Positions 1 through 64,000 of a stretch of DNA of 64,000 nucleotides are shown in pieces (within the stretch, counting starts at the first letter, position 1; every line of letters starts with the position of its first letter). A program made the translations under genes and the position numbers. The notes under the pieces were generated by a model that saw nothing but the letters and a program-made list of their open reading frames with translations, had not been told where the DNA came from and made no database searches. Origin of the DNA: Cladocopium goreaui (Eukaryota > Sar > Dinophyceae > Suessiales > Symbiodiniaceae); contig CAMXCT020000435.1 in NCBI GenBank assembly GCA_947184155.2, forward strand, positions 404,979 through 468,978, read 5' to 3'.

Positions 1-1570
1 ACAGAAAACCTGCGATTTTGTAAAAACGTGGCGAACCATGATGGCTTATATTCAACGCAAGCAGCTAACATCCCGCCAACTTAAATGGGTTTGTCACAAA
101 ATAGGGTACCCCATTCCATCCAGATCCAGAACAAGACGAGTTCAAGTCTTACCCGGTTTACGATGGCCGCGCATGCGTGGGAGGTAAGTGAAGGCAATGA
201 ACGATGCGTCATTTCTTTCAGACAAATCTAGTTCCTAAGGGGAGAATTTACTGAATTTTACTGACATACAACAAAGACAGTGCTTTGAAATTACAACGTA
301 CGAAACATTACGAAACATGCAACGTATTTTCAGCCGCCTTCCAGTCCGTAGACCCCAAGTCTTGTCAACCGTGGATCTGCTTGGTTGATACTCACCTGAG
401 GCACGAGGACAGGGAGCCTGGTCAGCTACCAAGCAGCCTTTGTCACATCTCATGTCTGGCTTTGTATGTCATGTATGCCACATCACTTCTGTCATGTATA
501 TCATGTTTGTAATGTTATGTCTTGTATGCCATGTATGTATATGTATGTAATGATTTGCAATGCATGTCATGTATGTAATGATGTTTAAAGTATGTCATGT
601 ACGTTATGTTCTGTAATGTATGTCATCTTTCGTTATGTTGTGTTTTGAAATGTATGACATGTATGTCATAATGTGTAATGATATGTAGTAGTTTGTAGTG
701 ATTTGTAGTGATTTGCAATGGCTTGTAGTGATTTGCAATGATTTGTAGTGATTTGCAATTAGTTGTAATCATTTGTGAGGATTTGTAATATTTTGTAATG
801 TATGCATGCATGCATGCATGCATGTATGTGTATGCGTGTTCAGATTATTCACTACAGTTTGTATGATTTTAGCATATTTTATCATATTTTAGCCTTGGCC
901 GTGTCTTTAAGTTATTAAGAGCTGAACCCCACTTCTATGTTCTACATGGCACCAGGTTTACCTTCGAAAGACTGGTATCTTTGAATTGCAGAGAAAGACA
1001 AAATGATTCTTCAGCAAAAGAGCATGACTCAGTATAACCCCTGCACAATTGGAGGTTTAAAATGGTTTAAGCACAAGATTTGCTCATATCATGGAATCTG
1101 GATCGCTGTGGAGCCCCAGTAGAAGTTCGAACAAGACAAGTGTGCCTGAAACAGCTATCCGAAGCAAGCGCCGATTCACATTTGTATCCAGGTGAAGATT
1201 TTTCACGTGGGACCCAAACAGGCGCTGGGGCATCTCGGAAGCTTCTACCAACAATAATTAGTTTATTAGTTTGGAGGTACGTTTCCTCCAAAAGATTTTT
1301 TTTAAACGAAAAACATGTCATTTTTTTTACCCCATGAAATCTGCATGGAAAATATGGAAAAAACAAGTCATCGAACTGAATGGGCCCTCTGTACCATAGC
1401 AAACTGATAAATTACCGGTATACCCTCCGGTCAAATTAATGCTTACACATGTCAATATAAAATGCCCTAGGCCCTATGTATGATTTTATATGTTTATTTT
1501 TTATGATTTTATATGATTTTCCTATCGAACCCTCCATTTATCCATTTAAAATATAAATCTCCACCAGATG
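1..1570. other. no gene seen; AT-rich non-coding DNA
   Basis: No frame on either strand shows a plausible exon with splice sites. The stretch holds a degenerate ATGTATGTAATG-type repeat in its first half. Near 1420-1440 there is a weak, single-ended match to the TACCCTCTGGT repeat described below. It is probably intron or intergenic DNA of the minus-strand gene array. Confidence 0.5.
470..835. repeat. degenerate ATGTATGTAATG / TTTGTAGTGAT repeat
   Basis: The sequence is a run of short imperfect units mixing ATGTATGT, GTAATG and GATTTGTAGT, ending in a pure (GCAT)n stretch near 805-825. Open frames across it are low-complexity and are not genes. Confidence 0.8.
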
Positions 1571-1574
1571 ATTT

Positions 1575-1698
1575 CCCAGCCATGTTAACTGATAGCCAGG
1601 CCGCCACGTCCACGAAGCAAATCTCAGAGCTACAGCGGTAGGGCGCCACAGCCAAGCCCATCAGGACCGCCAAAATCGCCGCAGCCCTGGTGGTGTTT
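1575..1698 (-). CDS. possible exon, hydrophobic, product unknown
   Basis: Reading the minus strand, a C/T-rich acceptor TTCTGCAG is followed by a frame containing the hydrophobic helix AAAILAVLMGLAVAPY and then CFVDVAAWLSVNMAG. The helix could be a membrane segment or a signal anchor. The donor side is not clear, so the lower boundary is approximate. The longer open frame running up to 2069 is AT-rich and less convincing as coding sequence. I do not recognise a family. Confidence 0.35.
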
Positions 1699-2379
1699 CT
1701 GCAGAACGTATGGTGGAATTGTAATTGAACCAAAGAAGTCCAAAATTCTTGGATACACAACGGCACAACTATAGTATAGTACAAATATATTAAGGGAATA
1801 CGATATCTCTTCAACCTGGATGTGTCCCAAGATTTGGTAAGTAAACGTAAGTACCCCTTGAAAGCCACACATTTTGACTTGCGGATGGCAATATGATTGA
1901 AGGTTTTCTCATTTGCAAACACCGACACAAACACTGATCCGCTAACTCGGGGCAGCAAGAAAAAATGGTACAAAGAACCAACAAAACAAACCAAACACCA
2001 GGACGGAATTTTGAAAACCGTTTGGAACCGGAAAATCCACCAATTCATTGTCATAGTCGGAGTCGGCAAAGGAAAAGCAGGAAATGTGGAAATTCATGGA
2101 AATTCAGACAATCATTCGACTCAAAGAAGTGAGAACACAACGCTCTCAGATTTTTCTGTAATTTTCTGTGGTTTACCACCTCAAAATTTACACACAATAA
2201 ACCAGGGACGCACCGGTCTACTCCCTGAAAAACGATTGACATTGCACTTCTGGATGCCCAAAAGTATTACCGGGGTTTAACTTCCGTGGCCATCTTGCAT
2301 TGGAAATCTTTGAAACAGATGGTCCAAGGAAAATCTTGCAGGAAACCATTGAAACCATGGTCTCCCGAGTAGTCTTTCA

Positions 2380-2384
2380 TTCAC

Positions 2385-2425
<41 letters not shown>

Positions 2426-2510
2426 CGTATGTTATATATATATATGTGTGTGTATTATATGTATATATAATATACACGTATGTATATATATATATATACA
2501 TGTCGAAGAT
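2380..2510. repeat. (CA)n and (TA)n microsatellites
   Basis: A short (CA)n tract near 2384 runs into long (TA)n tracts with GTGTGTG islands to about 2505. Confidence 0.9.
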
Positions 2511-5500
2511 ATCTCAATATATAATTTCAATATTTGTGCACATATACCTATGCGTGTCAATCTATTGGACTATCGATCTTGGGCATCATGATTTCCGTGA
2601 AGCCTCATCCAAAGACCGTGAGGCACCCAGCCCGCGAAGTTGTAGGACGTATCCTTAACATAACATGAATTTAATCACTGCCCCTAAGAATGCTGGATGA
2701 TATTGATAATGGATAAAACTACTCACAATTAACAATTAATAACAATTATATCTCATATCTCCTTATCCCGTTGTAGAGAATTTATCCACCATTCATCTCT
2801 TACAACCCCTGATGAAACCATACATAGGAAAAACACACCCAGAACAACCCGTTCATATCAGTTCATTTTGGAGGCCCGTTTTGAGGGTGTCTTGATTTCT
2901 GTGAACGGATTCACTGAGGGTGGACCATTCTTGGGCACTCAAAGCATGGTATGGAAGGTTCTCTGTACTTTCTGTGCGCGCAAATGCCCAGAGCCAACTC
3001 ATGAACAAGAGATAACAAGAGTTTGCAAGTCTGGCCGTCTGCAAAAACCGTTTGTGTATGCTACTGCTATATTGATTCTTTGGATCATATGGGATCATCT
3101 TGTACAGGCCCGAACACAAAAAAATGTGAGTCCATGATGCGTGCTCCCTTCCATGGTCACTTAGATCCATAACGTGTTGTGCAGGCTGTGAATCTTGGCC
3201 CGGCCGATCTCCAAATTCTCCCCTGATCAAAGCAGTGCAGCTCAAATATCAATGGAAAAACATTATATAACTCATTAATTAAAAAAAGTTGGCATGACCC
3301 AAGACAGAAGTCCCAAGGTCTAGATATATATCGCAATCCCGTACCTAAATACCTCCTGGAAACCCAGTTGTTTTTTGTTTCGAAACTGGACATCACCAGC
3401 ACGCTTTGACCATGGCACGTAGTACCAAGTGTGATATGGAAGCAGCTCCGCAACGTAGAGTGACGCCGCCATCACATTGAAGAAACACCACAAGATCAGG
3501 ATGCAGGGCCAGCCCGTCCGAAGCAACAGGGCCCAAACTTTCCTCGGTGGCACCCAAAATACACAAATGTGGCAGTGGAAAATTTTGGGAAATCCGCCAT
3601 GTGCAAATCATCTTCCCATGGAACTTACGGATTTTTTTAGTGCCACCATGGATTACAAGAGGAATCATGCACCATCATGCATCATCATCTACCATCAATC
3701 GCTTCTTTGTTCTATCTACGCCATCTTAATTCACAATCGTCACTGCATTGGCAAAATGCCAAACCCGCCTTGCAACCGAAATTCGTTGGAAACAAAATGC
3801 ATATTATGAATTCATAGGCGAAGTAATGTTTAATGTAGGCATATATGTATATGCATTTGAAACATTTTGAAACAATATACAACATCGATAATGAAATTAT
3901 TCTCCTGTGCATTAACCAGTTGACGTCAGGGCAAGCATTTTGTAGCACGCCCAGGTGTTGAGCTGGGTGGTGGAGGCTTGGTGTGATTCCCCAGGAAGCA
4001 CCGGTGAACCAAAAAAACAACCCAAAAATCGGAGCCTTACAAAATGCTTGCCCCAAGTTTATTTCCAGGCCCCAAGCCCAGTCATCTTATAAGCTTGTGT
4101 GTTATAGAATGGTTGGTTTGGAAATATGCCTAACCTAACTTGTACCTATCCCACTTCCCTGGGAAACACTGCAATCCTTTTTCCCAGTCCCCGAAACATT
4201 TTTTTTTGGGGGGGAACAACATGGAAAATTAAATACACCTACAGTGCAAGTACATCTAAATACAAGTTTTTCAACCAATCCATTTTGTAGCATAGTTTGT
4301 TCCATTCTGACCTTCTGTGGACTGTAGCCCTTTTAGTCCCAAACCATTTTGTACAAAACTGGTTTTGAAACCCTCAGGCAAACATCAGCATGCACCCGCC
4401 TCATTCTTTTCTAATTCAACAAAAAACAGTGTTATGACATGACTGGCCCCGACGTCGTTTTGTAAAGAATGTTGGCTCTTATGAAATGATTCACCCAACA
4501 AAAAACACATCTTTTACAAAATGGCAGGGTTCACTGGGCAAAATTCCTTACAAAATGCTTCCTTTTGTTCCAAACATGCCCTCTGAAATGGAACATGGGT
4601 CCAGCCATTTCATAGTGGAAATGTGCACAGGGATATAAATTTCACAAGTAATTATTCGATTATATAATAAAACATTAAGTGGCCCCAGTTGGGTGGATTT
4701 AGGTAATGGAGAAAATAAACAAATTATCTGACCAATTTAAGGATTTTTTGGGGTCGCACCATATTTTATGAAATTGACATAAAGTTAGGTGAGGCCGTTT
4801 GAAAAACGAAATCAGTGTGAGGTCGTTGTCGCGGCTGAGGTTGTTGCGCACGCCAGAGTATCAAATCCGTTTGGCGAGCTTTCCCCCCAGCTGCCCACGG
4901 CAAACAAGATCTAACAGCCAGAAAACTGCACCAAACACAACCCGGAACTGTTTCTATTTTGGCGAAACAACACCGTTTTGTTTCCTTCATCCCTGAGCTT
5001 GTTTGGCACGGTTTCCCATCGTACCCCCCTAAGATTGGCAAGAATTGGAAACCCGAAAGCCATACCGAGCAAGCACGGCAGCATTCCTCTTTTAAAGGAA
5101 CCGTTTTGTTTCTTCATTTTTCATACCTGACCCTGTTTGGCGCGTTTTCCCATGAATCATACCCTCACAAAATTGGCACAGTCAGGAACCAGAAAGCCTT
5201 ACCAAACACAGCATGGTGCCTTCCCCGCTTTCACTTGAGAACGCAATAGCAGGAACATCCCGCACACACCAAGGACGAATCGAACCTCGACGCCACCGTG
5301 CGTTTCTTTCAATTTGCTCCAGCCCTCTGACTGGGGGGGGGCTGCAAAATGATAATTATCTGTGATACCTGCGGCAAAGGCTCCCCCGCTGGCACAAATA
5401 TGGAATCTTTTGTGTGGCGCGGTTTACAACTATAGCTCCCCAAGTTTTAAACAATATGCGTTCCTTTAGGATGAATAATCTAAAACCATCGTCAATGCTG

Positions 5501-5690
5501 CGCTTTCCAAGCGGAATCACCCGGTAGAAGGAACGGTTGGATACTACTATAAATGTATATTTTTTTAATTTGAAAATTCTGCATCGTTAATTCAGGGGTG
5601 ACGTCGTGACGTCGACTTATTTTGTACACAATATATATAATATAACATTGATTAACATTGTATAACATGTGTTTTCTTAATGCGATGCAA
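2510..5690. other. no supported gene; intron-like DNA
   Basis: Several open frames of 60-130 residues occur on both strands at 2850-3810, but they overlap each other, have ordinary AT-rich composition, and lack splice sites or a recognisable family. The 4000-4560 part repeats phrases like TTACAAAATG on both strands. I see no gene I can support. Confidence 0.4.
4971..5212. repeat. two diverged tandem copies, about 125 bp each
   Basis: The phrase ACCGTTTTGTTTC..TTCAT followed by GAGCTTGTTTGGCACGGTTTCCCAT, then CCCTAAGATTGGCA and GAAAGCC, occurs from about 4971 and again, diverged, from about 5098 (CTGTTTGGCGCGTTTTCCCAT, CACAAAATTGGCA, GAAAGCC). This is an old local duplication of non-coding DNA. 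Confidence 0.6.
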
Positions 5691-5699
5691 TGCAACATG

Positions 5700-5960
5700 A
5701 TGTAAAAATTAATGTAATGTAATGTAATGTAATGATGTATGTGACGATGTATGTAATGATGTACGTAATGGTGCAATGATGTATGTAATGATTATGTATG
5801 CACTGATATATGTATACATATATAATGTACGCAATTTTTAATGCATGTAATGCATGTAATGTATGGTACGTATGTAATGCACACAAAATGCATGATAATG
5901 CTTGCACTGCATGCACTGCATGTACTGGATTTGTAATGTATGGATGGACGGATGCGTGCA
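5700..5960. repeat. ATGTAATG-type short tandem repeats
   Basis: The run is built of degenerate TGTAATG, ATGTATG and GCATGTAATG units. Open frames here are low-complexity. Confidence 0.8.
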
Positions 5961-6019
5961 TGCATGTATGGTCCAGTACGTATGTCCATATGTCACTATG
6001 TCAATCTGATGTCAATCTG

Positions 6020-6328
6020 ATGTCAATTTGATGTCAATCTATCTATCTACCCACCTATATATCTATCTGTCTGTCAATCTATTTATCTATCTATCTATTT
6101 ATCTATCTATCTATTTATCTATCTATCTACCTATTTGATTTATCTATCTAATCTAATCTAATCTAATCTATATCTATATCTGTCTATCTATCTATATCTG
6201 TCTATCTATCTATATTTGTCTATCTATCTATATCTGTCTATCTATCTATATTTGTCTATCTATCTATATCTGTCTATCTATCTATATCTGTCTATCTATC
6301 TATATCTGTCTATCTATCGCTGTCTCTA

Positions 6329-6365
<37 letters not shown>

Positions 6366-6380
6366 GCATGCATGCATGTA
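6020..6380. repeat. CTAT/CTGT tetranucleotide microsatellite
   Basis: A long interrupted array of TATC and TGTC units carries regular higher-order blocks (TATATCTGTCTATCTATC repeated about seven times between 6165 and 6320) and a short (GCAT)n tail. Any frame across it gives only a Tyr/Leu/Ser repeat. Confidence 0.92.
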
Positions 6381-6454
6381 TTCATGCCCCAATCTCATTC
6401 AATTTTCTGGGTTTCATGTCGGGATTTCCAAGTGTGACAGTCATCCGGGATTTT

Positions 6455-6600
6455 TTTCCAAAGTGCCACCCATGCCCTTTGTCGAAGATGATATCATCAT
6501 AGAGTTGGCAAAATTTGTCCCCCAACAAGTTTGTCACTTCAAGCTTTAAACCAACTTTGATGTCTTTTGGGAACCACGTCCCCCCTAAAAAAACAAAAAA
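6455..6600 (-). CDS. possible exon, product unknown
   Basis: The minus frame contains GGTWFPKDIKVGLKLEV followed by NLLGDKFCQLYDDIIFDKGH. It has balanced amino-acid use and no low complexity, unlike its surroundings. Boundaries are uncertain and no family is recognised. It could also be a chance frame. Confidence 0.28.
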
Positions 6601-7237
6601 CATGGGTTGCAAGCCGCTCCCCAAGAGTCCCGAGACTCCCGGGATTTTCCCAAATCTGCACAAGTCTCAATCTCCCTGAGGTCTGCCATGTGTGCGACAA
6701 GAACACATCAAAACCATCCACCTGAGTGACCCTCCTGGCGATGCTGGGCTACAGGAAGGACTGACGCCATTCAAATCAGCGGATTGATTTACCAAAAAAA
6801 AACACGGACAACCAGAATCTAGGAAAATCAAGAGAATCATAAAAACACTAAATTTCAAATACGTGTTATAGGAAACCATATCTTTACTCCCAACTATAAG
6901 GGTTTACCCTGTATATAGGTGTTTCCCTTGAGCCAATGCCAAGTCTGGGATAAAACCATGGGAGAATCTACCACAAACCATGCGGCTCAGGGGCGATGGG
7001 TTGAAGTTCAAATTTGCCAGGCCATAAAAACCACCAGTAAACATACATCCTGAAATGAGGGTTTCCAAACATGGACGGTTCACAATGGTAGTCGGAAAAA
7101 CCCCATTAACATGGATGATTTAGGGGTACCACCATTTCAGGAAACCTCCGTTAACATACAATTAATCCCACATCCTAAATGAATGATTCCCTTCCTCAGG
7201 TTTGGGTCCCAATAAGTCCCTTAAGCCAAATTTTTAC

Positions 7238-7345
7238 ATCACATCTCCCGCCGGTCCTGGACAGGAAGGCGTGATCCACCTCTCTTAACTTGCTGGGGGC
7301 AGTCTTCCAGACCCGTCCGAGATCTCCTGCAGTTGCGCTCCACAG
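7238..7345 (-). CDS. possible exon, product unknown
   Basis: This locally GC-rich segment reads NLWSATAGDLGRVWKTAPSK then LREVDHAFLSRTGGR on the minus strand. The GC rise against the AT-rich flanks is what the better-supported exons in this window also show. Splice edges are not assigned. Confidence 0.33.
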
Positions 7346-7808
7346 GTTGGATGATGTTGGATGGTGCTCCATAACATCAAGCCATCAAGCGTAAAACATC
7401 TTTAAATATCTCTAAATGACCTTTCCCTAGCTGCAAAGCATGCTTGCCACTTAGGGAATATAAATGATTGGCGAGATAATAGCAGCAGGACTTAGCAAGA
7501 CTGCTTGAACCCCTGCACCCAGGTGAACGAAGAACCTGACGCGGATTTTGTCGCTTTGATCGCATTTGTGTCTGAAGTCCATTTAAGTGCCCGTGTTCAC
7601 CGTCTTTTTCTTGATTTTGAAAAAACATTTTCTTCGAGAGACCCCCGCCTTGAAACACTATTCTGACATAGTTTCTGACATACCACCTGGAAGTGTATAC
7701 GGCATGTTTTTTTCTGCCATTCTATCGGACATGCTTTCTGGCATATATTCTGACATTCTTTCTATCTGGTATATCTTCGGAGATTCTTTGTGGTTAAATT
7801 CCGGCAGG

Positions 7809-8480
7809 AACACTTTGATCCGGAGCTCGCGGTTGACGTACGGCGGGGAAAACGGCAGGGAACACTCTGATCCGGAGCTCGCGGTTGAGGTCCGGCGGGG
7901 AACACTTTGATCCAGAGGTTGCTGTTGGGGTCTGGCGGGGAACACTATGATCCGGAGATATCCGGAGCTTGCGGTGGAGGTCGGGCGGGGAACACTTTGG
8001 TCCAGAGGTTGCGGTGGAGGTCCAGCGGGGACCATTCTGATCCTGAGCTTGCTGTTGGGGTCCGGCGGGGAACACTGCGTTCCAGAGCTTGCAGTTGAGG
8101 TCCGGCGGGGAACACTTTGATCCAGAGGTTGCTGTTGGGGTCTGGCGGGGAACACTATGATCCGGAGATATCCGGAGCTTGCGGTGGAGGTCGGGCGGGG
8201 AACACTTTGGTCCAGAGGTTGCGGTGGAGGTCCAGCGGGGACCACTCTGATCCTGAGCTTGCTGTTGGGGTCCGGCGGGGAACACTGCGTTCCAGAGCTT
8301 GCAGTTGAGGTCCGGTGGGGATCACTCTCATCCTGAGCTTGCTCTTCGGGTCCGGCGGGGAACACTGCGTTCCAGAGCTTGCAGTTGAGGTCCGGTGGGG
8401 ATCACTTTGATCCAGAGGTTGCTGTTCGGGTCCGGCGGAGACAACTGTGATCTAGAGCTTGCAGTTGAGGTCTGGCGGAG
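7809..8480. repeat. 40-bp minisatellite with a 210-bp higher-order unit
   Basis: About sixteen head-to-tail units of the form AACACTTTGATCCAGAGGTT plus GCTGTTGGGGTCYGGCGGGG are each exactly 40 bp, except two that are 50 bp through an internal 10-bp duplication (TCCGGAGATA). Units 7901-8110 (40+50+40+40+40) are repeated almost identically at 8111-8320, giving a 210-bp higher-order repeat. Because 210 is divisible by three, several frames stay open through both copies. I regard these as by-products rather than genes. A purine-rich GAGGAG run follows to about 8520. Confidence 0.93.
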
Positions 8481-8529
8481 GAAGGAGGAGGATGAGGATG
8501 AGGAGGAGGAGGAGGAGGCGGGCCAGTTG

Positions 8530-9700
8530 ACATAAAATCGAACAACCCTCACCTGACAGGTGCGGAAGAGCACACTTCCATTTGAATCTTCATCTTGGAA
8601 CACTGTGCCAATTTCACCCCTTACTTTCCCTGTTTCTTTTCTCCTCAACATCCCGTTGTTCCCCCAGGGCCCTCCAAAACAAGAACCCAGTGACGTAAGG
8701 ATCGGTGCAAAGAGATCCCGCGCAGCAAACGGGGGTCCAGGCCTGTGATGAGATCGAGGATCATCCCACTGGGAACTGCTTTGGTAAATGGGCTATAAAT
8801 GGCTATAATATAATAATTTATTATATAACGTTTTTTTTTAAAGGTTTAGTATGTATTATCATGTATTATAGTCTATTATAGATATGAGAAGATCCACGAT
8901 TAACGGTGGTCAGATCTCCCATTTTGGGAATAATCCACTCTGGGTAACGTAGGTTTAACCCACAACAATGATCTGATATGGATGGAATATGATGGAATAT
9001 GCATGACATATGAATGAACACTCAGTGGTTCGTATACCCTGGGGTAAACATAGAACAAATGGACATTTAATGGGGAAAGCCGTTGGGAAAATAATCTACA
9101 TTCATAGCGTTTAGTACGTCTAATATCCACATCTATGCGAGTTTGCAGGAGCAACCGGGCTGTGGGGAGGGGCACCTTTGATCACACCAGCAGCAAACTT
9201 AGAAAAAAAACAGTTGCTTCCAAACTTTGTGACCGGAATACAATAGGCAATAAGAATAATGGGTATGTAAAATCTTAATCATCCTAATCACACCCAAAAC
9301 AACCAACCAGGTTGTGGTGTTGTATTCTGGGTTACATAATCAACAACATGACATGGGACGCTCAAAATGCGGGGTCTTCCCCAAAAATATGACCGTTAAA
9401 TGAGACTTCATGGCGCAGTGAGGTTTCAAATCTTGAGATGACCCCATGTACTGTAAGTGTTCTGTTCCTCCTAACCTGCCTGTAGACTCTGAATCAGAGG
9501 ACAATCTATTAGAATATGTCAAATGAAGCAAACATGATATGTGTTTCGGCTGTTTGTCGGTGGAATCGAGCCTAGGAGCCCGCCAAAGGATGCCAAAGGA
9601 ACGTTGCGTAAACAATTGCATGTTTGGCCCACCAGACCCCCATGCAAAAGCAAACGCACAAAATCCAGTCATCTACCCATATCTACCCCCACCATAGCTC
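8530..9700. other. no gene seen
   Basis: This is AT-rich DNA between the minisatellite and the transposon. The open frames on the minus strand at 8900-9175 and 9340-9672 have no splice context or recognisable motif. Confidence 0.4.
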
Positions 9701-9830
9701 CCCAGAACTTCCATTCCTCCTTATTTAAGGAATTCCTCCTTATTTAAGGAATTCCTCCTTAAAATTCCTCCTTAAATTAAGGTGGATTTTTTGAAAAATT
9801 CCTCCTTAAAATTCCTCCTTAAATTTTCAA
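9701..9830 (+). repeat. left terminal inverted repeat with CCTCCTT sub-repeats
   Basis: The first 28 bases are shared with the other end. They are followed by three AATTCCTCCTTATTTAAGG-like units and two AAAATTCCTCCTTAAA units, ending near TTTTCAATTG. The sub-repeats resemble multiple transposase-binding sites, which is inference. Confidence 0.85.
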
Positions 9831-9834
9831 TTGC

Positions 9835-9855
9835 AAGGAGATCTTGCACCTCCTG
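9835..9855. repeat. hairpin motif copy 1 (AAGGAG-N9-CTCCTG)
   Basis: On the plus strand this is AAGGAG, ATCTTGCAC, CTCCTG. One arm base differs from the other copies. It lies just inside the left terminal repeat, next to copy 2. Confidence 0.8.
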
Positions 9856-9858
9856 CTG

Positions 9859-9879
9859 AAGGAGACTTGAAACCTCCTT
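9859..9879. repeat. hairpin motif copy 2 (AAGGAG-N9-CTCCTT)
   Basis: The arms are exact but the loop is ACTTGAAAC instead of ATCTTGCAC. Conserved arms with a diverged loop suggest that the pairing, not only the sequence, matters. Confidence 0.8.
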
Positions 9880-9905
9880 ATCCCAGATCCTGGCAGCAAA
9901 ACTTT

Positions 9906-11600
9906 TCACTTCAGCTCTGGAATCACTTGTGCTCGAAAACTTTGCAGAACACTCATGCCTATGGAATAAGGGTTGTGGCTTCCACCTTTCACAGCTCCTA
10001 AGTGAGCTAGGAAGCCACCAAAGTCTTCGTCTCGATATGTCCAACTGTCTGATGGACAAGAGTTCTGGAGCAATAAATCTAAGAAGCTGTGGTGCTTTGG
10101 TTTGATCTTCCAAGTATGGTCAGTCTCGTTTTCCAAGCTCTTGCGCAACAGCAAAAACTTTCTGCTATGCAGCAGCATTGACTGGTGATTCCATAGATTC
10201 TTGGACAAGAAAGAATAACATTGCCAGAGTTCTGTGGCAGCCATCTTGATTGTATATTCAAGCGCATTGTCATCAGCCAAAAATTCATCGCAGATTTGTT
10301 TTGCAATAGTAATCAACCCTCGAGCTTCTGCAGCTTTGGCTCGAAGTTTTGGACTTGAACTGGCTTTCTTTCTGATCATGAGGACTGTCAAAGTAGGAAG
10401 CTTGTTTTCCACACCTTCAGTCTTGTAGTAGCTTTGAATTCTGTGGAACAAGCTTTTCACCCTTTCTTTCACATTGTTGCCAGGCAAGTGATTTCCAGAG
10501 GCAATTAAATGGTGAAAAACATTGCCCATAAAATCTGCTGCCACGCCCAAGTCCACAATGTGAAGCCAGTCCAAACGAAATTGTTTGCTTGTCAGTCCTG
10601 GTGTTTGAAACAATTCATTGATGTCAATGCCAGAATTGGAAATGGATTGCAACAAAGTGAAATGGTCCAAAGGATCAAATGCCTTGCAGCTTTCAAGGTT
10701 TCGAATTTCAATTGGTTTGCACAAGCAGCAAATGGCAGCATCCTTGTTTGTCTCGCCATGCAGGAAATTGGAAAACTTCTTTTCTCATAGCCCAATCACC
10801 TCTCACTTCAAGTAAAAAAGCAGTGAAAGGCAATGCCTTGCCATTGAATGTGCTTCGTTTTTTGTCGCCTGGGTGCCAAAAGCTGCCATCATGCCTTGCT
10901 GAAGGCCAAGTGCAATTGGCTAAGTGAATAAAAGACCAAGACAAATTTCCTAGCATCTTCGACAAAGTTACTCCCTTGATGCACCAGTGCTTTGGAATAC
11001 AGCACAAAGGGATTCGCAAGGTACCATTAGGTGGAAGTAAGCCAGGAAAATTCCATGAGATGCATTCCAAAGTTTGACTTCTGTCATAATTGTAAGGTGT
11101 GCCATCGATCCAAAGGCCAAGTCCTATGGCTTCTCGAACTTGGAACTGCATTTGCATGTTCGCCAAATGTTTCTTACTGAGTTCACACATGCCACAAGTC
11201 TGCAGCAGGTCTTTCTTCTCAGAGCGCTTCGAGAAGACAAAATGAATCTCATGTGGCAAAAGAAAAGGTATCTTCTTTTCTGCTTGTGTTCCAGGATTGT
11301 AGCAAGGGATCAATGCAATGTATTCATTGAACCACAGGCAATTCTCAACATTTTTCTTTTCATATCCCTTGCCATTTTTTTTTCCCAATTGGCTTGCTTC
11401 TCACCACTGCCAGATTTCTCTGCACCTTTGACCAAATCTTTCAGACCAGTGGCTCCAGCTATTTGTGCATCTTTCATGAGCTCATTGGCTCTTCCAGCAG
11501 AGACAGTCTTGGTCAAAAACAAATTGGAAACATTGTGTCGAAACCTCTTCTGGTCAGGTTCCCCAAGGGTAGACAAATCTACCTTTCTCTTGTGAAACAT
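9906..11600 (-). pseudogene. transposase-like protein of the 5.2-kb element (two frameshifts)
   Basis: Three minus-strand frames overlap end to end and read as one protein of about 560 residues: 11600-11310 (starts MFHKRKVDLSTLGEPDQK), 11388-10708 and 10724-9906. The first shift falls in a nine-A run at 11375-11383. The second falls where GCCHL would continue into LCKPIEIRNLES. Both look like single-base indels. Conserved-looking blocks are WPSARHDGSFWHPGD, RGDWAMRKEVFQFPAW, RLDWLHIVDLGVAADFMGN and WTYRDEDFGGFLAHL. The D in RHDG, the D in DWLH and the E in RDEDFGG would suit a DDE/RNase H-fold transposase, but I infer that triad. From memory this block order is common in dinoflagellate predicted proteins. 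The start is preceded by TTTTTTCAGCTCAAG, a good acceptor, so an upstream exon is likely. Confidence 0.65.
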
Positions 11601-11719
11601 GGCTTGAGCTGAAAAAACATGTCAACATAAAAGTTCATAAGATCTCAGAAGACAAGAAGTTGCACATTGTATTTAGTTAATGCTAAATTTGGCCAATGCT
11701 TTGAAACAGGGAAACAGTA

Positions 11720-11740
11720 AAGGAGATCTTACACCTCCTT
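11720..11740. repeat. hairpin motif copy 3
   Basis: The arms are AAGGAG and CTCCTT with loop ATCTTACAC. On the minus strand it reads CAAGGAG|GTGTAAG, a plausible 5' splice site. A good acceptor (TTTTTTCAG) lies about 115 bases further on, at the start of the transposase-like frame. Confidence 0.85.
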
Positions 11741-12054
11741 GAGTCTTGTACACCAGCTTAGAAGCAGGCTCTTTTTCCAGCGACAGTTACCAGCTGCGCA
11801 TCTTCCAAGCAGATCCCTGCGATATTTTAAATCTGCATTTCCACATTCCAAAACTGACAACTGCACCAAATGCGCTTTCCAAAATCTAAGGGCCAAACAG
11901 CTCCTACAGCAATGCCTGGTGAGTTTTCACCTTGGCTTTTGCTTCTTGCAGCTTCTCTTGGCTGGAAGCAAGCCATGCTTTCGCAGCAGGCAATGATTTC
12001 GAAACGCCTTCAGGAGAAGTGTCCTCAGGAGCAAGATCTTCACTGGCTGCGACA

Positions 12055-12480
12055 TAAGATCTTCACCTCTCTTGAACAAGCACTGCCTGAGGTAAAGTGC
12101 CAAATACTTTGTAGTTGCGCATTCCTGGGTTGAGCCACAGGTTCAGGGATCTATGTAATTCTTTTCTCACCAAGCCAGCTTTATCAACAGAAACTATGAA
12201 TTTCATCCATGAATAATGTGCTTACAAGTCTCAGATGTTCTCAGGCACTCATAGTGCTTCAAAAGCTTCTTTGTTGGCATACATTTGATCATTGCGATCT
12301 GCTTGTCCATTGGGTCCACAGGGTTCTTCTCAATGGTGGCCAGTGGCTGCTTCCTCCATGGAGGCAGTTCCTTTGGAAGTTCCATTGAACCTTTCATTGT
12401 AGACTGAAAAGTGTAATGATGAAGTGAGTTGGGATGTCTCTGAATCTCCAGTTCCAAATCCAATGGTTTCTATTTTGGAT
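12055..12480 (-). pseudogene. middle coding block of the transposon, frame disrupted
   Basis: Two good minus-strand frames adjoin. At 12463-12203 the text includes ELPPWRKQPLATIEKNPVDP and KKLLKHYECLRTSETCK. From about 12208 down a second frame reads KFIVSVDKAGLVRKELHRSL, NLWLNPGMRNYKVFGTLPQA and, after a TGA, SYVAASEDLAPEDTSPEG to about 11960. GACTT|GTAAGC at the junction could be a splice donor. The intervening stops are unexplained, so I mark the block as broken. No family is recognised. It may be the N-terminal part of the transposase or a separate accessory protein. Confidence 0.4.
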
Positions 12481-12497
12481 TCAAAGTGATTTTTATT

Positions 12498-12603
12498 GGA
12501 GGTTAAAATTGGTTAAAATTAAAATTGCCAATTTTAATTTTAACCTACATAAACTGGTTAAAATTAAAATTGGCAATTTTAATTTTAACCAATTTTAACC
12601 TCC
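12498..12603. repeat. perfect 48-bp inverted repeat, 10-bp spacer
   Basis: The arm 12498-12545 (starts GGAGGTTAAAATTGG) is exactly complementary to 12556-12603 (ends CCAATTTTAACCTCC), with TACATAAACT between. Each arm is itself nearly palindromic around AATTGCCAATT. It could be a nested MITE inside the transposon or a cruciform-forming internal site. Confidence 0.9.
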
Positions 12604-12716
12604 TTATTTTTCCAATTTGAAACCTTTACAGTCATCATGCATGACCTGAATGAATTGTTTCCAGAGTTGCCAAGAGCCACTCAAACAAAGGAAATGGATG
12701 GGCATCAGCTTCGGCC

Positions 12717-12737
12717 AAGGAGATCTTGCACCTCCTT
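12717..12737. repeat. hairpin motif copy 4
   Basis: This is the canonical form: AAGGAG, ATCTTGCAC, CTCCTT. Confidence 0.85.
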
Positions 12738-12964
12738 TTTGATTCCAGTATTGGACACTAGTTTAATGATTGTGATACTGCAGGTTCAGATCATCAGCTC
12801 TCATCATCATTCCAAAGCTGATCATGTGCATCCATCAAGGCTTCAAAAATGATTCTACAGGTCCATCACCACTACATTGATCAATATGACTTGACAGCTT
12901 CAGCCATGCAGAAATGCTCATATCACAGATATCATGTTTTACTTAAATTTAAATTTAGTTTATC

Positions 12965-12985
12965 AAGGAGATCTTGCACCTCCTT
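12965..12985. repeat. hairpin motif copy 5
   Basis: This is the canonical form. On the minus strand it follows a short frame ending SLEIMGASDSLRR and would read TTTAAGGAG|GTGCAAG as a donor. Confidence 0.85.
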
Positions 12986-13114
12986 AAAGAGTCGCTTGCG
13001 CCCATAATCTCCAATGATTTTTCCATCCAAGCTCAATTGACTCAATCTACATTTGAATCCTCATCCTCTTTGGGTTTTTCGGCTTGCTCTACAGCATCAA
13101 TAGATATTTTGAGA

Positions 13115-13135
13115 AAGGAGATCTTGCACCTCCTT
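13115..13135. repeat. hairpin motif copy 6
   Basis: This is the canonical form. It lies at the 3' end of the Cys-rich frame, in a position suited to a 5' splice site on the minus strand. Confidence 0.85.
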
Positions 13136-13507
13136 TGTAAAGATGAGAAACCTAAAACATAAATTGCAATGCATTAAAGTGCAATTTATTGAAAGCCTGG
13201 TTGCAGTGCAGGTTGGATTCATGCAGCACCCATTTCGCCAATACGCTTCTTTCCCACAAATTGTGCATTTCTCAAGTAGCTTGTAGAAGGCGAGGTGGCA
13301 GGCGCTGGGGTACTTGGAGGGGGCATTGGAAGGGGCATTCTTCCAAGCACCTGGAGGGTCATGAGAACTTGGAGGGGCACCTGGAATAGGTGCTGGAGGA
13401 GGTGTATTTGGAGGTGGTAAAGGTTGCGATTGGGCATTGACATGAGGTGTCAATGCCTGGATCACCTGGTTTTGTAGCCTGATCAGCTCCAAAACACGGT
13501 CAATCTC
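13136..13507 (-). CDS. Pro-rich, Cys-rich frame following the KRPA ORF
   Basis: This frame is in phase with the 358-residue ORF but separated from it by TGA-TCA-TGA. It reads DEEIDRVLELIRLQNQVIQA, then a Pro-rich linker with PPPNTPPPAPIPGAPPS, then a cluster CTICGKEAYWRNGCCMNPTC that could bind zinc. The frame stays open to the hairpin at 13115-13135, whose sequence would offer the donor GGAG|GTGCAAG. Either the two stops lie in a very short unusual intron, or this is the C-terminal part of a protein interrupted by mutation, or it is a separate exon. Confidence 0.45.
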
Positions 13508-13519
13508 CTCATCTCATGA

Positions 13520-14596
13520 TCATCTCCAGGTGAAAGGTTTGATTTGTTTCTTGTCTCCAAAATTTCGTCTGACACCTAAAGCACCATACTTTCGACTGCC
13601 TTTGGCAGGATAATCTTCCAAGCGATATTCAGGAGATGCCAAGTCAACAGCAGCAGGTTCAGGATCAGCCACTGCAACAGCCGGCCGAGCTTCAACATCC
13701 TCTTCTTCAGAAGTGCCAAGTACTGCTTCACATGCAGCACGCTTTTTCAAGATTGCAGCAGGCCTTTTCAAGACTGCAGCAGGCCTTTTCAAGACTGCAG
13801 CAGGCCTTTTCAAGACTGCAGCAGGCTTTTTCCCACCTGCAGATTGCCTATAGATCTTCAAAGATTCATTGGGAATTTCAGATTCAAATTTGTTTTCACC
13901 AAAAGCAGCAATGGCAAAGCCATTTGGTCCTTCACTCATACTAGCTTTCTCCACCTTGCTATCCACAAAGCGACATACCACCATGGCAGTAGAATCGATC
14001 CAGGTTCCAGCACTCACAGGCTTCTTAGGACTCGCTTGGCTCTCTTCACTCGACACTTCTATCAATTGATGCTCTTGGCTATCCAATGTTTCTGAGCTGT
14101 GGCCTGGAGGAAATTTTTGCAAAAGTGGTTCATTCTCAGGCAACTGTGGGATGGAGCTCGCATTGGAACTTTGTCTCATGAGCCTTCGCTTGGCAATGGC
14201 TTTCTGAACAAACTTGCCTTTCCGCCGGTTCCCATGGAATTCTAAGCACGCCAGATAGATCTTCACAAGCTCACCCATCCAAGGATCATATTTCTTACTT
14301 GAAATTGACCATTTTGCTTTTGTTCTGATGTGTTGCACACATTCGACAATTGCAGAAGACCACTTCTTCGCTTCGTCACTCAAAGTGCGAGGGTTGACTT
14401 TCAAGGCAGCTTCCTTCAAGCAGTTTTTGGATGGTCGAATTGTTTTCTGGAACATCAAGCCCAGAAATTTTCGATAATGTTTGCAAACTTGATCAATTTC
14501 AACATCCAAGTACTCCTTGGGATCCAAACAAGCCACCTCTGCTTTCAAACATTTGCAAAGGTCTTGAACAGAAGCAGTGTTCTTAGCTCTACTCAT
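13520..14596 (-). CDS. KRPA-repeat basic protein of the transposon, 358 residues
   Basis: One uninterrupted frame starts MSRAKNTASVQDLCKC. Residues about 150-210 are polar and Ser/Glu-rich. Around residues 260-290 the unit KRPAAVL is repeated four times, coded by near-identical 21-base units at about 13745-13830. The C-terminus reads YGALGVRRNFGDKKQIKPF then TWR and a TGA stop. KRPA tracts resemble AT-hook-like DNA-binding stretches and are frequent in dinoflagellate proteins, and the IRRxFGDKKQ motif also recurs there in my recollection. It sits at the 5' end of the element's coding strand. A role as a DNA-binding partner of the transposase is inference. Confidence 0.7.
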   Translation of the reverse strand: MSRAKNTASVQDLCKCLKAEVACLDPKEYLDVEIDQVCKHYRKFLGLMFQKTIRPSKNCLKEAALKVNPRTLSDEAKKWSSAIVECVQHIRTKAKWSISSKKYDPWMGELVKIYLACLEFHGNRRKGKFVQKAIAKRRLMRQSSNASSIPQLPENEPLLQKFPPGHSSETLDSQEHQLIEVSSEESQASPKKPVSAGTWIDSTAMVVCRFVDSKVEKASMSEGPNGFAIAAFGENKFESEIPNESLKIYRQSAGGKKPAAVLKRPAAVLKRPAAVLKRPAAILKKRAACEAVLGTSEEEDVEARPAVAVADPEPAAVDLASPEYRLEDYPAKGSRKYGALGVRRNFGDKKQIKPFTWR

Positions 14597-14657
14597 CTTG
14601 AGAAATCAACTGCAGATGCGATGCACAAACATTACATGCAGGAAATCAAAACACCAA

Positions 14658-14678
14658 AAGGAGATCTTGCATCTCCTT
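14658..14678. repeat. hairpin motif copy 7
   Basis: The arms are exact and the loop is ATCTTGCAT, so the minus strand has GGAG|ATGCAAG rather than GTGCAAG. It lies upstream of the start of the KRPA ORF, so it is not a standard donor here. Confidence 0.85.
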
Positions 14679-14749
14679 GAAGCAACCTCCAAAGGTTGGT
14701 CTTGATGCAATGATGATGTCAAAGATGTATCTAAAAACAGTGAAAAAAA

Positions 14750-14946
14750 TCCTCCTTAAAAAAAAATTAAGGAGGAATTTTCAAAAAAAAAACACCTTAA
14801 TTAAGGAGAATTCCTCCTTAATTAAGGTGGAATTCCTTAATTAAGGAAAAAATCCTCCTTAATTAAGGGAATTCCTCCTTAATTAAGGTGGAATTCCTTT
14901 AAAAAAAAACTCCTTAAATTAAATAAGGAGGAATGGAAGTTCTGGG
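14750..14946 (-). repeat. right terminal inverted repeat with TTAATTAAGG sub-repeats
   Basis: Read inward from 14946 on the minus strand, the 28-base terminus is followed by five or more palindromic CCTTAATTAAGG units joined by GAATTCC and runs of A or T. It is longer (about 195 bases) and more regular than the left end. Confidence 0.85.
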
Positions 14947-14965
14947 TCTCGTGACTTCTGATGAC

Positions 14966-15152
14966 CTGTAGTCACCGCCAAATCCCCATGCCCAGGTGCT
15001 GACGTCTGGCTCCGAAGCATGTTCCGCTTCGAACTCTGTGGGTGCAGCATCAACGTCATCAACTTCCTCAATCCTCAAATCCTGGAGGTCGTCGCCCATC
15101 TTAGCCAGGTCTTCCTGGGAAGGCTTCGGTTGAGCTGAGCCACCGGGTTCAT
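14966..15152 (-). CDS. exon of host gene next to the transposon
   Basis: The exon lies between the acceptor GAATCTTTCAG (15153) and the donor TACAG|GTCATC (14965). It reads EPGGSAQPKPSQEDLAKMGD then DLQDLRIEEVDDVDAAPTEF and ends WAWGFGGDYR. It is acidic and polar with no domain I recognise. The transposon end (14946) lies about 20 bases inside the following intron, so the insertion may spare the coding sequence. It belongs with the exons at 15.3-18.5 kb, which share its strand. Confidence 0.6.
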
Positions 15153-15279
15153 CTGAAAGATTCTGCAAGCAAGTGACTAAGTGGCTTGATAATTGGGGGT
15201 GATCAGCCAAACCACCAACCAATCCAAGAATAAGTTCATATAAGTTGTGGGTTCACTAACGTTGGGGCCAGGAACCAAT

Positions 15280-15515
15280 CAGGAAGATGCAAAAGGTTCC
15301 CGAGTGTTCCGGAACGCGATAGAGCGCCAAGGGACAGCTTCCATGACCGGAGCTGCATGGATAATCTCCTTAAACTCTTTGGAAGCCACAGGCGCCACAT
15401 CCTTCTTGCAGCAGCTTTCGCTGGTTCCCATGCCCAGCGCACACGGAGGTGGTTTCAAACTGTGGATTTCGTGCCCCATCAGTTGCGTCAGATTTTGGAG
15501 GTGCTTTTCCGTGGG
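15280..15515 (-). CDS. exon, product unknown
   Basis: The minus frame reads HLQNLTQLMGHEIHSLKPPP, then GTSESCCKKDVAPVASKEFK, EIIHAAPVMEAVPWRSIAFR. It is GC-richer than its flanks and free of low complexity. Boundaries are approximate because no single pair of splice sites stands out. It is the probable upstream neighbour of the 14966-15152 exon. Confidence 0.5.
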
Positions 15516-15904
15516 TAGATCTTGGTGCTTGTGCTGGCTACGTAGTGCCTTTGATAAAGGGTTCCTTCTGCATACAAGGTCTGTTTGATCGTGCTTTGTT
15601 GCTCTGAAAACCTACAACCTATGCATGATATTTTGAAATTCTGAAACGCTGATCCATCTGATATCCTGGGTCGGCAGCCTTGATTGAAAGCGCGGCGCTG
15701 CACATACAGAGGCAATGGGTGGGTGGCCGAACAACTACAGAGCATGGAAACATTTCAGGATACTTAGGGCTATACAGTTCTACATGACGCTTTCAGTCTC
15801 AAATACCTAGGTTTTCATCACAAATTTGGACCCACAACCATGCATTTCTCCTTTATTGTAGTATCCATACATGGATGGTAAATCCAGCACCCTCAGTGTT
15901 TGAA

Positions 15905-16057
15905 GCATGTGCATTTCAAAGCAAACACATCAGCGCAATCAAGTTCAAACCACTGCGAGCTTTGTGCCCAATCAGACTCAGAGAACGTTTCCTCGGGCAC
16001 CGGCAGGTATCTGCAAATCGTTGCTCCGAGGCCTTTGGTTTTGAGAGCAGCAAATGT
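15905..16057 (-). CDS. exon, product unknown
   Basis: The acceptor CATTTTCAG is followed by TFAALKTKGLGATICRYLPV and PEETFSESDWAQSSQWFELD then CADVFALKCTCF. The frame is open with mixed composition. The donor end near 15900 is uncertain. Confidence 0.5.
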
Positions 16058-16455
16058 CTGAAAATGGGGTGCACCATATTTCAACTGCTGTGATCACTCC
16101 TTTTTCTTGGGGTATACTTTATACTATACAGATCTATACAGTCTACACCTGTTTTGGACATAAACGCACCAACAAAAATGAATGAGGTCAAGGCCCAAAA
16201 AATAATACGTTCCAATTAGGCATTGAAAGCAGCACCTCTAAGAGGGTCTGGTCACATGTTTCTACGGGCTATGGTCATCAACCCCCTCGGAATGGATTGA
16301 TGACCATCCTCCAATATAGCTATGGGAAGTAGCTATACTAATAGCTATATTAGAGATCTTATAGCTACACTATATCCATATCCGCCTTTGGACCATGTGA
16401 CACATGGATACACATGGCACATCTTGCCAACTTCAAGGGATCCAAACGTCCCCAC

Positions 16456-16544
16456 CTTGGTAGATGATGCAAACGGCCAGCAGCGTCTTGGACCGCCACA
16501 CCGCAGCCAGGATCTCGGCGAGCACTCCATCGGACACCATGGGG
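16456..16544 (-). CDS. exon, product unknown
   Basis: There is a clean acceptor (TTTACCCTCACAG) and a clean donor (TACCAAG|GTGGGG). The frame reads PMVSDGVLAEILAAVWRSKT then LLAVCIIYQ, an amphipathic helix-like segment. At 89 bases it is typical of exons in this window. Confidence 0.55.
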
Positions 16545-16991
16545 CTGTGAGGGTAAACAACCAATACCAATACCATAGTGAGATACTGATACTAAGTAAC
16601 AACCACAATAGACATCATAGTAAATTCATGTAAATTCATAGTATAGTATCATGATAAAGCCCAATCATGAGGGATTTAACCCTCCAAACAAGAGTGATAC
16701 TATGATATATTATGAGGATTTAAATAACTAGAAAAATGGGTTGACCTATTTCTTGTGGCCATTGAACCAATGGATTTGGCATTTGATGGATTTGTACACT
16801 CGATTCTTTTCTGCGACAAGCCCATTTCATGGCAAAGTTCTGCTGAGATTGTGATAACTTCACGATGCTGGACGCCTTTCTTAGTGCTGGGGCCAGGAAT
16901 GTGAAAGAGTAAAAAGGATCCTGGGCAGGTCTGCGACATTGATCGCTTGAAGAGTTAAGACAATAATTTTAAAATAAAAAAGCACACATGT

Positions 16992-17105
16992 TACCCTCTG
17001 GTAATTTAACGTAGCTATTGAACATGGCCATTAATAGTGGATTTTCCCATTAAAAATGGTGATTTTCCATAGCTATGTTAATTTACCAGAGGATACCAGA
17101 GGGTA
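16992..17105. mobile_element. MITE, TACCCTCTGGTAA family, complete copy
   Basis: The copy starts TACCCTCTGGTAATTTAACG and ends CATAGCTATGTTAATTTACC plus AGAGGATACCAGAGGGTA. The ends are inverted copies, and the middle carries the family phrase GGATTTTCCCATTAAAAATG. It is about 114 bp and non-coding. Confidence 0.85.
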
Positions 17106-17119
17106 CAAAACACAAAGGT

Positions 17120-17255
17120 GTCCTATTTTTTCCTGCCATGAGAAGCGAATTCCCACCCTGAAGGCTTTCAGGCTCTGACAAGTCCAATGACCCACACCTT
17201 GGAGCGAAGGTATAGAAGCTTTGGAGTCCTTTCCTCTGAGCATTTCATTGACTGC
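17120..17255 (-). CDS. possible exon, product unknown
   Basis: After the acceptor TGATTTCGCAG the minus strand reads SMKCSEERTPKLLYLRSKVW then VIGLVRA. An alternative frame in the same span is also open, so the reading frame is not certain. A MITE copy ends about 15 bases from its lower edge. Confidence 0.35.
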
Positions 17256-17502
17256 GAAATCATTTTCAACAATCACTTTCGGAGGATTGTTAACCCCAAA
17301 ATTAATTCGCGTACGGCGTGGAATGGACTATTCCGGGCGATTGATACTGATTACTGCTGCTAAGACACGTCCCTAAAGTCTGCAGATATCCATACCCACT
17401 TTCCTCCTCCGAGGCCCCAACACAGGAAGTAGGCCCGGTCTCCACAGCAATCTTAGCGGGGCTGAATCGGTGGTGTGGAATGTGGGGATATCTCCAAACC
17501 AT

Positions 17503-17560
17503 ATACCCTCCGATAATTTAACAGTCCGCGATTGAATATGGCTCATTTCGTTTGATGATT
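17503..17560. mobile_element. MITE fragment, TACCCTCYGGTAA family, one end
   Basis: The left end TACCCTCCGATAATTTAACA is present, but no matching right end is visible nearby. Confidence 0.5.
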
Positions 17561-17840
17561 TACACTTTCCAGATGGGGGTCTTTCCTAGCACTCTGTAAA
17601 ATTACTTGAGGGTAAAACTTTGCCAAAAGACATCAAAAACGACATTACAAACCATGGAACAACATGAAAAAAATACAATTTACCAGCATATGAGTGTTCT
17701 TTTCTACTTTCGTCAGATTTCTGAAACTTACCGTTACGTCTAGTGAGTCTAGTGGTCTTTCAAATCCGCTTGGGCAACGGTCAAGAATCATTCCCCATCC
17801 CCCATACTGTGAATATCCACCAACAGGGGTACCTGCCTAC

Positions 17841-17930
17841 CTTCCCCCGCTGCGCAGCATTGTTTTGTCAGGGCAGAGTTCTGCAGGGGTCATCAGAGCC
17901 TGGCCGTGGCTGTTGATGAGCCGATCAGAT
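17841..17930 (-). CDS. exon, product unknown
   Basis: The minus frame reads RLINSHGQALMTPAELCPDK then TMLRSGG, ending at the donor GGGGGAAG|GTAGGC. The acceptor is probably within GCTGAGATCTGATCGG. No family is recognised. Confidence 0.5.
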
Positions 17931-18478
17931 CTCAGCTACTCGCATGTACATCCCAGTTGACCATAATAACTATACCCGTGGTTGTATTGAGATATGGTAC
18001 TATGGTACTGCGGTCGGAAATATTCGTGGATTAGAACTTACATATACTTGCATGAGTCTGCATGAGTCATAAGAATAACATTTCACTAGCTGGTATGCAC
18101 ATCCACTTTGCCCAGTTGAAACTCAAAAGGGAGCTTCACATCTCCGGCCCACTCGGCTTCTGGCATCCACATATTCATGGCCAATCTCAAATAATGGTCC
18201 CACATAAATATCACATTGGCTGGTAATGTGTTTCCATATTGGCCATTATGACCACCCAGAAACTTCCTAAACTATTATCGTTAGTTCATGTTAATGATTT
18301 CTAGGTTTCGTCCAACATATCACCTAAATTTACGAATTTATGTTATGTGACATATAAATATCACCCATCAAAGATTAATATGTTAGGTAAACTAATTTCA
18401 CCTAACAATTACCTAACTATCACCCAACATATGAATCTTTCACGCCCAATCCACCGATTTTTTCCCCTCAGTTTTCAC

Positions 18479-18540
18479 CTTGACTCGAGGGACGAGTTCA
18501 TCTCCGCCGCCGCTTGGCCCTGGGGGGTCGAAGATGTCAT
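18479..18540 (-). CDS. exon, product unknown
   Basis: The acceptor TATTCATAG and the donor GTCAAG|GTGAAA bracket DIFDPPGPSGGGDELVPRVK. The exon is 62 bases and GC-rich within AT-rich flanks. No upstream exon of this gene is obvious until 20.2 kb. Confidence 0.5.
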
Positions 18541-18582
18541 CTATGAATATATATAGTCGAATCACCATCTACTAGAGGAACA

Positions 18583-18690
18583 TCATATCAATGGGAATTA
18601 AACTGGATCCTAAAATGGACATAGGCCTTACATAGGCCTTATATATGGTAGGTACCTCCATTTTAGGATCCTGAAATTCCCATTGATCAT
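18583..18690. repeat. long hairpin (MITE-like)
   Basis: CAATGGGAATT..GGATCCTAAAATGGA on the left pairs with TCCATTTTAGGATCC..AAATTCCCATTG on the right, around a TACATAGGCCTTATAT centre. It is a single inverted-repeat element of about 105 bp. Confidence 0.7.
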
Positions 18691-18699
18691 AGCTAGTAG

Positions 18700-20225
18700 G
18701 AATCATAGTTCATCATGATAATTAATCATGATAGTTAATCAGAATATTCTATAGTTAAACATCTACTCTATGAGGGCACATCGTAGTTTAATCCTCATAG
18801 TCAATAGATGCTAATATAGAGAATTCATCATCTACTAGTGTTTTTTGATGTTTTTGAAAGTTCCAGAGTTGGGAGGGTGATAAATCTAGATATTGATTTC
18901 ACCTATGAATTTAATTGAGGAATGGTGATGCCAGTTAAGGCAATCCGAGAACACCAAGGAGTGGACAGGAAGTACATCTATAGGGAATCCCCCGGTATTG
19001 GACAGCTGTATCTACAAGGATTGACAGCCTTCTGCCATGCTAGAGTTGCAGCAAGGTGATTCCTGTTTTAGTCATTCTAGTCCTTGAAAATGACCGAGAA
19101 GAACAACACACTTTGCAAGAAAGCACCACTAGCTGGATCTGTTTGGTCGTTCTCATCCACGCCGATTCACATGCTCCTCATTGTGACATCACCAGCCAGT
19201 TGACATCGGTTATATCCCGAGCTAATGAAGCCCCTAGCCGAGCTTTGTCTTCTGTATTTAGGGTTAGACCTCCCATGTTGAAACCACCAAGCCAACCATC
19301 AACATACCATTTACAGTACATCCCCAATTATGGTTGGTAAAGTCCAATGTTTGGATGATTCAACAAATACAGCTAATAAGAAAAAACACATTATGTTTTT
19401 GGCTATATGCCGTCATAGCCCCATTCTCTGCCCAGAAAAATGATTGGTTTCATTCTCTTAAATGAACGAATAAATGACGGGTTATACATATATACATACC
19501 TAGAATATATATATGTGTGTGTGTGTGTGCAAACATGCATACATTACATACATACATACATATAAATATATATATATATATATATGGTCACCGCCCTTTC
19601 GAGAGACCACCCTTTCATATTTCCATGGCACTATCTAACTCAATGAGTACTACTTCCAAATACAGGAATGCCCAAAAACGCTGTAATGTACAGTTTGAAA
19701 TAACATATTTTTAAATTTCAAGAAAAACATTCTGAAGGAAAGGGAACAAATATGCAACAAGTGGAGGCCAAAATTTGGCCAAAATTCACTCAACATATAT
19801 TGTAACACTCTTCTCATCTTTCCAAATCCCCCTCCCCCCAAAAAACCTCGAGAAACCCTAAAACACCTAAAAAAACAATATTCTGACACTCTTGTCTGGC
19901 CACCCCCATCCCCAGGACCTCTAGAAAATTGTGTGTGTTTTGTTTTTTAGGGTTTTTGGGTTTTCTCTAGGGTTTTTCGAAGTTTGCCCCCACCCCCATC
20001 TCGAAGAAAGCAAAACCACAAAACAAACAGCTTAAAACTTAAACCAATTCAACAAATAAACCACATGCAATCACATCCGTTGCATCAGCTACCAGTCTCA
20101 TACACTATTAAGTAACACATCATGATACATCATCAACACATCATCATGTAGAATATCTATCTATCTATCTGAATATATATATTATATTATATATATATAT
20201 ATATGAATTTATCAACATACACAGA
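18700..20225. other. no supported gene; AT-rich spacer
   Basis: This stretch holds (TG)n and (TA)n tracts at 19500-19590, an AT tract at 20150-20205 and no exon-like segment that I trust. Confidence 0.4.
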
Positions 20226-20227
20226 AC

Positions 20228-20338
20228 CTAGGCCCTCGCCCCTCGGGTCCCTCGCCCACTGCGTCCCGCCTCTTGGGTTTCGTCTCCTCCGCCTCTGCCG
20301 CAGGCAGCGCAGCTAGAGCCGCGGGGCAGCCCTCAGGT
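20228..20338 (-). CDS. possible exon, Ala/Glu/Arg-rich
   Basis: A sharp GC-rich island reads EGCPAALAALPAAEAEETKP then KRRDAVGEGPEGRGPR on the minus strand. The composition fits a charged linker. Its gene assignment is unclear: it may follow the 20679-20842 exon if that one uses a GC donor rather than ending in a stop. Confidence 0.4.
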
Positions 20339-20436
20339 GGCCTGGGATGGAGACATGGCAGCCGATTTCGCATCACATGCTACACACACCTTGGAATCCT
20401 GCAATATAAATCTATATGCGTATATATTATATATAA

Positions 20437-20600
20437 TTGATTATAATTGTATGCCCATGTGCATGTATCACTACATACACACACATGTGTATATATATAT
20501 TATTGTTATTATTATTGTTATTATTGTTGTTGTTATTTTTGTTATTATCATCATTATTACATTATCAGTATTACTATTATTATTCTTATCACTATTATTA
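20437..20600. repeat. ATT-type trinucleotide microsatellite
   Basis: Runs of TATTATTG and TTATTATT occur. The Tyr/Leu-rich frames across them are not genes. Confidence 0.85.
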
Positions 20601-20678
20601 TGTTTCATATGTGGTTACACAATGTTACATATGCATCTGGAATCTGTTGGTTGATGATGTTGATGTCACTTGATTTGT

Positions 20679-20842
20679 CTACAGCTCATGAACCACTTTT
20701 GGAGGATTTTGGGCCTGTGAGGGATACATGACAACGCCAGGTCCCATGGCCACATCATCAAGTGGCTGGGCGGAAATCAAGCGATGCACTTCAGCGTCCA
20801 GGGCTTCCAATGAAACCTCAGCAGCACTGCGGCCGGATTCTT
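20679..20842 (-). CDS. probable last exon of the XRN-like gene or a neighbour
   Basis: After the acceptor TTATTTCACCAG the frame reads SGRSAAEVSLEALDAEVHRL then ISAQPLDDVAMGPGVVMYPS and ends PKVVHEL with a TAG stop. It is helical in character, with no domain recognised. Whether it ends the XRN-like gene or another one cannot be decided by eye. Confidence 0.5.
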
Positions 20843-21414
20843 CTGGTGAAATAATGTTAAATACTCCTATAAGCCTATACTTTAAGATCTTTAAGTTGGG
20901 AAATGGATGTAAAATGATGTAAGTCCGTAAAAGGTTGGTAACCGGCATGTAGCTTGTAACCAACGTCTACCATGTGCGGTCCCAATTCCGGGTGATCACC
21001 AAGCGGTCACCTGCCCAGAAACCGCATCGATGTCCTGATGCTCACGGCGATGAACCTGGCATGGGCATGTCTGAAAATGGGGTATCCCTACATCCACTGC
21101 TCCGTCATCCCCATTAAAGAAGATTCAATAACCAATCATAAAAAAATAAAACTAATGTTGATAGTTTAGAAACATTTAGAAACCAACATTTCAGACAAAC
21201 CCATCTTTCCGAGCTGTAACAAGGCGGATTAGGGGAGAACATTTGAGTTGCAACTTGGCTGAGCTGGTTTCGTTCACCAACATATAACTGTGGGGGAAAG
21301 AGGGAACACCATTACCAGTTTCATCCGTTTTCAATTTCCGACCAATCCATACCATCCACGACCCAACAGAAACTTGACCTGCCCTCATTTCATCTCATTT
21401 CCACACGCCCAACA

Positions 21415-21515
21415 GGCGCCTCCAAAGCCTTCCGGTTCTTCTCCGCTTTCTTTCCCACCGTGGGGCCGTTCACCACAGAGCTGGTCAAGCGCTGGCAACT
21501 TCGGCAGGTCTCCAA
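21415..21515 (-). CDS. possible exon, frame uncertain
   Basis: Two minus frames are open over this GC-rich island, one reading DLPKLPALDQLCGERPHGGK and one TCRSCQRLTSSVVNGPTVGK. It lies between better exons on the same strand. Confidence 0.35.
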
Positions 21516-21667
21516 TTTGGCCACCTGATGAAACCCACTACCGGCAATCCAAGCTGGCATCCAAAATCATCCAAATATATTAAACTACCATGAAAACGAA
21601 TGAAACCGATTCGGGATTTTACATGATCAGCATCATTGTACACTGTCATCTTGTTAGATTGTCAAAT

Positions 21668-21773
21668 GGTCAGTCTCCAAGGGTGGCTCAGTCAGGATCC
21701 TGCCAGCATTGGCGATGGCCGCCGCGGCCGACCCGAGGCCACCATACCCCAGTTGAAAACCCCAAATGGCCAG
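21668..21773 (-). CDS. exon, Gly/Ala-rich, product unknown
   Basis: The acceptor AAACTGGCTGGCAG leads to LAIWGFQLGYGGLGSAAAAI then ANAGRILTEPPLE. It could be the hydrophobic C-terminal part of the XRN-like protein, but no motif confirms this. Confidence 0.45.
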
Positions 21774-22002
21774 CTGCCAGCCAGTTTGTCTTGTTCATCT
21801 TGTTTTTCTACTTGCTGCTGACTATCCCAATTGTGGTATATGGTTGTTAATCCACATGAAGTCCGTTTGTTTGTTGGTTTCAACCCATTCACTTGCAACA
21901 CATGAAATCATATGCCAATTGGTAATTGGTTGGGTGTGGGCCCAAGATCTGGTAGCACATGGTAGCACGGTTAATGTTGTCTAGCCAATAATGATACCTT
22001 GT

Positions 22003-22263
22003 CAATAGTAGAAACTTTTTTCCCCAACTCCAGTTTTATCTCCAATGCTAAAAGACAATTAGCTTAATTTGATTTTAGTATTGCCAAAAAACTCATGTTC
22101 TGACCTTGTCCAGAGGGCATGGCCAATAGTGGACCCAACATGGCAATAGTAGACACTTTTTTCCCAACTCCAGTTTTTTCTCCAATACTAAAAATCAATT
22201 AGCCTAATTTAATTTTAGTATTGCCAAAAAACTCATGTTCTGACCTTGTCCAGAGGGCATGGT
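22003..22263. repeat. tandem duplication, unit about 141 bp
   Basis: The block with CCCAACTCCAGTTTTATCTC and CTCATGTTCTGACCTTGTCC followed by AGAGGGCATGG occurs at about 22003-22122 and, almost unchanged, at 22144-22263. Confidence 0.85.
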
Positions 22264-22269
22264 ATAGTT

Positions 22270-22860
22270 TTTTCAGATGTTTGGAGAAAACAAAGTAAAG
22301 CAAAACCCTTTTCAAAGCAGCAAACACTTTTCATCAACAAAAGCTTAGGCTTAGATTGAAGAAATCTGATCCAATTACCAAACAACTGATTTCCTTATAA
22401 AACCCTTATTCAAAAAAACAAGAACACATGTCCACAAAGGGTATCCCCTTTACAAGCCCCAGAATAGCAATAATAAACCTGCACCAGGCATGGCAATAAT
22501 GAATTCCAATTGTGCTTCCCCTGGTTTTGTTTTCAGATGTTTGGAGAAAGCAAAGTAAAGCAAAACCCTTGTCAAAGCAGCAAGCACTTTTCATCAACAA
22601 AAGGTTAGGTTCCAGAAATCTGATCCAATTGTCAAACAGCTGGTTTCCTTATAAAACCCTTATTTAAAAAAACAAGAAAACTAGTCCACAAAGGGTATCC
22701 CCTTTACAAACCCCATAATAGCAATAATAAACCTGCACCAGGCATGGCAATAATGAATTCCAATTGTGCTTCCCCTGGTTTTGTTTTCAGATGTTTGGAA
22801 AGCAAAGTAAAGCAAAACCCTTTTCAAAGCAGCAAGGAGAATCTATCAGATACATATCAT
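22270..22860. repeat. tandem triplication, unit about 257 bp
   Basis: CAGATGTTTGGAGAAA..CAAAGTAAAGCAAAACCC followed by AAAGCAGCAA starts at about 22274, 22532 and 22788, with matching intervening sequence (CAAAGGGTATCCCCTTTACA in two copies). The near identity indicates recent local duplication of non-coding DNA. Confidence 0.85.
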
Positions 22861-23399
22861 GATCCCAGCCATAGGGTTCCAGGAATTTACTATTGGAATG
22901 CTGACCACCCCCTAAAAAAAAAGCAAACATTTAGGGGGGTTATTATTAGGCAGCCTACATTAGCGCCAAAATAGCCCATAAATGAACGATTCAGCTCACC
23001 AACAGAATGGTCCAACAGCTTCTGACTATGCGAAACTAACAGCATCCAACAACTAACTGTAAAGGTGCATTCCTTCCGCTACAAGTTTCACCTTTTTTTT
23101 GTGGCAAAGGTAATATCGGTCAAGCAGCTACATTTGCTTGTATCCCTATTTTCACGCTGGTTTTCCAATTTAAATCCCAATATGAACATACTGGTGCAAA
23201 GTTCCGCTGCCAATCTCTTGGATTCAGATTCTGTCCTTTTGCGAGGGATTAAGAACCCAAAAATTTGGTACCCTTCACACCCAGCGGCCTCCCCCAGCAG
23301 ACCAGACTCCTCCAGCAAGGGGGCCAGGCTGGGCTGCTGCGGCAGCAGCCAGCAACGCCTCGCTTTTCGATCTCGGCATTAAAAATGGGGTGACTTTAT

Positions 23400-23518
23400 G
23401 GCTATGGCTATGGTTATATAATAACACCAATAATAGCAATAACAATAATAATAACAACAACAATAATAGCAATAACAACAATACTAATAATAATAAGTAG
23501 TAGTAGGAGTAGGAGTAG

Positions 23519-23574
<56 letters not shown>

Positions 23575-23720
23575 ATACATACATACATACATACATACAT
23601 ACATACATACATACATACATACATACATACATACATTACATTACATTACATTACATTACACTACACTACATTACATTACATTACATTACATTACATACAT
23701 ATATATATATATATACAGTA
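23400..23720. repeat. (AAT/AGT)n, (CATA)n and (CATTA)n microsatellites
   Basis: The stretch has ATAATAACA units to 23500, pure (TAG)n to 23570, (CATA)n to 23635 and (TTACA)n to 23695, then (AT)n. Leu/Tyr repeat frames on the minus strand are artefacts. Confidence 0.93.
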
Positions 23721-24182
23721 CAGGTTTATGAGAAAAAACATGATGAATATACCAAGAGACTGTAGAAGTATAGCTTTGCTAAAATGGAATCAAAGCCGAA
23801 GTCCGGCCCAGAATTAAGATCGAAATGAAACTGACTGAATAGAACAGGTAAAAAGGTTCCAAAAAAAAAACAGTTACTGACTAGATGCTTCGGAGTCCAT
23901 GTTCAACATCATGTGTTCAACATCATGACGGTATCCTTTCCATGTCAACATGGTCATGCATAGTAATCCCCCATACCACCCTGTAATTTGGGGGCTGCTT
24001 GCAATAAAATGCTATAACTGGGAAATTTACATTCTCGGGTGTAAACGCGGCCAATCTTAGATACCGAGAATTAATTTCTTAGCTGATTAGCTGGTTATAT
24101 AGTCAATATAGTTAATAATACAAATTAATGTCTTAGTACATAAATCTATCATCCCCATTTACTATATATAGCATCAAGAGAC

Positions 24183-24305
24183 TACCCTCTGGTAATTTGT
24201 TACATAGCTATTGAAAAAATTGCCATAGAAACAGTGGATTTTCCCATTCAAAATGGTGGATCTTTCCATAGTTATGTAAACGTTTACCAGGTTTACCAGA
24301 GGGTA
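24183..24305. mobile_element. MITE, TACCCTCTGGTAA family, complete copy
   Basis: The copy starts TACCCTCTGGTAATTTGTTA, ends GTTTACCAGAGGGTA, and contains GGATTTTCCCATTCAAAATG. It ends 68 bases from the 24373-24441 exon. Confidence 0.85.
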
Positions 24306-24372
24306 TCCACCCAAGATTCACCCAGAAAAAAAATCCAAACAACACCTGACCGCTTTTTTTTGCGAGTCTCAC

Positions 24373-24441
24373 ATCCGCCACAGGCAGCACCGCCAACGCA
24401 CAGGCCATCGGCGAAAGTGGCTTGGCATCGCTGCGCAGCGC
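24373..24441 (-). CDS. XRN-like exon with the 'LAVLP' block
   Basis: The exon is exactly 69 bases, 23 codons in phase 0, between the acceptor CCCCGGCAG and the donor GGCGGAT|GTGAGA. It reads ALRSDAKPLSPMACALAVLP then VAD. XRN1/XRN2 proteins have a K-P-F-E-Q-L-x-x-V-L-P block late in the conserved nuclease region, and KPLSPMACALAVLP fits this by eye. It comes after the other XRN-like exons in gene order, as expected. Confidence 0.6.
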
Positions 24442-24934
24442 CTGCCGGGGATCTTGGCGAAAAACCCTTTTTGGTGCCCCCAAAAATCCATTGGTGACTC
24501 ATCATCATCCCAAAAAAAATATCAGATCTGGACAGTATTGAAAAATATGGATTAAAAAAAAAAAACGTGATTGAAAAATACCCCATAAAAAAAAAAAAAA
24601 CATTTCAAAAAATACGACATCTGGACAAAATTTGCTGATTTTTTCGGGCCATTTCCCATGGGATTTCCGCGGGATTTCCCCAAGTCCAACTGGTACAACT
24701 GTCGTATCCCCGCGACAAAGACTGGGTGTTTCTCAAAAAGGGGCACCTTTTTGACCACTGGCTTCCACATTAATTCGGATGGGCGCAGATATTCCCCTTC
24801 AGCCCGATGAAAATCCATAGTTTCCCATGTAAGATCTGTCCAAAACCCATAGAAAGAAACAATAATCATACCATTTTGCGGATAATTAGCTGCCCCAATC
24901 CTAACCAACATTTCCCCTCAAGGGACCCCCGATG

Positions 24935-25043
24935 GCCTTGCAACAGCCAGGCTCCAATATCGGCAGCTGCTGCGCGATGAGCGCGGCGGAGGCAAAGTGC
25001 TGCAGTGCCGCGCAGAAGCGACGCTGGAGATCTGGGCAGTGGC
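24935..25043 (-). CDS. exon of the XRN-like gene
   Basis: The acceptor TAGTTGCACCAG is followed by HCPDLQRRFCAALQHFASAA then LIAQQLPILEPGCCKAIG. The donor is probably TGCAAG|GCCATC (GC type). It is helical and Ala-rich, with no motif recognised by itself. I place it in the XRN-like gene because it lies between two exons that match that family. Confidence 0.5.
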
Positions 25044-25402
25044 CTGGTGCAACTAGTTTGACCCGTACCCAAGTGAGCTGGTCTGGAAATGGTGTAATGT
25101 GTGTAATGTATTGTAATGTACTACATGATATTCCCAGTTATAGCAATTTATAATATCATTTAACGATTTAATGGGATAATGAGCATTAACCAATGCAGGA
25201 TTTTGGGGTACAGCATTTTCAGACAAAGCCAATTGGGGGAACTGGTGGCAACGAAAAGCGGATTTATGATATGAAGTCATTATGAAGTCACACAATTCAC
25301 AGATCTTCGCAAAGCAAAGGTTCATCTTAAATACCTCTCGCTGGGTATTCCCTGATTGATGGCTAAAGATACACTACCTCATACTACCTCACTACATCTC
25401 AC

Positions 25403-25441
25403 TACCCTCTGGTAATCCAACATTAGTTGGATGATTTTCCC
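25403..25441. mobile_element. MITE fragment, TACCCTCTGGTAA family
   Basis: The left end TACCCTCTGGTAATCCAAC and the phrase GATTTTCCCAGCT are present. The rest is missing. It lies about 23 bases below an exon. Confidence 0.6.
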
Positions 25442-25463
25442 AGCTAGCCACGTTTCTGGACAC

Positions 25464-25534
25464 CGGCGACCCCGAGCCCAGTGCAGCCTGTGGCGTAGGT
25501 TTCAAGGCACCACATTAGCGCCTCTTCAGGGGCG
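25464..25534 (-). CDS. XRN-like exon with the 'EALMWCLETY' block
   Basis: This 71-base exon lies between the acceptor CATCTCACAG and the donor GGTCGCCG|GTGTCC. It reads APEEALMWCLETYATGCTGL then GVAG. XRN nucleases carry a G-L-x-W-V-L-x-Y-Y-Y-x-G segment after the GNDFLP motif. EALMWCLETYATGC is a fair match in order and spacing, though the aromatic run usually following it is not visible. Confidence 0.5.
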
Positions 25535-26058
25535 CTGTGAGATGGTTGATGGGAGGGGGATATCACCAGAGATGTCTATAACCCCATTATAGTTATATCC
25601 CTATATCACTGGAGTGGTTGAAGGGAAAATTACAGGAAACCATTGCTTTCCCCATGAAATACAAGGGTTTCCTGTAGATGTCCTTTAATTAAACCAATCC
25701 AATGACTATAATCTGCCTTCATGATCCCTATTGTTCTTAAGACAGTGCATCAAAAAGGAAACGCAAATGGTCAATTTTCACCAACCGTTAGTTACGTTAG
25801 TTGTGTTAATCCCATCTCCAAAACAATCAGCCTCCCTATACAGGACCACCCCGCAGATCCCCTATCAATGTTAAAACAAAATGAAGCCATGATATTTATA
25901 CAATTCACCCACAGGTGCCACCCAAAAGGTAAAGAACAACTTTCCCCCGATATTCCAGTTGTCCATAGCTCATAAAAATATATACTGTATATATATAATA
26001 TGTTCTATTCTATCTCATCAATTCATATCAATTCTAGTGTCCAACCTTTCTCATTCGC

Positions 26059-26180
26059 CAGGCCGTTGCGCCTCCACGTACTGCTGCGCGCCCTCCTTGG
26101 CGCTCCAAGCAGTGACTTTCTGAGGGCTCCAGGCACCTCCCAGCCCTCCGAGGAAGTCCTCTTCCAGGGCGCAAGGATGG
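26059..26180 (-). CDS. exon of the XRN-like gene
   Basis: The minus frame reads ALEEDFLGGLGGAWSPQKVT then AWSAKEGAQQYVEAQRP. It ends at ACGGCCTG|GCGAAT, a GC-type donor. It lies directly upstream of the EALMWCLETY exon, which suits the variable region preceding that block. Confidence 0.5.
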
Positions 26181-26589
26181 CGTGGTAAAAAAAAGGCCGT
26201 TTCGAAGCAAAAAAAACCAGCACCTCACCAGCAAAAAAAAAAATCTAAAACATGGCTAGTCGATGGTAGTTGACCTAGCTGAAATGGTGATTGCAGCTGA
26301 AGATATCGAGATTTTGCTGAGGATGTTCCCAACCTGCAAAGGGGAATTCATCACAAGAATGAGGTTTAAACCACGCAGCTAGGGAATTAACTGATAATCA
26401 TGGGCCAAAGCGATGGAACACTGATCCTACAGGGAGCTCTTGGAGTAATTGTTTAAAATCAGATTGAAAACAAATCAGATTCACAATGTGTGTGGCCGAA
26501 AATCTCTAATTACCAGAATGCCAAAGCTTCTTGTTGCCCAGTGCCCAAAGTGTGAATGGGCCCCCTAATAATGTATTTGTTGACAACAT

Positions 26590-26720
26590 CATCGCCATCT
26601 TGATCTGTGAAATCATCATCACCCTGCTCATCCTCATCCTCATTCCTCATCATCATCATCATCCTCCTCCTCATCCTCCTCCTTCTCCTTCTCCTCCTCA
26701 TCATCATCACCACCACAGCC
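26590..26720. repeat. (CATCAT/CCTCCT)n microsatellite
   Basis: TCATCATCC and CCTCCTTCTCC runs occur. His/Pro or Met/Arg repeat frames across them are artefacts. Confidence 0.85.
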
Positions 26721-27104
26721 GCCCATGTGATGATCAATGATGCTTGGCTACTGCAAATGCCCCGCGCAGAAGCACCTTAGTGCCGCCAAACACATCATTA
26801 CCATCTGATTTACATGCCTCATCATGCCTCTGTGTGCTGTTTTGGTGCAAACATGTGATAAATACAATACCCATAGGATTCGGCCTCCGTCTCATGAACC
26901 GCATCAATCTCTATCCTGCCCTTCTTCCCACATATCCACATTTCAGCAAATACTGAAGGTTTTCTGCATCCGCATGGCAAAACAAGCCCAAAACAACGAT
27001 TACAATGGCCGTTTGATTTTCAATATTTTTGGGTGTAAGATGGTGTAAGCAACCTGAATTCTTACCATTTCATTCACAAAGGATCCATATATGGCCATCA
27101 CCAA

Positions 27105-27188
27105 ACATCCATGCAGAACTTGGCGCCAAATGCTCTCCAGAGTCATCACTCTCCGAGTCCACCTCGGACAGTTTGATAGACCCGGAAG
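27105..27188 (-). CDS. exon of the XRN-like gene, acidic linker
   Basis: It reads KLASGSIKLSEVDSESDDSG then EHLAP on the minus strand. Its position, between the GNDYLPEL exon and the EALMWCLETY exon, and its acidic Ser-rich composition fit a linker in a large nuclease. Edges are approximate. Confidence 0.45.
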
Positions 27189-28587
27189 CCAGTTTGGGCC
27201 CTGATAATTGGCACCATCATTGCTATAATAAATCACATAGTGGGTTACATATGAAATTCATCATATGTACACCATATGGTCATATTGTTGGTGATATATC
27301 CCATTATGATTAGACCTCCATGTCAAAGACCATGGCGTGCATTTTGAGTCTCGCCTATTTTTTTCAGCTCATGGGCAACTATATCATACTCATATAATAT
27401 GAATCTATATATATATAATTATATATATCTATGAATATATCATAATGCTGAAGGTAAACATGCAACATGCTTCAGGCTGTAGTGGAATTGTTTCCGGAAA
27501 AATTAGCGGCCAGTATTTTGATACAAACGGCACTTGAGTCGTCATTTCAGGATGGAAGGGTCATATGTCATATATATATATAGATCTTGGAAGATGCTTC
27601 CTGTAGAAGCCTTGATTGACCTACAAAAATTAAAACTGAAATCTGCATATAACTTATAACAACTTCCATAAAGATACAACTGTTTTTTCATCACTATTTT
27701 AGTATTTTTTGAGGATACTGTCTATCTCTTTGCAATATTTCATCTATATACATGTTGTAATTATACTATATGCATTGGTATTCCTCAAGATTGGGTGCCC
27801 AAAACCTTTTCCCATACAAATGTTGGGTCCCCCGTTGTCAAGAAATCTCCATCTTAATTCACTTCAACCATACCCCATTGTATTTACACGCCACTAGTTA
27901 TAACAACTATATGACGATTTGGGACGCCACTATGTTGGTTCTTACAACTCCCCATCTTCATCTCAATCATAGAATAGGCTCCAATTATTGCCAAATCTCA
28001 AAAGCCCGTTTTTTTTTGACAGTTCAATTTGAATACTTTTTGGATCTTTTTGGGGTACTTGTAAAGGGCGGATTGTCTCTGAGATGTGCTGACCAGTTTC
28101 TGTACCCAAATGCCAAATTTCACCGGACGTCGGACGAGGTTAATAGTTGGCCCAACCAGGCTCACATCAATTAAGACTCCTATCATCTCCTCTCACACCA
28201 CATGTGGCAACCAACGCTTCGGCAATGTGGGCAAAGCATGACACAAAAAACAACTAAAACTAACTACCATTCAGAATATCACAAGGGCAGATCCAGGAAT
28301 GAGATGGCGAAACTGGCAGAGTTTGGCCCCTTCGCAACTGTTTACATTGGGTGCAAGAAACGTACAAAAATACTACAAGAAACCACGGATCTGCATTTTA
28401 GCCAGCTGAACTGAGGTATGATGTATTTGGTTTCGATCTACAGCACATCAGGCAAAGGCGTAAAACTGGGACTCAAATGTAAAGCACCCACAAAAGCTCA
28501 ACACATATGAATGGAACCACGAGAATTGAAAATTTAGGGTTCCAATTATTATGTGATGTTATGTGTACACCATAAACCACCAAGGTG

Positions 28588-28690
28588 CCAATCCTGTCGC
28601 ACCAGCCCCACGCCAGCGTAGATAGCGAGGCCACAAGTCCTCCACGGCCACATCGCTCCTGAAACTCGAAGTGGTGACAGGTGAGGCACG
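28588..28690 (-). CDS. exon of the XRN-like gene
   Basis: The minus frame reads SPVTTSSFRSDVAVEDLWPR then YLRWRGAGATGLA. It is a GC-rich island directly after the GNDYLPEL exon in gene order. LWPRYLRWR could match the helix that follows that motif in XRN proteins, but this is tentative. Confidence 0.45.
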
Positions 28691-29324
28691 AGACAAGTGG
28701 GGATTACATATGGAAAAAAACCCATAAAACATGTGGATTCAAAATGATCTAAATCAGAAATTTGGGCTTCACCAACACAGGGGTATAATGGGGACGTGGA
28801 ATATTCATGGGATACTCAAGACTCAAGATAAGTGAATATTCTCCGGTATCCTCAAACATGGCTAGCTGGGAAATCCCCCCAAAATTGGGGACTTTGCACT
28901 GCCATGTTTGATCACCATTGGGTAGCCATCAAGAATGCAGGAAGCGACACTCTGAGACCCCAAGCTGTCCAATGTTTGGGCTTTCCGCATGTTTTCAGCG
29001 TATAGTATATAGTATATATATACATATATCTATGTATATATATATATGTATAGTGGTATACATATATATATATATAGTGTACGCATAATTTGGTTTTCGT
29101 ATGTTTTCGCCATGAAACATGGCATTTCCTGCCACAACAAAATTGGTCAACAAAAACACGGAAAGCTGCAAAACGTCCTGAACGTTGGAGAATTTACCGA
29201 CCTCCGATCATATCAAATTTCCCTTTGCAACACATAGATAGGCACCCAAAATGATTGTACATCATAATATAACTATACAATTCAATGACGATCTGAAGGC
29301 TGCAAACCAAATCACCCCATTTCA

Positions 29325-29555
29325 TCCTCCCAAGTTTGTCTTGGTGCTCCATCTAACTCACAGCGGTCAAGATTCATCAACTCCGGCAAATAGTCGTTGC
29401 CACGGAGGCATGTGACGCAGATAAAGTCCAAGCGCACCTGCTGTTCCTCCTGGGACTGCTCCAACATGGCACAACAGGCTGCTGGTTGGGCAAGTGCAGG
29501 CTGTGTAAACGTGTCAAAACTCTCTATCTCTTCACGCACATCAATGAGTGACATT
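29325..29555 (-). CDS. XRN-like exon with the catalytic GNDYLP motif
   Basis: The minus frame reads DVREEIESFDTFTQPALAQP, then EQSQEEQQVRLDFICVTCLR, GNDYLPELMNLDR. The phrase DF-x-V-x-x-L-x-GND-(F/Y)-LP-x-L is the hallmark of the XRN family, where the Asp of GND is a metal ligand of the active site. The upstream Gln/Glu-rich part is family-variable. Exact splice edges are not assigned. This is the strongest single XRN signature in the left half of the window. Confidence 0.65.
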
Positions 29556-29749
29556 CCCCTTGCTCATTCGAATCTGCTAAAGGGACAAACTGGATAATCA
29601 AGTGTCCATTGGGCATGGTTTATGTTTAAATATGTCCAATTATAGATTATCACAATTACACCATCCATTTCTCGTAGCATTGACTCATAATCAGGCATGG
29701 TGCATGGTTTATGGTTTGAGTTTGCCACATTGCTTGGATTCTATTGCCA

Positions 29750-29830
29750 CCTGCACATTTCTGCCAGCTGCTCCTTTGGTGTTGGGGATGAGGCAGGCGC
29801 CGCCAATTTCACAAACTGCCTGGCTCTGAT
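29750..29830 (-). CDS. possible exon of the XRN-like gene
   Basis: A short GC-rich frame RQFVKLAAPASSPTPKEQLA lies upstream of the GNDYLP exon. It is too short to classify. Confidence 0.3.
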
Positions 29831-30907
29831 TTGGTCGCTGCCCTACGTTTTATAACTCGGCCAGTCTGTCAAAAGAGGCACAACCAAATTAGCTGATCCA
29901 ACATCAAACAACATCCACCAGGGCTGTTGTGCTGAGATTTCCTCATTAACAAGACATAACAAGACTATGACGTGCGGCGCCGGGCCTCAAAATGGATTGC
30001 ACCATCTGGTGGGTCTGGCACACACGCCTCGCATGAAATTCCAAGCTGCAGGTTTTTTTCAAATCCTTGGGATTGGTCAAAATTGGGGCACCCTACTGGT
30101 GCCCTCAAAATCAAGTTGTTGTTCTACTAATCCTCTCTCCCTATTACTAAAACACCCCCCCATCCCCAAATGGTAAACACGGTGATCTATTTTTATTATT
30201 AGGGGGAATTTTGTATTAGGGTGCCCCTAATATTCCAATGAACACCTTAAGAATAAAAATAAAAAACTCGATTTCAAATTTGATTAAATCCCTTATTTAA
30301 ATCTACGTAACATATTGCCAAAAACTGGATTTCGAAGCTTTCCCCTAATATTCCAATGAACACCTTAATAACAAAAATAGAAAACAACAACTTGTGAGAT
30401 GGGACCCTCATAAACAACCTCAGGTGGCATCAGGTGGCATCAGGTGGCAACCCATTGTTTCACCATTCTGTTCTCCTATTGATTCTCAATTACCACAATT
30501 AAGAATCCGATTATGCCCAACCAAAAAAAACCGGAAGTGCCACACCAATCCTATTCTTTCTATTTGGGGGAGTTTTAGTAATAGGAAGAAGGATTAAACC
30601 ATACAATTTAGCAGGTTTTGCTGGGAAAAATACCAGTACCTGTCTTCGTGGCAGCCCTGATTCTTCAGAATCTAATAGAATCTCATTGTTGAAGATATTT
30701 TCCAATATTTTCCATTCTTGTTCACTTATCCTCGCTATATTCCCAACTTTCCTGGCTACGTCCCAATTCTTGTTGCTGTCTCCACACCGTGGCTGGCAAT
30801 TTCATGTCTCATCATGTCTCTGTTGCAGACACTGCACAACATGTCACTGGTATTACTCGATGGTTCACTGATCCCCCAATGACCATTTTTCATAGTCATG
30901 AATCATA

Positions 30908-31021
30908 TACCCTCTGGTAATTTAACATAGCTATGGAAAGATCCACCATGCTATTAATGGGAAAATCCACTATTTCTATGGCCATTTTCAATAGCAAACT
31001 GTTAGTCATTACCAGAGGGTA
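30908..31021. mobile_element. MITE, TACCCTCTGGTAA family, complete copy
   Basis: The copy starts TACCCTCTGGTAATTTAACA, then TAGCTATGGAAAGATCC, and ends GTCATTACCAGAGGGTA. It ends about 15 bases below the exon at 31035-31183. Confidence 0.88.
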
Positions 31022-31034
31022 TGTTTCATCATTT

Positions 31035-31183
31035 TCCATGGCAGTCTCCAGTGATTCCCCAAACCCCCCCAGGTGGCACAAGCACGTCCGCCGCCCCTGC
31101 GCGTCGATGGCTTCTTCGCAGCGCGCCACACACACGGCGCGCGGAGCACCCAGCAGGGCCACTGGGACTAGGAACCTCAGCAG
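31035..31183 (-). CDS. exon of the XRN-like gene
   Basis: The acceptor GTGCTTCCCACAG precedes LLRFLVPVALLGAPRAVCVA, then RCEEAIDAQGRRTCLCHLGG and FGESLE. The first part is a hydrophobic helix. It lies between the VGTDSDL and GNDYLPEL exons, where XRN proteins have a variable stretch. No specific motif is present. Confidence 0.5.
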
Positions 31184-31689
31184 CTGTGGGAAGCACTGAT
31201 ATATGATCAAATGATCAGATGAAGGATGCTTTCATCCCAACATTGTAAGATAGGATGTGATTTGAAGTGTTCTTTAGTTTGATAAAACGGATCTAAAAAC
31301 AATTTGTTAACCGAAGAGAATAGGCGTAAAACAAGATATGAAGACTTTTGATTAATTTAAGAGAAGGTTCTTATCCCACAAACAATGGATCTGAAACGAG
31401 TTGTTTGCCCAAACATCTTGAAAATGGAGGCTGAAGACTCTTGAAATGGTACTTGTCAAAGAAGTTCAAGGTATTTTATGATCGAACCAAAAAGTAAACA
31501 AACACATGTACAGAATGGAGAAACATCTGTCCTCCAATGTTTGCATCGTGTAGAAATGCTCAAAAACTTTCGGAGCCCATTTTGGCAGCACCGAATCACG
31601 GATCCTGGGTGCTGGGTGCCCTGGGTCATCCTGCATCCATGTCATTCCCCTTGCAGCCCTGCACAAAGATGCCGGCATACCAAGGCACA

Positions 31690-31795
31690 AATCTGAATCG
31701 GTGCCAACGATAACGTGATTTTCCTCACATGCGTTGGCAGTGTAAGTACTGAGTTGGCAACATCTGCCCTCAAAATAGACTCCAGTGACATTACC
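31690..31795 (-). CDS. XRN-like exon with the 'VGTDSDL' metal-binding block
   Basis: The acceptor CACAATGCAG starts a phase-0 frame GNVTGVYFEGRCCQLSTYTA then NACEENHVIVGTDSDL. XRN/PIN-type nucleases carry G-x-D-(A/S)-D-L after a conserved His or basic residue, and both Asp residues bind active-site metal. HVIVGTDSDL fits well. The donor side just below 31690 is unclear. Confidence 0.58.
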
Positions 31796-32449
31796 CTGCA
31801 TCACTGTGCATCATCATGTGCCATCTGATGCCCATGCACCTAATCTTGGGAAGTGCCACCCAGTCTCGTCTTCGCGCGCCTTTGCAGATTCATTCCTGGA
31901 AACATGGATTGAATCATTGAACATACACTTGGTTGCTTCACCCTTCCTGCAAGATATGAATAGATATGGTGGAAAAGAATGAAAAAGTGAAGTTGCATGA
32001 ACTTTATAGGACTTATAGGGCATCTATATATTTATAGATCATATAAGCCTATGTCTATATATAAACATATACAATATACAATTCCATATATACATATTGT
32101 ACATATGTGTGTGTGAACCCTCCAGGAAGGCTCTATGAACTTACCAATCTGCACCGTGACGTCCTCACGAGTTGGAGCATGATTTTATGCTCCCCTTCGC
32201 CAGGTTCACGTGGCCCACTGACCTCAGTTCAATAAAGTGAATATGTATGTGTATCTATATCTATATATATATATATATCTATATATATATATGAACAATA
32301 TTATAAATATATAACATTATATATATATATATATATACATGCATTATACATGTGCATCATCCTGAAGTAGCTAGAATTATGAACATGTCAGAATTATTGC
32401 CATTTTTGGTGACAAAAATGGAAGGCATATTTGATATCCTAACACCTTG

Positions 32450-32530
32450 GACGCAGCTTCAGCTCCCCTCCAAGATGGTTCAAGGGGCAGTCACTTTCAG
32501 TTCTGCTGGGAGCTTCCCTTCAGCCTGGCG
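32450..32530 (-). CDS. possible exon of the XRN-like gene
   Basis: A frame SARQAEGKLPAELKVTAP ends at a TGA after a GC-rich stretch. XRN proteins have an S-x-x-x-P-G-E-G-E-H-K segment in this region, but it is not visible here, so the assignment rests on position only. Confidence 0.28.
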
Positions 32531-32734
32531 CGCTGATCGACTTGAATGTGGATCCAGGCATTATAAGTGATGTTTAATCCCCACACATAACTCCAAGTTC
32601 CATTCGATGATCTCACAGACACAAATCCAAACTTAGATCTTACGAATTGCTGAGACATGCGCAAACTCAAAGCTCAGCACCTTCAAGAAGATTCAAGAAG
32701 AAAAAGATTAAGAATAAGATTCAAGAAGAATGAT

Positions 32735-32870
32735 GGGCCATTCGATCCGTCCCTTTCGATCCTGTCGGCACTTGAAATGCTCCTCGAGGCTGGCAGTCAG
32801 GCGGTCCATCACTGGAACCCCAGGCGTGAGCATGTTCAAGGTCACACCTGTGCCATTGGGATCTGCAGGA
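32735..32870 (-). CDS. XRN-like exon with the 'TPG' motif
   Basis: The minus frame reads GGPADPNGTGVTLNMLTPGV, then PVMDRLTASLEEHFKCRQDR. XRN1/XRN2 carry N-x-I-T-P-G-T-x-F-M-x-x-L-x-x-x-L, and LNMLTPGVPVMDRLTASL matches closely. This motif normally follows the DG-x-x-P-R-A-K segment by 60-100 residues. Here that earlier segment lies 26 kb away, beyond the HECT gene. Confidence 0.62.
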
Positions 32871-33559
32871 CCCCCCTGGAGTCCTGGAGTATGTATGATG
32901 TCACATGATGTCACCAAATCAAATCTGATTTGGTGAACTCTGTAAGTTTTCCTGGACCCCAATTCCTCATTTTTTGCTGTAAGCAATGGTGAAACCTGGA
33001 GATCTTTCGGGGTCACGGTCACTGTGGCGTACGATTTGTGGTGATTTAACCGTTCTGTCTTTTCGGTGGGGTGAATCATCACGTCACAACAAAAAGGTGA
33101 TGTTTGATACCCCAACACGGGGACACACACACACACAAACATATACTGTACATATGAATCATATAATAAGTATCATATAATTAAGATTAATTATGTATAT
33201 ATCCGGACCTCTGAAAAATGAAACAAACCATTGAATGGACAACAGGATCTGGAGATGTACTCAAACGGTAGTTGGTGCAATTGTTTGCGACAAGCCACTG
33301 ATTCGCCGTGAAGTTAGCACGTGCTCTGACCCACGTTTACTTTACTTCGTTGTCCATCTCCATACTTTTGCTTCCTATCCCGGACATATAAGAACGCATT
33401 TCAATACATCATCAAATAACGCACGTTTGAAATACTAAGAATATGACTGATATATCGCGAATCATCCCAAACAGGGTATTGGCACATATGCAACCATTGC
33501 CAAAATGTTGAAGCCACAAATGGGCAGTGCATGTTGGTGTTCAGCCTCTCTGAAACTCA

Positions 33560-33685
33560 GAGGCTCCTCACATCCGCCTTTTTTCCCTTCGTTTTCTGCC
33601 CGCTCAGAGACAAAGCTGTGAGACATTTGTCGCATCGCCATGTCGCCTAAACGAGCTCTAGGACTTCCCATGCTCCGAAGCAACG
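33560..33685 (-). CDS. possible exon, basic/acidic linker
   Basis: The minus frame reads MGSPRARLGDMAMRQMSHSF then VSERAENEGKKGGCEEPLSF. It could be the charged linker that precedes the TPG motif in XRN proteins. The resemblance of GSPRARLGDM to the family's DG-x-x-PRAKL is suggestive but weak. Confidence 0.35.
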
Positions 33686-33699
33686 GGGAAGAGTCACAT

Positions 33700-35390
33700 T
33701 AATCAGACCAAACGGCAGGTGGGAGTCACTCAGTTCACTATCAGTTTCTATTTGCTGTCTGAATCATTTTTGACTGCAGCCACATCATAATTAATTACAA
33801 GTCATAACATCAACTTAAGCTCAAATGATAGATTGGGATTATTTTACCGTAAAAAGAAACCCATCACTTGAGAATTTTGGTGACGATCCTTTCTTTTTTT
33901 GACGAATAATCAATTAAAATACTTTCTGAGAAGATATTATAGTAATCCCCCCAAGTCATATCACATGATATCACAAGCATAGACTCCCTCAGAAGTTACT
34001 TGGATCCATGGATCCATGGGTTTAGTTTGAGGATGGCGACCCCCGCCCCCCTCCAGTCTTTAAAGGAGCCATCGCTTGATTGTCTCCACCTTCGCGCTGC
34101 CCAAGGCACCTCTATTATGCCTATGCCTAGTGATGGTGACTAGTGGTTGATGGCTTCAAATATGGCATACCCATGATGTGATACACTCCGCTGAAGGACA
34201 ATTGCATTTATCTGTGACTACAATGTGTAAGTTCAATTGCTACCATGTTGCTATGTAAAGTCTATGTTCCAGGCTTAAGGAAATACGGTCCTTCTATTGG
34301 TACAATACGTACCTAAATAGCTACCCTTTGGCGGTGGGAAACTGGCCATCTGGCAATGGGTAACTCCCCACCAGTGATGAGCTTTCCAGCAGGTCAATCG
34401 GGATCACAGGTAGTATCTCTCAACCTAGCATTTAAACAGCCAGAAGGAAAGTGAACAACAAATAATAGCAAGAATAACAAATCCGACATGCAGAAAAACA
34501 TGCCCATGCCAAAGGAACCAATTGCTAGCCGCCTATAGCACTTGTGAAGCTTCTGACACGAAGAAAGTCACAGGTGGCGTTTTGCCTTGGCGGTGTAGGA
34601 GACGGTCTTTTCGCCAAGCTTATAAGAGATGATTCAATGCAAGGTCGCTGTGCCCACGGACAGCTCAATGCCTTTCCATGGGCCAATCTTCGAATTTGAG
34701 CGTAACATTGGCTAGTTCCTGCATGTAAAGACACCACAGAGTGCCAAGAAAGAAACATATATCGAATCCGCGATTGTTTTGCGGATTGGTGGTGGTTCAA
34801 GAGCATCGTTACCAGTCAAGAACCAGATTGCTAAATTATACAATCAACTGTCATGAACACGACATTTATCAGTCACATGTTCCCATCTACCTCTGTTAAA
34901 CATGGTTAAACAACCTTCACTCATCGTAACCATCCACTCCGGGAAGTCGCAGGTGCGTGCACTATGGGGGCAATCCCACCTGGCATCCCACGAGTGGGAT
35001 CCAGCGGGGACACCGTCATGAATTGATGCATCGCTAAGGCATTGGCATCTGGACCACTTTTTGCCGGTTGCCACGGCAGTTCCACATTTCTCCATAACAT
35101 TCCATAACATGGCAACTTGACAGGGAAGGAGCACCTGCAATCTACTGTCATCACCTGAACCAAATGAACTATCATTTGTCCGGACCTTCATCACCACAAA
35201 TCATAACATCTCCTTTTGGATAGCTTCACCGCCCATTGAAGCACCATTTTCACCCGTTATTTTCATCCATAAACCGGCGCAAAAAATGCAACACAACATA
35301 ACAACACAACACAACCTCATGTTGTAGTCTGTCAATGTCTGTCAAAATTCACAGATCATCCACCGGCTTCACCGGGCCCGGGTGGCCCCT
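33700..35390. other. no supported exon
   Basis: This is spacer between the stop of the HECT-type gene and the central XRN-like exons. Frames at 34525-34806 and 34844-35197 are open on the minus strand but have no splice pair or family match. Confidence 0.4.
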
Positions 35391-35393
35391 TGG

Positions 35394-35522
35394 TCACTTC
35401 CACAGATTCGTGGCCAGCTCTGCATCGCTGCCGCTGCAGCTGCGCAGCAAGGCCTGTCGCATCTGCTCGACAGAGCCGTAGCCGGGCAGCTTCAGAGTGG
35501 GAGATCCATCGGCCCCCGGCAC
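35394..35522 (-). CDS. HECT E3 last exon, C-lobe end
   Basis: The acceptor CCCCACCCAG is followed by VPGADGSPTLKLPGYGSVEQ then MRQALLRSCSGSDAELATNL and WK with a TGA stop. HECT domains end with LPTAxTCFNxLxLPxYxSxExLxxxLLxAI. The LKLPGYGSVEQMRQALL part matches. The catalytic Cys position reads Ser (ADGS), and the block is one residue short. Either this ligase lacks its thioester Cys, or the true exon starts a few codons later and the Cys is on a preceding exon I could not place. Confidence 0.65.
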   Translation of the reverse strand: MPGADGSPTLKLPGYGSVEQMRQALLRSCSGSDAELATNLWK

Positions 35523-36748
35523 CTGGGTGGGGTGGGGCCCTGGGGAAGGAGATCTCTAAATATATGCCATAAAATGGAAATAGTCAAAGTATTGAAGATC
35601 TATAGAGTTTGAGTTGCTGATTGCTGTCGTTGTTTTTTAGAATATGTTTTTGACATGTTTTCTTTGGGCAGTTGGTTGGGAAAAAGGTTTCGAACATCCA
35701 TTTGTGGCTGGGATTGTTGTTCAAAATGAAAGGGCCCCTCTGTTGATGGACCAAAGGGAGAAGCCATCTATGATGCTAGGTGGCACGTTTATGGTATGGT
35801 ATAGTATGGTATGTTGCTTTCTCAATTTGTTATGTTGAATTTTCATGAATTTTCATGAAATGTCATGTGTAAACTTTTCTGCAAGGATGCAATCGTGGGC
35901 ACAGCTACCAGTTCAAACTGGGCAACAACAACTCCATTGAACTGGGAGGGCCCCTGGTGCAGGCATTTGCAACCTCATTTAGCGCTGTGGGGCTCCATCG
36001 CAAGCAGAACGGCAGACGGAACTTGTGATTTTGTGGTGAGAATCTGATGTTTCCAAGCTTATTTTTGTATAGAATTTGGCGTAACTATTCTTTCTTGATT
36101 GTGTTTGGTACCTAGTGGCAGCCGTTCGTGAAAGGCATAGATGCAAACATATGCAAATGATATCTCGTTTGCAATGCAGCCCAGCTGGTCAAGAATCTCC
36201 ACCAAAGCTGCGACAATGATTGGCCCCAATCAGAGTCATAAGTGTGTTATAATGGCCCCAAAAAGAGGCTCGTGAAATGGTAGTTGTAGTTCCCATATGT
36301 CCCCATGATAATGGGAACTTTTTTGAGAACATTGAGACACAATGGGTACAGTATGGTACCGTATATAAGTGGTAAGGATCCAATATGGACCCACACCTCA
36401 AGTTGATCAAATCAGGCACAACCTCGGGCAGCAATCCATCAGTTGGTGCCAAGATCAAGCCCTCCACGTCGCCTCAGGAAGATTGAGGGACAAATATCTA
36501 AGTGTTGGTGAGTACACAGCCAACAAATGGACTCCAACATGTTACAATCAGTTCCTCTCAACGCTAGAGACCGAGTTCAGCCGGTTTCCCTTATCTGGAC
36601 ATGCGAGGCAGTTCCTTGCGAGGAAACACATGGCTCCAGCAGGATAGTTATTCAATGCATTCCCATCATATGTGGCAAAACATTTTCCTAATTAAAATCG
36701 ACATCCGCTAACATCAAATCACATCATGCAGCATCCATTCAAATTCGT

Positions 36749-36862
36749 TACCTTCCAGTAAATTAACATAGACCCTGAACATCTTCATCTTTTTGTGAAA
36801 CACAAAAATCATCAAAAATCCGATTCCCCCTGGCAGGGTCCATGTTAATTTACAGGAGTGTA
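36749..36862. mobile_element. MITE, TACCCTCTGGTAA family, diverged complete copy
   Basis: The copy starts TACCTTCCAGTAAATTAACA and ends GTCCATGTTAATTTACAGGA plus GTGTA. The middle differs from other copies, with GACCCTGAACATC and its partner GGCAGGGTCC near the ends. It lies 63 bases below a HECT exon. Confidence 0.75.
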
Positions 36863-36924
36863 ACCTCCATGATTTGCTAAGCCACCCATGACATCCCATG
36901 ACCCAGTCGTCCCATGGCCCCCAC

Positions 36925-36988
36925 CTTGCACTGTGAAGGCCCCTGTGGTGAACTCTAAGAGCCCTTGGCGCTGTTCGTTGCTCATGGC
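36925..36988 (-). CDS. HECT E3 exon with the 'LLEFTTG' block
   Basis: This 64-base exon lies between the acceptor GGTTGCGGCAG and the donor GTGCAAG|GTGGGG. It reads AMSNEQRQGLLEFTTGAFTV then Q. HECT C-lobes have F-S-x-E-x-R-x-x-L-L-x-F-(V/T)-T-G here, and the match is close. Phase 0 joins it to the preceding exon without a gap. Confidence 0.82.
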
Positions 36989-37833
36989 CTGCCGCAACCG
37001 GAGAAAACCATAGAAAAAAAAATATAGAGAAAATTGCAACATCCTATTATCTACTGATGTACTCTGCGATAGATGATGCACCAGGATGCATCTATATTTT
37101 GTATTATATTATGTAATATCTTCAATAAATAAATATATATATAGTGTATATATATAATTTTATAATCATTGACATACATGGGCAGCCTCAAAGATTGATC
37201 AAAAAAACATATTTTATTGTAGCCCAAAGCACCAAAGATTTGGCTTCATTTCTGGTATGTGGATGCATCTAGCATGAACGGCTAGCTACAGGACATAGGC
37301 GTCCCATAACTGCCCTTTGACAATGAGTTGCTTTTCTTCCTGAGAACCCTGCAATTTGGAATGCCACTGTTCAATAAGAACATCACCTACAACAAAGGGA
37401 CTTTCGATTGTTATGTTCGCTTACCAAAGAGTGCCACCCAGTGAAAACTATAAAATTATCATGACACTTCCCAAAAAATGGAGGTTGGAAAACGACTTTC
37501 GGACTGGTATGTGGGCATACAGCAGAATCTTGGACTCGATAAATTTCAATTGTTCCGGATTTTGTGCAATGTCATCATCAGCCAACTACTTCGCATCCCC
37601 CTGCAGCTGAAACCAATGCCATGTTTTGTCTCAAGAGTAGGTGAACAAATATATTATCCCGATTGCATCACCCGTCTTGCAACATCAAATCCAAGAGTTC
37701 TCTTTTAACTTTCCAGATCCTGCGGAATATCCTCGGCGATGTAACCCATGTTATCCCATTTTTCTATATTTTTTCTGGGATTTTGCGCCAGTTTTCCAGG
37801 TAGGTTTCCACGACATGTTTTCGGTTGAGGGGC

Positions 37834-37920
37834 CTCAACTGCCCTCCAGAAAGTGTCCCAGATCTCTGGCGACGTCTTCTGCTCACTTTTGCCCTGCGAT
37901 GCGATGGGGGTGCTTTCGCA
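37834..37920 (-). CDS. HECT E3 exon with the 'FW..VE' block
   Basis: The frame reads CESTPIASQGKSEQKTSPEI then WDTFWRAVE and ends at GTTGAG|GCCCCT, a GC-type donor. HECT domains have V-I-x-W-F-W-x-V-V-E before the S-x-E-x-R segment. Joining at this donor gives FWRAVEAMSNEQRQ, exactly the family pattern. The acceptor could be CATACGCCCAG or CATCGCAG, so the upper edge may be 37896. Confidence 0.78.
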
Positions 37921-38040
37921 CTGGGCGTATGATGACATCGCACTGGGCATATCATCACCCACCTAAACCTACATAAAACCCACAAAAAATGCGAGCCTGT
38001 CAAACAGGGGGTCGGAAGATTCGTTTCCACTACACAATGG

Positions 38041-38076
38041 CTGTTTCCAGGGTCTATGTTGATTTACTGGAGGGTA
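38041..38076. mobile_element. MITE fragment, right end only
   Basis: GGTCTATGTTGATTTACTGG then AGGGTA matches the right half of the family. No left half is recognisable beside it. Confidence 0.55.
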
Positions 38077-38381
38077 TATGATGTGATACAATACCTAAAA
38101 ATATATTGTACATGACACAAAGGCTATACACCATATGCATCATATGCGTCGTTGCTTCTGATGTCATGGCATAGTTTTGAATGCAAACACAACCAGACCC
38201 TTGACAATTCCAATATGCAACCCGCCCAGGGGACAAAGCAATACGTTGGAAAATGATAGCCCATGAGTTTCAAGATCTGGAACATTGTATTGTGTATAGG
38301 TTTTCACCTGAGATTCCGCAACTTTTTTCGGGAGGTACCAGGTCCCATCTGGTACCATCACGGCAACCGAAGCAACCGAAC

Positions 38382-38470
38382 CTTCCACTCACTCACATCA
38401 ATGGTGCCCTCTCCACAGAGGCACAAGCCCAGCTCGGTGGCGGTGAAAACACCTTTCTGGAAGCGGCTTT
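38382..38470 (-). CDS. HECT E3 exon with the 'LCLCGEGTIDV..W' block
   Basis: The minus frame reads RFQKGVFTATELGLCLCGEG then TIDVSEWK, ending at the donor GTGGAAG|GTTCGG. HECT domains have F-(S/T)-x-x-E-L-E-L-L-(I/L)-C-G-x-x-x-I-D-(V/I)-x-D-W-K. The agreement is nearly complete and in the correct order. The probable acceptor is CATGATCTAAAG. Confidence 0.85.
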
Positions 38471-38493
38471 AGATCATGAAGGAATCTACAGGA

Positions 38494-38530
38494 GTGCCCT
38501 CTGGTAAACTCACATAGCTGTGGAAAATCA
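38494..38530. mobile_element. MITE fragment, left end
   Basis: GTGCCCTCTGGTAAACTCAC then ATAGCTGTGGAAAATC matches the left half of the family and sits about 25 bases above the HECT exon, on its acceptor side. Confidence 0.55.
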
Positions 38531-38787
38531 ACGAAACCAGTATTTTAATAGGTCAAATAGCGCAAAATAATCAATTTCTGTATTTTTCTATTATTTCTAT
38601 TTCCATTTTCCATAATTACTGGTGAATATCCCCATTTTCGACCATTTTTGGTTATTATCCCGTATTATCCCATAATGTCCCATACGGTATTGTCCCCATG
38701 TCTGCTGGTGAATATCCCGATTTTTTTCTTCCCCAGTAGCTGGCTGCATCCTGCCGTCATGGTTCAACCCAGGCACGCTGCAGCTGC

Positions 38788-38849
38788 GTTTGCACATCCG
38801 CTGGCACCAGCGTGTGCAAGCCATTGAGCACAGCTTCCACCTGCTCATT
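38788..38849 (-). CDS. HECT E3 exon with the 'LVPAD' block
   Basis: The acceptor AAAGTCCAG leads to NEQVEAVLNGLHTLVPADVQ, ending at GTGCAAAC|GCAGCT, a GC-type donor. HECT domains have Q-x-x-A-x-x-x-G-(F/L)-x-x-(V/I)-(I/V)-P before the F-T-x-x-E-L segment, and phase across the junction works. Confidence 0.75.
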
Positions 38850-39565
38850 CTGGACTTTTTGGACCGAGTTTTACGATGTTTTTATATGTTTTAATTATTT
38901 TATTCATCCCTTTAAAACCGATCCCTTAAATGGAAACGTAATAACGTTGGAACCAAAGCTTCTGGCATCTCTCACGTGTTCCTAGGAGAACCAACATCCA
39001 CCTGGCCCCTGTGTGCTACAAAGGCGCTTGGTCACGCACAGAGTCCATGAGGCGATGGTGGCACAACAAGTCCTTGGTAATCGAAGCCGGCCATGGGAAA
39101 TCCCTCAATTTTAAATCTGGGAAACATAAGGAACATATTTAATAACAATTATAATAAATTAATAACATATATCTATAGAAATTGGTGATTTCCATTCTCA
39201 TGTTTGATTACCATGGAGCAAGCCCTCTGTCAATCAACCAACGCTGGGTGACATGGGAAGATCTCGGAGGGTGTGGAGGGATTTCTTGGAATGTTCCCAG
39301 TCATGAATCCAAGGATGCACCAGATCAAAACTAAGGATGGCTTTGACTACGCCCATGTATTGCCACTCCGTGACCAGATTGATTGTTCCATATGTTGCAT
39401 ATCAAATATCAAATCATATCCAGTAGTAGCTGGGACATGGATGTTCATCGCCCTATACTATATAATTTTCATGGTACCACGGGTGGCAGCACCCGTCCCA
39501 TCCATCCCCGCATTTTGAAGCACCAAACTATGGAACCAGCCGGATTGGACGCTTGCGTTCCAGCT

Positions 39566-39680
39566 TCCAAGTACTGCATCTTGTTCTCTTCATTCACGTA
39601 CCTGTCAGCACCACCCAAGCAGAGTTCCACCTTCTCGCCCTCCCCAGCGTCCTCAGATGAAACCACGGGCAACAAACAGC
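39566..39680 (-). CDS. HECT E3 exon with the 'VEL..GG...V..ENK..Y' block
   Basis: The minus frame reads SSEDAGEGEKVELCLGGADR then YVNEENKMQYLE. HECT domains carry V-E-L-x-P-G-G-x-D-I-x-V-T-x-E-N-K-x-E-Y, and the match in order and spacing is strong. Both splice edges are approximate. The donor may be of the GC type. Confidence 0.78.
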
Positions 39681-40204
39681 ACAGCATACCACAGCCATTG
39701 AAAGGAGAATATAAGGAGAATTATATAAATGAACAAGTCACACAATTCCACGATATGCTAACTAGTGCCGGCAAAGTCAGTTGAGACAAACACCACCCCC
39801 TCTTTGAAACCGATACAAAATTCCAAGGAACATCCACGAAAGTGAGGTTCAAAGCAGACAATTCCTTTGATCCTTCTTCGCCCTCCTCCTTTGGCTGTTA
39901 CCCTGGGTGGGTCTGAAGGCTGGCATTGGAAGGCAGAGTGCAAACCATATGTTGCCATCTTTTGCCTATATAGAACCGTAGTCTCTTGAAATGGTAAGGG
40001 CACGTCAACAATTTTGTGCCATGATCACAAGGCCTTTTATTTGGTGTTCAGTGTTCATTGGTCATCCAACCGGTTCACTGTGAGAATACCGGAAAATGCC
40101 CTATAGACATTGATTGTACAAGGATATACCAGCTAAACTCCACCTAGTGTGTGGAACTATCCCCATAAAATGCTAACAAATTTACATAGATCATAGGGGT
40201 TGGC

Positions 40205-40336
40205 AGTGTCTGTGTCCTCATAGCGACCCTCCAGAATGTAAGCCACCTGAGCATCGTCCGAGCCCCAGGCCCTTCTCAAATGTGCTGCTGCAATCGCTGA
40301 TCCGCCGGCCCAGCCTTGCTGTCGTAAAATGCTGGG
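40205..40336 (-). other. open GC-rich frame, exon status unclear
   Basis: ILRQQGWAGGSAIAAAHLRR then AWGSDDAQVAYILEGRYEDT reads well on the minus strand after the possible acceptor TTGACCCAG. It overlaps the HECT exon above in another frame, so at most one usage is right per transcript. It could be an alternative exon or GC-rich intron sequence. Confidence 0.3.
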
Positions 40337-40339
40337 TCA

Positions 40340-40388
40340 ACTGACGCCATGTCCTGGAGGTGACTCTGCGATGTACAGATTGTGGGGG
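40340..40388 (-). CDS. HECT E3 exon with the 'SVDP.FY.S' block
   Basis: After the acceptor CTGTACATCGCAG the frame reads SHLQDMASVDPAFYDSK and ends at GACAGCAAG|GCTGGG, a GC-type donor. HECT domains have L-x-D-L-x-x-V-D-P-E-x-Y-x-S-L at this point. A different frame over 40205-40336 (AAAHLRRAWGSDDAQVAYIL) is also open, so the lower boundary is not certain. Confidence 0.6.
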
Positions 40389-40574
40389 CACATTATTCCA
40401 TGGAAACGCAACGAGAATGGCACATATCAATACTGCTTGGTGGTTGACCTACCCCTCTGAAAACTATATAAAAATATGAAAGTCAGTTGGGATGATGACA
40501 TTCCCAATATATGGAAAGTCATGAGTCATAAAATTCCATGGTTCCAAAGCACCAATCAGAATATCTCATAACAC

Positions 40575-40717
40575 CCATCCCTGGGGTCCCTGCACGTCCC
40601 TGCCCTCCTCTAAAGGTCTCAAGGGCGCACCCAGCAGCATCCGCCGTAGCGGCTTACTGAGCTTCATGGAGGGCACTGGCTCACCGTGGAGCAGGGCCAG
40701 GCCAATGAGTTTGCCAC
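40575..40717 (-). CDS. HECT E3 exon with the 'GKLIGLALLHG' block
   Basis: The acceptor CATATCCCAG is followed by GKLIGLALLHGEPVPSMKLS then KPLRRMLLGAPLRPLE. HECT N-lobes read F-(I/L)-G-R-L-(L/I)-G-L-A-L-x-H-G-x-x-L-x-x-x-F-x-x-x-x-Y-K-x-(L/M)-L-G. The match is excellent. The phase-1 join to the previous exon gives CYFGGKLIGLALLHG without a gap. The donor below 40590 is not resolved. Confidence 0.85.
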
Positions 40718-41316
40718 CTGGGATATGGGAGATGAGATTTTTAGTTTTTTTTGATTATTATAAACTTATAAAATTATAGATGATTATCTAGATCATTTTA
40801 AAATAATTTGAGATTTTGTTAGGTGATTTTCAAATGATTTTGGGTGGATTTAGATTCGATAAGATTAAGTCCCACCTGGATTGAGAATCAATTTGAAACA
40901 GGATTCTACATTTTTTGACCAGTCGACCAGTAAACAATGAGGCAATTTTAACCAGCAGAGTTCAGGGGCGTCGGCTGATTCAAAAACACTGCAGCAAAAT
41001 CAAAGACATTAAAGGACTAAAAAGGCACAAGTTGATAAACGTTGGCTTTCCCCTTCGGCAGTCTCATCCGGTGATGGTCAACGAGGATATGAAGGATGAT
41101 TTGTGGTTGTTTTCCTCCTAAAGCAGCTTCAATGAGACCACCCTGCAAATTGCTGAGGGCTGCTAAAGCAAACATGATGGACTTGAAATTCAATATTGTA
41201 GTCTATTTATTTCACCCGTCCATAGCAATCCCGTATATTCTATTGCCGCCCAGCTGTTTTTGTTGATTCCATGTTGAATATTCAAGGATACTAAAGGAGT
41301 ACCTGAAATGTGCCAC

Positions 41317-41401
41317 CAAAGTAGCACAACTCAAGCTGTTCCACGTGATCCTTCTCTGTGGCATTTGGGCTTAAATGGAAGGAACGGCCGCCTGAGCTCG
41401 G
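41317..41401 (-). CDS. HECT E3 exon with the 'LSPN....H...LCYFG' block
   Basis: This 85-base exon lies between the acceptor GGTCACCACAG and the donor CTACTTTG|GTGGCA. It reads PSSGGRSFHLSPNATEKDHV then EQLELCYFG. HECT N-lobes have L-x-P-N-x-x-x-x-x-x-(D/E)-H-x-x-x-x-x-Y-F before the F-x-G-R helix. The intron after it begins GTGGCA, and the next exon also begins GTGGCA. Confidence 0.83.
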
Positions 41402-41574
41402 CTGTGGTGACCGCTTCATCCATGGCAGTGACGAAATTGGTGAAAAACGTAGATGATAACTGCAGGACATATCATGAAACAATGCAAACCAACGTCAACT
41501 ATATATAGGTATATAAAGTTCACACTCTTGAATATCTGAATAACGTTTGCAACTCCATGCAACAACTCTTCAAA

Positions 41575-41668
41575 TCTCTAGTTCGTGTGGTCCCAAGAAG
41601 ATCCGGCTGGCGGTGTCCACATCTAGGCTTAGTGGACCGGCGAAGAAACATCCTTTGAGAGTGAGACA
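41575..41668 (-). CDS. exon of the HECT gene, N-lobe region
   Basis: The minus frame reads GCFFAGPLSLDVDTASRIFL then GPHELEI. By position it should precede the LSPN block. No motif is certain. Confidence 0.42.
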
Positions 41669-41730
41669 CAGAATTCTTTGATGCCCTAGGTCCTAGGTGA
41701 TTGTCAAAGTTGCCCATTTATACATGATTT

Positions 41731-41786
41731 ACCTACTGTATTAACAGTGGTGATTTTCCATAACTGTGTCAACTTACCAAACGGTA
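41731..41786. mobile_element. MITE, short diverged copy
   Basis: The copy starts TACCTACTGTATTAACAG, contains GTGATTTTCCATAACTGTGT and ends CAACTTACCAAACGGTA. It is about half the usual length. Confidence 0.55.
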
Positions 41787-42199
41787 GTTTCTACAAACAT
41801 CTGGAATTTGGCATTGCCAGGGCAATCTCTTGGCCCTCTCCGCAGAGGTCAATGGTAGAAAATCCACACATTTTCTAGCGTTTTCTCATACACTTGAAGC
41901 AACTGGCTCGTTGCACACCAAACACTGAGGATGTGAATCATTTGAGAATCAACATTTCAAGCAGGATATGCCTACATCGACTGTGGACATCAAATTCCAC
42001 TTTATTGAGCATTGCAACTGCTCCGAAACAGCAATGAGACATCAGATGCTGCCAATCATCCCGTCCACGGATATCATCCTTCTTGGAGCCACTGAAATCA
42101 AATTCTTTGTCAAACAAATTCAACAATTAGTGACTTTAGTGTAAGACTCTGAATGGCTCCAGGACACCAACATATTTTTTCCCTAGGCTTTTCCTGGAA

Positions 42200-42312
42200 A
42201 AGTATTCCCTCGTGCCCATGCTGCATCCCAGCTGCCATCTTTGGATTTGAACAGCTCCAAATCGGCATACATGAACTCATTGGCCGCCAAGCCTGGCGAG
42301 TTCAAAAGGATG
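42200..42312 (-). CDS. exon of the HECT gene
   Basis: The minus frame reads GILLNSPGLAANEFMYADLE then LFKSKDGSWDAAWARGN. The LELFKSKDGSW part resembles the GLFxxSxDG stretch that precedes the LSPN block in HECT N-lobes, and the position fits. Confidence 0.5.
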
Positions 42313-42479
42313 CCATCATTCAAGGTCTGTTGGATCCGTTGAATCCGTTGAATGATTCATGTGTTTTTCCCTTGAGCTTTCAACTTTAATTATATACCTA
42401 GTATATTGAATATGATATAATATGATAACAATTGATAACATATGATAGTCATAAATATTCATATGTTTTTTCCACTTCA

Positions 42480-42700
42480 GACTTTAAATCTTTAAGCTGA
42501 ACACGTCTTTGCTGATTTGTTGAACCTGATCCAAATTGTTGGGGCCGTGTGTGGCTGGCTTTCTCCAGTAGCCGAGAAGGCTTCATGGATGCAGCCACGC
42601 AACGGAAGAACTCCTTCCGATCTTTCGTTGACACATCTTCCTCCTCCATATCTTCGTCATCCTCGTCATCAGTAAAGCTCCTCAGAAGCCAATGGCTCAG
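42480..42700 (-). CDS. exon of the HECT gene, acidic then basic
   Basis: An acidic run DDEDDEDMEEEDVSTKDRKE is followed by FFRCVAASMKPSRLLEKASH and a polar tail. The composition suggests a linker before the catalytic domain. KEFF could be the REFF helix of the HECT N-lobe, but the usual GGL before it is absent. Confidence 0.45.
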
Positions 42701-42899
42701 CACTCAAGAAACACAACAGCTTCTGAACGCAGACATGTGACACGTGTAATTTCGTGTGACCATCCAAACTCACACTGTGCCCACGTGTATTGGGCCAGTT
42801 TGACCAAAGTTTCGATCTCCACCGTCTGCCATCAGCTGTATCATGCCGTATGCAGATGTATATCAAATGTATCAACATGCAGTTGCAAAAGGTACCCAT

Positions 42900-43480
42900 G
42901 CAACTGCAAGACTATGGCTGCCGTAGCTGGTCAGATCTCAAGACGAGGTACACATCGATACCCCAGCGCAAGTTGTCAGGACAATCTTTCAACTTGTTGC
43001 ACAAGCTGCCCTTAGCCACGTAGAGCATGCACCCCCGAAATCGGATGTTCAATGGGCAAACTTTCAATGGGGCGGTTACAATTCCGTAAAAAAATGTGAA
43101 CCCCAATCTCTAGATCCAACAGGAAATGCCTCTTCCAATCCAGTTGTTTGGTTTCCATGGTAGAATGCAGGTGCACAGCACGGTGCACATCATTGCCAAC
43201 AAGTTTAAAACTAGTTAGCAACAATAGATGTCCGTTGTTAACCCTAAACGGCCCATCAATGACAATCTTGGGTAGATGGTCATCCAAAAATGGCCCTAAA
43301 CAGGTGAACACCCTAGAGACAAGATTTCGCGAGATAGGACCGGCACGAATGGGGGCCCTTTTCTTTGGGCATCCATGGAGTTGCGCTGGTACTTTCTGTA
43401 AGCCTAAAAATATTCTGATGCCATCCATGCCATCCAATCATATCCAATCTATAGCAGTGAATTCCCTGCAGCATCGACCC
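42900..43480. other. intron-less block with long overlapping open frames
   Basis: Frames of about 140 residues are open on both strands (minus 43437-43012, plus 43148-43576). Composition is more uniform than the surrounding intron DNA and there are no microsatellites. I recognise no protein. It may be a fragment of a retroelement or another dispersed repeat inside an intron of the HECT gene. Confidence 0.35.
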
Positions 43481-43774
43481 AAGTCTCTAGCAAGTCGTCC
43501 TTCTGCACTTGAAGATGCACGGGGGTGGGTTGTTGGGCTTGACTATGAAGCTGATCCGCCAACCATCGACGCTTGAAGTGCAAGGGCACCTGAGAGGTGA
43601 CTTCCCCAGCGAAAGGTCAGGTGTGCAGGTCAACAAACACATGAACAGATTGTAGAGTCTGTAGATCCCATAGAACCACATCACTACATACTTAGTAAAT
43701 TGCATTAAATTCTTCTTTTCAGCATTCTTCATCACCTGAACTGTAGATGATTTGGTGGTCATGATGCTGCCAAA

Positions 43775-43862
43775 GAGCCAGCTGCACATACTGCGGCCAC
43801 CATTGCAGCGACGACAACAGACCTGCCATCGCCGTGGTGTGTCCCTAAGGCAGCCTCCAAAA
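43775..43862 (-). CDS. exon of the HECT gene, Ala/Val-rich
   Basis: It reads EAALGTHHGDGRSVVVAAMV then AAVCAAGSLAA. The helical, Ala-rich character fits the armadillo/HEAT-like region of large HECT ligases. Confidence 0.45.
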
Positions 43863-43888
43863 TTGATCCATCAAACCAAACAACAACT

Positions 43889-44040
43889 TTTCTATCTGGG
43901 TATAATATGGTATAATATGGTACAATATGGTATAAATATGGTATAATGACTTTTCTATCTGGGTATAATATGGTACAATATGGTATAATATGGTATAATA
44001 CGGTAAAATATGGTATAGTGACTTTTCTATCTGGGTAAAA
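43889..44040. repeat. minisatellite of GGTATAATAT units
   Basis: TTTTCTATCTGGGTATAATA occurs at about 43889, 43949 and (variant) 44020, separated by ATGGTATAAT/ATGGTACAAT units. It is non-coding. Confidence 0.85.
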
Positions 44041-44629
44041 AAATAAATAAATCATGACAAGCAAGGCAGAAGTGACAAAGTATTGGAAACCGCCAGCCGG
44101 GTTTGTTCCAGTCCGCTAACTCCTCAGAAAAGGGTTTCTCAAGGTCAATAACTTCTGTACAGGTCATCAGGAACTGCCATTTGTTCATGGTAACCCTCCC
44201 GCAAGTAACACGGCAATGGAATTTACAGCACCATCTACCTTTTTTGGTCGAAACATGATATCTGGATGTACAAGTACATGGGTTATGGCCATCCCATAAA
44301 ATTGGGAATCCTTATTGATTGGTCACTATATGTATATAGCACTATGCAAGCATATATGTATATATATATATGCTGTTGAAGGGCGGCACCCTTGGACCGG
44401 GTATATATATATTGATATGTGTAAATTATAACATGCTTCGGAAATCCCACAACCGCTCCATGGATTCTGGCTGAATGTCAATAATTCACCAACCTGAAAA
44501 TAGCTGAAAACTTGCAGCCAGCTATGGGGATGATTCCCCTATACATTCACCATCATTCCAGTGACGTCACGATGTGATGTCACCACATAATTCATCTAAA
44601 TGGATCTCTCCCACCTTCATTACTAATGT

Positions 44630-44693
44630 CGGAAATACTAAACCATCCCAAATTTAATCATCCATATATTTCTTGAGATGGTTTAGTATTTCT
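44630..44693. repeat. short inverted repeat
   Basis: GGAAATACTAAACCATC is paired with GATGGTTTAGTATTTC about 30 bases downstream. It is MITE-like and appears only once in full. Confidence 0.6.
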
Positions 44694-44804
44694 TTACTGA
44701 CATGGTAATTAGTGTTCCTTGATCATCACTAAACCATAACCCCCATCAATCCATATATTGGGGGCGTTTGGTTCTACCCACCCAGCTTAAAAAAAAAAAA
44801 AAAA

Positions 44805-44862
44805 CGGTGTCAGGAAGACGCCGCATGAGGTCGGTGGCTTGATCCAGTCCTCGTAGCAAATT
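44805..44862 (-). CDS. exon of the HECT gene
   Basis: The acceptor CCCCATCTTCAG precedes NLLRGLDQATDLMRRLPDT. It is a short amphipathic helix, with the lower edge running into an A-rich tract. Confidence 0.45.
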
Positions 44863-45599
44863 CTGAAGATGGGGGTAATATAGTATATATCTATATTTCT
44901 AGAATGATAATAATATATCTATCTTATATAGTTATATATATATTCTATATTATATTGTATATATAATAATACATAACCATTGGTTTGAGGATGTTTGAGG
45001 ATGGGCCCCACTTTTGGACACAACCATGGGAACAAGTTTGCTCAAACCAAGGACTGAGCAAACACTTTGGCGGATTGAATTCACTTAGTTCAAAGAAATG
45101 CAACCCTAGCTTGGCCAAAATGCTGCCAGGGGGTCACCGTTCCCATTCGCAAGGTCATTCCAAATGGGCTTCGTATCGCAAAGAAACAACGCACATAATA
45201 GTGGAATTGAGCATCCATCTGCAGCCCACCTCTACGGTCAGGTTTTCCATGTGCGTCCCAATCGTTTTGGCCAAACATCGGGCAATGTAGGAGGTATTCT
45301 TCAATAATATCATCATATAACATCTATGTATATAATTCTACGTATAATTTGAGTCTACAATCAACTATAACTATAACCACAGAAAAGTGCATATACAGTA
45401 TCTCCAACAATGGTACTGAATATGTAATATGTATATGTATATATATATACATTATATGCTATTGTAATTCTATTATCGTACAGTTTAGAATGACAAACAT
45501 AGAATCATGTGTACATATATATATATATGTATTTATATATATATGTATAATCTATAATCATCTATATCTGTGGTATTGTTATGGTCCTTAGTAAGGTCA

Positions 45600-45661
45600 G
45601 CTTAACTCAGCCGAAGTTCCACACAGCCGCGGCAACAAACGCGTCATGGCCTCGCTTGCAC
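45600..45661 (-). CDS. exon of the HECT gene
   Basis: The acceptor GGTTCTCTCAG precedes ASEAMTRLLPRLCGTSAELS. An alternative frame is open for part of it. Confidence 0.42.
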
Positions 45662-46429
45662 CTGAGAGAACCTCGGTAATTTTACGGATACGGATTGAAC
45701 CAAAACAAGGGGAATGGTGAATATATAATTCTGACATATTCGTTTGAAATTTTCTATATAATATAACATTGCTAAAACATCACTTGAGCACTTAAACATT
45801 GAGAACATAACATAGGCCCAGGGAAAATTCATGACGTCGAGCTACAATGCAAGGTTTAAGAAACAAGCAATGCTGAACTTGTGTTTGCATGTTGCATTCT
45901 TGGTGCTAAATCACCACAAACAACTCCATGCAAGAAGGCTTTGCCACCGGTGGGCCTTTTGATCCCTTCGTGTAGTTGTGGAAACATATACACACACACA
46001 AAAAAAAACATATGGATTTCACCAAATGCCCAGGAATGCCTTTGGGATTCTTTGGATACATATCATTACATATCTACACTCTCAGCTGAGCAACGCCAGG
46101 CTCAATGTAGTGCAAGATCTGGGTCAGCAATTCCAAACTCAACTCCTCGTGTCTCATGAATGCATCCACAGCTACTTACTAGCCAATTCTAAACGACAGC
46201 GTCATGCCATGGGAATCTGTTCGATACCTTTGAAAAGGCGGACTGCTCAACGATCGATTTCCACAGCAGGGAATGGGGCACACAAACACCATGCCATAAC
46301 CCAGCCCCAATACTACCAGAATGGTGCTTAGCTACAAATCATCCCCAAATGATAGCTTCGTGGGATTGGGTTCACCATGGTTCACCATGGTTCACCACGC
46401 TACTGTACTGTTAGGTAATCTCCCGGCAA

Positions 46430-46498
46430 ACCGCTGCGTCCTGGACATGCTGAGAGGGTGAATCCAACAGGTGGCCTTGGCCGCCAGGATCCGCCATG
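46430..46498 (-). CDS. possible exon of the HECT gene
   Basis: It reads MADPGGQGHLLDSPSQHVQD then AAVCRE in a GC-richer island. The frame is not anchored by clear splice sites. Confidence 0.35.
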
Positions 46499-46599
46499 TT
46501 ACGAACGATTGGGCAGCAAAATCATTAAATCTCACTGAACCATTGGAACTTCCAATATGGGCCATAACCCATCCGATTGATCCTGACCATTCCTGTGGG

Positions 46600-46673
46600 A
46601 CATCCTCTGGGCATCCTGGCTGATGGCATCAATGATCTGCATCGGATTGCTTCCCGACACAACCTCATTGGCG
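46600..46673 (-). CDS. exon of the HECT gene
   Basis: The acceptor GTGATCCTCCAG precedes ANEVVSGSNPMQIIDAISQD then AQRMSH. Composition is polar-helical. Confidence 0.5.
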
Positions 46674-46809
46674 CTGGAGGATCACGCATGACTCCTGTGA
46701 CTCCTATGCGTGAACCGGTGCTTCAGGCACACGACTCCCTAGATACATCGAAATACTAAATACTATTATATAACTTCAACCTGCAAGCAGTCGATTTCTC
46801 CAGCGAAAC

Positions 46810-46903
46810 CTAGTGGATGACTGGTGCTTTGGCAAGCAACTGCCCGCTTGGTGGTGTCGTTCTGTAGGAAGAAGGTCAGCACTTGCAGCAAATCATCCTC
46901 CTC
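46810..46903 (-). CDS. exon of the HECT gene
   Basis: This 94-base exon lies between the acceptor TATATCACCAG and the donor CCACTAG|GTTTCG. It reads EEDDLLQVLTFFLQNDTTKR then AVACQSTSHP. It has good splice sites and an armadillo-like helix (LLQVLTFFLQND). Confidence 0.55.
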
Positions 46904-47405
46904 CTGGTGATATAACGAAAAAGAACCAAACATAAACTCTAAAAGCTAAATACAGTGTGTTAATTCTGCGCGATTATTATGTACGATATGTATCATCTTT
47001 GCAGATTCTGTACTGAAACAAGGAGCTATGCTGAGCTTGACGGGTAAGAGATTCCTAAACTCAGGTTCGTCTTGTGCTAGGTACTGAGGTACTGCCCAAG
47101 GAGCGAAACAGGGAAATCAACAACTTGTGAACTTGTGACCTCATAACGCATTCAAATTCCGCGACCCGATGGGAAAACACAATTCCGTGTATGTTCACAG
47201 GTATGTGCCATTTACTCATTCCAAGCTAGCAACGGAAGATCCGGCGTTTTCCATGATTAGCTCATAAAAATCATCAAACATCCGTGGTTAAATCATCGTT
47301 AAGATGCGTTAAGTCATGCCTTTCAGATCTCCTTTTCCATGATGAAACCATGATCAAATCCATGGATAAACCGTAAAACCCCATGGATAACATCGTCATC
47401 GCCAC

Positions 47406-47497
47406 CTCTGTGGCCAGTTGCAAGTTGGAGATGGCCAGGGACACCAAGGGCTCCTGGGGGCAGCCAAGCCGCTGGAGCGCGCGACTGGTGGCTTCAG
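47406..47497 (-). CDS. exon of the HECT gene
   Basis: The frame ATSRALQRLGCPQEPLVSLA then ISNLQLATE ends at the donor CACAGAG|GTGGCG. It is helical-repeat-like. Confidence 0.52.
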
Positions 47498-48587
47498 GAA
47501 TATGTTGATGACAGATTGGTCTATGATTGGTTAATCATAGATTGGTTTATCATAGATTGGTCTATCTCGATATTTTCATGACATAGAGTGGATGAAATTC
47601 ATTGAAATTCATGTTTTATCGTGGTTGATCGATATCATTGGTTTATTTTTGTCCATGAGACATGGATATTTCATGGGAAATACTATGGTGGTGTAATGGG
47701 CCAATATAACCAACAATATGATATTTGAGCTTGGAAAATGGGACATACTCCAAGCATGGTCAGTTAATAGGAAACATGATGATAAATCAATAGGACTTTG
47801 GGGTACCAACAGACCCATATGATGTCCTTTCAGCCTAGGAAATTGTATGACAGAAAATACATGTTCAGCCTCTACTGAGACTTTACTGTTTTACTGATTT
47901 TGGGGCGATTTGTTTGGTAAAATTGTTTTTGATGAGGTAGAGTGACTTTGCATGAATCATCATAAGCTATTGGAATGAGCAATGCGGTAAATCCTATGAT
48001 GATCTCAAATGATAGCTGCTCGATTGTCTCTTAACTTTGTCCCACATTCAAAAACGCAAGGCAGTTCAACTTGGTTCTGGTATGGCATGGCTTATGGTTC
48101 AGAATCTAACCTCTGGTATCCAAGAAATGGCAATTGAAACATCCCAACCGTTGGATCGGATGGATGGCGATATTGATGAAGCAAAGCCAGTGCAGTAGAC
48201 CGTCCCATTCACCGACCATTTGGGACACAATTCATCCCAGTTCTAGCATAGAGTTTCTCTCTCTCCCTCGCTCTCTCCATCGCCTTCCCGGAGGTTCACT
48301 ATGCTAGGGTTTACCATGCCATATTACATAATTATCACACATTGTGTTATTTTTTAAAAAATATTCCATCCCCCATATTAATTCCCATTAATGGTTGGAC
48401 AAAATCATCCCCAACTGGCCGGCTTATGTCATGGCATGTGCGCAGCCCTATGAACTGAATCATTTATCATCATCTATTCTCATCATTAAGGCTGACAATG
48501 GGGGGTGGCTTGTTATTCTTAATGGATATCCTGCAGTGTTGGATATTCAATATTCATCCCGATTCTATGTCTACTCCAGGATTATAA

Positions 48588-48625
48588 TACCTTCTGATTT
48601 TTTAACGTAGCTATGGAAAATAACC
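48588..48625. mobile_element. MITE fragment, left end
   Basis: TACCTTCTGATTTTTTAACG then TAGCTATGGAAAATAACC matches the left half of the family. Confidence 0.55.
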
Positions 48626-48639
48626 ACTGTTGATATGAC

Positions 48640-48690
48640 ACATCATCATCATCATCATTATCATCATCATCATCGTCATCGTCATCATCA
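48640..48690. repeat. (CAT)n microsatellite
   Basis: CATCATCATT and CATCGTCATC runs occur. The poly-Asp frame on the minus strand is an artefact. Confidence 0.9.
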
Positions 48691-48770
48691 TAACATATAT
48701 ATATACACATATATTCATCATATTTCAACATAAAAATGATACTGGAGCCATTTTCCATGGCCATGTCACC

Positions 48771-48889
48771 GGTTTGCCCAGGATCCCATTCGGATTTCCC
48801 ATGGCAAGGCGCGAAACGGGGATGACTCGCCAAGCGCTTCAGCACGTCGGATCTGCCCAGCAGCTGACGGGTGGTGAACATGGCCGCGC
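48771..48889 (-). CDS. exon of the HECT gene
   Basis: The acceptor CGCTTTTGGCAG leads to AAMFTTRQLLGRSDVLKRLA then SHPRFAPCHGKSEWDPGQTG. The donor is probably CAAACCG|GTGACA. It has amphipathic helices and is one of the clearer N-terminal exons. Confidence 0.55.
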
Positions 48890-49379
48890 CTGCCAAAAGC
48901 GGAGAGGATTTTTCGAAACATGGGGGAAACATATGGGAAAATGGAACATGATGGGAAATATTGGGAAAATGTGGGAAACATCATGAAACATCAGGGAACA
49001 TCTGGGAAATATGTCGGACAAAGTTTTGTGTACCGGTATAACCCTCAAAACATAATGTTTAAGAGGGAAAATATGGGAACATGCTGTACCCAACGGTGTT
49101 CACCAAATGAATGTTGACCCCCGCGCTGCTGGTCATTAAGAGGGTTCCATTTTGGAAGCAGGGATATATTGGGATAGTGTAACCCCCCGATCTTCAGTCA
49201 GCCAGTGTTTCTTTGGGGATTTAGCCACGCACTTGGGATTTGAAGTACAATTGTTTCCGCAAAAACTGGATCACCGGGGATTGATGGGATTTGATGGGAT
49301 TTGAACGAATGATCTGGGGAAATCATATAGAGACCGTTCCGTGTGGCCAATTGGATCTATCCATACTGTTCAAATGTTT

Positions 49380-49918
49380 ACATTTGGGGTAAGTTTGGAA
49401 CATTGATTGTCATCAACGAGCCCAGCCCCTCCAAGTCTCAAACATTCAGCTAAACTTGGCCACAGGATCCTATAGTTGAAGTTGCCAGATCTATATACCC
49501 TGCAATCGGGGAAAGTGGTTGCTACCCTGTTTTGCAGGCAAAGCAGGTAAAGTAAGGATTGACAGAACTCGGGAAGACGCCCCCCAGCCGACCCTGCCAA
49601 GATGCAAATCCGATCCTTCCCCTGCTTGCTCCCCACTACCAAGTTTGTGATGAGATGATCAAACAGCTTCCCCTGCGACGGCCAAAGAAAACTGAGGTCA
49701 ACAAATGAGTACAAATGGAAGAATTGATTGATTGGATTCAATGGAAGAACCGATACTGAGAACATGCCGTGTTGGCTTGCTCGACACAGTTGATGCATTT
49801 TATAAACACAGAATTCATTACCATACCCAATCACACGGTCATGCGCTGGCACGTGACGACGTTTGCCAAACTCATGTGGTAAGATGCTAGTAACGGCGCA
49901 TGTTCCCAGAAATATCAT
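49380..49918. other. intron-less block with a 180-residue minus-strand frame
   Basis: A single minus frame is open for over 500 bases in an otherwise intron-like region. It includes GKLFDHLITNLVVGSKQGKD and LLYLLCLQNRVATTFPDCRV. I do not recognise it. The lack of introns contr asts with the true exons here, so a decayed mobile element or retrocopy is more likely than an exon. Confidence 0.35.
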
Positions 49919-50379
49919 ATGTGGCTCAAAGAATGCCCTACAGGAAAATGTTAGACTAAACAGCTAGTGGTGGTATAACATGGTATAACCCGGTTGACAA
50001 TTACATTCGATGGTCCTAACGTTTCAAAGGCCCAAAACCCTCCCATTCTTGCGGACAGTTTTACCAGCACCCGTGAAAAAGGTTTGGCTGACATACTCAT
50101 ATTCCATACAAATTCATTCATGAGAGCCTCTCCGCACTTATGGTGCAAAATTCTTGGATCCACTCAACAAGGTACAGTACATAGGTGACTCTATACTTCG
50201 GTGATGCTGGCCGTGACGACTGACAAATTTGCAACACCCCACGGGCATGTGTCAAAAAAGCAGAACACATCAAAGCACAAAGGTTGCAAGCATTCTCATA
50301 GTATGTGATTCTTATGTGTTGGAATTAGAAAACCTTTATACACCTTTCAGAATGAGAAACAACTGACCCTGACTTCTGA

Positions 50380-50460
50380 GCCTCATAACTTGTGCCGGCC
50401 TGCATCAGGACTTGGAAGAAGGTTCCCTCCCGGAGCTGCAAGGTGTTTCCCAAAGCTCGC
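50380..50460 (-). CDS. exon of the HECT gene
   Basis: After the acceptor GCTAGCTCCCAG the frame reads RALGNTLQLREGTFFQVLMQ then AGTSYEAQKSGS. It is well composed with no low complexity. The donor is unresolved. Confidence 0.52.
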
Positions 50461-50909
50461 CTGGGAGCTAGCCAGTTTGAAATCAAGTGCATTTCGTTCA
50501 CAACACCCCAAGATACCCCAGCAGTGGGGTTGCCTCAAAAACCAGTGAAACAGCATCATATATAATTATATTATATATATATATATTTGTGTATGTGTAT
50601 ATATATATATATTATATATATACACATATATATATATTATGAATTTCTATGCTGTTGGTCCCGTTTGCCACAGGTTCTTTGCAAACGATTAGTTAGTTGT
50701 TATTATGTATTCATGAATTCGTCTTGCACGGCCTTTCCGCCTTTCGCCAACCCTTCCGCCGGCTTCCGCTGACGTTGGTTTCACGTCCGTTGACGCAACT
50801 TACTGTCACCCCCATACATACGACTTTACCTCATGGAAGTTTTTGTCATGCTGCTCAGGTGGAAACTTGGATGAAAATCGGATGAAGCCACCCCTTTCCC
50901 AGCCAACAA

Positions 50910-50994
50910 ACAAACAAGGGACGCGCACAGAGCACCATCGGGCTGCAGGAGCTCCCTGGTAAGAAGCTTCAACCAGTCGCTGGCAAACTCCCGC
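50910..50994 (-). CDS. exon of the HECT gene
   Basis: After the acceptor TTTTCTCTGCAAG the frame reads REFASDWLKLLTRELLQPDG then ALCAS. It looks like the REFF helix of a HECT N-lobe, but about a dozen unrelated exons separate it from the HECT blocks, so I take it as a helical-repeat exon. Confidence 0.5.
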
Positions 50995-51414
50995 CTTGCA
51001 GAGAAAACAACCCACACAAAACTCCATAAGAGGATCCCCGAAGTGTTGGGAGTGGGAGTTTCATGATTGATTTGAGATGATTTGAGTGCATATATGCATA
51101 ATAAATATATTGTGATAATTATAATAAGCTAATTATATATATGTATATATATGATTTATATATATGATTTATATATATATGTGTGTGTGTATGTGTGTTG
51201 TATGAAAAATATATATATATATACACACAGTATATTTCATCATGTTGGCGAAACTGATTTGCGACGATACTTCTGATGATTTGGGACTACCTTCAAGTTT
51301 CACAGCCTTTTTTCCCCCAATCCCTTCCTTATCTCGTCCCACCATGGCCTGGATTCGGCTTGGGCGTTCCACATCCTTTCATCAACTGGTGAACTCAGGA
51401 AACGATCCTCAGCG

Positions 51415-51545
51415 CGCGGGCAAATGCCAAGGCCCAACCCATCGCTGCCGAGATCGCCGAGGGGCCAAGGTGCGGATCAGGGCGGCGGTGCCAAATTGGT
51501 CCGGCCAGTTTTCCTTGACGCGGAAGGCCGTGGAAGCACGTGCCG
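51415..51545 (-). CDS. exon of the HECT gene
   Basis: The minus frame reads RKATARASTAFRVKENWPDQ then FGTAALIRTLAP. A GC-rich island supports coding. The lower part is open in two frames, so the end is uncertain. Confidence 0.45.
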
Positions 51546-51702
51546 TGGCTTTGCGAAGGTTAAACAAAAACAACAGTTTAACATGGCTATCATGGCTGGC
51601 AACTGGAAGATATGAAAATATATGCCATTTACAGTATTACATGCCATGTATAGTATTAGTATGATACAATAAGCTGGCAAAGGAGAACTGTGGGGATACC
51701 CG

Positions 51703-51817
51703 TCTACAAATGGATGTGTTGATGGTGGATTTTTCCCAGGAGGCCACGGTTGGAATTTGCATCAGCTTCAAACGGCTCTCCGTCAAGACCCTCGTACCCC
51801 TGGTGACATCCAAGCAG
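51703..51817 (-). CDS. exon of the HECT gene
   Basis: The acceptor CATGTGCCAG and the donor TAGACGG|GTATCC frame LDVTRGTRVLTESRLKLMQI then PTVASWEKSTINTSICRR. A second frame is open over the first half, so the translation is provisional. Confidence 0.45.
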
Positions 51818-52235
51818 CTGGCACATGGATGTTTATTCCATATTCCACTAAATATGGTATATAATAGTATCTCATATATAGTATAGTATGTTTTGATCCA
51901 TGCCTTCTTATCATATACCATCCCTAAAACAAGCGAGGACCAAACACATATCCTTTGATCCGTTCAATTGGCTAGTAAATAGGTCCGGGGTATTGCACTT
52001 GCCGAGCGTGACCGAAGCGCAGAGCTGGCATCACAAGTATTGCGGTGGTTGCTCTTGCAAACATCCAATCTTGTTTCCATGAAAATCCAACAATTAGAAA
52101 TGATTTGCAGTACCGGTTGAAATTGGGGAGTTTCCTCATCAACAGCCATTTCTGATTCCTCTTGCGGGGAGTTTCCTCAGTACCAGCTTGCCAGCTTCCT
52201 CACCAAGACACGAAGAAGTGGTACAAAAAGCTCAC

Positions 52236-52277
52236 GCCTTCTGCTTGGATAATGGCTTCACAGAAATCCATCCGATC
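52236..52277 (-). CDS. short exon of the HECT gene
   Basis: It reads DRMDFCEAIIQAEG between TCTCCGCAG and a GC- or GT-type donor (GAAG|GCGTGA or GAAGGC|GTGAGC). Confidence 0.42.
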
Positions 52278-52614
52278 CTGCGGAGATTAAGGAATTTTGA
52301 AATCCCTTCAGCTATGGTTGGAAGCTAAGTTGCATATGGGTTTATCTGAAAATAGGTTGCCCTTATAGTAAATCCACTGGTTAATCTTAGATAAACATCT
52401 TAAAACATAAGGATTGATGAGGCATCTTCCTTGCCAAATGAATGTTGAAATCCTCTGAGCAGGTGGAGGATTGAAGTCTGAGCTCTTGGCGTCATGTTGA
52501 AAGGCGTTTGAATATACATTCTCTTCATTTTTAAACGTATTAAGCGCCTTTCTTTCTTCAGCACTTTTCAATTCGTTTGTCCCCGATTCTGAATTTTCTC
52601 TTGTTTTTGTGGCA

Positions 52615-52810
52615 TTTTCAGATTAATGAGTGGTTAAAAACAATATGTCCTTACCGCCCCATTCTTGGATCGTTTAAACCACTCATTGTGAATTTGGGGA
52701 CGGTTTATTATGGTTTTGAGTGGTATAAACCATCCATAAATAGGTTTTTTTACCAGCCATTTACCAAAAAAAACACTTATGGTATTTCGTCCATCCCATA
52801 AATGACCACT
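52615..52810. repeat. MITE-like region with GTTTAAACCACTC / GAGTGGTATAAACC inverted phrases
   Basis: ATCGTTTAAACCACTCATT faces GAGTGGTATAAACCATCC, and TAATGAGTGGTTAAA appears again on the left. Related phrases (GGTTTATACCATCCATTTAT) occur at 58.9 kb. Confidence 0.5.
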
Positions 52811-52879
52811 ATATAGCACAAAACCATGTCATTTGTCCATCACGAAACCAAGTCGTTTCACGGATCACAACGGGATGAC

Positions 52880-52920
52880 CTTCTCATTCTCCATGGCGGC
52901 GGCAACCAAGTTGCAGGCTT
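52880..52920 (-). CDS. short exon of the HECT gene
   Basis: This 41-base exon lies between the acceptor GTGTCGCCCAG and the donor AATGAGAAG|GTCATC. It reads ACNLVAAAMENEK, with phase consistent with neighbours. Confidence 0.48.
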
Positions 52921-53099
52921 CTGGGCGACACAGCAGCAGGCTTTACTGATACTGCCATGATGCATGTGTAATTGTGTATATAATATCTAAACAAACAAAT
53001 ACACATATATATATATAATGAATGTGTATCTATAATAGATCTAAAAACGATCTGTAAAGAGACATTGTATTAACTATGATCTGTGTTTCACTGATGTAT

Positions 53100-53230
53100 C
53101 TATGTTGAATGGTCTATATATATACATATACATGTGTGTGTGAGATAGATCTATTTATAAAGATATGTGTCTATTTTGAAAACAATCTATCTATAGATAT
53201 ATGTGCATGTGTGTCTGGTGTAAAGAATGT
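53100..53230. repeat. (AT)n and (TG)n microsatellites
   Basis: This is an AT-rich run with TGTGTGTG tracts. No gene. Confidence 0.7.
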
Positions 53231-53395
53231 AGAGTATCATTTAATTTTTCATTACATGTAAAGTATGACATACAATGCGTGCGTCATTGGGAAAAAATGT
53301 GTATAATGTTATAACATGAAATATGATGATATATACAGTGCCATGGACGCGGAACCATGAAATATAACATACCATTAAATATACATGTATATGAC

Positions 53396-53530
53396 GGTGA
53401 TGGTGATGATGATGATGTTGTTGATGATGATGATGGTGATGATGGTGATGATGATGATGTTGTTGATGATGATGATGATGGTGATGATGGTGATGATGAT
53501 GATGATGATGATGATGGTGATGATGACATG
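53396..53530. repeat. (GAT)n microsatellite
   Basis: GATGATGATG units with GGTGATGATG and TTGTTGATG interruptions. Poly-Asp, poly-Met and poly-Ser frames across it are artefacts. Confidence 0.93.
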
Positions 53531-54894
53531 CTGTTCATACCAGTCCAGCACGATTGCCCCTGCAAGAACCTGGCTTTGCTGCATGACAAACACATGGCAA
53601 GGTATGGCTCGAACGTTCCAAAATGGGGCCACTAGTGCAGCCTAGTGCAGCCCAGCTGCGGAGTACATCTCGTTCCTCAACATTCCCACATTTACCAATG
53701 GCCTGGCATGTTTTTCATGCAGAATGATGCAAATGGAGAATTGCAATGAACGCTGGGAAACACCTATGGTATCCTATGGTCACGTTCATCCAGTGTAGGA
53801 TAATCACAACATATCACAACCATAGATGCTCGTGCGTAAGGCCAAGCATACTTGGTTGCGGCGTGAAGCCAGGAATCCTCGCCCAGAAAATGTCAAACCA
53901 CAACGGCCACACCGGGCACAATTCCAAAAAACACAAGCAGCACAGCACGCCTGGTCCCAGTCTCTGAATCCAAACTATCCCAACTTTATCTTGGTTTCAT
54001 TCGTCGCACATCTCCTCCTCTATGAGTCTTGGACATTTGAAAAATCACTGGGCCAATGATGACACATGACTATCAGCAGAAACATCTCATCCCACTACAG
54101 ATCCTTCCCCTGGCACAGGGCAGGATCCCAAGGCCTTCACCAAATGATGCGCCACCACAGGCATATCTTCCTCGGACACACCATCCGAAGAGTGATCAAC
54201 ACATATCGACACCATGGTTAAGAGGGTGGGGATTTCTGTAATCCCTGGTCAATCCCTTCTACCCAGTAGATAAAATACACACATCTCCAATCTTTTTTGG
54301 ATCCAATACTGAACCAGGGTTTTGAATCAGACTAGCATTTTGAATCGTCAGTAGCTCCCACCTGGCCATTAGTTAAGCGCGGATTGATCATTGGGTATGG
54401 TTTGAAATAACTTCCCAAATAGCAATCTTGTTGAACCATCCCAGTAACTCACGATGTGGGTTATCGATGTTACGTATGTGATGTGATGTAATGGAATCGA
54501 ATTGAATGGAGTGCATGCGCATGTTTCAAAACATATTTTTATGTTACACCAACAAAAAAGAACATTCCCTTTGTATCCATTTGGAGGATGTAGGGTTGTA
54601 GTCAAATTCGTAAACCCATCATTCAAACCCAATCTTTGGGTTACTGTGATATGGATATACCATCATTTACCTATTTCTAAGCCAGGTTTGAAATGAATAC
54701 TGTACACTTATCAACTTGACAATCATTAACAAACATACCACATTATTCGCAAGAACCCCACTTGGCAATTCCTGTATTGTTGTTAACATTGCTATTACTA
54801 TTGTCATCATCTTTCCATCAAAAACACCAACAACTACCCGCCCCAAATCCCAACAACTATCACTGCTCATCACAGCAGATCCAAGTGGCATGGC

Positions 54895-54993
54895 TCAGCA
54901 AAGTTCGACAGCTTTCCTCTTGCTGCACCATCAGAACGAAGCCATGGAAAATGCTGCTGCGTGTGCCCTGCGGGCTGGGCTGGTCGAGGCGAT
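54895..54993 (-). CDS. exon of the HECT gene
   Basis: The acceptor GCGATTTTGTCAG leads to RLDQPSPQGTRSSIFHGFVL then MVQQEESCRTLLSHA. The plus strand is also open here, but the minus reading has the splice site and matches the gene direction. Confidence 0.5.
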
Positions 54994-55404
54994 CTGACAA
55001 AATCGCTGGATGTGCCATTAATCCACTTAAACTGGTTCCATTTCAAACAGTTAAACATAGGGAAAAACATATGAATTCAAATCCAAATGATAGTTGACAT
55101 TCATGAATCTCAAACTTGGTTGAGGTCAAGTTTCACTTAATTTGGGTCTAGAATCCCAGAAATGAATGATCTATCTCTTGAATACATCCCATACCTGTTG
55201 GACCATGCTTGATGGCTTCCTGCCATGGCCGCTGGTGGTTGACGAAGCCCACAAATTTCGGCAAAACTCGTCATCTTCAAAAGTATTGTTACATATACTA
55301 TATAATTATATATATATATATATATGTAGATGTATATATCCTGGATGGGCTTAGGCCCTAGGCGTCAATAGTCATTGGCCATCTGTCCTGTAATATCTCA
55401 ATAC

Positions 55405-55505
55405 CTTGAAACCGTGATACCCCTCCTGGGGCACCAAGAGGTTCACCAACAAGCTGATGGCTTCATGATGTGCTGTCAGCATCTCCGCCCCAACCGTCCT
55501 CCAAC
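55405..55505 (-). CDS. exon of the HECT gene, armadillo-like helix
   Basis: This 101-base exon lies between the acceptor GGGATCCCCAG and the donor GTTTCAAG|GTATTG. It reads WRTVGAEMLTAHHEAISLLV then NLLVPQEGYHGFK. Leucine spacing (AISLLVNLLV) is typical of armadillo/HEAT helices found in large HECT ligases. It is one of the best N-terminal exons. Confidence 0.6.
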
Positions 55506-56239
55506 CTGGGGATCCCCAACTTGGACCATTGGAGGATGGGAAAATGGACGGTAAAAAGTATGGATTCTTGTAACATGATGTAATTTACATCTTCCTTCAA
55601 CCCAGTGCATGTTCCGTTTGTTTTTCATGTTGTTTGATATTTAGCAATGATTTTCATTGCTTACCGGTTGGTTGAAGGACACATTTTTGAAGGCCATCTC
55701 ATGCCAAGTCGGCTTGAATAAATACTTCTGAAACTGCAAATGCTCTGGATTCTGGTTTTATAGATGTCTGTTGAGAGTAGCTGCGTGTTGCAAACTTCGT
55801 GACAGAAATCTGACGGCACATGTGTTTGAATATGTTTGAATCAATGGGAAAGGGAAACCACTCTTTTTAAAGTCAAAACGCACGGCTTTCCGAAAAAAAA
55901 AGTTCCCGAAAAAACCAATGGATTGAACCAACCCACCCAAACAATAGCAACCTGCCAAATAGTTATAGATGGTTCATAATCCCTGATAAACGTGGTTGTT
56001 GGATGTTGTTGGTGGTTAATAGGTCCCGTAAAGCAATAGTATAGCAATAGTAAATCATCCCCAATTGTACCATAAATATCCATAAATGGGTGAGATAGAC
56101 TCGTACAACCATCAAAATATGGATGGTTTGCAGCGGCTTTACTGACATTAAATCTTGGTAATGGATGGATCATAATAACAAATAAACGTGGTTGTTGGAT
56201 GTTGATGTCAAAAAATGGCCCAGACATTGAATAAATCCT

Positions 56240-56354
56240 TACCATATGGTTATTTAACCTAGCCATGGAAAATGGCCCATTTATAGATGGTTTACCTGGA
56301 TTTACCTATTAAAAATGGTGATTTTCCATGGCGATGTTAAATAACCAGATGGTA
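56240..56354. mobile_element. MITE, TACCCTCTGGTAA family, complete copy
   Basis: The copy starts TACCATATGGTTATTTAACC and ends GGCGATGTTAAATAACCAGA plus TGGTA. The middle carries TTACCTATTAAAAATGGTGA. It lies 42 bases below an exon. Confidence 0.82.
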
Positions 56355-56395
56355 CCATTTTCAACCAAGGATCATAGCTCTGTGAGCTGCTTGAC

Positions 56396-56457
56396 CTTGC
56401 CATGATTCGCCAGTGTCTCCGCCAAGTTGGGATCGTCCGTGAAGTGCACCAGGTGAT
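56396..56457 (-). CDS. exon of the HECT gene
   Basis: This 62-base exon lies between the acceptor TGCCATGCCTCAG and the donor CATGGCAAG|GTCAAG. It reads HLVHFTDDPNLAETLANHGK. Both splice sites are clean. If the donor is not used the frame stops ten bases past KVKQLTEL. Confidence 0.55.
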
Positions 56458-57014
56458 CTGAGGCATGGCATCAGCAAGGTCTGGGCTTAGGGAAACATAC
56501 ACATATATAGCACTTTATGTGTGTATAAATAAAAAGGTATATTCATATTATATATATATAAAAGTATGTATATATGTATATATCATCTATCTCTCTCTCT
56601 CTCCCCATCGCCATCTCAGAGAGTTCAACAAAAGCTGAAGGCGAGCAAGTGGCCCAGCTCAATCAGCCACTAGCTGGTCAGCCATTAGCGTAAGTCGTCT
56701 TACTTTAAGTATACACATGTATATGCACATGTGTCCACATTCACCTGCTTATATGCACATATCCATGCCTCAAATAAACTCTTGTCTACTGAAAGTTCAT
56801 GCTTAATTGTATGTCACAGTATATAGTGAGAAAACAGCCTCCTCATCAAAATGTAGGTCTGAAGTCTCAAGCTAGTCATCTGCTAAAAGTCTTCAGTTTG
56901 TTATGGAACCCCAACTTTGTTCTCAGAAAAGTCCCAACTACGAAATCTACTAGGAACCCCCCACTTTAGCCCATAAAACACATCCCCAAATACCCAGATT
57001 TTCCACTGGCCACG

Positions 57015-57121
57015 GGCTCCCTGCTCCCAGCTGGGTTTCCGCTCTAAGTCGCAAGGCGTTGTCCTTCTCTGCCAGTTCCTCGCCGTGACACGTCAGCAAG
57101 CGCTCCACCAACGGTTCGATC
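57015..57121 (-). CDS. exon, probably near the start of the HECT gene
   Basis: After the acceptor AAGCCACCCAAG the frame reads IEPLVERLLTCHGEELAEKD then NALRLRAETQLG. It is helical and charged. It could instead belong to the XRN-like N-terminal part. Confidence 0.48.
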
Positions 57122-57361
57122 CTTGGGTGGCTTAAGGTGGGTTTGATATGGAAAAATATGGGATAATGGAATCATTGCACAAATGTATGTATATATATAT
57201 ATGGATACACATGTATGTATATATATATATACACCATATAACATTATAAAACTACCAATGGTTTCTTAAATCATATGATTAATGATCACTGGAATGGGTT
57301 AAGGATGTTTAGGAAAAAACAGAAGGACATCATATGGTTTTGACCCAAAATACTCAGCCTT

Positions 57362-57455
57362 TTAGGCATCCCCACGGGCCAGTCCGAGGAACAACTCGTA
57401 GTTGCGCTGACGCTTGCGATTGGGCATCGTCCTCAAGGGTCGCAGCGGACGTGGC
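57362..57455 (-). CDS. possible exon, frame uncertain
   Basis: Two minus frames are open: LATSAATLEDDAQSQASAQL and MPNRKRQRNYELFLGLARGD. The GC-rich island suggests coding. Confidence 0.35.
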
Positions 57456-57834
57456 AAGTGAGTGCCAAAGTGCCAAAGTTTGGCAGTGAATTTCATTGAA
57501 TTTCTGGGGTCTCCGGTAGATGTATTGATGAATATAGAGAAATGAAATGGATGATGGGTGGACATGACATGCGCGGTATCAATGCAGCTGTGCCGACATC
57601 TCATAAGCATCTTCTGGAAGCGGAGCAGCAAAAATCATGATAGTACAAGATAGTACAAGTGGGCTCCTAGCGGAAACATAGATTGCACAGAAATATTAGA
57701 ATATCATAGTAGGGCGAGGATCAAGATCCCAAGTATGTATAAGTATGTTGTGTTTGATATGCAACACCTTTTAATGTGGCAAGGGAAACCTCAAAAGGTA
57801 AGGCACCCTAAATACACGAAATTTGACAGAGCAG

Positions 57835-57905
57835 GAAGCCCCAGTTCAGGTCACCATGCGGGAGTGCACACCGTGCACACCGTCCGCACCCCTTGCCAAC
57901 CATTG
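57835..57905 (-). CDS. possible short exon
   Basis: The acceptor GCTTATTTCGCAG is followed by QWLARGADGVHGVHSRMVT. Confidence 0.33.
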
Positions 57906-58043
57906 CACTGCGAAATAAGCCGAAGTTCGCTACCATATCATATTTCATGATATTTCATGATATTTCACATACTAGTAGTTTTAAACAAATAGAAAAACAA
58001 TCCGACTTCCAATACTAGAAATTTGAAGCCAGAGCCACCTGAC

Positions 58044-58136
58044 CTGACACCACATCAACCCTGGCATCCGCCAAGTTGCATGGCCAACACTGACTGGTTT
58101 CGAGCCTCCCTTGAGCCGCAAAAAAGCTGCCCAGCA
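58044..58136 (-). CDS. exon of the XRN-like N-terminal cluster
   Basis: The acceptor TGCTGGGCAG and the donor GGTGTCAG|GTCAGG bracket two possible frames: FFAAQGRLETSQCWPCNLAD, which is open further, and FLRLKGGSKPVSVGHATWRM, which is in phase with the previous exon. Confidence 0.42.
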
Positions 58137-58521
58137 ACAGCGTGATCAATTTTACCATGTCCACCCATGCATCCATTGGCATTATAGTCGCGTTACAGTT
58201 CAAGTAATTATATCTAATTACCCATGTAGTCCAAAAAGGCATGTCATATAATATATATCCAAAAGGTGTATATATATATATATAGATATTTTACACTATC
58301 CTCACTAATTATCTATATACGCACACATGCATGAATCACTGTATCCCAATCTATATCCCAATTTTTATATTCCCATCGCCTGGTTCCCAGTGAAATGGAA
58401 GTTTCCTGAAACACACGGGTCCCCCCAAATCATCCAAGAATAAGCCGTTTTACTGCTGGAACCCATGGTTTCTCAGGGCTGTCGGTGTTTGAACCCCCCA
58501 TGAAATCCAGGACTTCCCAAC

Positions 58522-58628
58522 CTTTCTCCAGGCGTGGCCGGTTTCTCCGCCGCCGCCGCTGCTCCCAGACCTTGGCCGCCGCCGCAGGGCCATCGATGGC
58601 CAACAGCAGCGTGGCGCTTGGGGAGACC
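58522..58628 (-). CDS. XRN-like exon with the 'LLLAIDG' motif
   Basis: This 107-base exon lies between the acceptor GCGGTGCCAG and the donor GGAGAAAG|GTTGGG. It reads VSPSATLLLAIDGPAAAAKV then WEQRRRRRNRPRLEK. XRN proteins carry P-x-x-L-L-x-(L/M)-A-I-D-G-V-A-P-R-A-K-x-x-x-Q-R-x-R-R-F. The AIDG Asp is a metal ligand, and the following basic run matches in position, though the usual PRAK reads AAAK. Phase joins the 59150-59199 exon exactly. Confidence 0.72.
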
Positions 58629-58888
58629 CTGGCACCGCAGGCGCCGACGTGGGAAAATGATAGCATAGTAATGGACGGTTGAAAGGGGCAATACATGCAA
58701 GGGATGTGGTACTTGTTGTCGACACATAAATATACTTATCCTGGATTTGCTCTAGGAACCACAGAAAAAACAACATATTCCGCTTTGATCGACTTGAATC
58801 GATTCCCCAAGTAATATTGGATTTTCCATTGGGGAAATAAACAGGCTCACCTTCAGCAAATCCAGGTTGTTGGTAAAGCAATATGATG

Positions 58889-58972
58889 TTTACAACCCAC
58901 ATGTTGGTGGTTTATACCATCCATTTATGGGAAAATTGTGAATGGTTTACTATTGCTTCACTCACATTAATG
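58889..58972. repeat. MITE-like, AACCCACAT end family
   Basis: ACAACCCACATGTTGGTGG to CACTCACATTAATG, containing ATACCATCCATTTATGGG. It is related to the element at 60389. Confidence 0.5.
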
Positions 58973-59149
58973 ATCTGGGCAAATTACAATGATTCAAACA
59001 CCTGAATTAAGGCCATTTGCGAATGATTCCCCTTCTTAACCATGAGTCCAGTAAGGTCGCAGTAAGGTCGTCATAATTTACCCAGAAGTTGTAGCCATTG
59101 GGAATTTACCGTTCCCTCCGCCGAATCTCTGTGACCGTCTCCGCGACAC

Positions 59150-59199
59150 CTGTCCAGCAGGTGATCCAGCCGCGCAGAGACTGCCGTAAGGAAGGCAGC
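59150..59199 (-). CDS. XRN-like exon before the AIDG motif
   Basis: This 50-base exon lies between the acceptor CTGATCCACAG and the donor CTGGACAG|GTGTCG. It reads AAFLTAVSARLDHLLD and, across the junction, R then VSPS. XRN proteins have a helix I-F-x-x-(I/L)-x-x-x-(L/I)-D-x-L immediately before V-x-P-x-x-L-L, matching LTAVSARLDHLLDRVSPSATLL. Confidence 0.62.
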
Positions 59200-59309
59200 C
59201 TGTGGATCAGCATGGCAACGTTTAAAGAACATGGTAAGACCTGGCAGAATCTGATGAAAACATGTAAGCTATGTATAAATGTGGAAAAAATATAAGTCTA
59301 ATACCAGGC

Positions 59310-60570
59310 TCTACCATAAAATCTGTGCTCCGCAGCTCAAAAGTTATTTTAAACCCTAGTAATGTCAGGTCTCGGCCCCAATCCTACCAGATGGTGGAAA
59401 CGTGTCAGCTGAAGTTTGGGAGCTCGTTAACTTGTGCCATGGAAATCACTGTGTTTCGTTTCCCTCCTCTCGCTGGATGGCGCTTAATGTGGTCCTCGGT
59501 GCTGCCTACGTTTCTGATGATGCCTTTGCTTCTTTGGATGCTAAGATTGTAGAGTTTCCTGTCTTGATCAAAGACCTGCCATCGAAGGTTGGGTCTTTCC
59601 ATTGCTTTCTCGTTCCGGCAGTGTGTTTGACGAGGTTCTGCCCCGACCCATACTGGTGGACAGTTTCAGCTGCATGGAAGATCATGGAAGCACTTGTCTT
59701 CCCATCTACTTGTGGGGCTCCTTGCTGTGGCAGGAGCAGGTTGGGGACATCTCCTCGGAGCGCAGTCATCATGGGAAAGCATTGGCACTTCACGGGGTTG
59801 ATGACTCTGTGCAACATGGGTGTTTGGGGCGTTGCGGACATGTCGCCAGTCCTGTTCAACCCAACTTTGGCGCGGATCGGTCGGCCATAGGATATGAAGG
59901 ACGTGTGAGGTTGCAGCATGTGCTTGACCAATCTGAGTCTGCACGTCTCAGACGGAATGCTTGTCATGACTTCATGACCTTTTCAGCAACATGCGAAACC
60001 TGAGCCATCACGCGCACTTCGGTGTTGTGGTGTTTTCCCCCCTTTTCATTTTCCAGGTAGAAGCATGCCCGTTCCCTGCCCATGCACAGCATCGCTCAGC
60101 TGGCAGGAAATATCTAGTCAAGGACCCACTTTGGAGCACAATGCTCACTAGACTGTGTGCCACTCAATCAGTTAATGTTTGTGAGCAGCTTGTGAAGTAT
60201 CCATGGCAGGTGGCTGGGGGCGAACTCCCACAGCCCATCGTGATATGTGTACAAAGCAGACTGTTTGGCTGCAGCTCAGCCCGCTTGGGCAAACCTGTCC
60301 ACCAGCTCAGACCTGGAACCCTTCGGCACCATCGGCACTGCTGCAGCCGTGCTCATGCTGCCACACAAGCGCCCGTGTTAACCCTAGTAATGTGGGTAAA
60401 ACAATAATAAACAACCCATTTGGGAATGGTTTTATACAACCTATTTATGGTAATTTGGGGGATTGTTTACTTTTTTTAACCCACATTCATGTTAGTTATA
60501 GGCCAGCTTGGCTAAGAGAAATCAGACCGGGTGCCAGGTGCCTCAGTTGCTCCGCCTCCGCGTGCTGTTA
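59310..60570. other. intron-less block with overlapping open frames on both strands
   Basis: For over 1 kb frames of 90-160 residues are open on both strands (plus 59402-59890 and 59602-60003, minus 59967-59506). Composition is uniform and free of microsatellites. I recognise no protein. It resembles the blocks at 42.9 and 49.4 kb in character and may be a dispersed element or retrocopy inside the XRN-like gene. Confidence 0.35.
60389..60487. mobile_element. second MITE family, AATGTGGGTTAAA ends
   Basis: AATGTGGGTAAAACAATAAT on the left pairs with GTTTACTTTTTTTAACCCAC plus ATT on the right. The interior has AACCCATTTGGGAATGG and CCTATTTATGG. Related diverged copies lie at 58.9 and 62.75 kb. 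Confidence 0.7.
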
Positions 60571-60637
60571 AAGTTTCATGCAAAACGCTGTTGGGATCCA
60601 CATACCTCAGGGAAAATGGCACATTTATGGATGATTC

Positions 60638-60725
60638 ACCAGAACTGTTGGAATATGATTGGGTAATTCTGACCATAAATGATCATAAATGGAATCATAA
60701 CATATTTTCCAACAACAGTTCTGGT
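60638..60725. mobile_element. small inverted-repeat element, ACCAGAACTGTTGGAA ends
   Basis: ACCAGAACTGTTGGAATAT pairs with ATATTTTCCAACAACAGTTC plus TGGT, with nested ATAAATGATCATAAATGG. Unit length is 88 bp. Confidence 0.75.
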
Positions 60726-60789
60726 AATTGTCCGATCATGGGTGCAACTATGGAAAATTACATGAACATTACCATAACTGTTGTTGGAT

Positions 60790-60878
60790 TACCCTCTAAT
60801 CTTACATAGCCGTGGTGGCCCATTGATGATTCTCCTATGAAACATGGTGATTTTCCATAGCTATGCTCAGTTACAAGA
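60790..60878. mobile_element. MITE, TACCCTCTGGTAA family, decayed right end
   Basis: TACCCTCTAATCTTACATAG leads through CTATGAAACATGGTGATTTT to CCATAGCTATGCTCAGTTAC. The terminal AGAGGGTA is lost. Confidence 0.7.
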
Positions 60879-60879
60879 A

Positions 60880-60945
60880 TGCATTTGTTACTTGATGGTG
60901 GGCTTGTCACCGAGCTGGCTGCTGAGTTGACAGGATGCATCCTAT
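60880..60945 (-). CDS. possible XRN-like exon
   Basis: A frame MHPVNSAASSVTSPPSSNKC follows the acceptor CATAGGATAG. XRN proteins have a D-x-N-x-(I/L)-(I/L)-H-x-(A/C) segment here. HPVNSAA is only a loose match. Confidence 0.3.
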
Positions 60946-61139
60946 CCTATGGCTTTGACCTGAAATCTGAGATGTGTACAACCCAATTTCATACAATCTC
61001 TATCATATATAGTTGTTTTTTTTAATAAACTGTATATGAACATATGGGCATCATATGGGAAAATGATTTCTCAAACCACTGGATCTTTGGACTTTTCCAT
61101 GCCACCCGCCCAAGGTGGCCACAGCCGGCCCAAGGTGGC

Positions 61140-61185
61140 CCAAGGGCCAAGCTACACGTGCTCGGCTTTCAGGTCCACCTGCTCA
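61140..61185 (-). CDS. possible short XRN-like exon
   Basis: After GAGCTGTGAGCAG the frame reads VDLKAEH and then offers GAGCAC|GTGTAG as a donor. In XRN proteins such a segment precedes the conserved D-x-N. Too short to be sure. Confidence 0.25.
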
Positions 61186-61299
61186 CAGCTCGTTGGTGTT
61201 TCTCATCATTTTTGGTTGCCCAAGATTATCTGAATAAAGTGATTGCCAAAAAAAAGTAGTAAATATAGTATTATCCTAGTTGGTTGAGTAATTGGTAAT

Positions 61300-62190
61300 C
61301 TGATACCTCCTGGTTGGCCAAGAACCTTAATTAACGCCTTCCGGCAATTTGATCCCCGCGAGCCATGAGATACAAGTACAAGTAGTGTTGACATGAAATC
61401 TTGACGCTTAGGCAGCCGATCTCCCGATAAAGCTGACTTGCCAACGCTTTTGACGACAACACTTATGCAATTGATGCTTTCAAGTTGGGATGTTTGAATT
61501 GTTGAGCAGCTACCCCAGCTTCAACATGGGTTTGTCTAAAAATAGGCTGCAAATTTTGGACCCAAATCGCAGTGTCCGTTCTATATATCCCATATCTCCC
61601 CAATGGTTGGCTGTATGCCCCAATCTTTACCTTCTTGGTTACTTATATATATCCCATTACATCCTCATGATGGTTGCTTTGGAATTTTGAAAGAGACGCC
61701 GCGCGTAGGAAGACCCCTCTCATCGCATAACTCATCGACTTGCGGAATTCGGTAAGTGCACCAACTCTCACAAATTCTCAATCATCTCAACAAAGCAAAA
61801 TCTACGAAAAAGGGAGCCAATGGTTGGACTGACCAACAGCTCACAAGGGTTCACAAAAGCGCCCCAAAAGGCGAGACTCTCAACCATATCCACCCAACCA
61901 ACTTCGTGTAAGGAAGAAGTTACACATGTGTCCTCAAAAGGCAAAGCCTTTTGAACTTGCCCAGCAAGTTCACCTAGGAGGTATTGGTATCGGATCAATT
62001 CCCGCATGGTAGTCACCATGTTTCACCCAAGTAGTGACACCACCACGCCCCCCCCGGCAATTGATGGTTGCTTTCCCATGCGTCATGCCCTAACGTTTAC
62101 TCGGCTGGTTCTGTACTTACATCCTATTACGTCCCCATGATGGTTAGTGTCGCCATGATATCTTCAATGTCAAATTACGCTCCACTGTTT
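61300..62190. other. no supported exon
   Basis: Intron-like DNA. The open frame at 61768-62019 (minus) lacks splice context. Confidence 0.4.
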
Positions 62191-62196
62191 GTTGCT

Positions 62197-62300
62197 TACC
62201 CTCTGGTAATTCAACATAGCTATATATGGAACATTGTTCATTTATGGAAGGTGTACCTGATTATCCTGATTTACCTATGAAACAGGGTTTTCCCTGGCTG
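62197..62300. mobile_element. MITE, TACCCTCTGGTAA family, partial
   Basis: The left end TACCCTCTGGTAATTCAACA and TAGCTATATATGGAAC are present. The right part (TTTACCTATGAAACAGGG) has lost the terminus. It ends about 47 bases below the first XRN-like exon. Confidence 0.7.
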
Positions 62301-62346
62301 AAAATGACCAAGTGTAAATCCCACCATTGTTTGGGACCCAAAAAAC

Positions 62347-62415
62347 GTTTGCCTCGGAACGAAAGGCATCTGGAAAGGTGCTCCGCAGCCATTGTGTCAA
62401 GCGAGGAATGCCCAT
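62347..62415 (-). CDS. XRN-like exoribonuclease, first exon
   Basis: The minus frame opens with ATG at 62415 and reads MGIPRLTQWLRSTFPDAF then RSEAN, ending at GGCAAAC|GTTTTT. XRN proteins start M-G-(V/I)-P-x-(F/L)-x-x-W-(L/I)-x-x-(R/x)-(Y/F)-P. The Gly right after the initiator and the W-L-x-x-x-F-P pattern match the family, so this ATG is very likely the true start. An out-of-frame ATG lies 11 bases upstream. A spliced-leader acceptor should lie upstream but I cannot place it. Confidence 0.75.
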
Positions 62416-62499
62416 GTTTCGCTCATGGTGATGTAGTCGGAGCAAAAACAGGGGGTCCGAAGTCCTACGTGGGTAATAAGTAAATCAACTCACCCCCTT

Positions 62500-62740
62500 A
62501 TAGGGAATATGCATGTATGTGTATATATATATATATATTCATACATATATACAGGAAATCAAAAGGATATATTATATATATATATAAAATTGTATATATG
62601 TGGGAAATACATGGAAATACTGGAAATATACAGGAAATCTATGGATATAACAATTTTATACGTAATACATATATATATATATATGTGTGTGTGTGTGTAT
62701 GTATGTATGTATATAAATATATACAGTATTACAGTAGTGT
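62500..62740. repeat. (TA)n and (TG)n microsatellites
   Basis: ATATATATAT tracts at 62521-62590 and 62668-62730 with GTGTGTGTG. Tyr/Ile-rich frames across them are artefacts. Confidence 0.88.
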
Positions 62741-62749
62741 ATTTCAATT

Positions 62750-63410
62750 TGTGGTAAACCCATGTAAACCCAATAATAAACTTCCCCCAACATCACCATC
62801 AGTGGGCGGTATAAAATATCCCCAAATGGTTATTATTGGCTTTCCCACATTAATGAATTATAATATGGATATCAAATATGCCCAGATTAATGCAAGAAGT
62901 CTGAAATCACAAGCTGAAACTGTGATGCACATCTAAATGACAAATGCTGAATATCAATGGATTGATCTTGAAGGAAAACCGCTACAGGAACACATTGTTT
63001 TAACATCAAACTAGGGGAGTCCTATAATGTAAGTGTCCCGCAACGTACAATGTTCACTTGTTGTGGTTCATGTTGTCATATATATATATATATATGTACC
63101 GTTAGGATGATGATTCTCAAGATCATATTATCAGTTTCGTGTATTAATAGCGGATCCGAGAGCGTTATTTCATGTTTATGCCATCCCTTCCATCGTTCTT
63201 CGTGTTCCCCGCATTTTGATCATGTCGGTCTGCCGGGAGGAATTGATTGCTGAACTTCGCACTGGCCCCAGGGCTATTTCCAGTGACTTGTGCAACGGCA
63301 GCGAATGGTTTTCCCCACAAACACCCCGTATATCAGTACTGCTCTTGCACCAAAGAGTGGATCTTCTGGTATATAATTGACTGTTGGTCTCCTAGGACGT
63401 TAGGATATCT
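62750..63410. other. spacer between the PPR and XRN-like genes
   Basis: Contains a diverged element with GTAAACCCATGTAAACCC and GGCTTTCCCACATTAATG, and a (TA)n tract at 63077. No supported exon. The end of the PPR gene and the start region of the XRN-like gene should lie here. Confidence 0.4.
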
Positions 63411-63419
63411 TTGCAACTG

Positions 63420-63529
63420 ATTGCAGTGAGGCCGGGCTTGGTTTTTCTTCGCCACTCTTGCAGCAGGGACAGTGCGGATTGCCACTGCGTTCCCTTCTCA
63501 CATGCACTCATCATTGCACTGAAGGTCAC
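63420..63529 (-). CDS. PPR-repeat protein, second exon in window
   Basis: The acceptor CGTGTGCCCAG starts VTFSAMMSACEKGTQWQSAL then SLLQEWRRKTKPGLTAIS. It continues the repeat begun on the exon at 63818 as PDV|VTFSAMMSACEKG. The SACEKGTQWQ(x)AL signature is characteristic of dinoflagellate PPR arrays in my recollection. PPR proteins bind single-stranded RNA, mostly in organelles. The lower edge is approximate. Confidence 0.75.
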
Positions 63530-63817
63530 CTGGGCACACGTCTCGACAGTCTCACCAATGCCGGGTGGTCAACCATGCGGATGTACCGACTGGGTATATA
63601 ATCGATATAATGGAAATATAATCATATAATATAGATATAGAAAAGCCAACTTGATATGATACCTGGGTTTTTCCCAAAATGGTGGGGTTTCATTCACCAC
63701 CTATTGTATTATGAGTGTCCCCCATTACCATTCTTTACAGCAGGACCCCATCTACCTTAGGCGATGGGAAAATTCTGCAACTTCCCATCCCCCCAATCTC
63801 AACCAGCGGCAAGTCAC

Positions 63818-64000
63818 CACATCCGGGCTGACCTTGGCAGAATGAAAAATGGCTAAGGCTTGTTGCCACTGGGTCGCCTTCTCACAGGAGCTGATTGTGG
63901 CATTGTGCGCATGGAGATTCGGATGGATCTTGGTTTTCGGCATCTGATGAAACAAGGCCAGCGCTGCTTGCCACATGGCCCCCTTCTCACATGCACTGAT
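63818..64000 (-). CDS. PPR-repeat protein, partial (continues beyond window)
   Basis: The minus frame enters from the window edge and reads ISACEKGAMWQAALALFHQM, then PKTKIHPNLHAHNATISSCE, KATQWQQALAIFHSAKVSPD and V, ending at GATGTG|GTGACT. It shows two 35-residue helix-turn-helix units, each with (S)xCEK..QWQ.AL. The donor and the next exon's first bases are both GTGAC. The protein is truncated by the window, so its N-terminus and length are unknown. Confidence 0.82.

Follow-up and report, generated by a model that had tools for sequence, protein, structure and literature searches.

What kind of element occupies positions 9701 to 14946 of the window, i.e. of the whole 64-kb stretch of dinoflagellate DNA analyzed here, and to which class of enzymes could its transposase belong? 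A sequence-only reading of the locus had claimed a 5.2-kb DNA transposon with a perfect inverted terminus of 28 bases backed by arrays of sub-repeats, and both features were located. In the window sequence the 28-nt arms at 9701-9728 (CCCAGAACTTCC..., plus strand) and 14919-14946 (minus strand) are 100% complementary to each other, and the 20-nt tip occurs only twice in the 64-kb window with up to three mismatches allowed, once in each arm (chance mean 0.01). The end-pair comparison places the two copies of a target-site duplication, TC, at 9699-9700 and 14947-14948. Repeat analysis revealed AT-rich subterminal arrays with CCTTAATTAAGG / CTCCTTAAATTAAGG units at both ends; the left array (9713-9823) carries ATTCCTCCTTATTTAAGGA / AATTCCTCCTTAA units, the right one (about 14743-14920, limits approximate) palindromic units of the CCTTAATTAAGG type. 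The claimed size is correct for the window copy (5,246 bp) but not for the family, as the window copy is decayed and 12 of the 14 copies that were compared measure 5,717-5,950 bp.

The interior of the element is also marked by inverted repeats. A perfect inverted repeat of 48 bp with a 10-bp loop lies at 12498-12603, and its 17-bp core is itself repeated at 7 out of 7 loci inspected. In the best-studied family element-specific short palindromes occur in every gene gap, with AAGGAG half-sites that are common to the terminal arrays. On the plus strand of the window they lie past the 3' end of ORF A (9835-9855, AAGGAG-N9-CTCCTT type), between ORFs C and A (11720-11740), twice between ORFs D and C (12717-12737 and 12965-12985), in overlap with the ORF D frame at its 3' end (13115-13135) and upstream of ORF B (14658-14678). 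Since palindromes and terminal arrays share these half-sites, one element protein may serve both the ends and the genes.

The single coding direction noted earlier was confirmed: all named frames of the window are on the minus strand, and A, B, C and D run one way in other copies. The reported set of transposase-like, KRPA-repeat and Cys-rich frames was likewise found, at 11600-9906, 14596-13520 and 13492-13097. Better-preserved copies encode a putative transposase A, a Lys-rich C, a Cys-rich D and a KRPA-repeat B, and frames of 566 (A), 403 (B), 311 (C) and 159 amino acids are open in them in one direction. In the window ORF A (9906-11600) consists of three overlapping frames with two frameshifts, the 566 amino acids being open in other copies. 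ORF C is a remnant (11907-12062) representing residues 260-311 of the 311-aa protein. For ORF D (13103-13513; frame 13492-13097) residues 15-151 were matched with 82% identity to the long copy, and ORF B (13520-14596) is a 358-aa frame in which residues 1-356 of the 403-aa protein were matched.

The sequence-only reading had expected second copies with the same ends, and a transposase that is tied to such ends and not mainly found in single-copy genes; both expectations were borne out. In the host genome (1.17 Gb, dinoflagellate spliced leader present) the 17-bp tip has 127 exact copies (63 + 64), compared to 2 + 0 for the reversed control. On the contigs represented among the tip matches listed, 68 out of 71 close transposase matches lie no more than 3 kb from an exact tip, with three exceptions on C3849, C1177 and C683. 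The 14 compared copies form 91 pairs, which diverge by a median of 1.6%; one of these copies measures 2,959 bp. One traced long copy, on C4955, has 8,455 bp, and other end-pair distances range from 5.2 to 22.7 kb among the matches listed.

The target duplication, which was to be defined by comparing filled and empty sites, is 2 bp long. It was found in 29 out of 34 end pairs compared to 150 out of 1122 mismatched pairings, and none of the 29 duplications reaches 3 bp. Nine different dinucleotides occur in the family and TA is the commonest (8 out of 29); the window copy, earlier described as not TA-flanked, is flanked by TC. Five of the 34 end pairs have no duplication; two of these have a flank common to another copy, and three are without explanation. 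We compared 29 flank joins and found a match across the join in four, among the loci compared. L017 (195 bp, 99%) and L061 (166 bp, 97%) each align gaplessly to an unfilled repeat unit and served as empty sites; L059 and L018 matched mainly their own neighborhood and were set aside. At two sites, then, the unfilled units confirm that insertion was precise. No empty allele was found for the insertion in the window itself, where only the two flanks matched.

Two other families in the same genome keep B, C and A. Their A is about 36-37% identical, and they possess perfect CCC..GGG ends and 2-bp duplications. In the second family 7.1 kb separate the perfect CCCAGCTCTTCCAAAAG ends and the duplications are TA and CC; the fourth family has CCCTGATAGACCAATAG ends 7,662 bp apart with the duplication AT. 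B, C and A are consecutive in both, in the same order and on the same strand, and the B and C homologues show 25-46% identity, their E-values being computed for a set of 9 loci. The genome-wide search agrees for C in both families and for B in the fourth; the B of the second family is absent from the genome-wide list of B matches. In the third family (C6138, C488) only A was recognized; the stretches searched contained nothing that matched B or C at E values up to 1. ORF D had no convincing match outside its own family (best E 0.035, set of 9 loci). The termini read CCCAG..CTGGG and CCCTG..CAGGG. The earlier suggestion of a multi-component element is strengthened because B, C and A have stayed together in two further families, though the third showed only A.

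For the class of the transposase we regarded the alignment of ORF A, with codons given on the minus strand. D168 (11104-11106) is invariant in 7 out of 7 covering rows, and D271 (10795-10797) and E527 (10026-10028) in 9 out of 9. C291xxC294 is present in all nine rows (C291 at 10735-10737, counted from the neighboring codon), H349 (10560-10562) is invariant, and H506 (10089-10091) is found in 9 out of 9 rows, the residue four further on being H in three, E in five and D in one of them. Further invariant acids are E120, D346, D352 and D526. The acidic triad is better placed at WIDG (D168), GDW (D271) and YRDE (E527) than at the motifs RHDG and DWLH originally proposed: the aspartate of RHDG is kept in 7 out of 8 rows, that of DWLH in 9 out of 9 but off the RAG1 spacing, and the last acid is E527 in YRDE. 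The spacings in ORF A are D-D 103, D-C 20, CxxC, C-H 212 and H-E 21, compared to D-D 108, D-C 19, CxxC, C-H 207 and H-E 25 calculated from the RAG1 residue numbers quoted in PMC4914335. The arrangement D168-D271-CxxC-H349-H506-E527 tracks RAG1 and the CMCT signature in its spacing, the comparison to RAG1 being made by residue spacing alone and after the residues had been picked.

The CMCT group (CACTA/Mirage/Chapaev/Transib), as it is characterized in the relevant part of PMC12730594, possesses the motifs C(2)C and H(3-4)H in the region from the second D to the E, an RNase-H fold with a zinc-binding insertion, target duplications of 2-5 bp and, "in most cases", the termini CA..TG. The element shows the invariant acid triad, the C(2)C between the second D and the last E and a 2-bp duplication within this range; its tips are CCC..GGG and not CA..TG, which the source calls usual, not universal. 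The statement that the ends fit no familiar superfamily holds for the signatures checked, none of which matched, and the gene set agrees with no named group among those checked either. The invariant residues of the transposase and the layout with subterminal arrays nevertheless suggest a place in the CMCT clade (CACTA-RAG1 type).

Similarity searches were carried out for the proteins. Intact A, B and C gave no match at E up to 10 in Pfam, which includes the Plavaka model PF18759; five out of six relatives of A had no Pfam match either, and the sixth had a phage-tail match below the cut-off (E 0.02). The PDB search of ORF A returned no credible match (best E 0.12 with the single sequence, 1.4 with the profile). 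The ADAM17 matches there (E 0.12 and up) were judged to be chance, and so was a match of a third-family frame to a phage protein (E 0.0014, below the cut-off; helical protein). Altogether, searching Pfam and PDB, the latter by sequence and by profile, with the transposase and the accessory frames delivered nothing usable, and no relative was found in the viral contigs searched. As to the fold check suggested for the 9906-11600 protein, a single-sequence model of the 272-aa frame of the window had a pLDDT of 36.5, too low to be informative. A PF02992 profile search of the host genome gave 0 matches, but its control search also gave 0. The element can be called undescribed within the open-access literature searched, Pfam and PDB.

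Could the copies have spread through segmental duplication, or be an assembly artefact, without transposition? L020 and L021 are one site on two contigs, and single flanks are common to other copies in L037, L067, L028, L049, L059, L022, L014 and L026. Flanks are mostly different, however, and the exact 2-bp duplications in 29 out of 34 pairs and the unfilled units at two sites render this origin extremely improbable for the bulk of the copies examined. A further explanation would be that only the transposase and the ends matter, with B, C and D as passengers or captured host genes. It could draw on the ORF C matches in the genome, 31 out of 91 of which cover just residues 184-311 and seven the whole protein (one with a stop), on the 2,959-bp derivative in L025 with only ORF A whole, and on the third family without B or C match. 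Yet whole copies could move shortened ones in trans, and passengers are expected to be lost, whereas homologues of B and C accompany distant transposases in two further families in the same order and strand, and B together with C, or B with A, also occurs on C189, C1813 and C5447. We regard a passenger role as quite unlikely.

There is also a small chance that the element is a real multi-gene DNA transposon whose transposase comes from a separate DDE superfamily, with a CMCT-like layout by chance or convergence. No Pfam or PDB family is credibly similar to ORF A, the second histidine of the zinc motif is mostly E or D, and CCC..GGG tips with varied 2-bp duplications fit no named lineage for which PMC12730594 quotes termini in the part concerned. 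Against this stand the RAG1-like order and spacing of the invariant acids, CxxC and histidines, and the match of subterminal arrays plus accessory protein to the CACTA plan as outlined in PMC2613891.

We consider it highly probable that this is a family of cut-and-paste DNA transposons, recently active in a dinoflagellate, with a CMCT-type DDE transposase (CACTA/EnSpm, Mirage, Chapaev, Transib, RAG1 group) and accessory proteins. It most likely represents a CMCT-type lineage that is new and operates in the manner of En/Spm, with a DDE transposase and element proteins that bind the subterminal arrays. ORF A would be a DDE enzyme of the RNase-H-like kind whose CxxC...H zinc site lies between the second D and the E; it would cut at the CCC..GGG tips and insert with a stagger of 2 bp, the most frequent target being TA. 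The accessory proteins encoded by the element could attach to the AT-rich subterminal arrays, pairing or loading the ends in the way known for TNPA of maize En/Spm; for DNA binding the candidates are the basic KRPA-repeat B and the Cys-rich D, for bridging the Lys-rich C. Decayed copies with good ends, that of the window included, could move in trans. Catalysis and fold of ORF A, the roles of B, C and D and this trans-mobility are inferred. More tentatively, and with slightly less than even confidence, we propose an unnamed RAG1/CACTA-type lineage of dinoflagellates at superfamily level, characterized by tips of the form CCC(A/T)G..C(A/T)GGG, by duplications of 2 bp and by a B-(D)-C-A gene cassette that is inherited as a set; in its best-studied family one protein encoded by the element may assemble the ends and also act on the genes between them, punctuating or silencing them.

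Few open-access papers on transposons of dinoflagellates (or Symbiodini-), e.g. PMC7789003, were found, and the portion covered here contained no comparable multi-gene element. The family, which is young and combines open frames and exact ends with a target duplication defined as 2 bp, provides a concrete system to test transposition in dinoflagellates. It might be a starting point for gene-delivery tools in these organisms, and it offers a distant comparison for RAG1-like enzymes working with partner proteins.

Among known systems, Tc1/mariner elements have an obligate TA target duplication and were rejected because TA is not obligate here, accounting for just 8 out of 29 duplications. Helitrons were rejected because the element has inverted repeats and a target duplication, both of which are criteria against them. 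Transib elements produce 5-bp target duplications and have termini different from those described here. ORF A resembles Transib and RAG1, the enzyme underlying antibody diversity, in how the catalytic acids, the CxxC and a histidine before the last E are spaced, with H349 as an active-site-type histidine comparable to H795 of mouse RAG1 (as far as detailed in PMC4914335 and PMC7204232), but PDB sequence and profile searches detected no sequence similarity. The fungal Plavaka elements share 2-bp duplications in some lineages and the motifs C(2)C and H in the region from the second D to the E; they differ by their tips (TGT..ACA or CATCA..TGATG, compared to CCC..GGG), ORF A has no Pfam match, and some Plavaka carry a TET/JBP dioxygenase instead (sections of PMC12730594 on this group). 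ESTA, also from fungi and compared by description only, shares the CMCT motifs and duplicates TA, the commonest dinucleotide of our element, which uses nine different ones (same source and extent). In contrast to CACTA / En-Spm the element has CCC..GGG tips instead of CACTA / CAC(TA), 2-bp instead of 3-bp duplications, no Transposase_21 (PF02992) match of intact ORF A in Pfam, and separate accessory frames instead of the alternatively spliced tnpA/tnpD transcripts. Both nevertheless combine short inverted repeats and subterminal arrays of short repeats with a transposase gene, an element-encoded protein of another kind and internally deleted derivatives, and in both the accessory protein and the array sequence vary between families, as far as PMC2613891 describes maize En/Spm and soybean Tgmt*.

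The two termini of the element copy at 9701..14946 of the window are 28 nt each, 100% complementary and separated by 5,190 nt, and arrays of CCTTAATTAAGG-like units lie between the tip (the outermost 17 bp of the inverted repeat) and the genes on both sides. The perfect inverted terminus and the sub-repeat arrays behind it, both described by the sequence-only reading, were thereby borne out. Besides these two termini no further tip occurs in the 64-kb window. To the left of the element (7853-8483) a GC-rich minisatellite with periods of 40 bp and 210 bp was observed.

In the host genome (1,165,616,438 bases in 6,202 contigs, denoted C plus number) the tip was found 63 times in forward and 64 times in reverse orientation, compared to 2 and 0 for the control, which therefore suggests approximately 60 elements of this first family. 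With 127 occurrences the terminus is far from unique. When 68 nt of the left end were used as query, 126 candidates resulted, and all 40 that were scored had 100% identity. The dinoflagellate spliced leader has 172 exact occurrences and its reversed control none, and the attribution to a dinoflagellate is therefore supported.

The element is repeated and young. Between 14 copies (91 pairs) the median of pairwise substitutions is 1.6% (range 0.29-2.69%), with the window copy diverging by 1.95-2.69% from the other 13; its ORF A contains two frameshifts, and its ORF C is reduced to a piece. Twelve of the 14 copies measure 5,717-5,950 bp and the window copy 5,246 bp. The remaining copy (L025, C1134:107172-110130) is a deletion derivative of 2,959 bp in which both ends are retained; it is flanked by an AA duplication, and its ORF A is open. 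A long copy of 8,455 bp at C4955:463539-471993 has TT on either side, and other adjacent tips are 5.2 to 22.7 kb apart among the 100 of 127 tips listed.

To determine the target duplication we compared 34 end pairs, namely 20 short flanks, 13 whole-copy loci and the window. The flanking dinucleotides were identical in 29 of them and the identity extended to 3 bp in none, while mismatched pairings gave identical dinucleotides in 150 of 1122 cases. The duplications are TA (8), AA (5), TC (4), TT (4), TG (3), CA (2), GT, AT and GA (1 each). Copies L020 and L021 represent a single site present on two contigs, and L067 joins flanks known from other copies, so that slightly fewer sites are independent. 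Among the five pairs without duplication, L037 and L026 have a flank in common with another copy; the others are L041, L071 and L075. Two insertions, L017 and L061, sit within tandem repeats; once joined, the flanks of each give a gap-free alignment with nearby unfilled repeat units (195 bp at 99% and 166 bp at 97%). The end pairs give a duplication of 2 bp, and the comparison of filled and empty sites proposed earlier confirms precise insertion at two sites. No empty allele of the window insertion site was present among the matches to its flanks.

Pairs of outward-facing element ends were observed across segments of about 1.27-1.28 kb at C302:774582-775863, C9:141728-143000 and C2029:116302-117574. 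The flanks of these units are common to other copies, and the segments are equated by shared flanks only; on C302 element ends adjoin the transposase sequence of the element itself. These pairs may have arisen when copies recombined, may form a compound unit that moves, or may be due to an assembly error.

The named frames are all located on the minus strand of the window, in agreement with the earlier claim of a single coding direction. In better-preserved copies the frames follow, in coding direction, the order B, D, C, A and comprise the transposase-like A (566 aa), B with KRPA repeats (403 aa), the Lys-rich C (311 aa) and the Cys-rich D (159 aa). For 68 of 71 close transposase matches (≥67%) an exact tip is found no more than 3 kb away, counted on contigs up to C4793, for which the tip listing is complete; the three exceptions are on C3849, C1177 and C683. 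The transposase is hence mainly tied to element ends rather than to single-copy genes. By inspection, the close ORF B matches among those listed are mostly on contigs with a transposase match or a tip, and for a decayed match on C553 the nearest listed tip is about 41 kb away. ORF C has 91 genome matches, of which seven cover residues 1-311 (six without stop), one covers residues 1-303 and 31 are confined to residues 184-311.

The palindrome AAGGAGATCTTGCACCTCC occurs 198 times genome-wide (control 0). A script was applied to 44 of the 100 listed places and located a listed element end or a transposase match less than 10 kb from every one; the remaining 56 were compared by inspection only. Copy L018 contains palindromes at 528, 1871, 1941, 2763, 3011, 4016 and 5907 with 0-3 mismatches and in a single orientation; they lie on either side of B, ahead of C, between C and A, and behind A. 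In opposite orientation, an additional palindrome is present in each of the long copies L010 and L023, and one of those in the window overlaps the ORF D frame at its end. The half-site AAGGAG is common to palindromes and terminal arrays. The palindromes may bind protein, shape RNA or be relics. Inside the window element (12498-12603) lies a perfect inverted repeat of 48 bp with a loop of 10 bp, and its 17-bp core is repeated in all seven loci examined.

A genome search with the C-terminal 272 aa of ORF A, in which 142 of 575 candidates were scored, gave 145 matches, comprising a close group (67-100%) and further relatives (30-47%). Three related families were examined. The second (C766 and C2035, with the C2035 insertion appearing again on C3887) has perfect CCCAGCTCTTCCAAAAG ends 7.1 kb apart, AT-rich arrays and the duplications TA and CC. 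CCCAGCTCTTCCAAAAG has eight exact genome-wide occurrences (control 0), six at these three places and two elsewhere that enclose another sequence. The genes of this family keep the order B (E 9e-9), C (4e-21), A (9e-83), E-values referring to nine loci, and KRPA recurs in one B frame. Its C was confirmed genome-wide (E 2e-16), and its B is absent from the genome-wide ORF B match list. Its palindromes differ (CTCCTA..TAGGAG type) and lie ahead of B, in the gap from B to C, and behind A; none was found between C and A. The two palindromes tested fold as 8-bp stems, with z-scores against shuffles of -2.0 (the first, a modest difference) and -4.7. In the third family (C6138, C488) one end was reached, a sharp CCCTGAGCATCGAAAAG followed by a CCTCTAATTAAGG array, and neither B nor C was matched at E ≤ 1 in the stretches tested. 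The fourth (C4889, L098) has perfect CCCTGATAGACCAATAG ends, 7,662 bp and the duplication AT, and encodes B (7e-6), C (9e-13) and A (3e-79; nine loci), with B and C also found genome-wide (1e-7 and 4e-10); in its copy on C3005 (L077) an internal stretch is inverted relative to C4889. B and C homologues are close together on C189 and C1813, and on C5447 B is about 9 kb from A. No convincing ORF D homologue was found beyond the first family (best E 0.035, nine loci). Five transposase-relative matches (35%) at C4156:11230-27639, spaced about 4.0 kb in one direction, apparently form a tandem array.

ORF A has no credible match in Pfam or PDB. In an alignment of nine relatives the acids E120, D168, D271, D346, D352, D526 and E527 are invariant in the seven full-length rows; the invariant Cys and His residues are H119, C291, C294, H349 and H506. 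For mouse RAG1, the residues D600, D708, E962, C727/C730 and H937/H942 are given in the account of PMC4914335, and the active-site histidine H795 in that of PMC7204232. Comparing ORF A with RAG1, the spacing is 103 versus 108 from first to second Asp, 20 versus 19 from there to the first Cys of a CxxC common to both, 55 versus 65 from the second Cys to the active-site-type His, 212 versus 207 from the second Cys to the later His and 21 versus 25 from this His to Glu. The last histidine of the zinc motif is Glu or Asp in six of nine ORF A rows. As the residues were chosen after the alignment was seen, this RAG1-like spacing is regarded as a strong lead rather than proof.

The element carries most marks of the CMCT clade (CACTA/Mirage/Chapaev/Transib, RAG1 type) and probably works like a CACTA element, yet its ends do not fit the terminal signature of any named lineage that could be compared, and it contains no Pfam domain. 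In the mostly open-access literature searched, we found no description of such an element in a dinoflagellate. In maize En/Spm, as presented in PMC2613891, TNPD is the proposed tip cutter and TNPA binds the subterminal repeats, both being required. By analogy A would cut the ends, and B and/or D would bind the subterminal arrays. The dinoflagellate element shares the plan of En/Spm but has more separate accessory frames.
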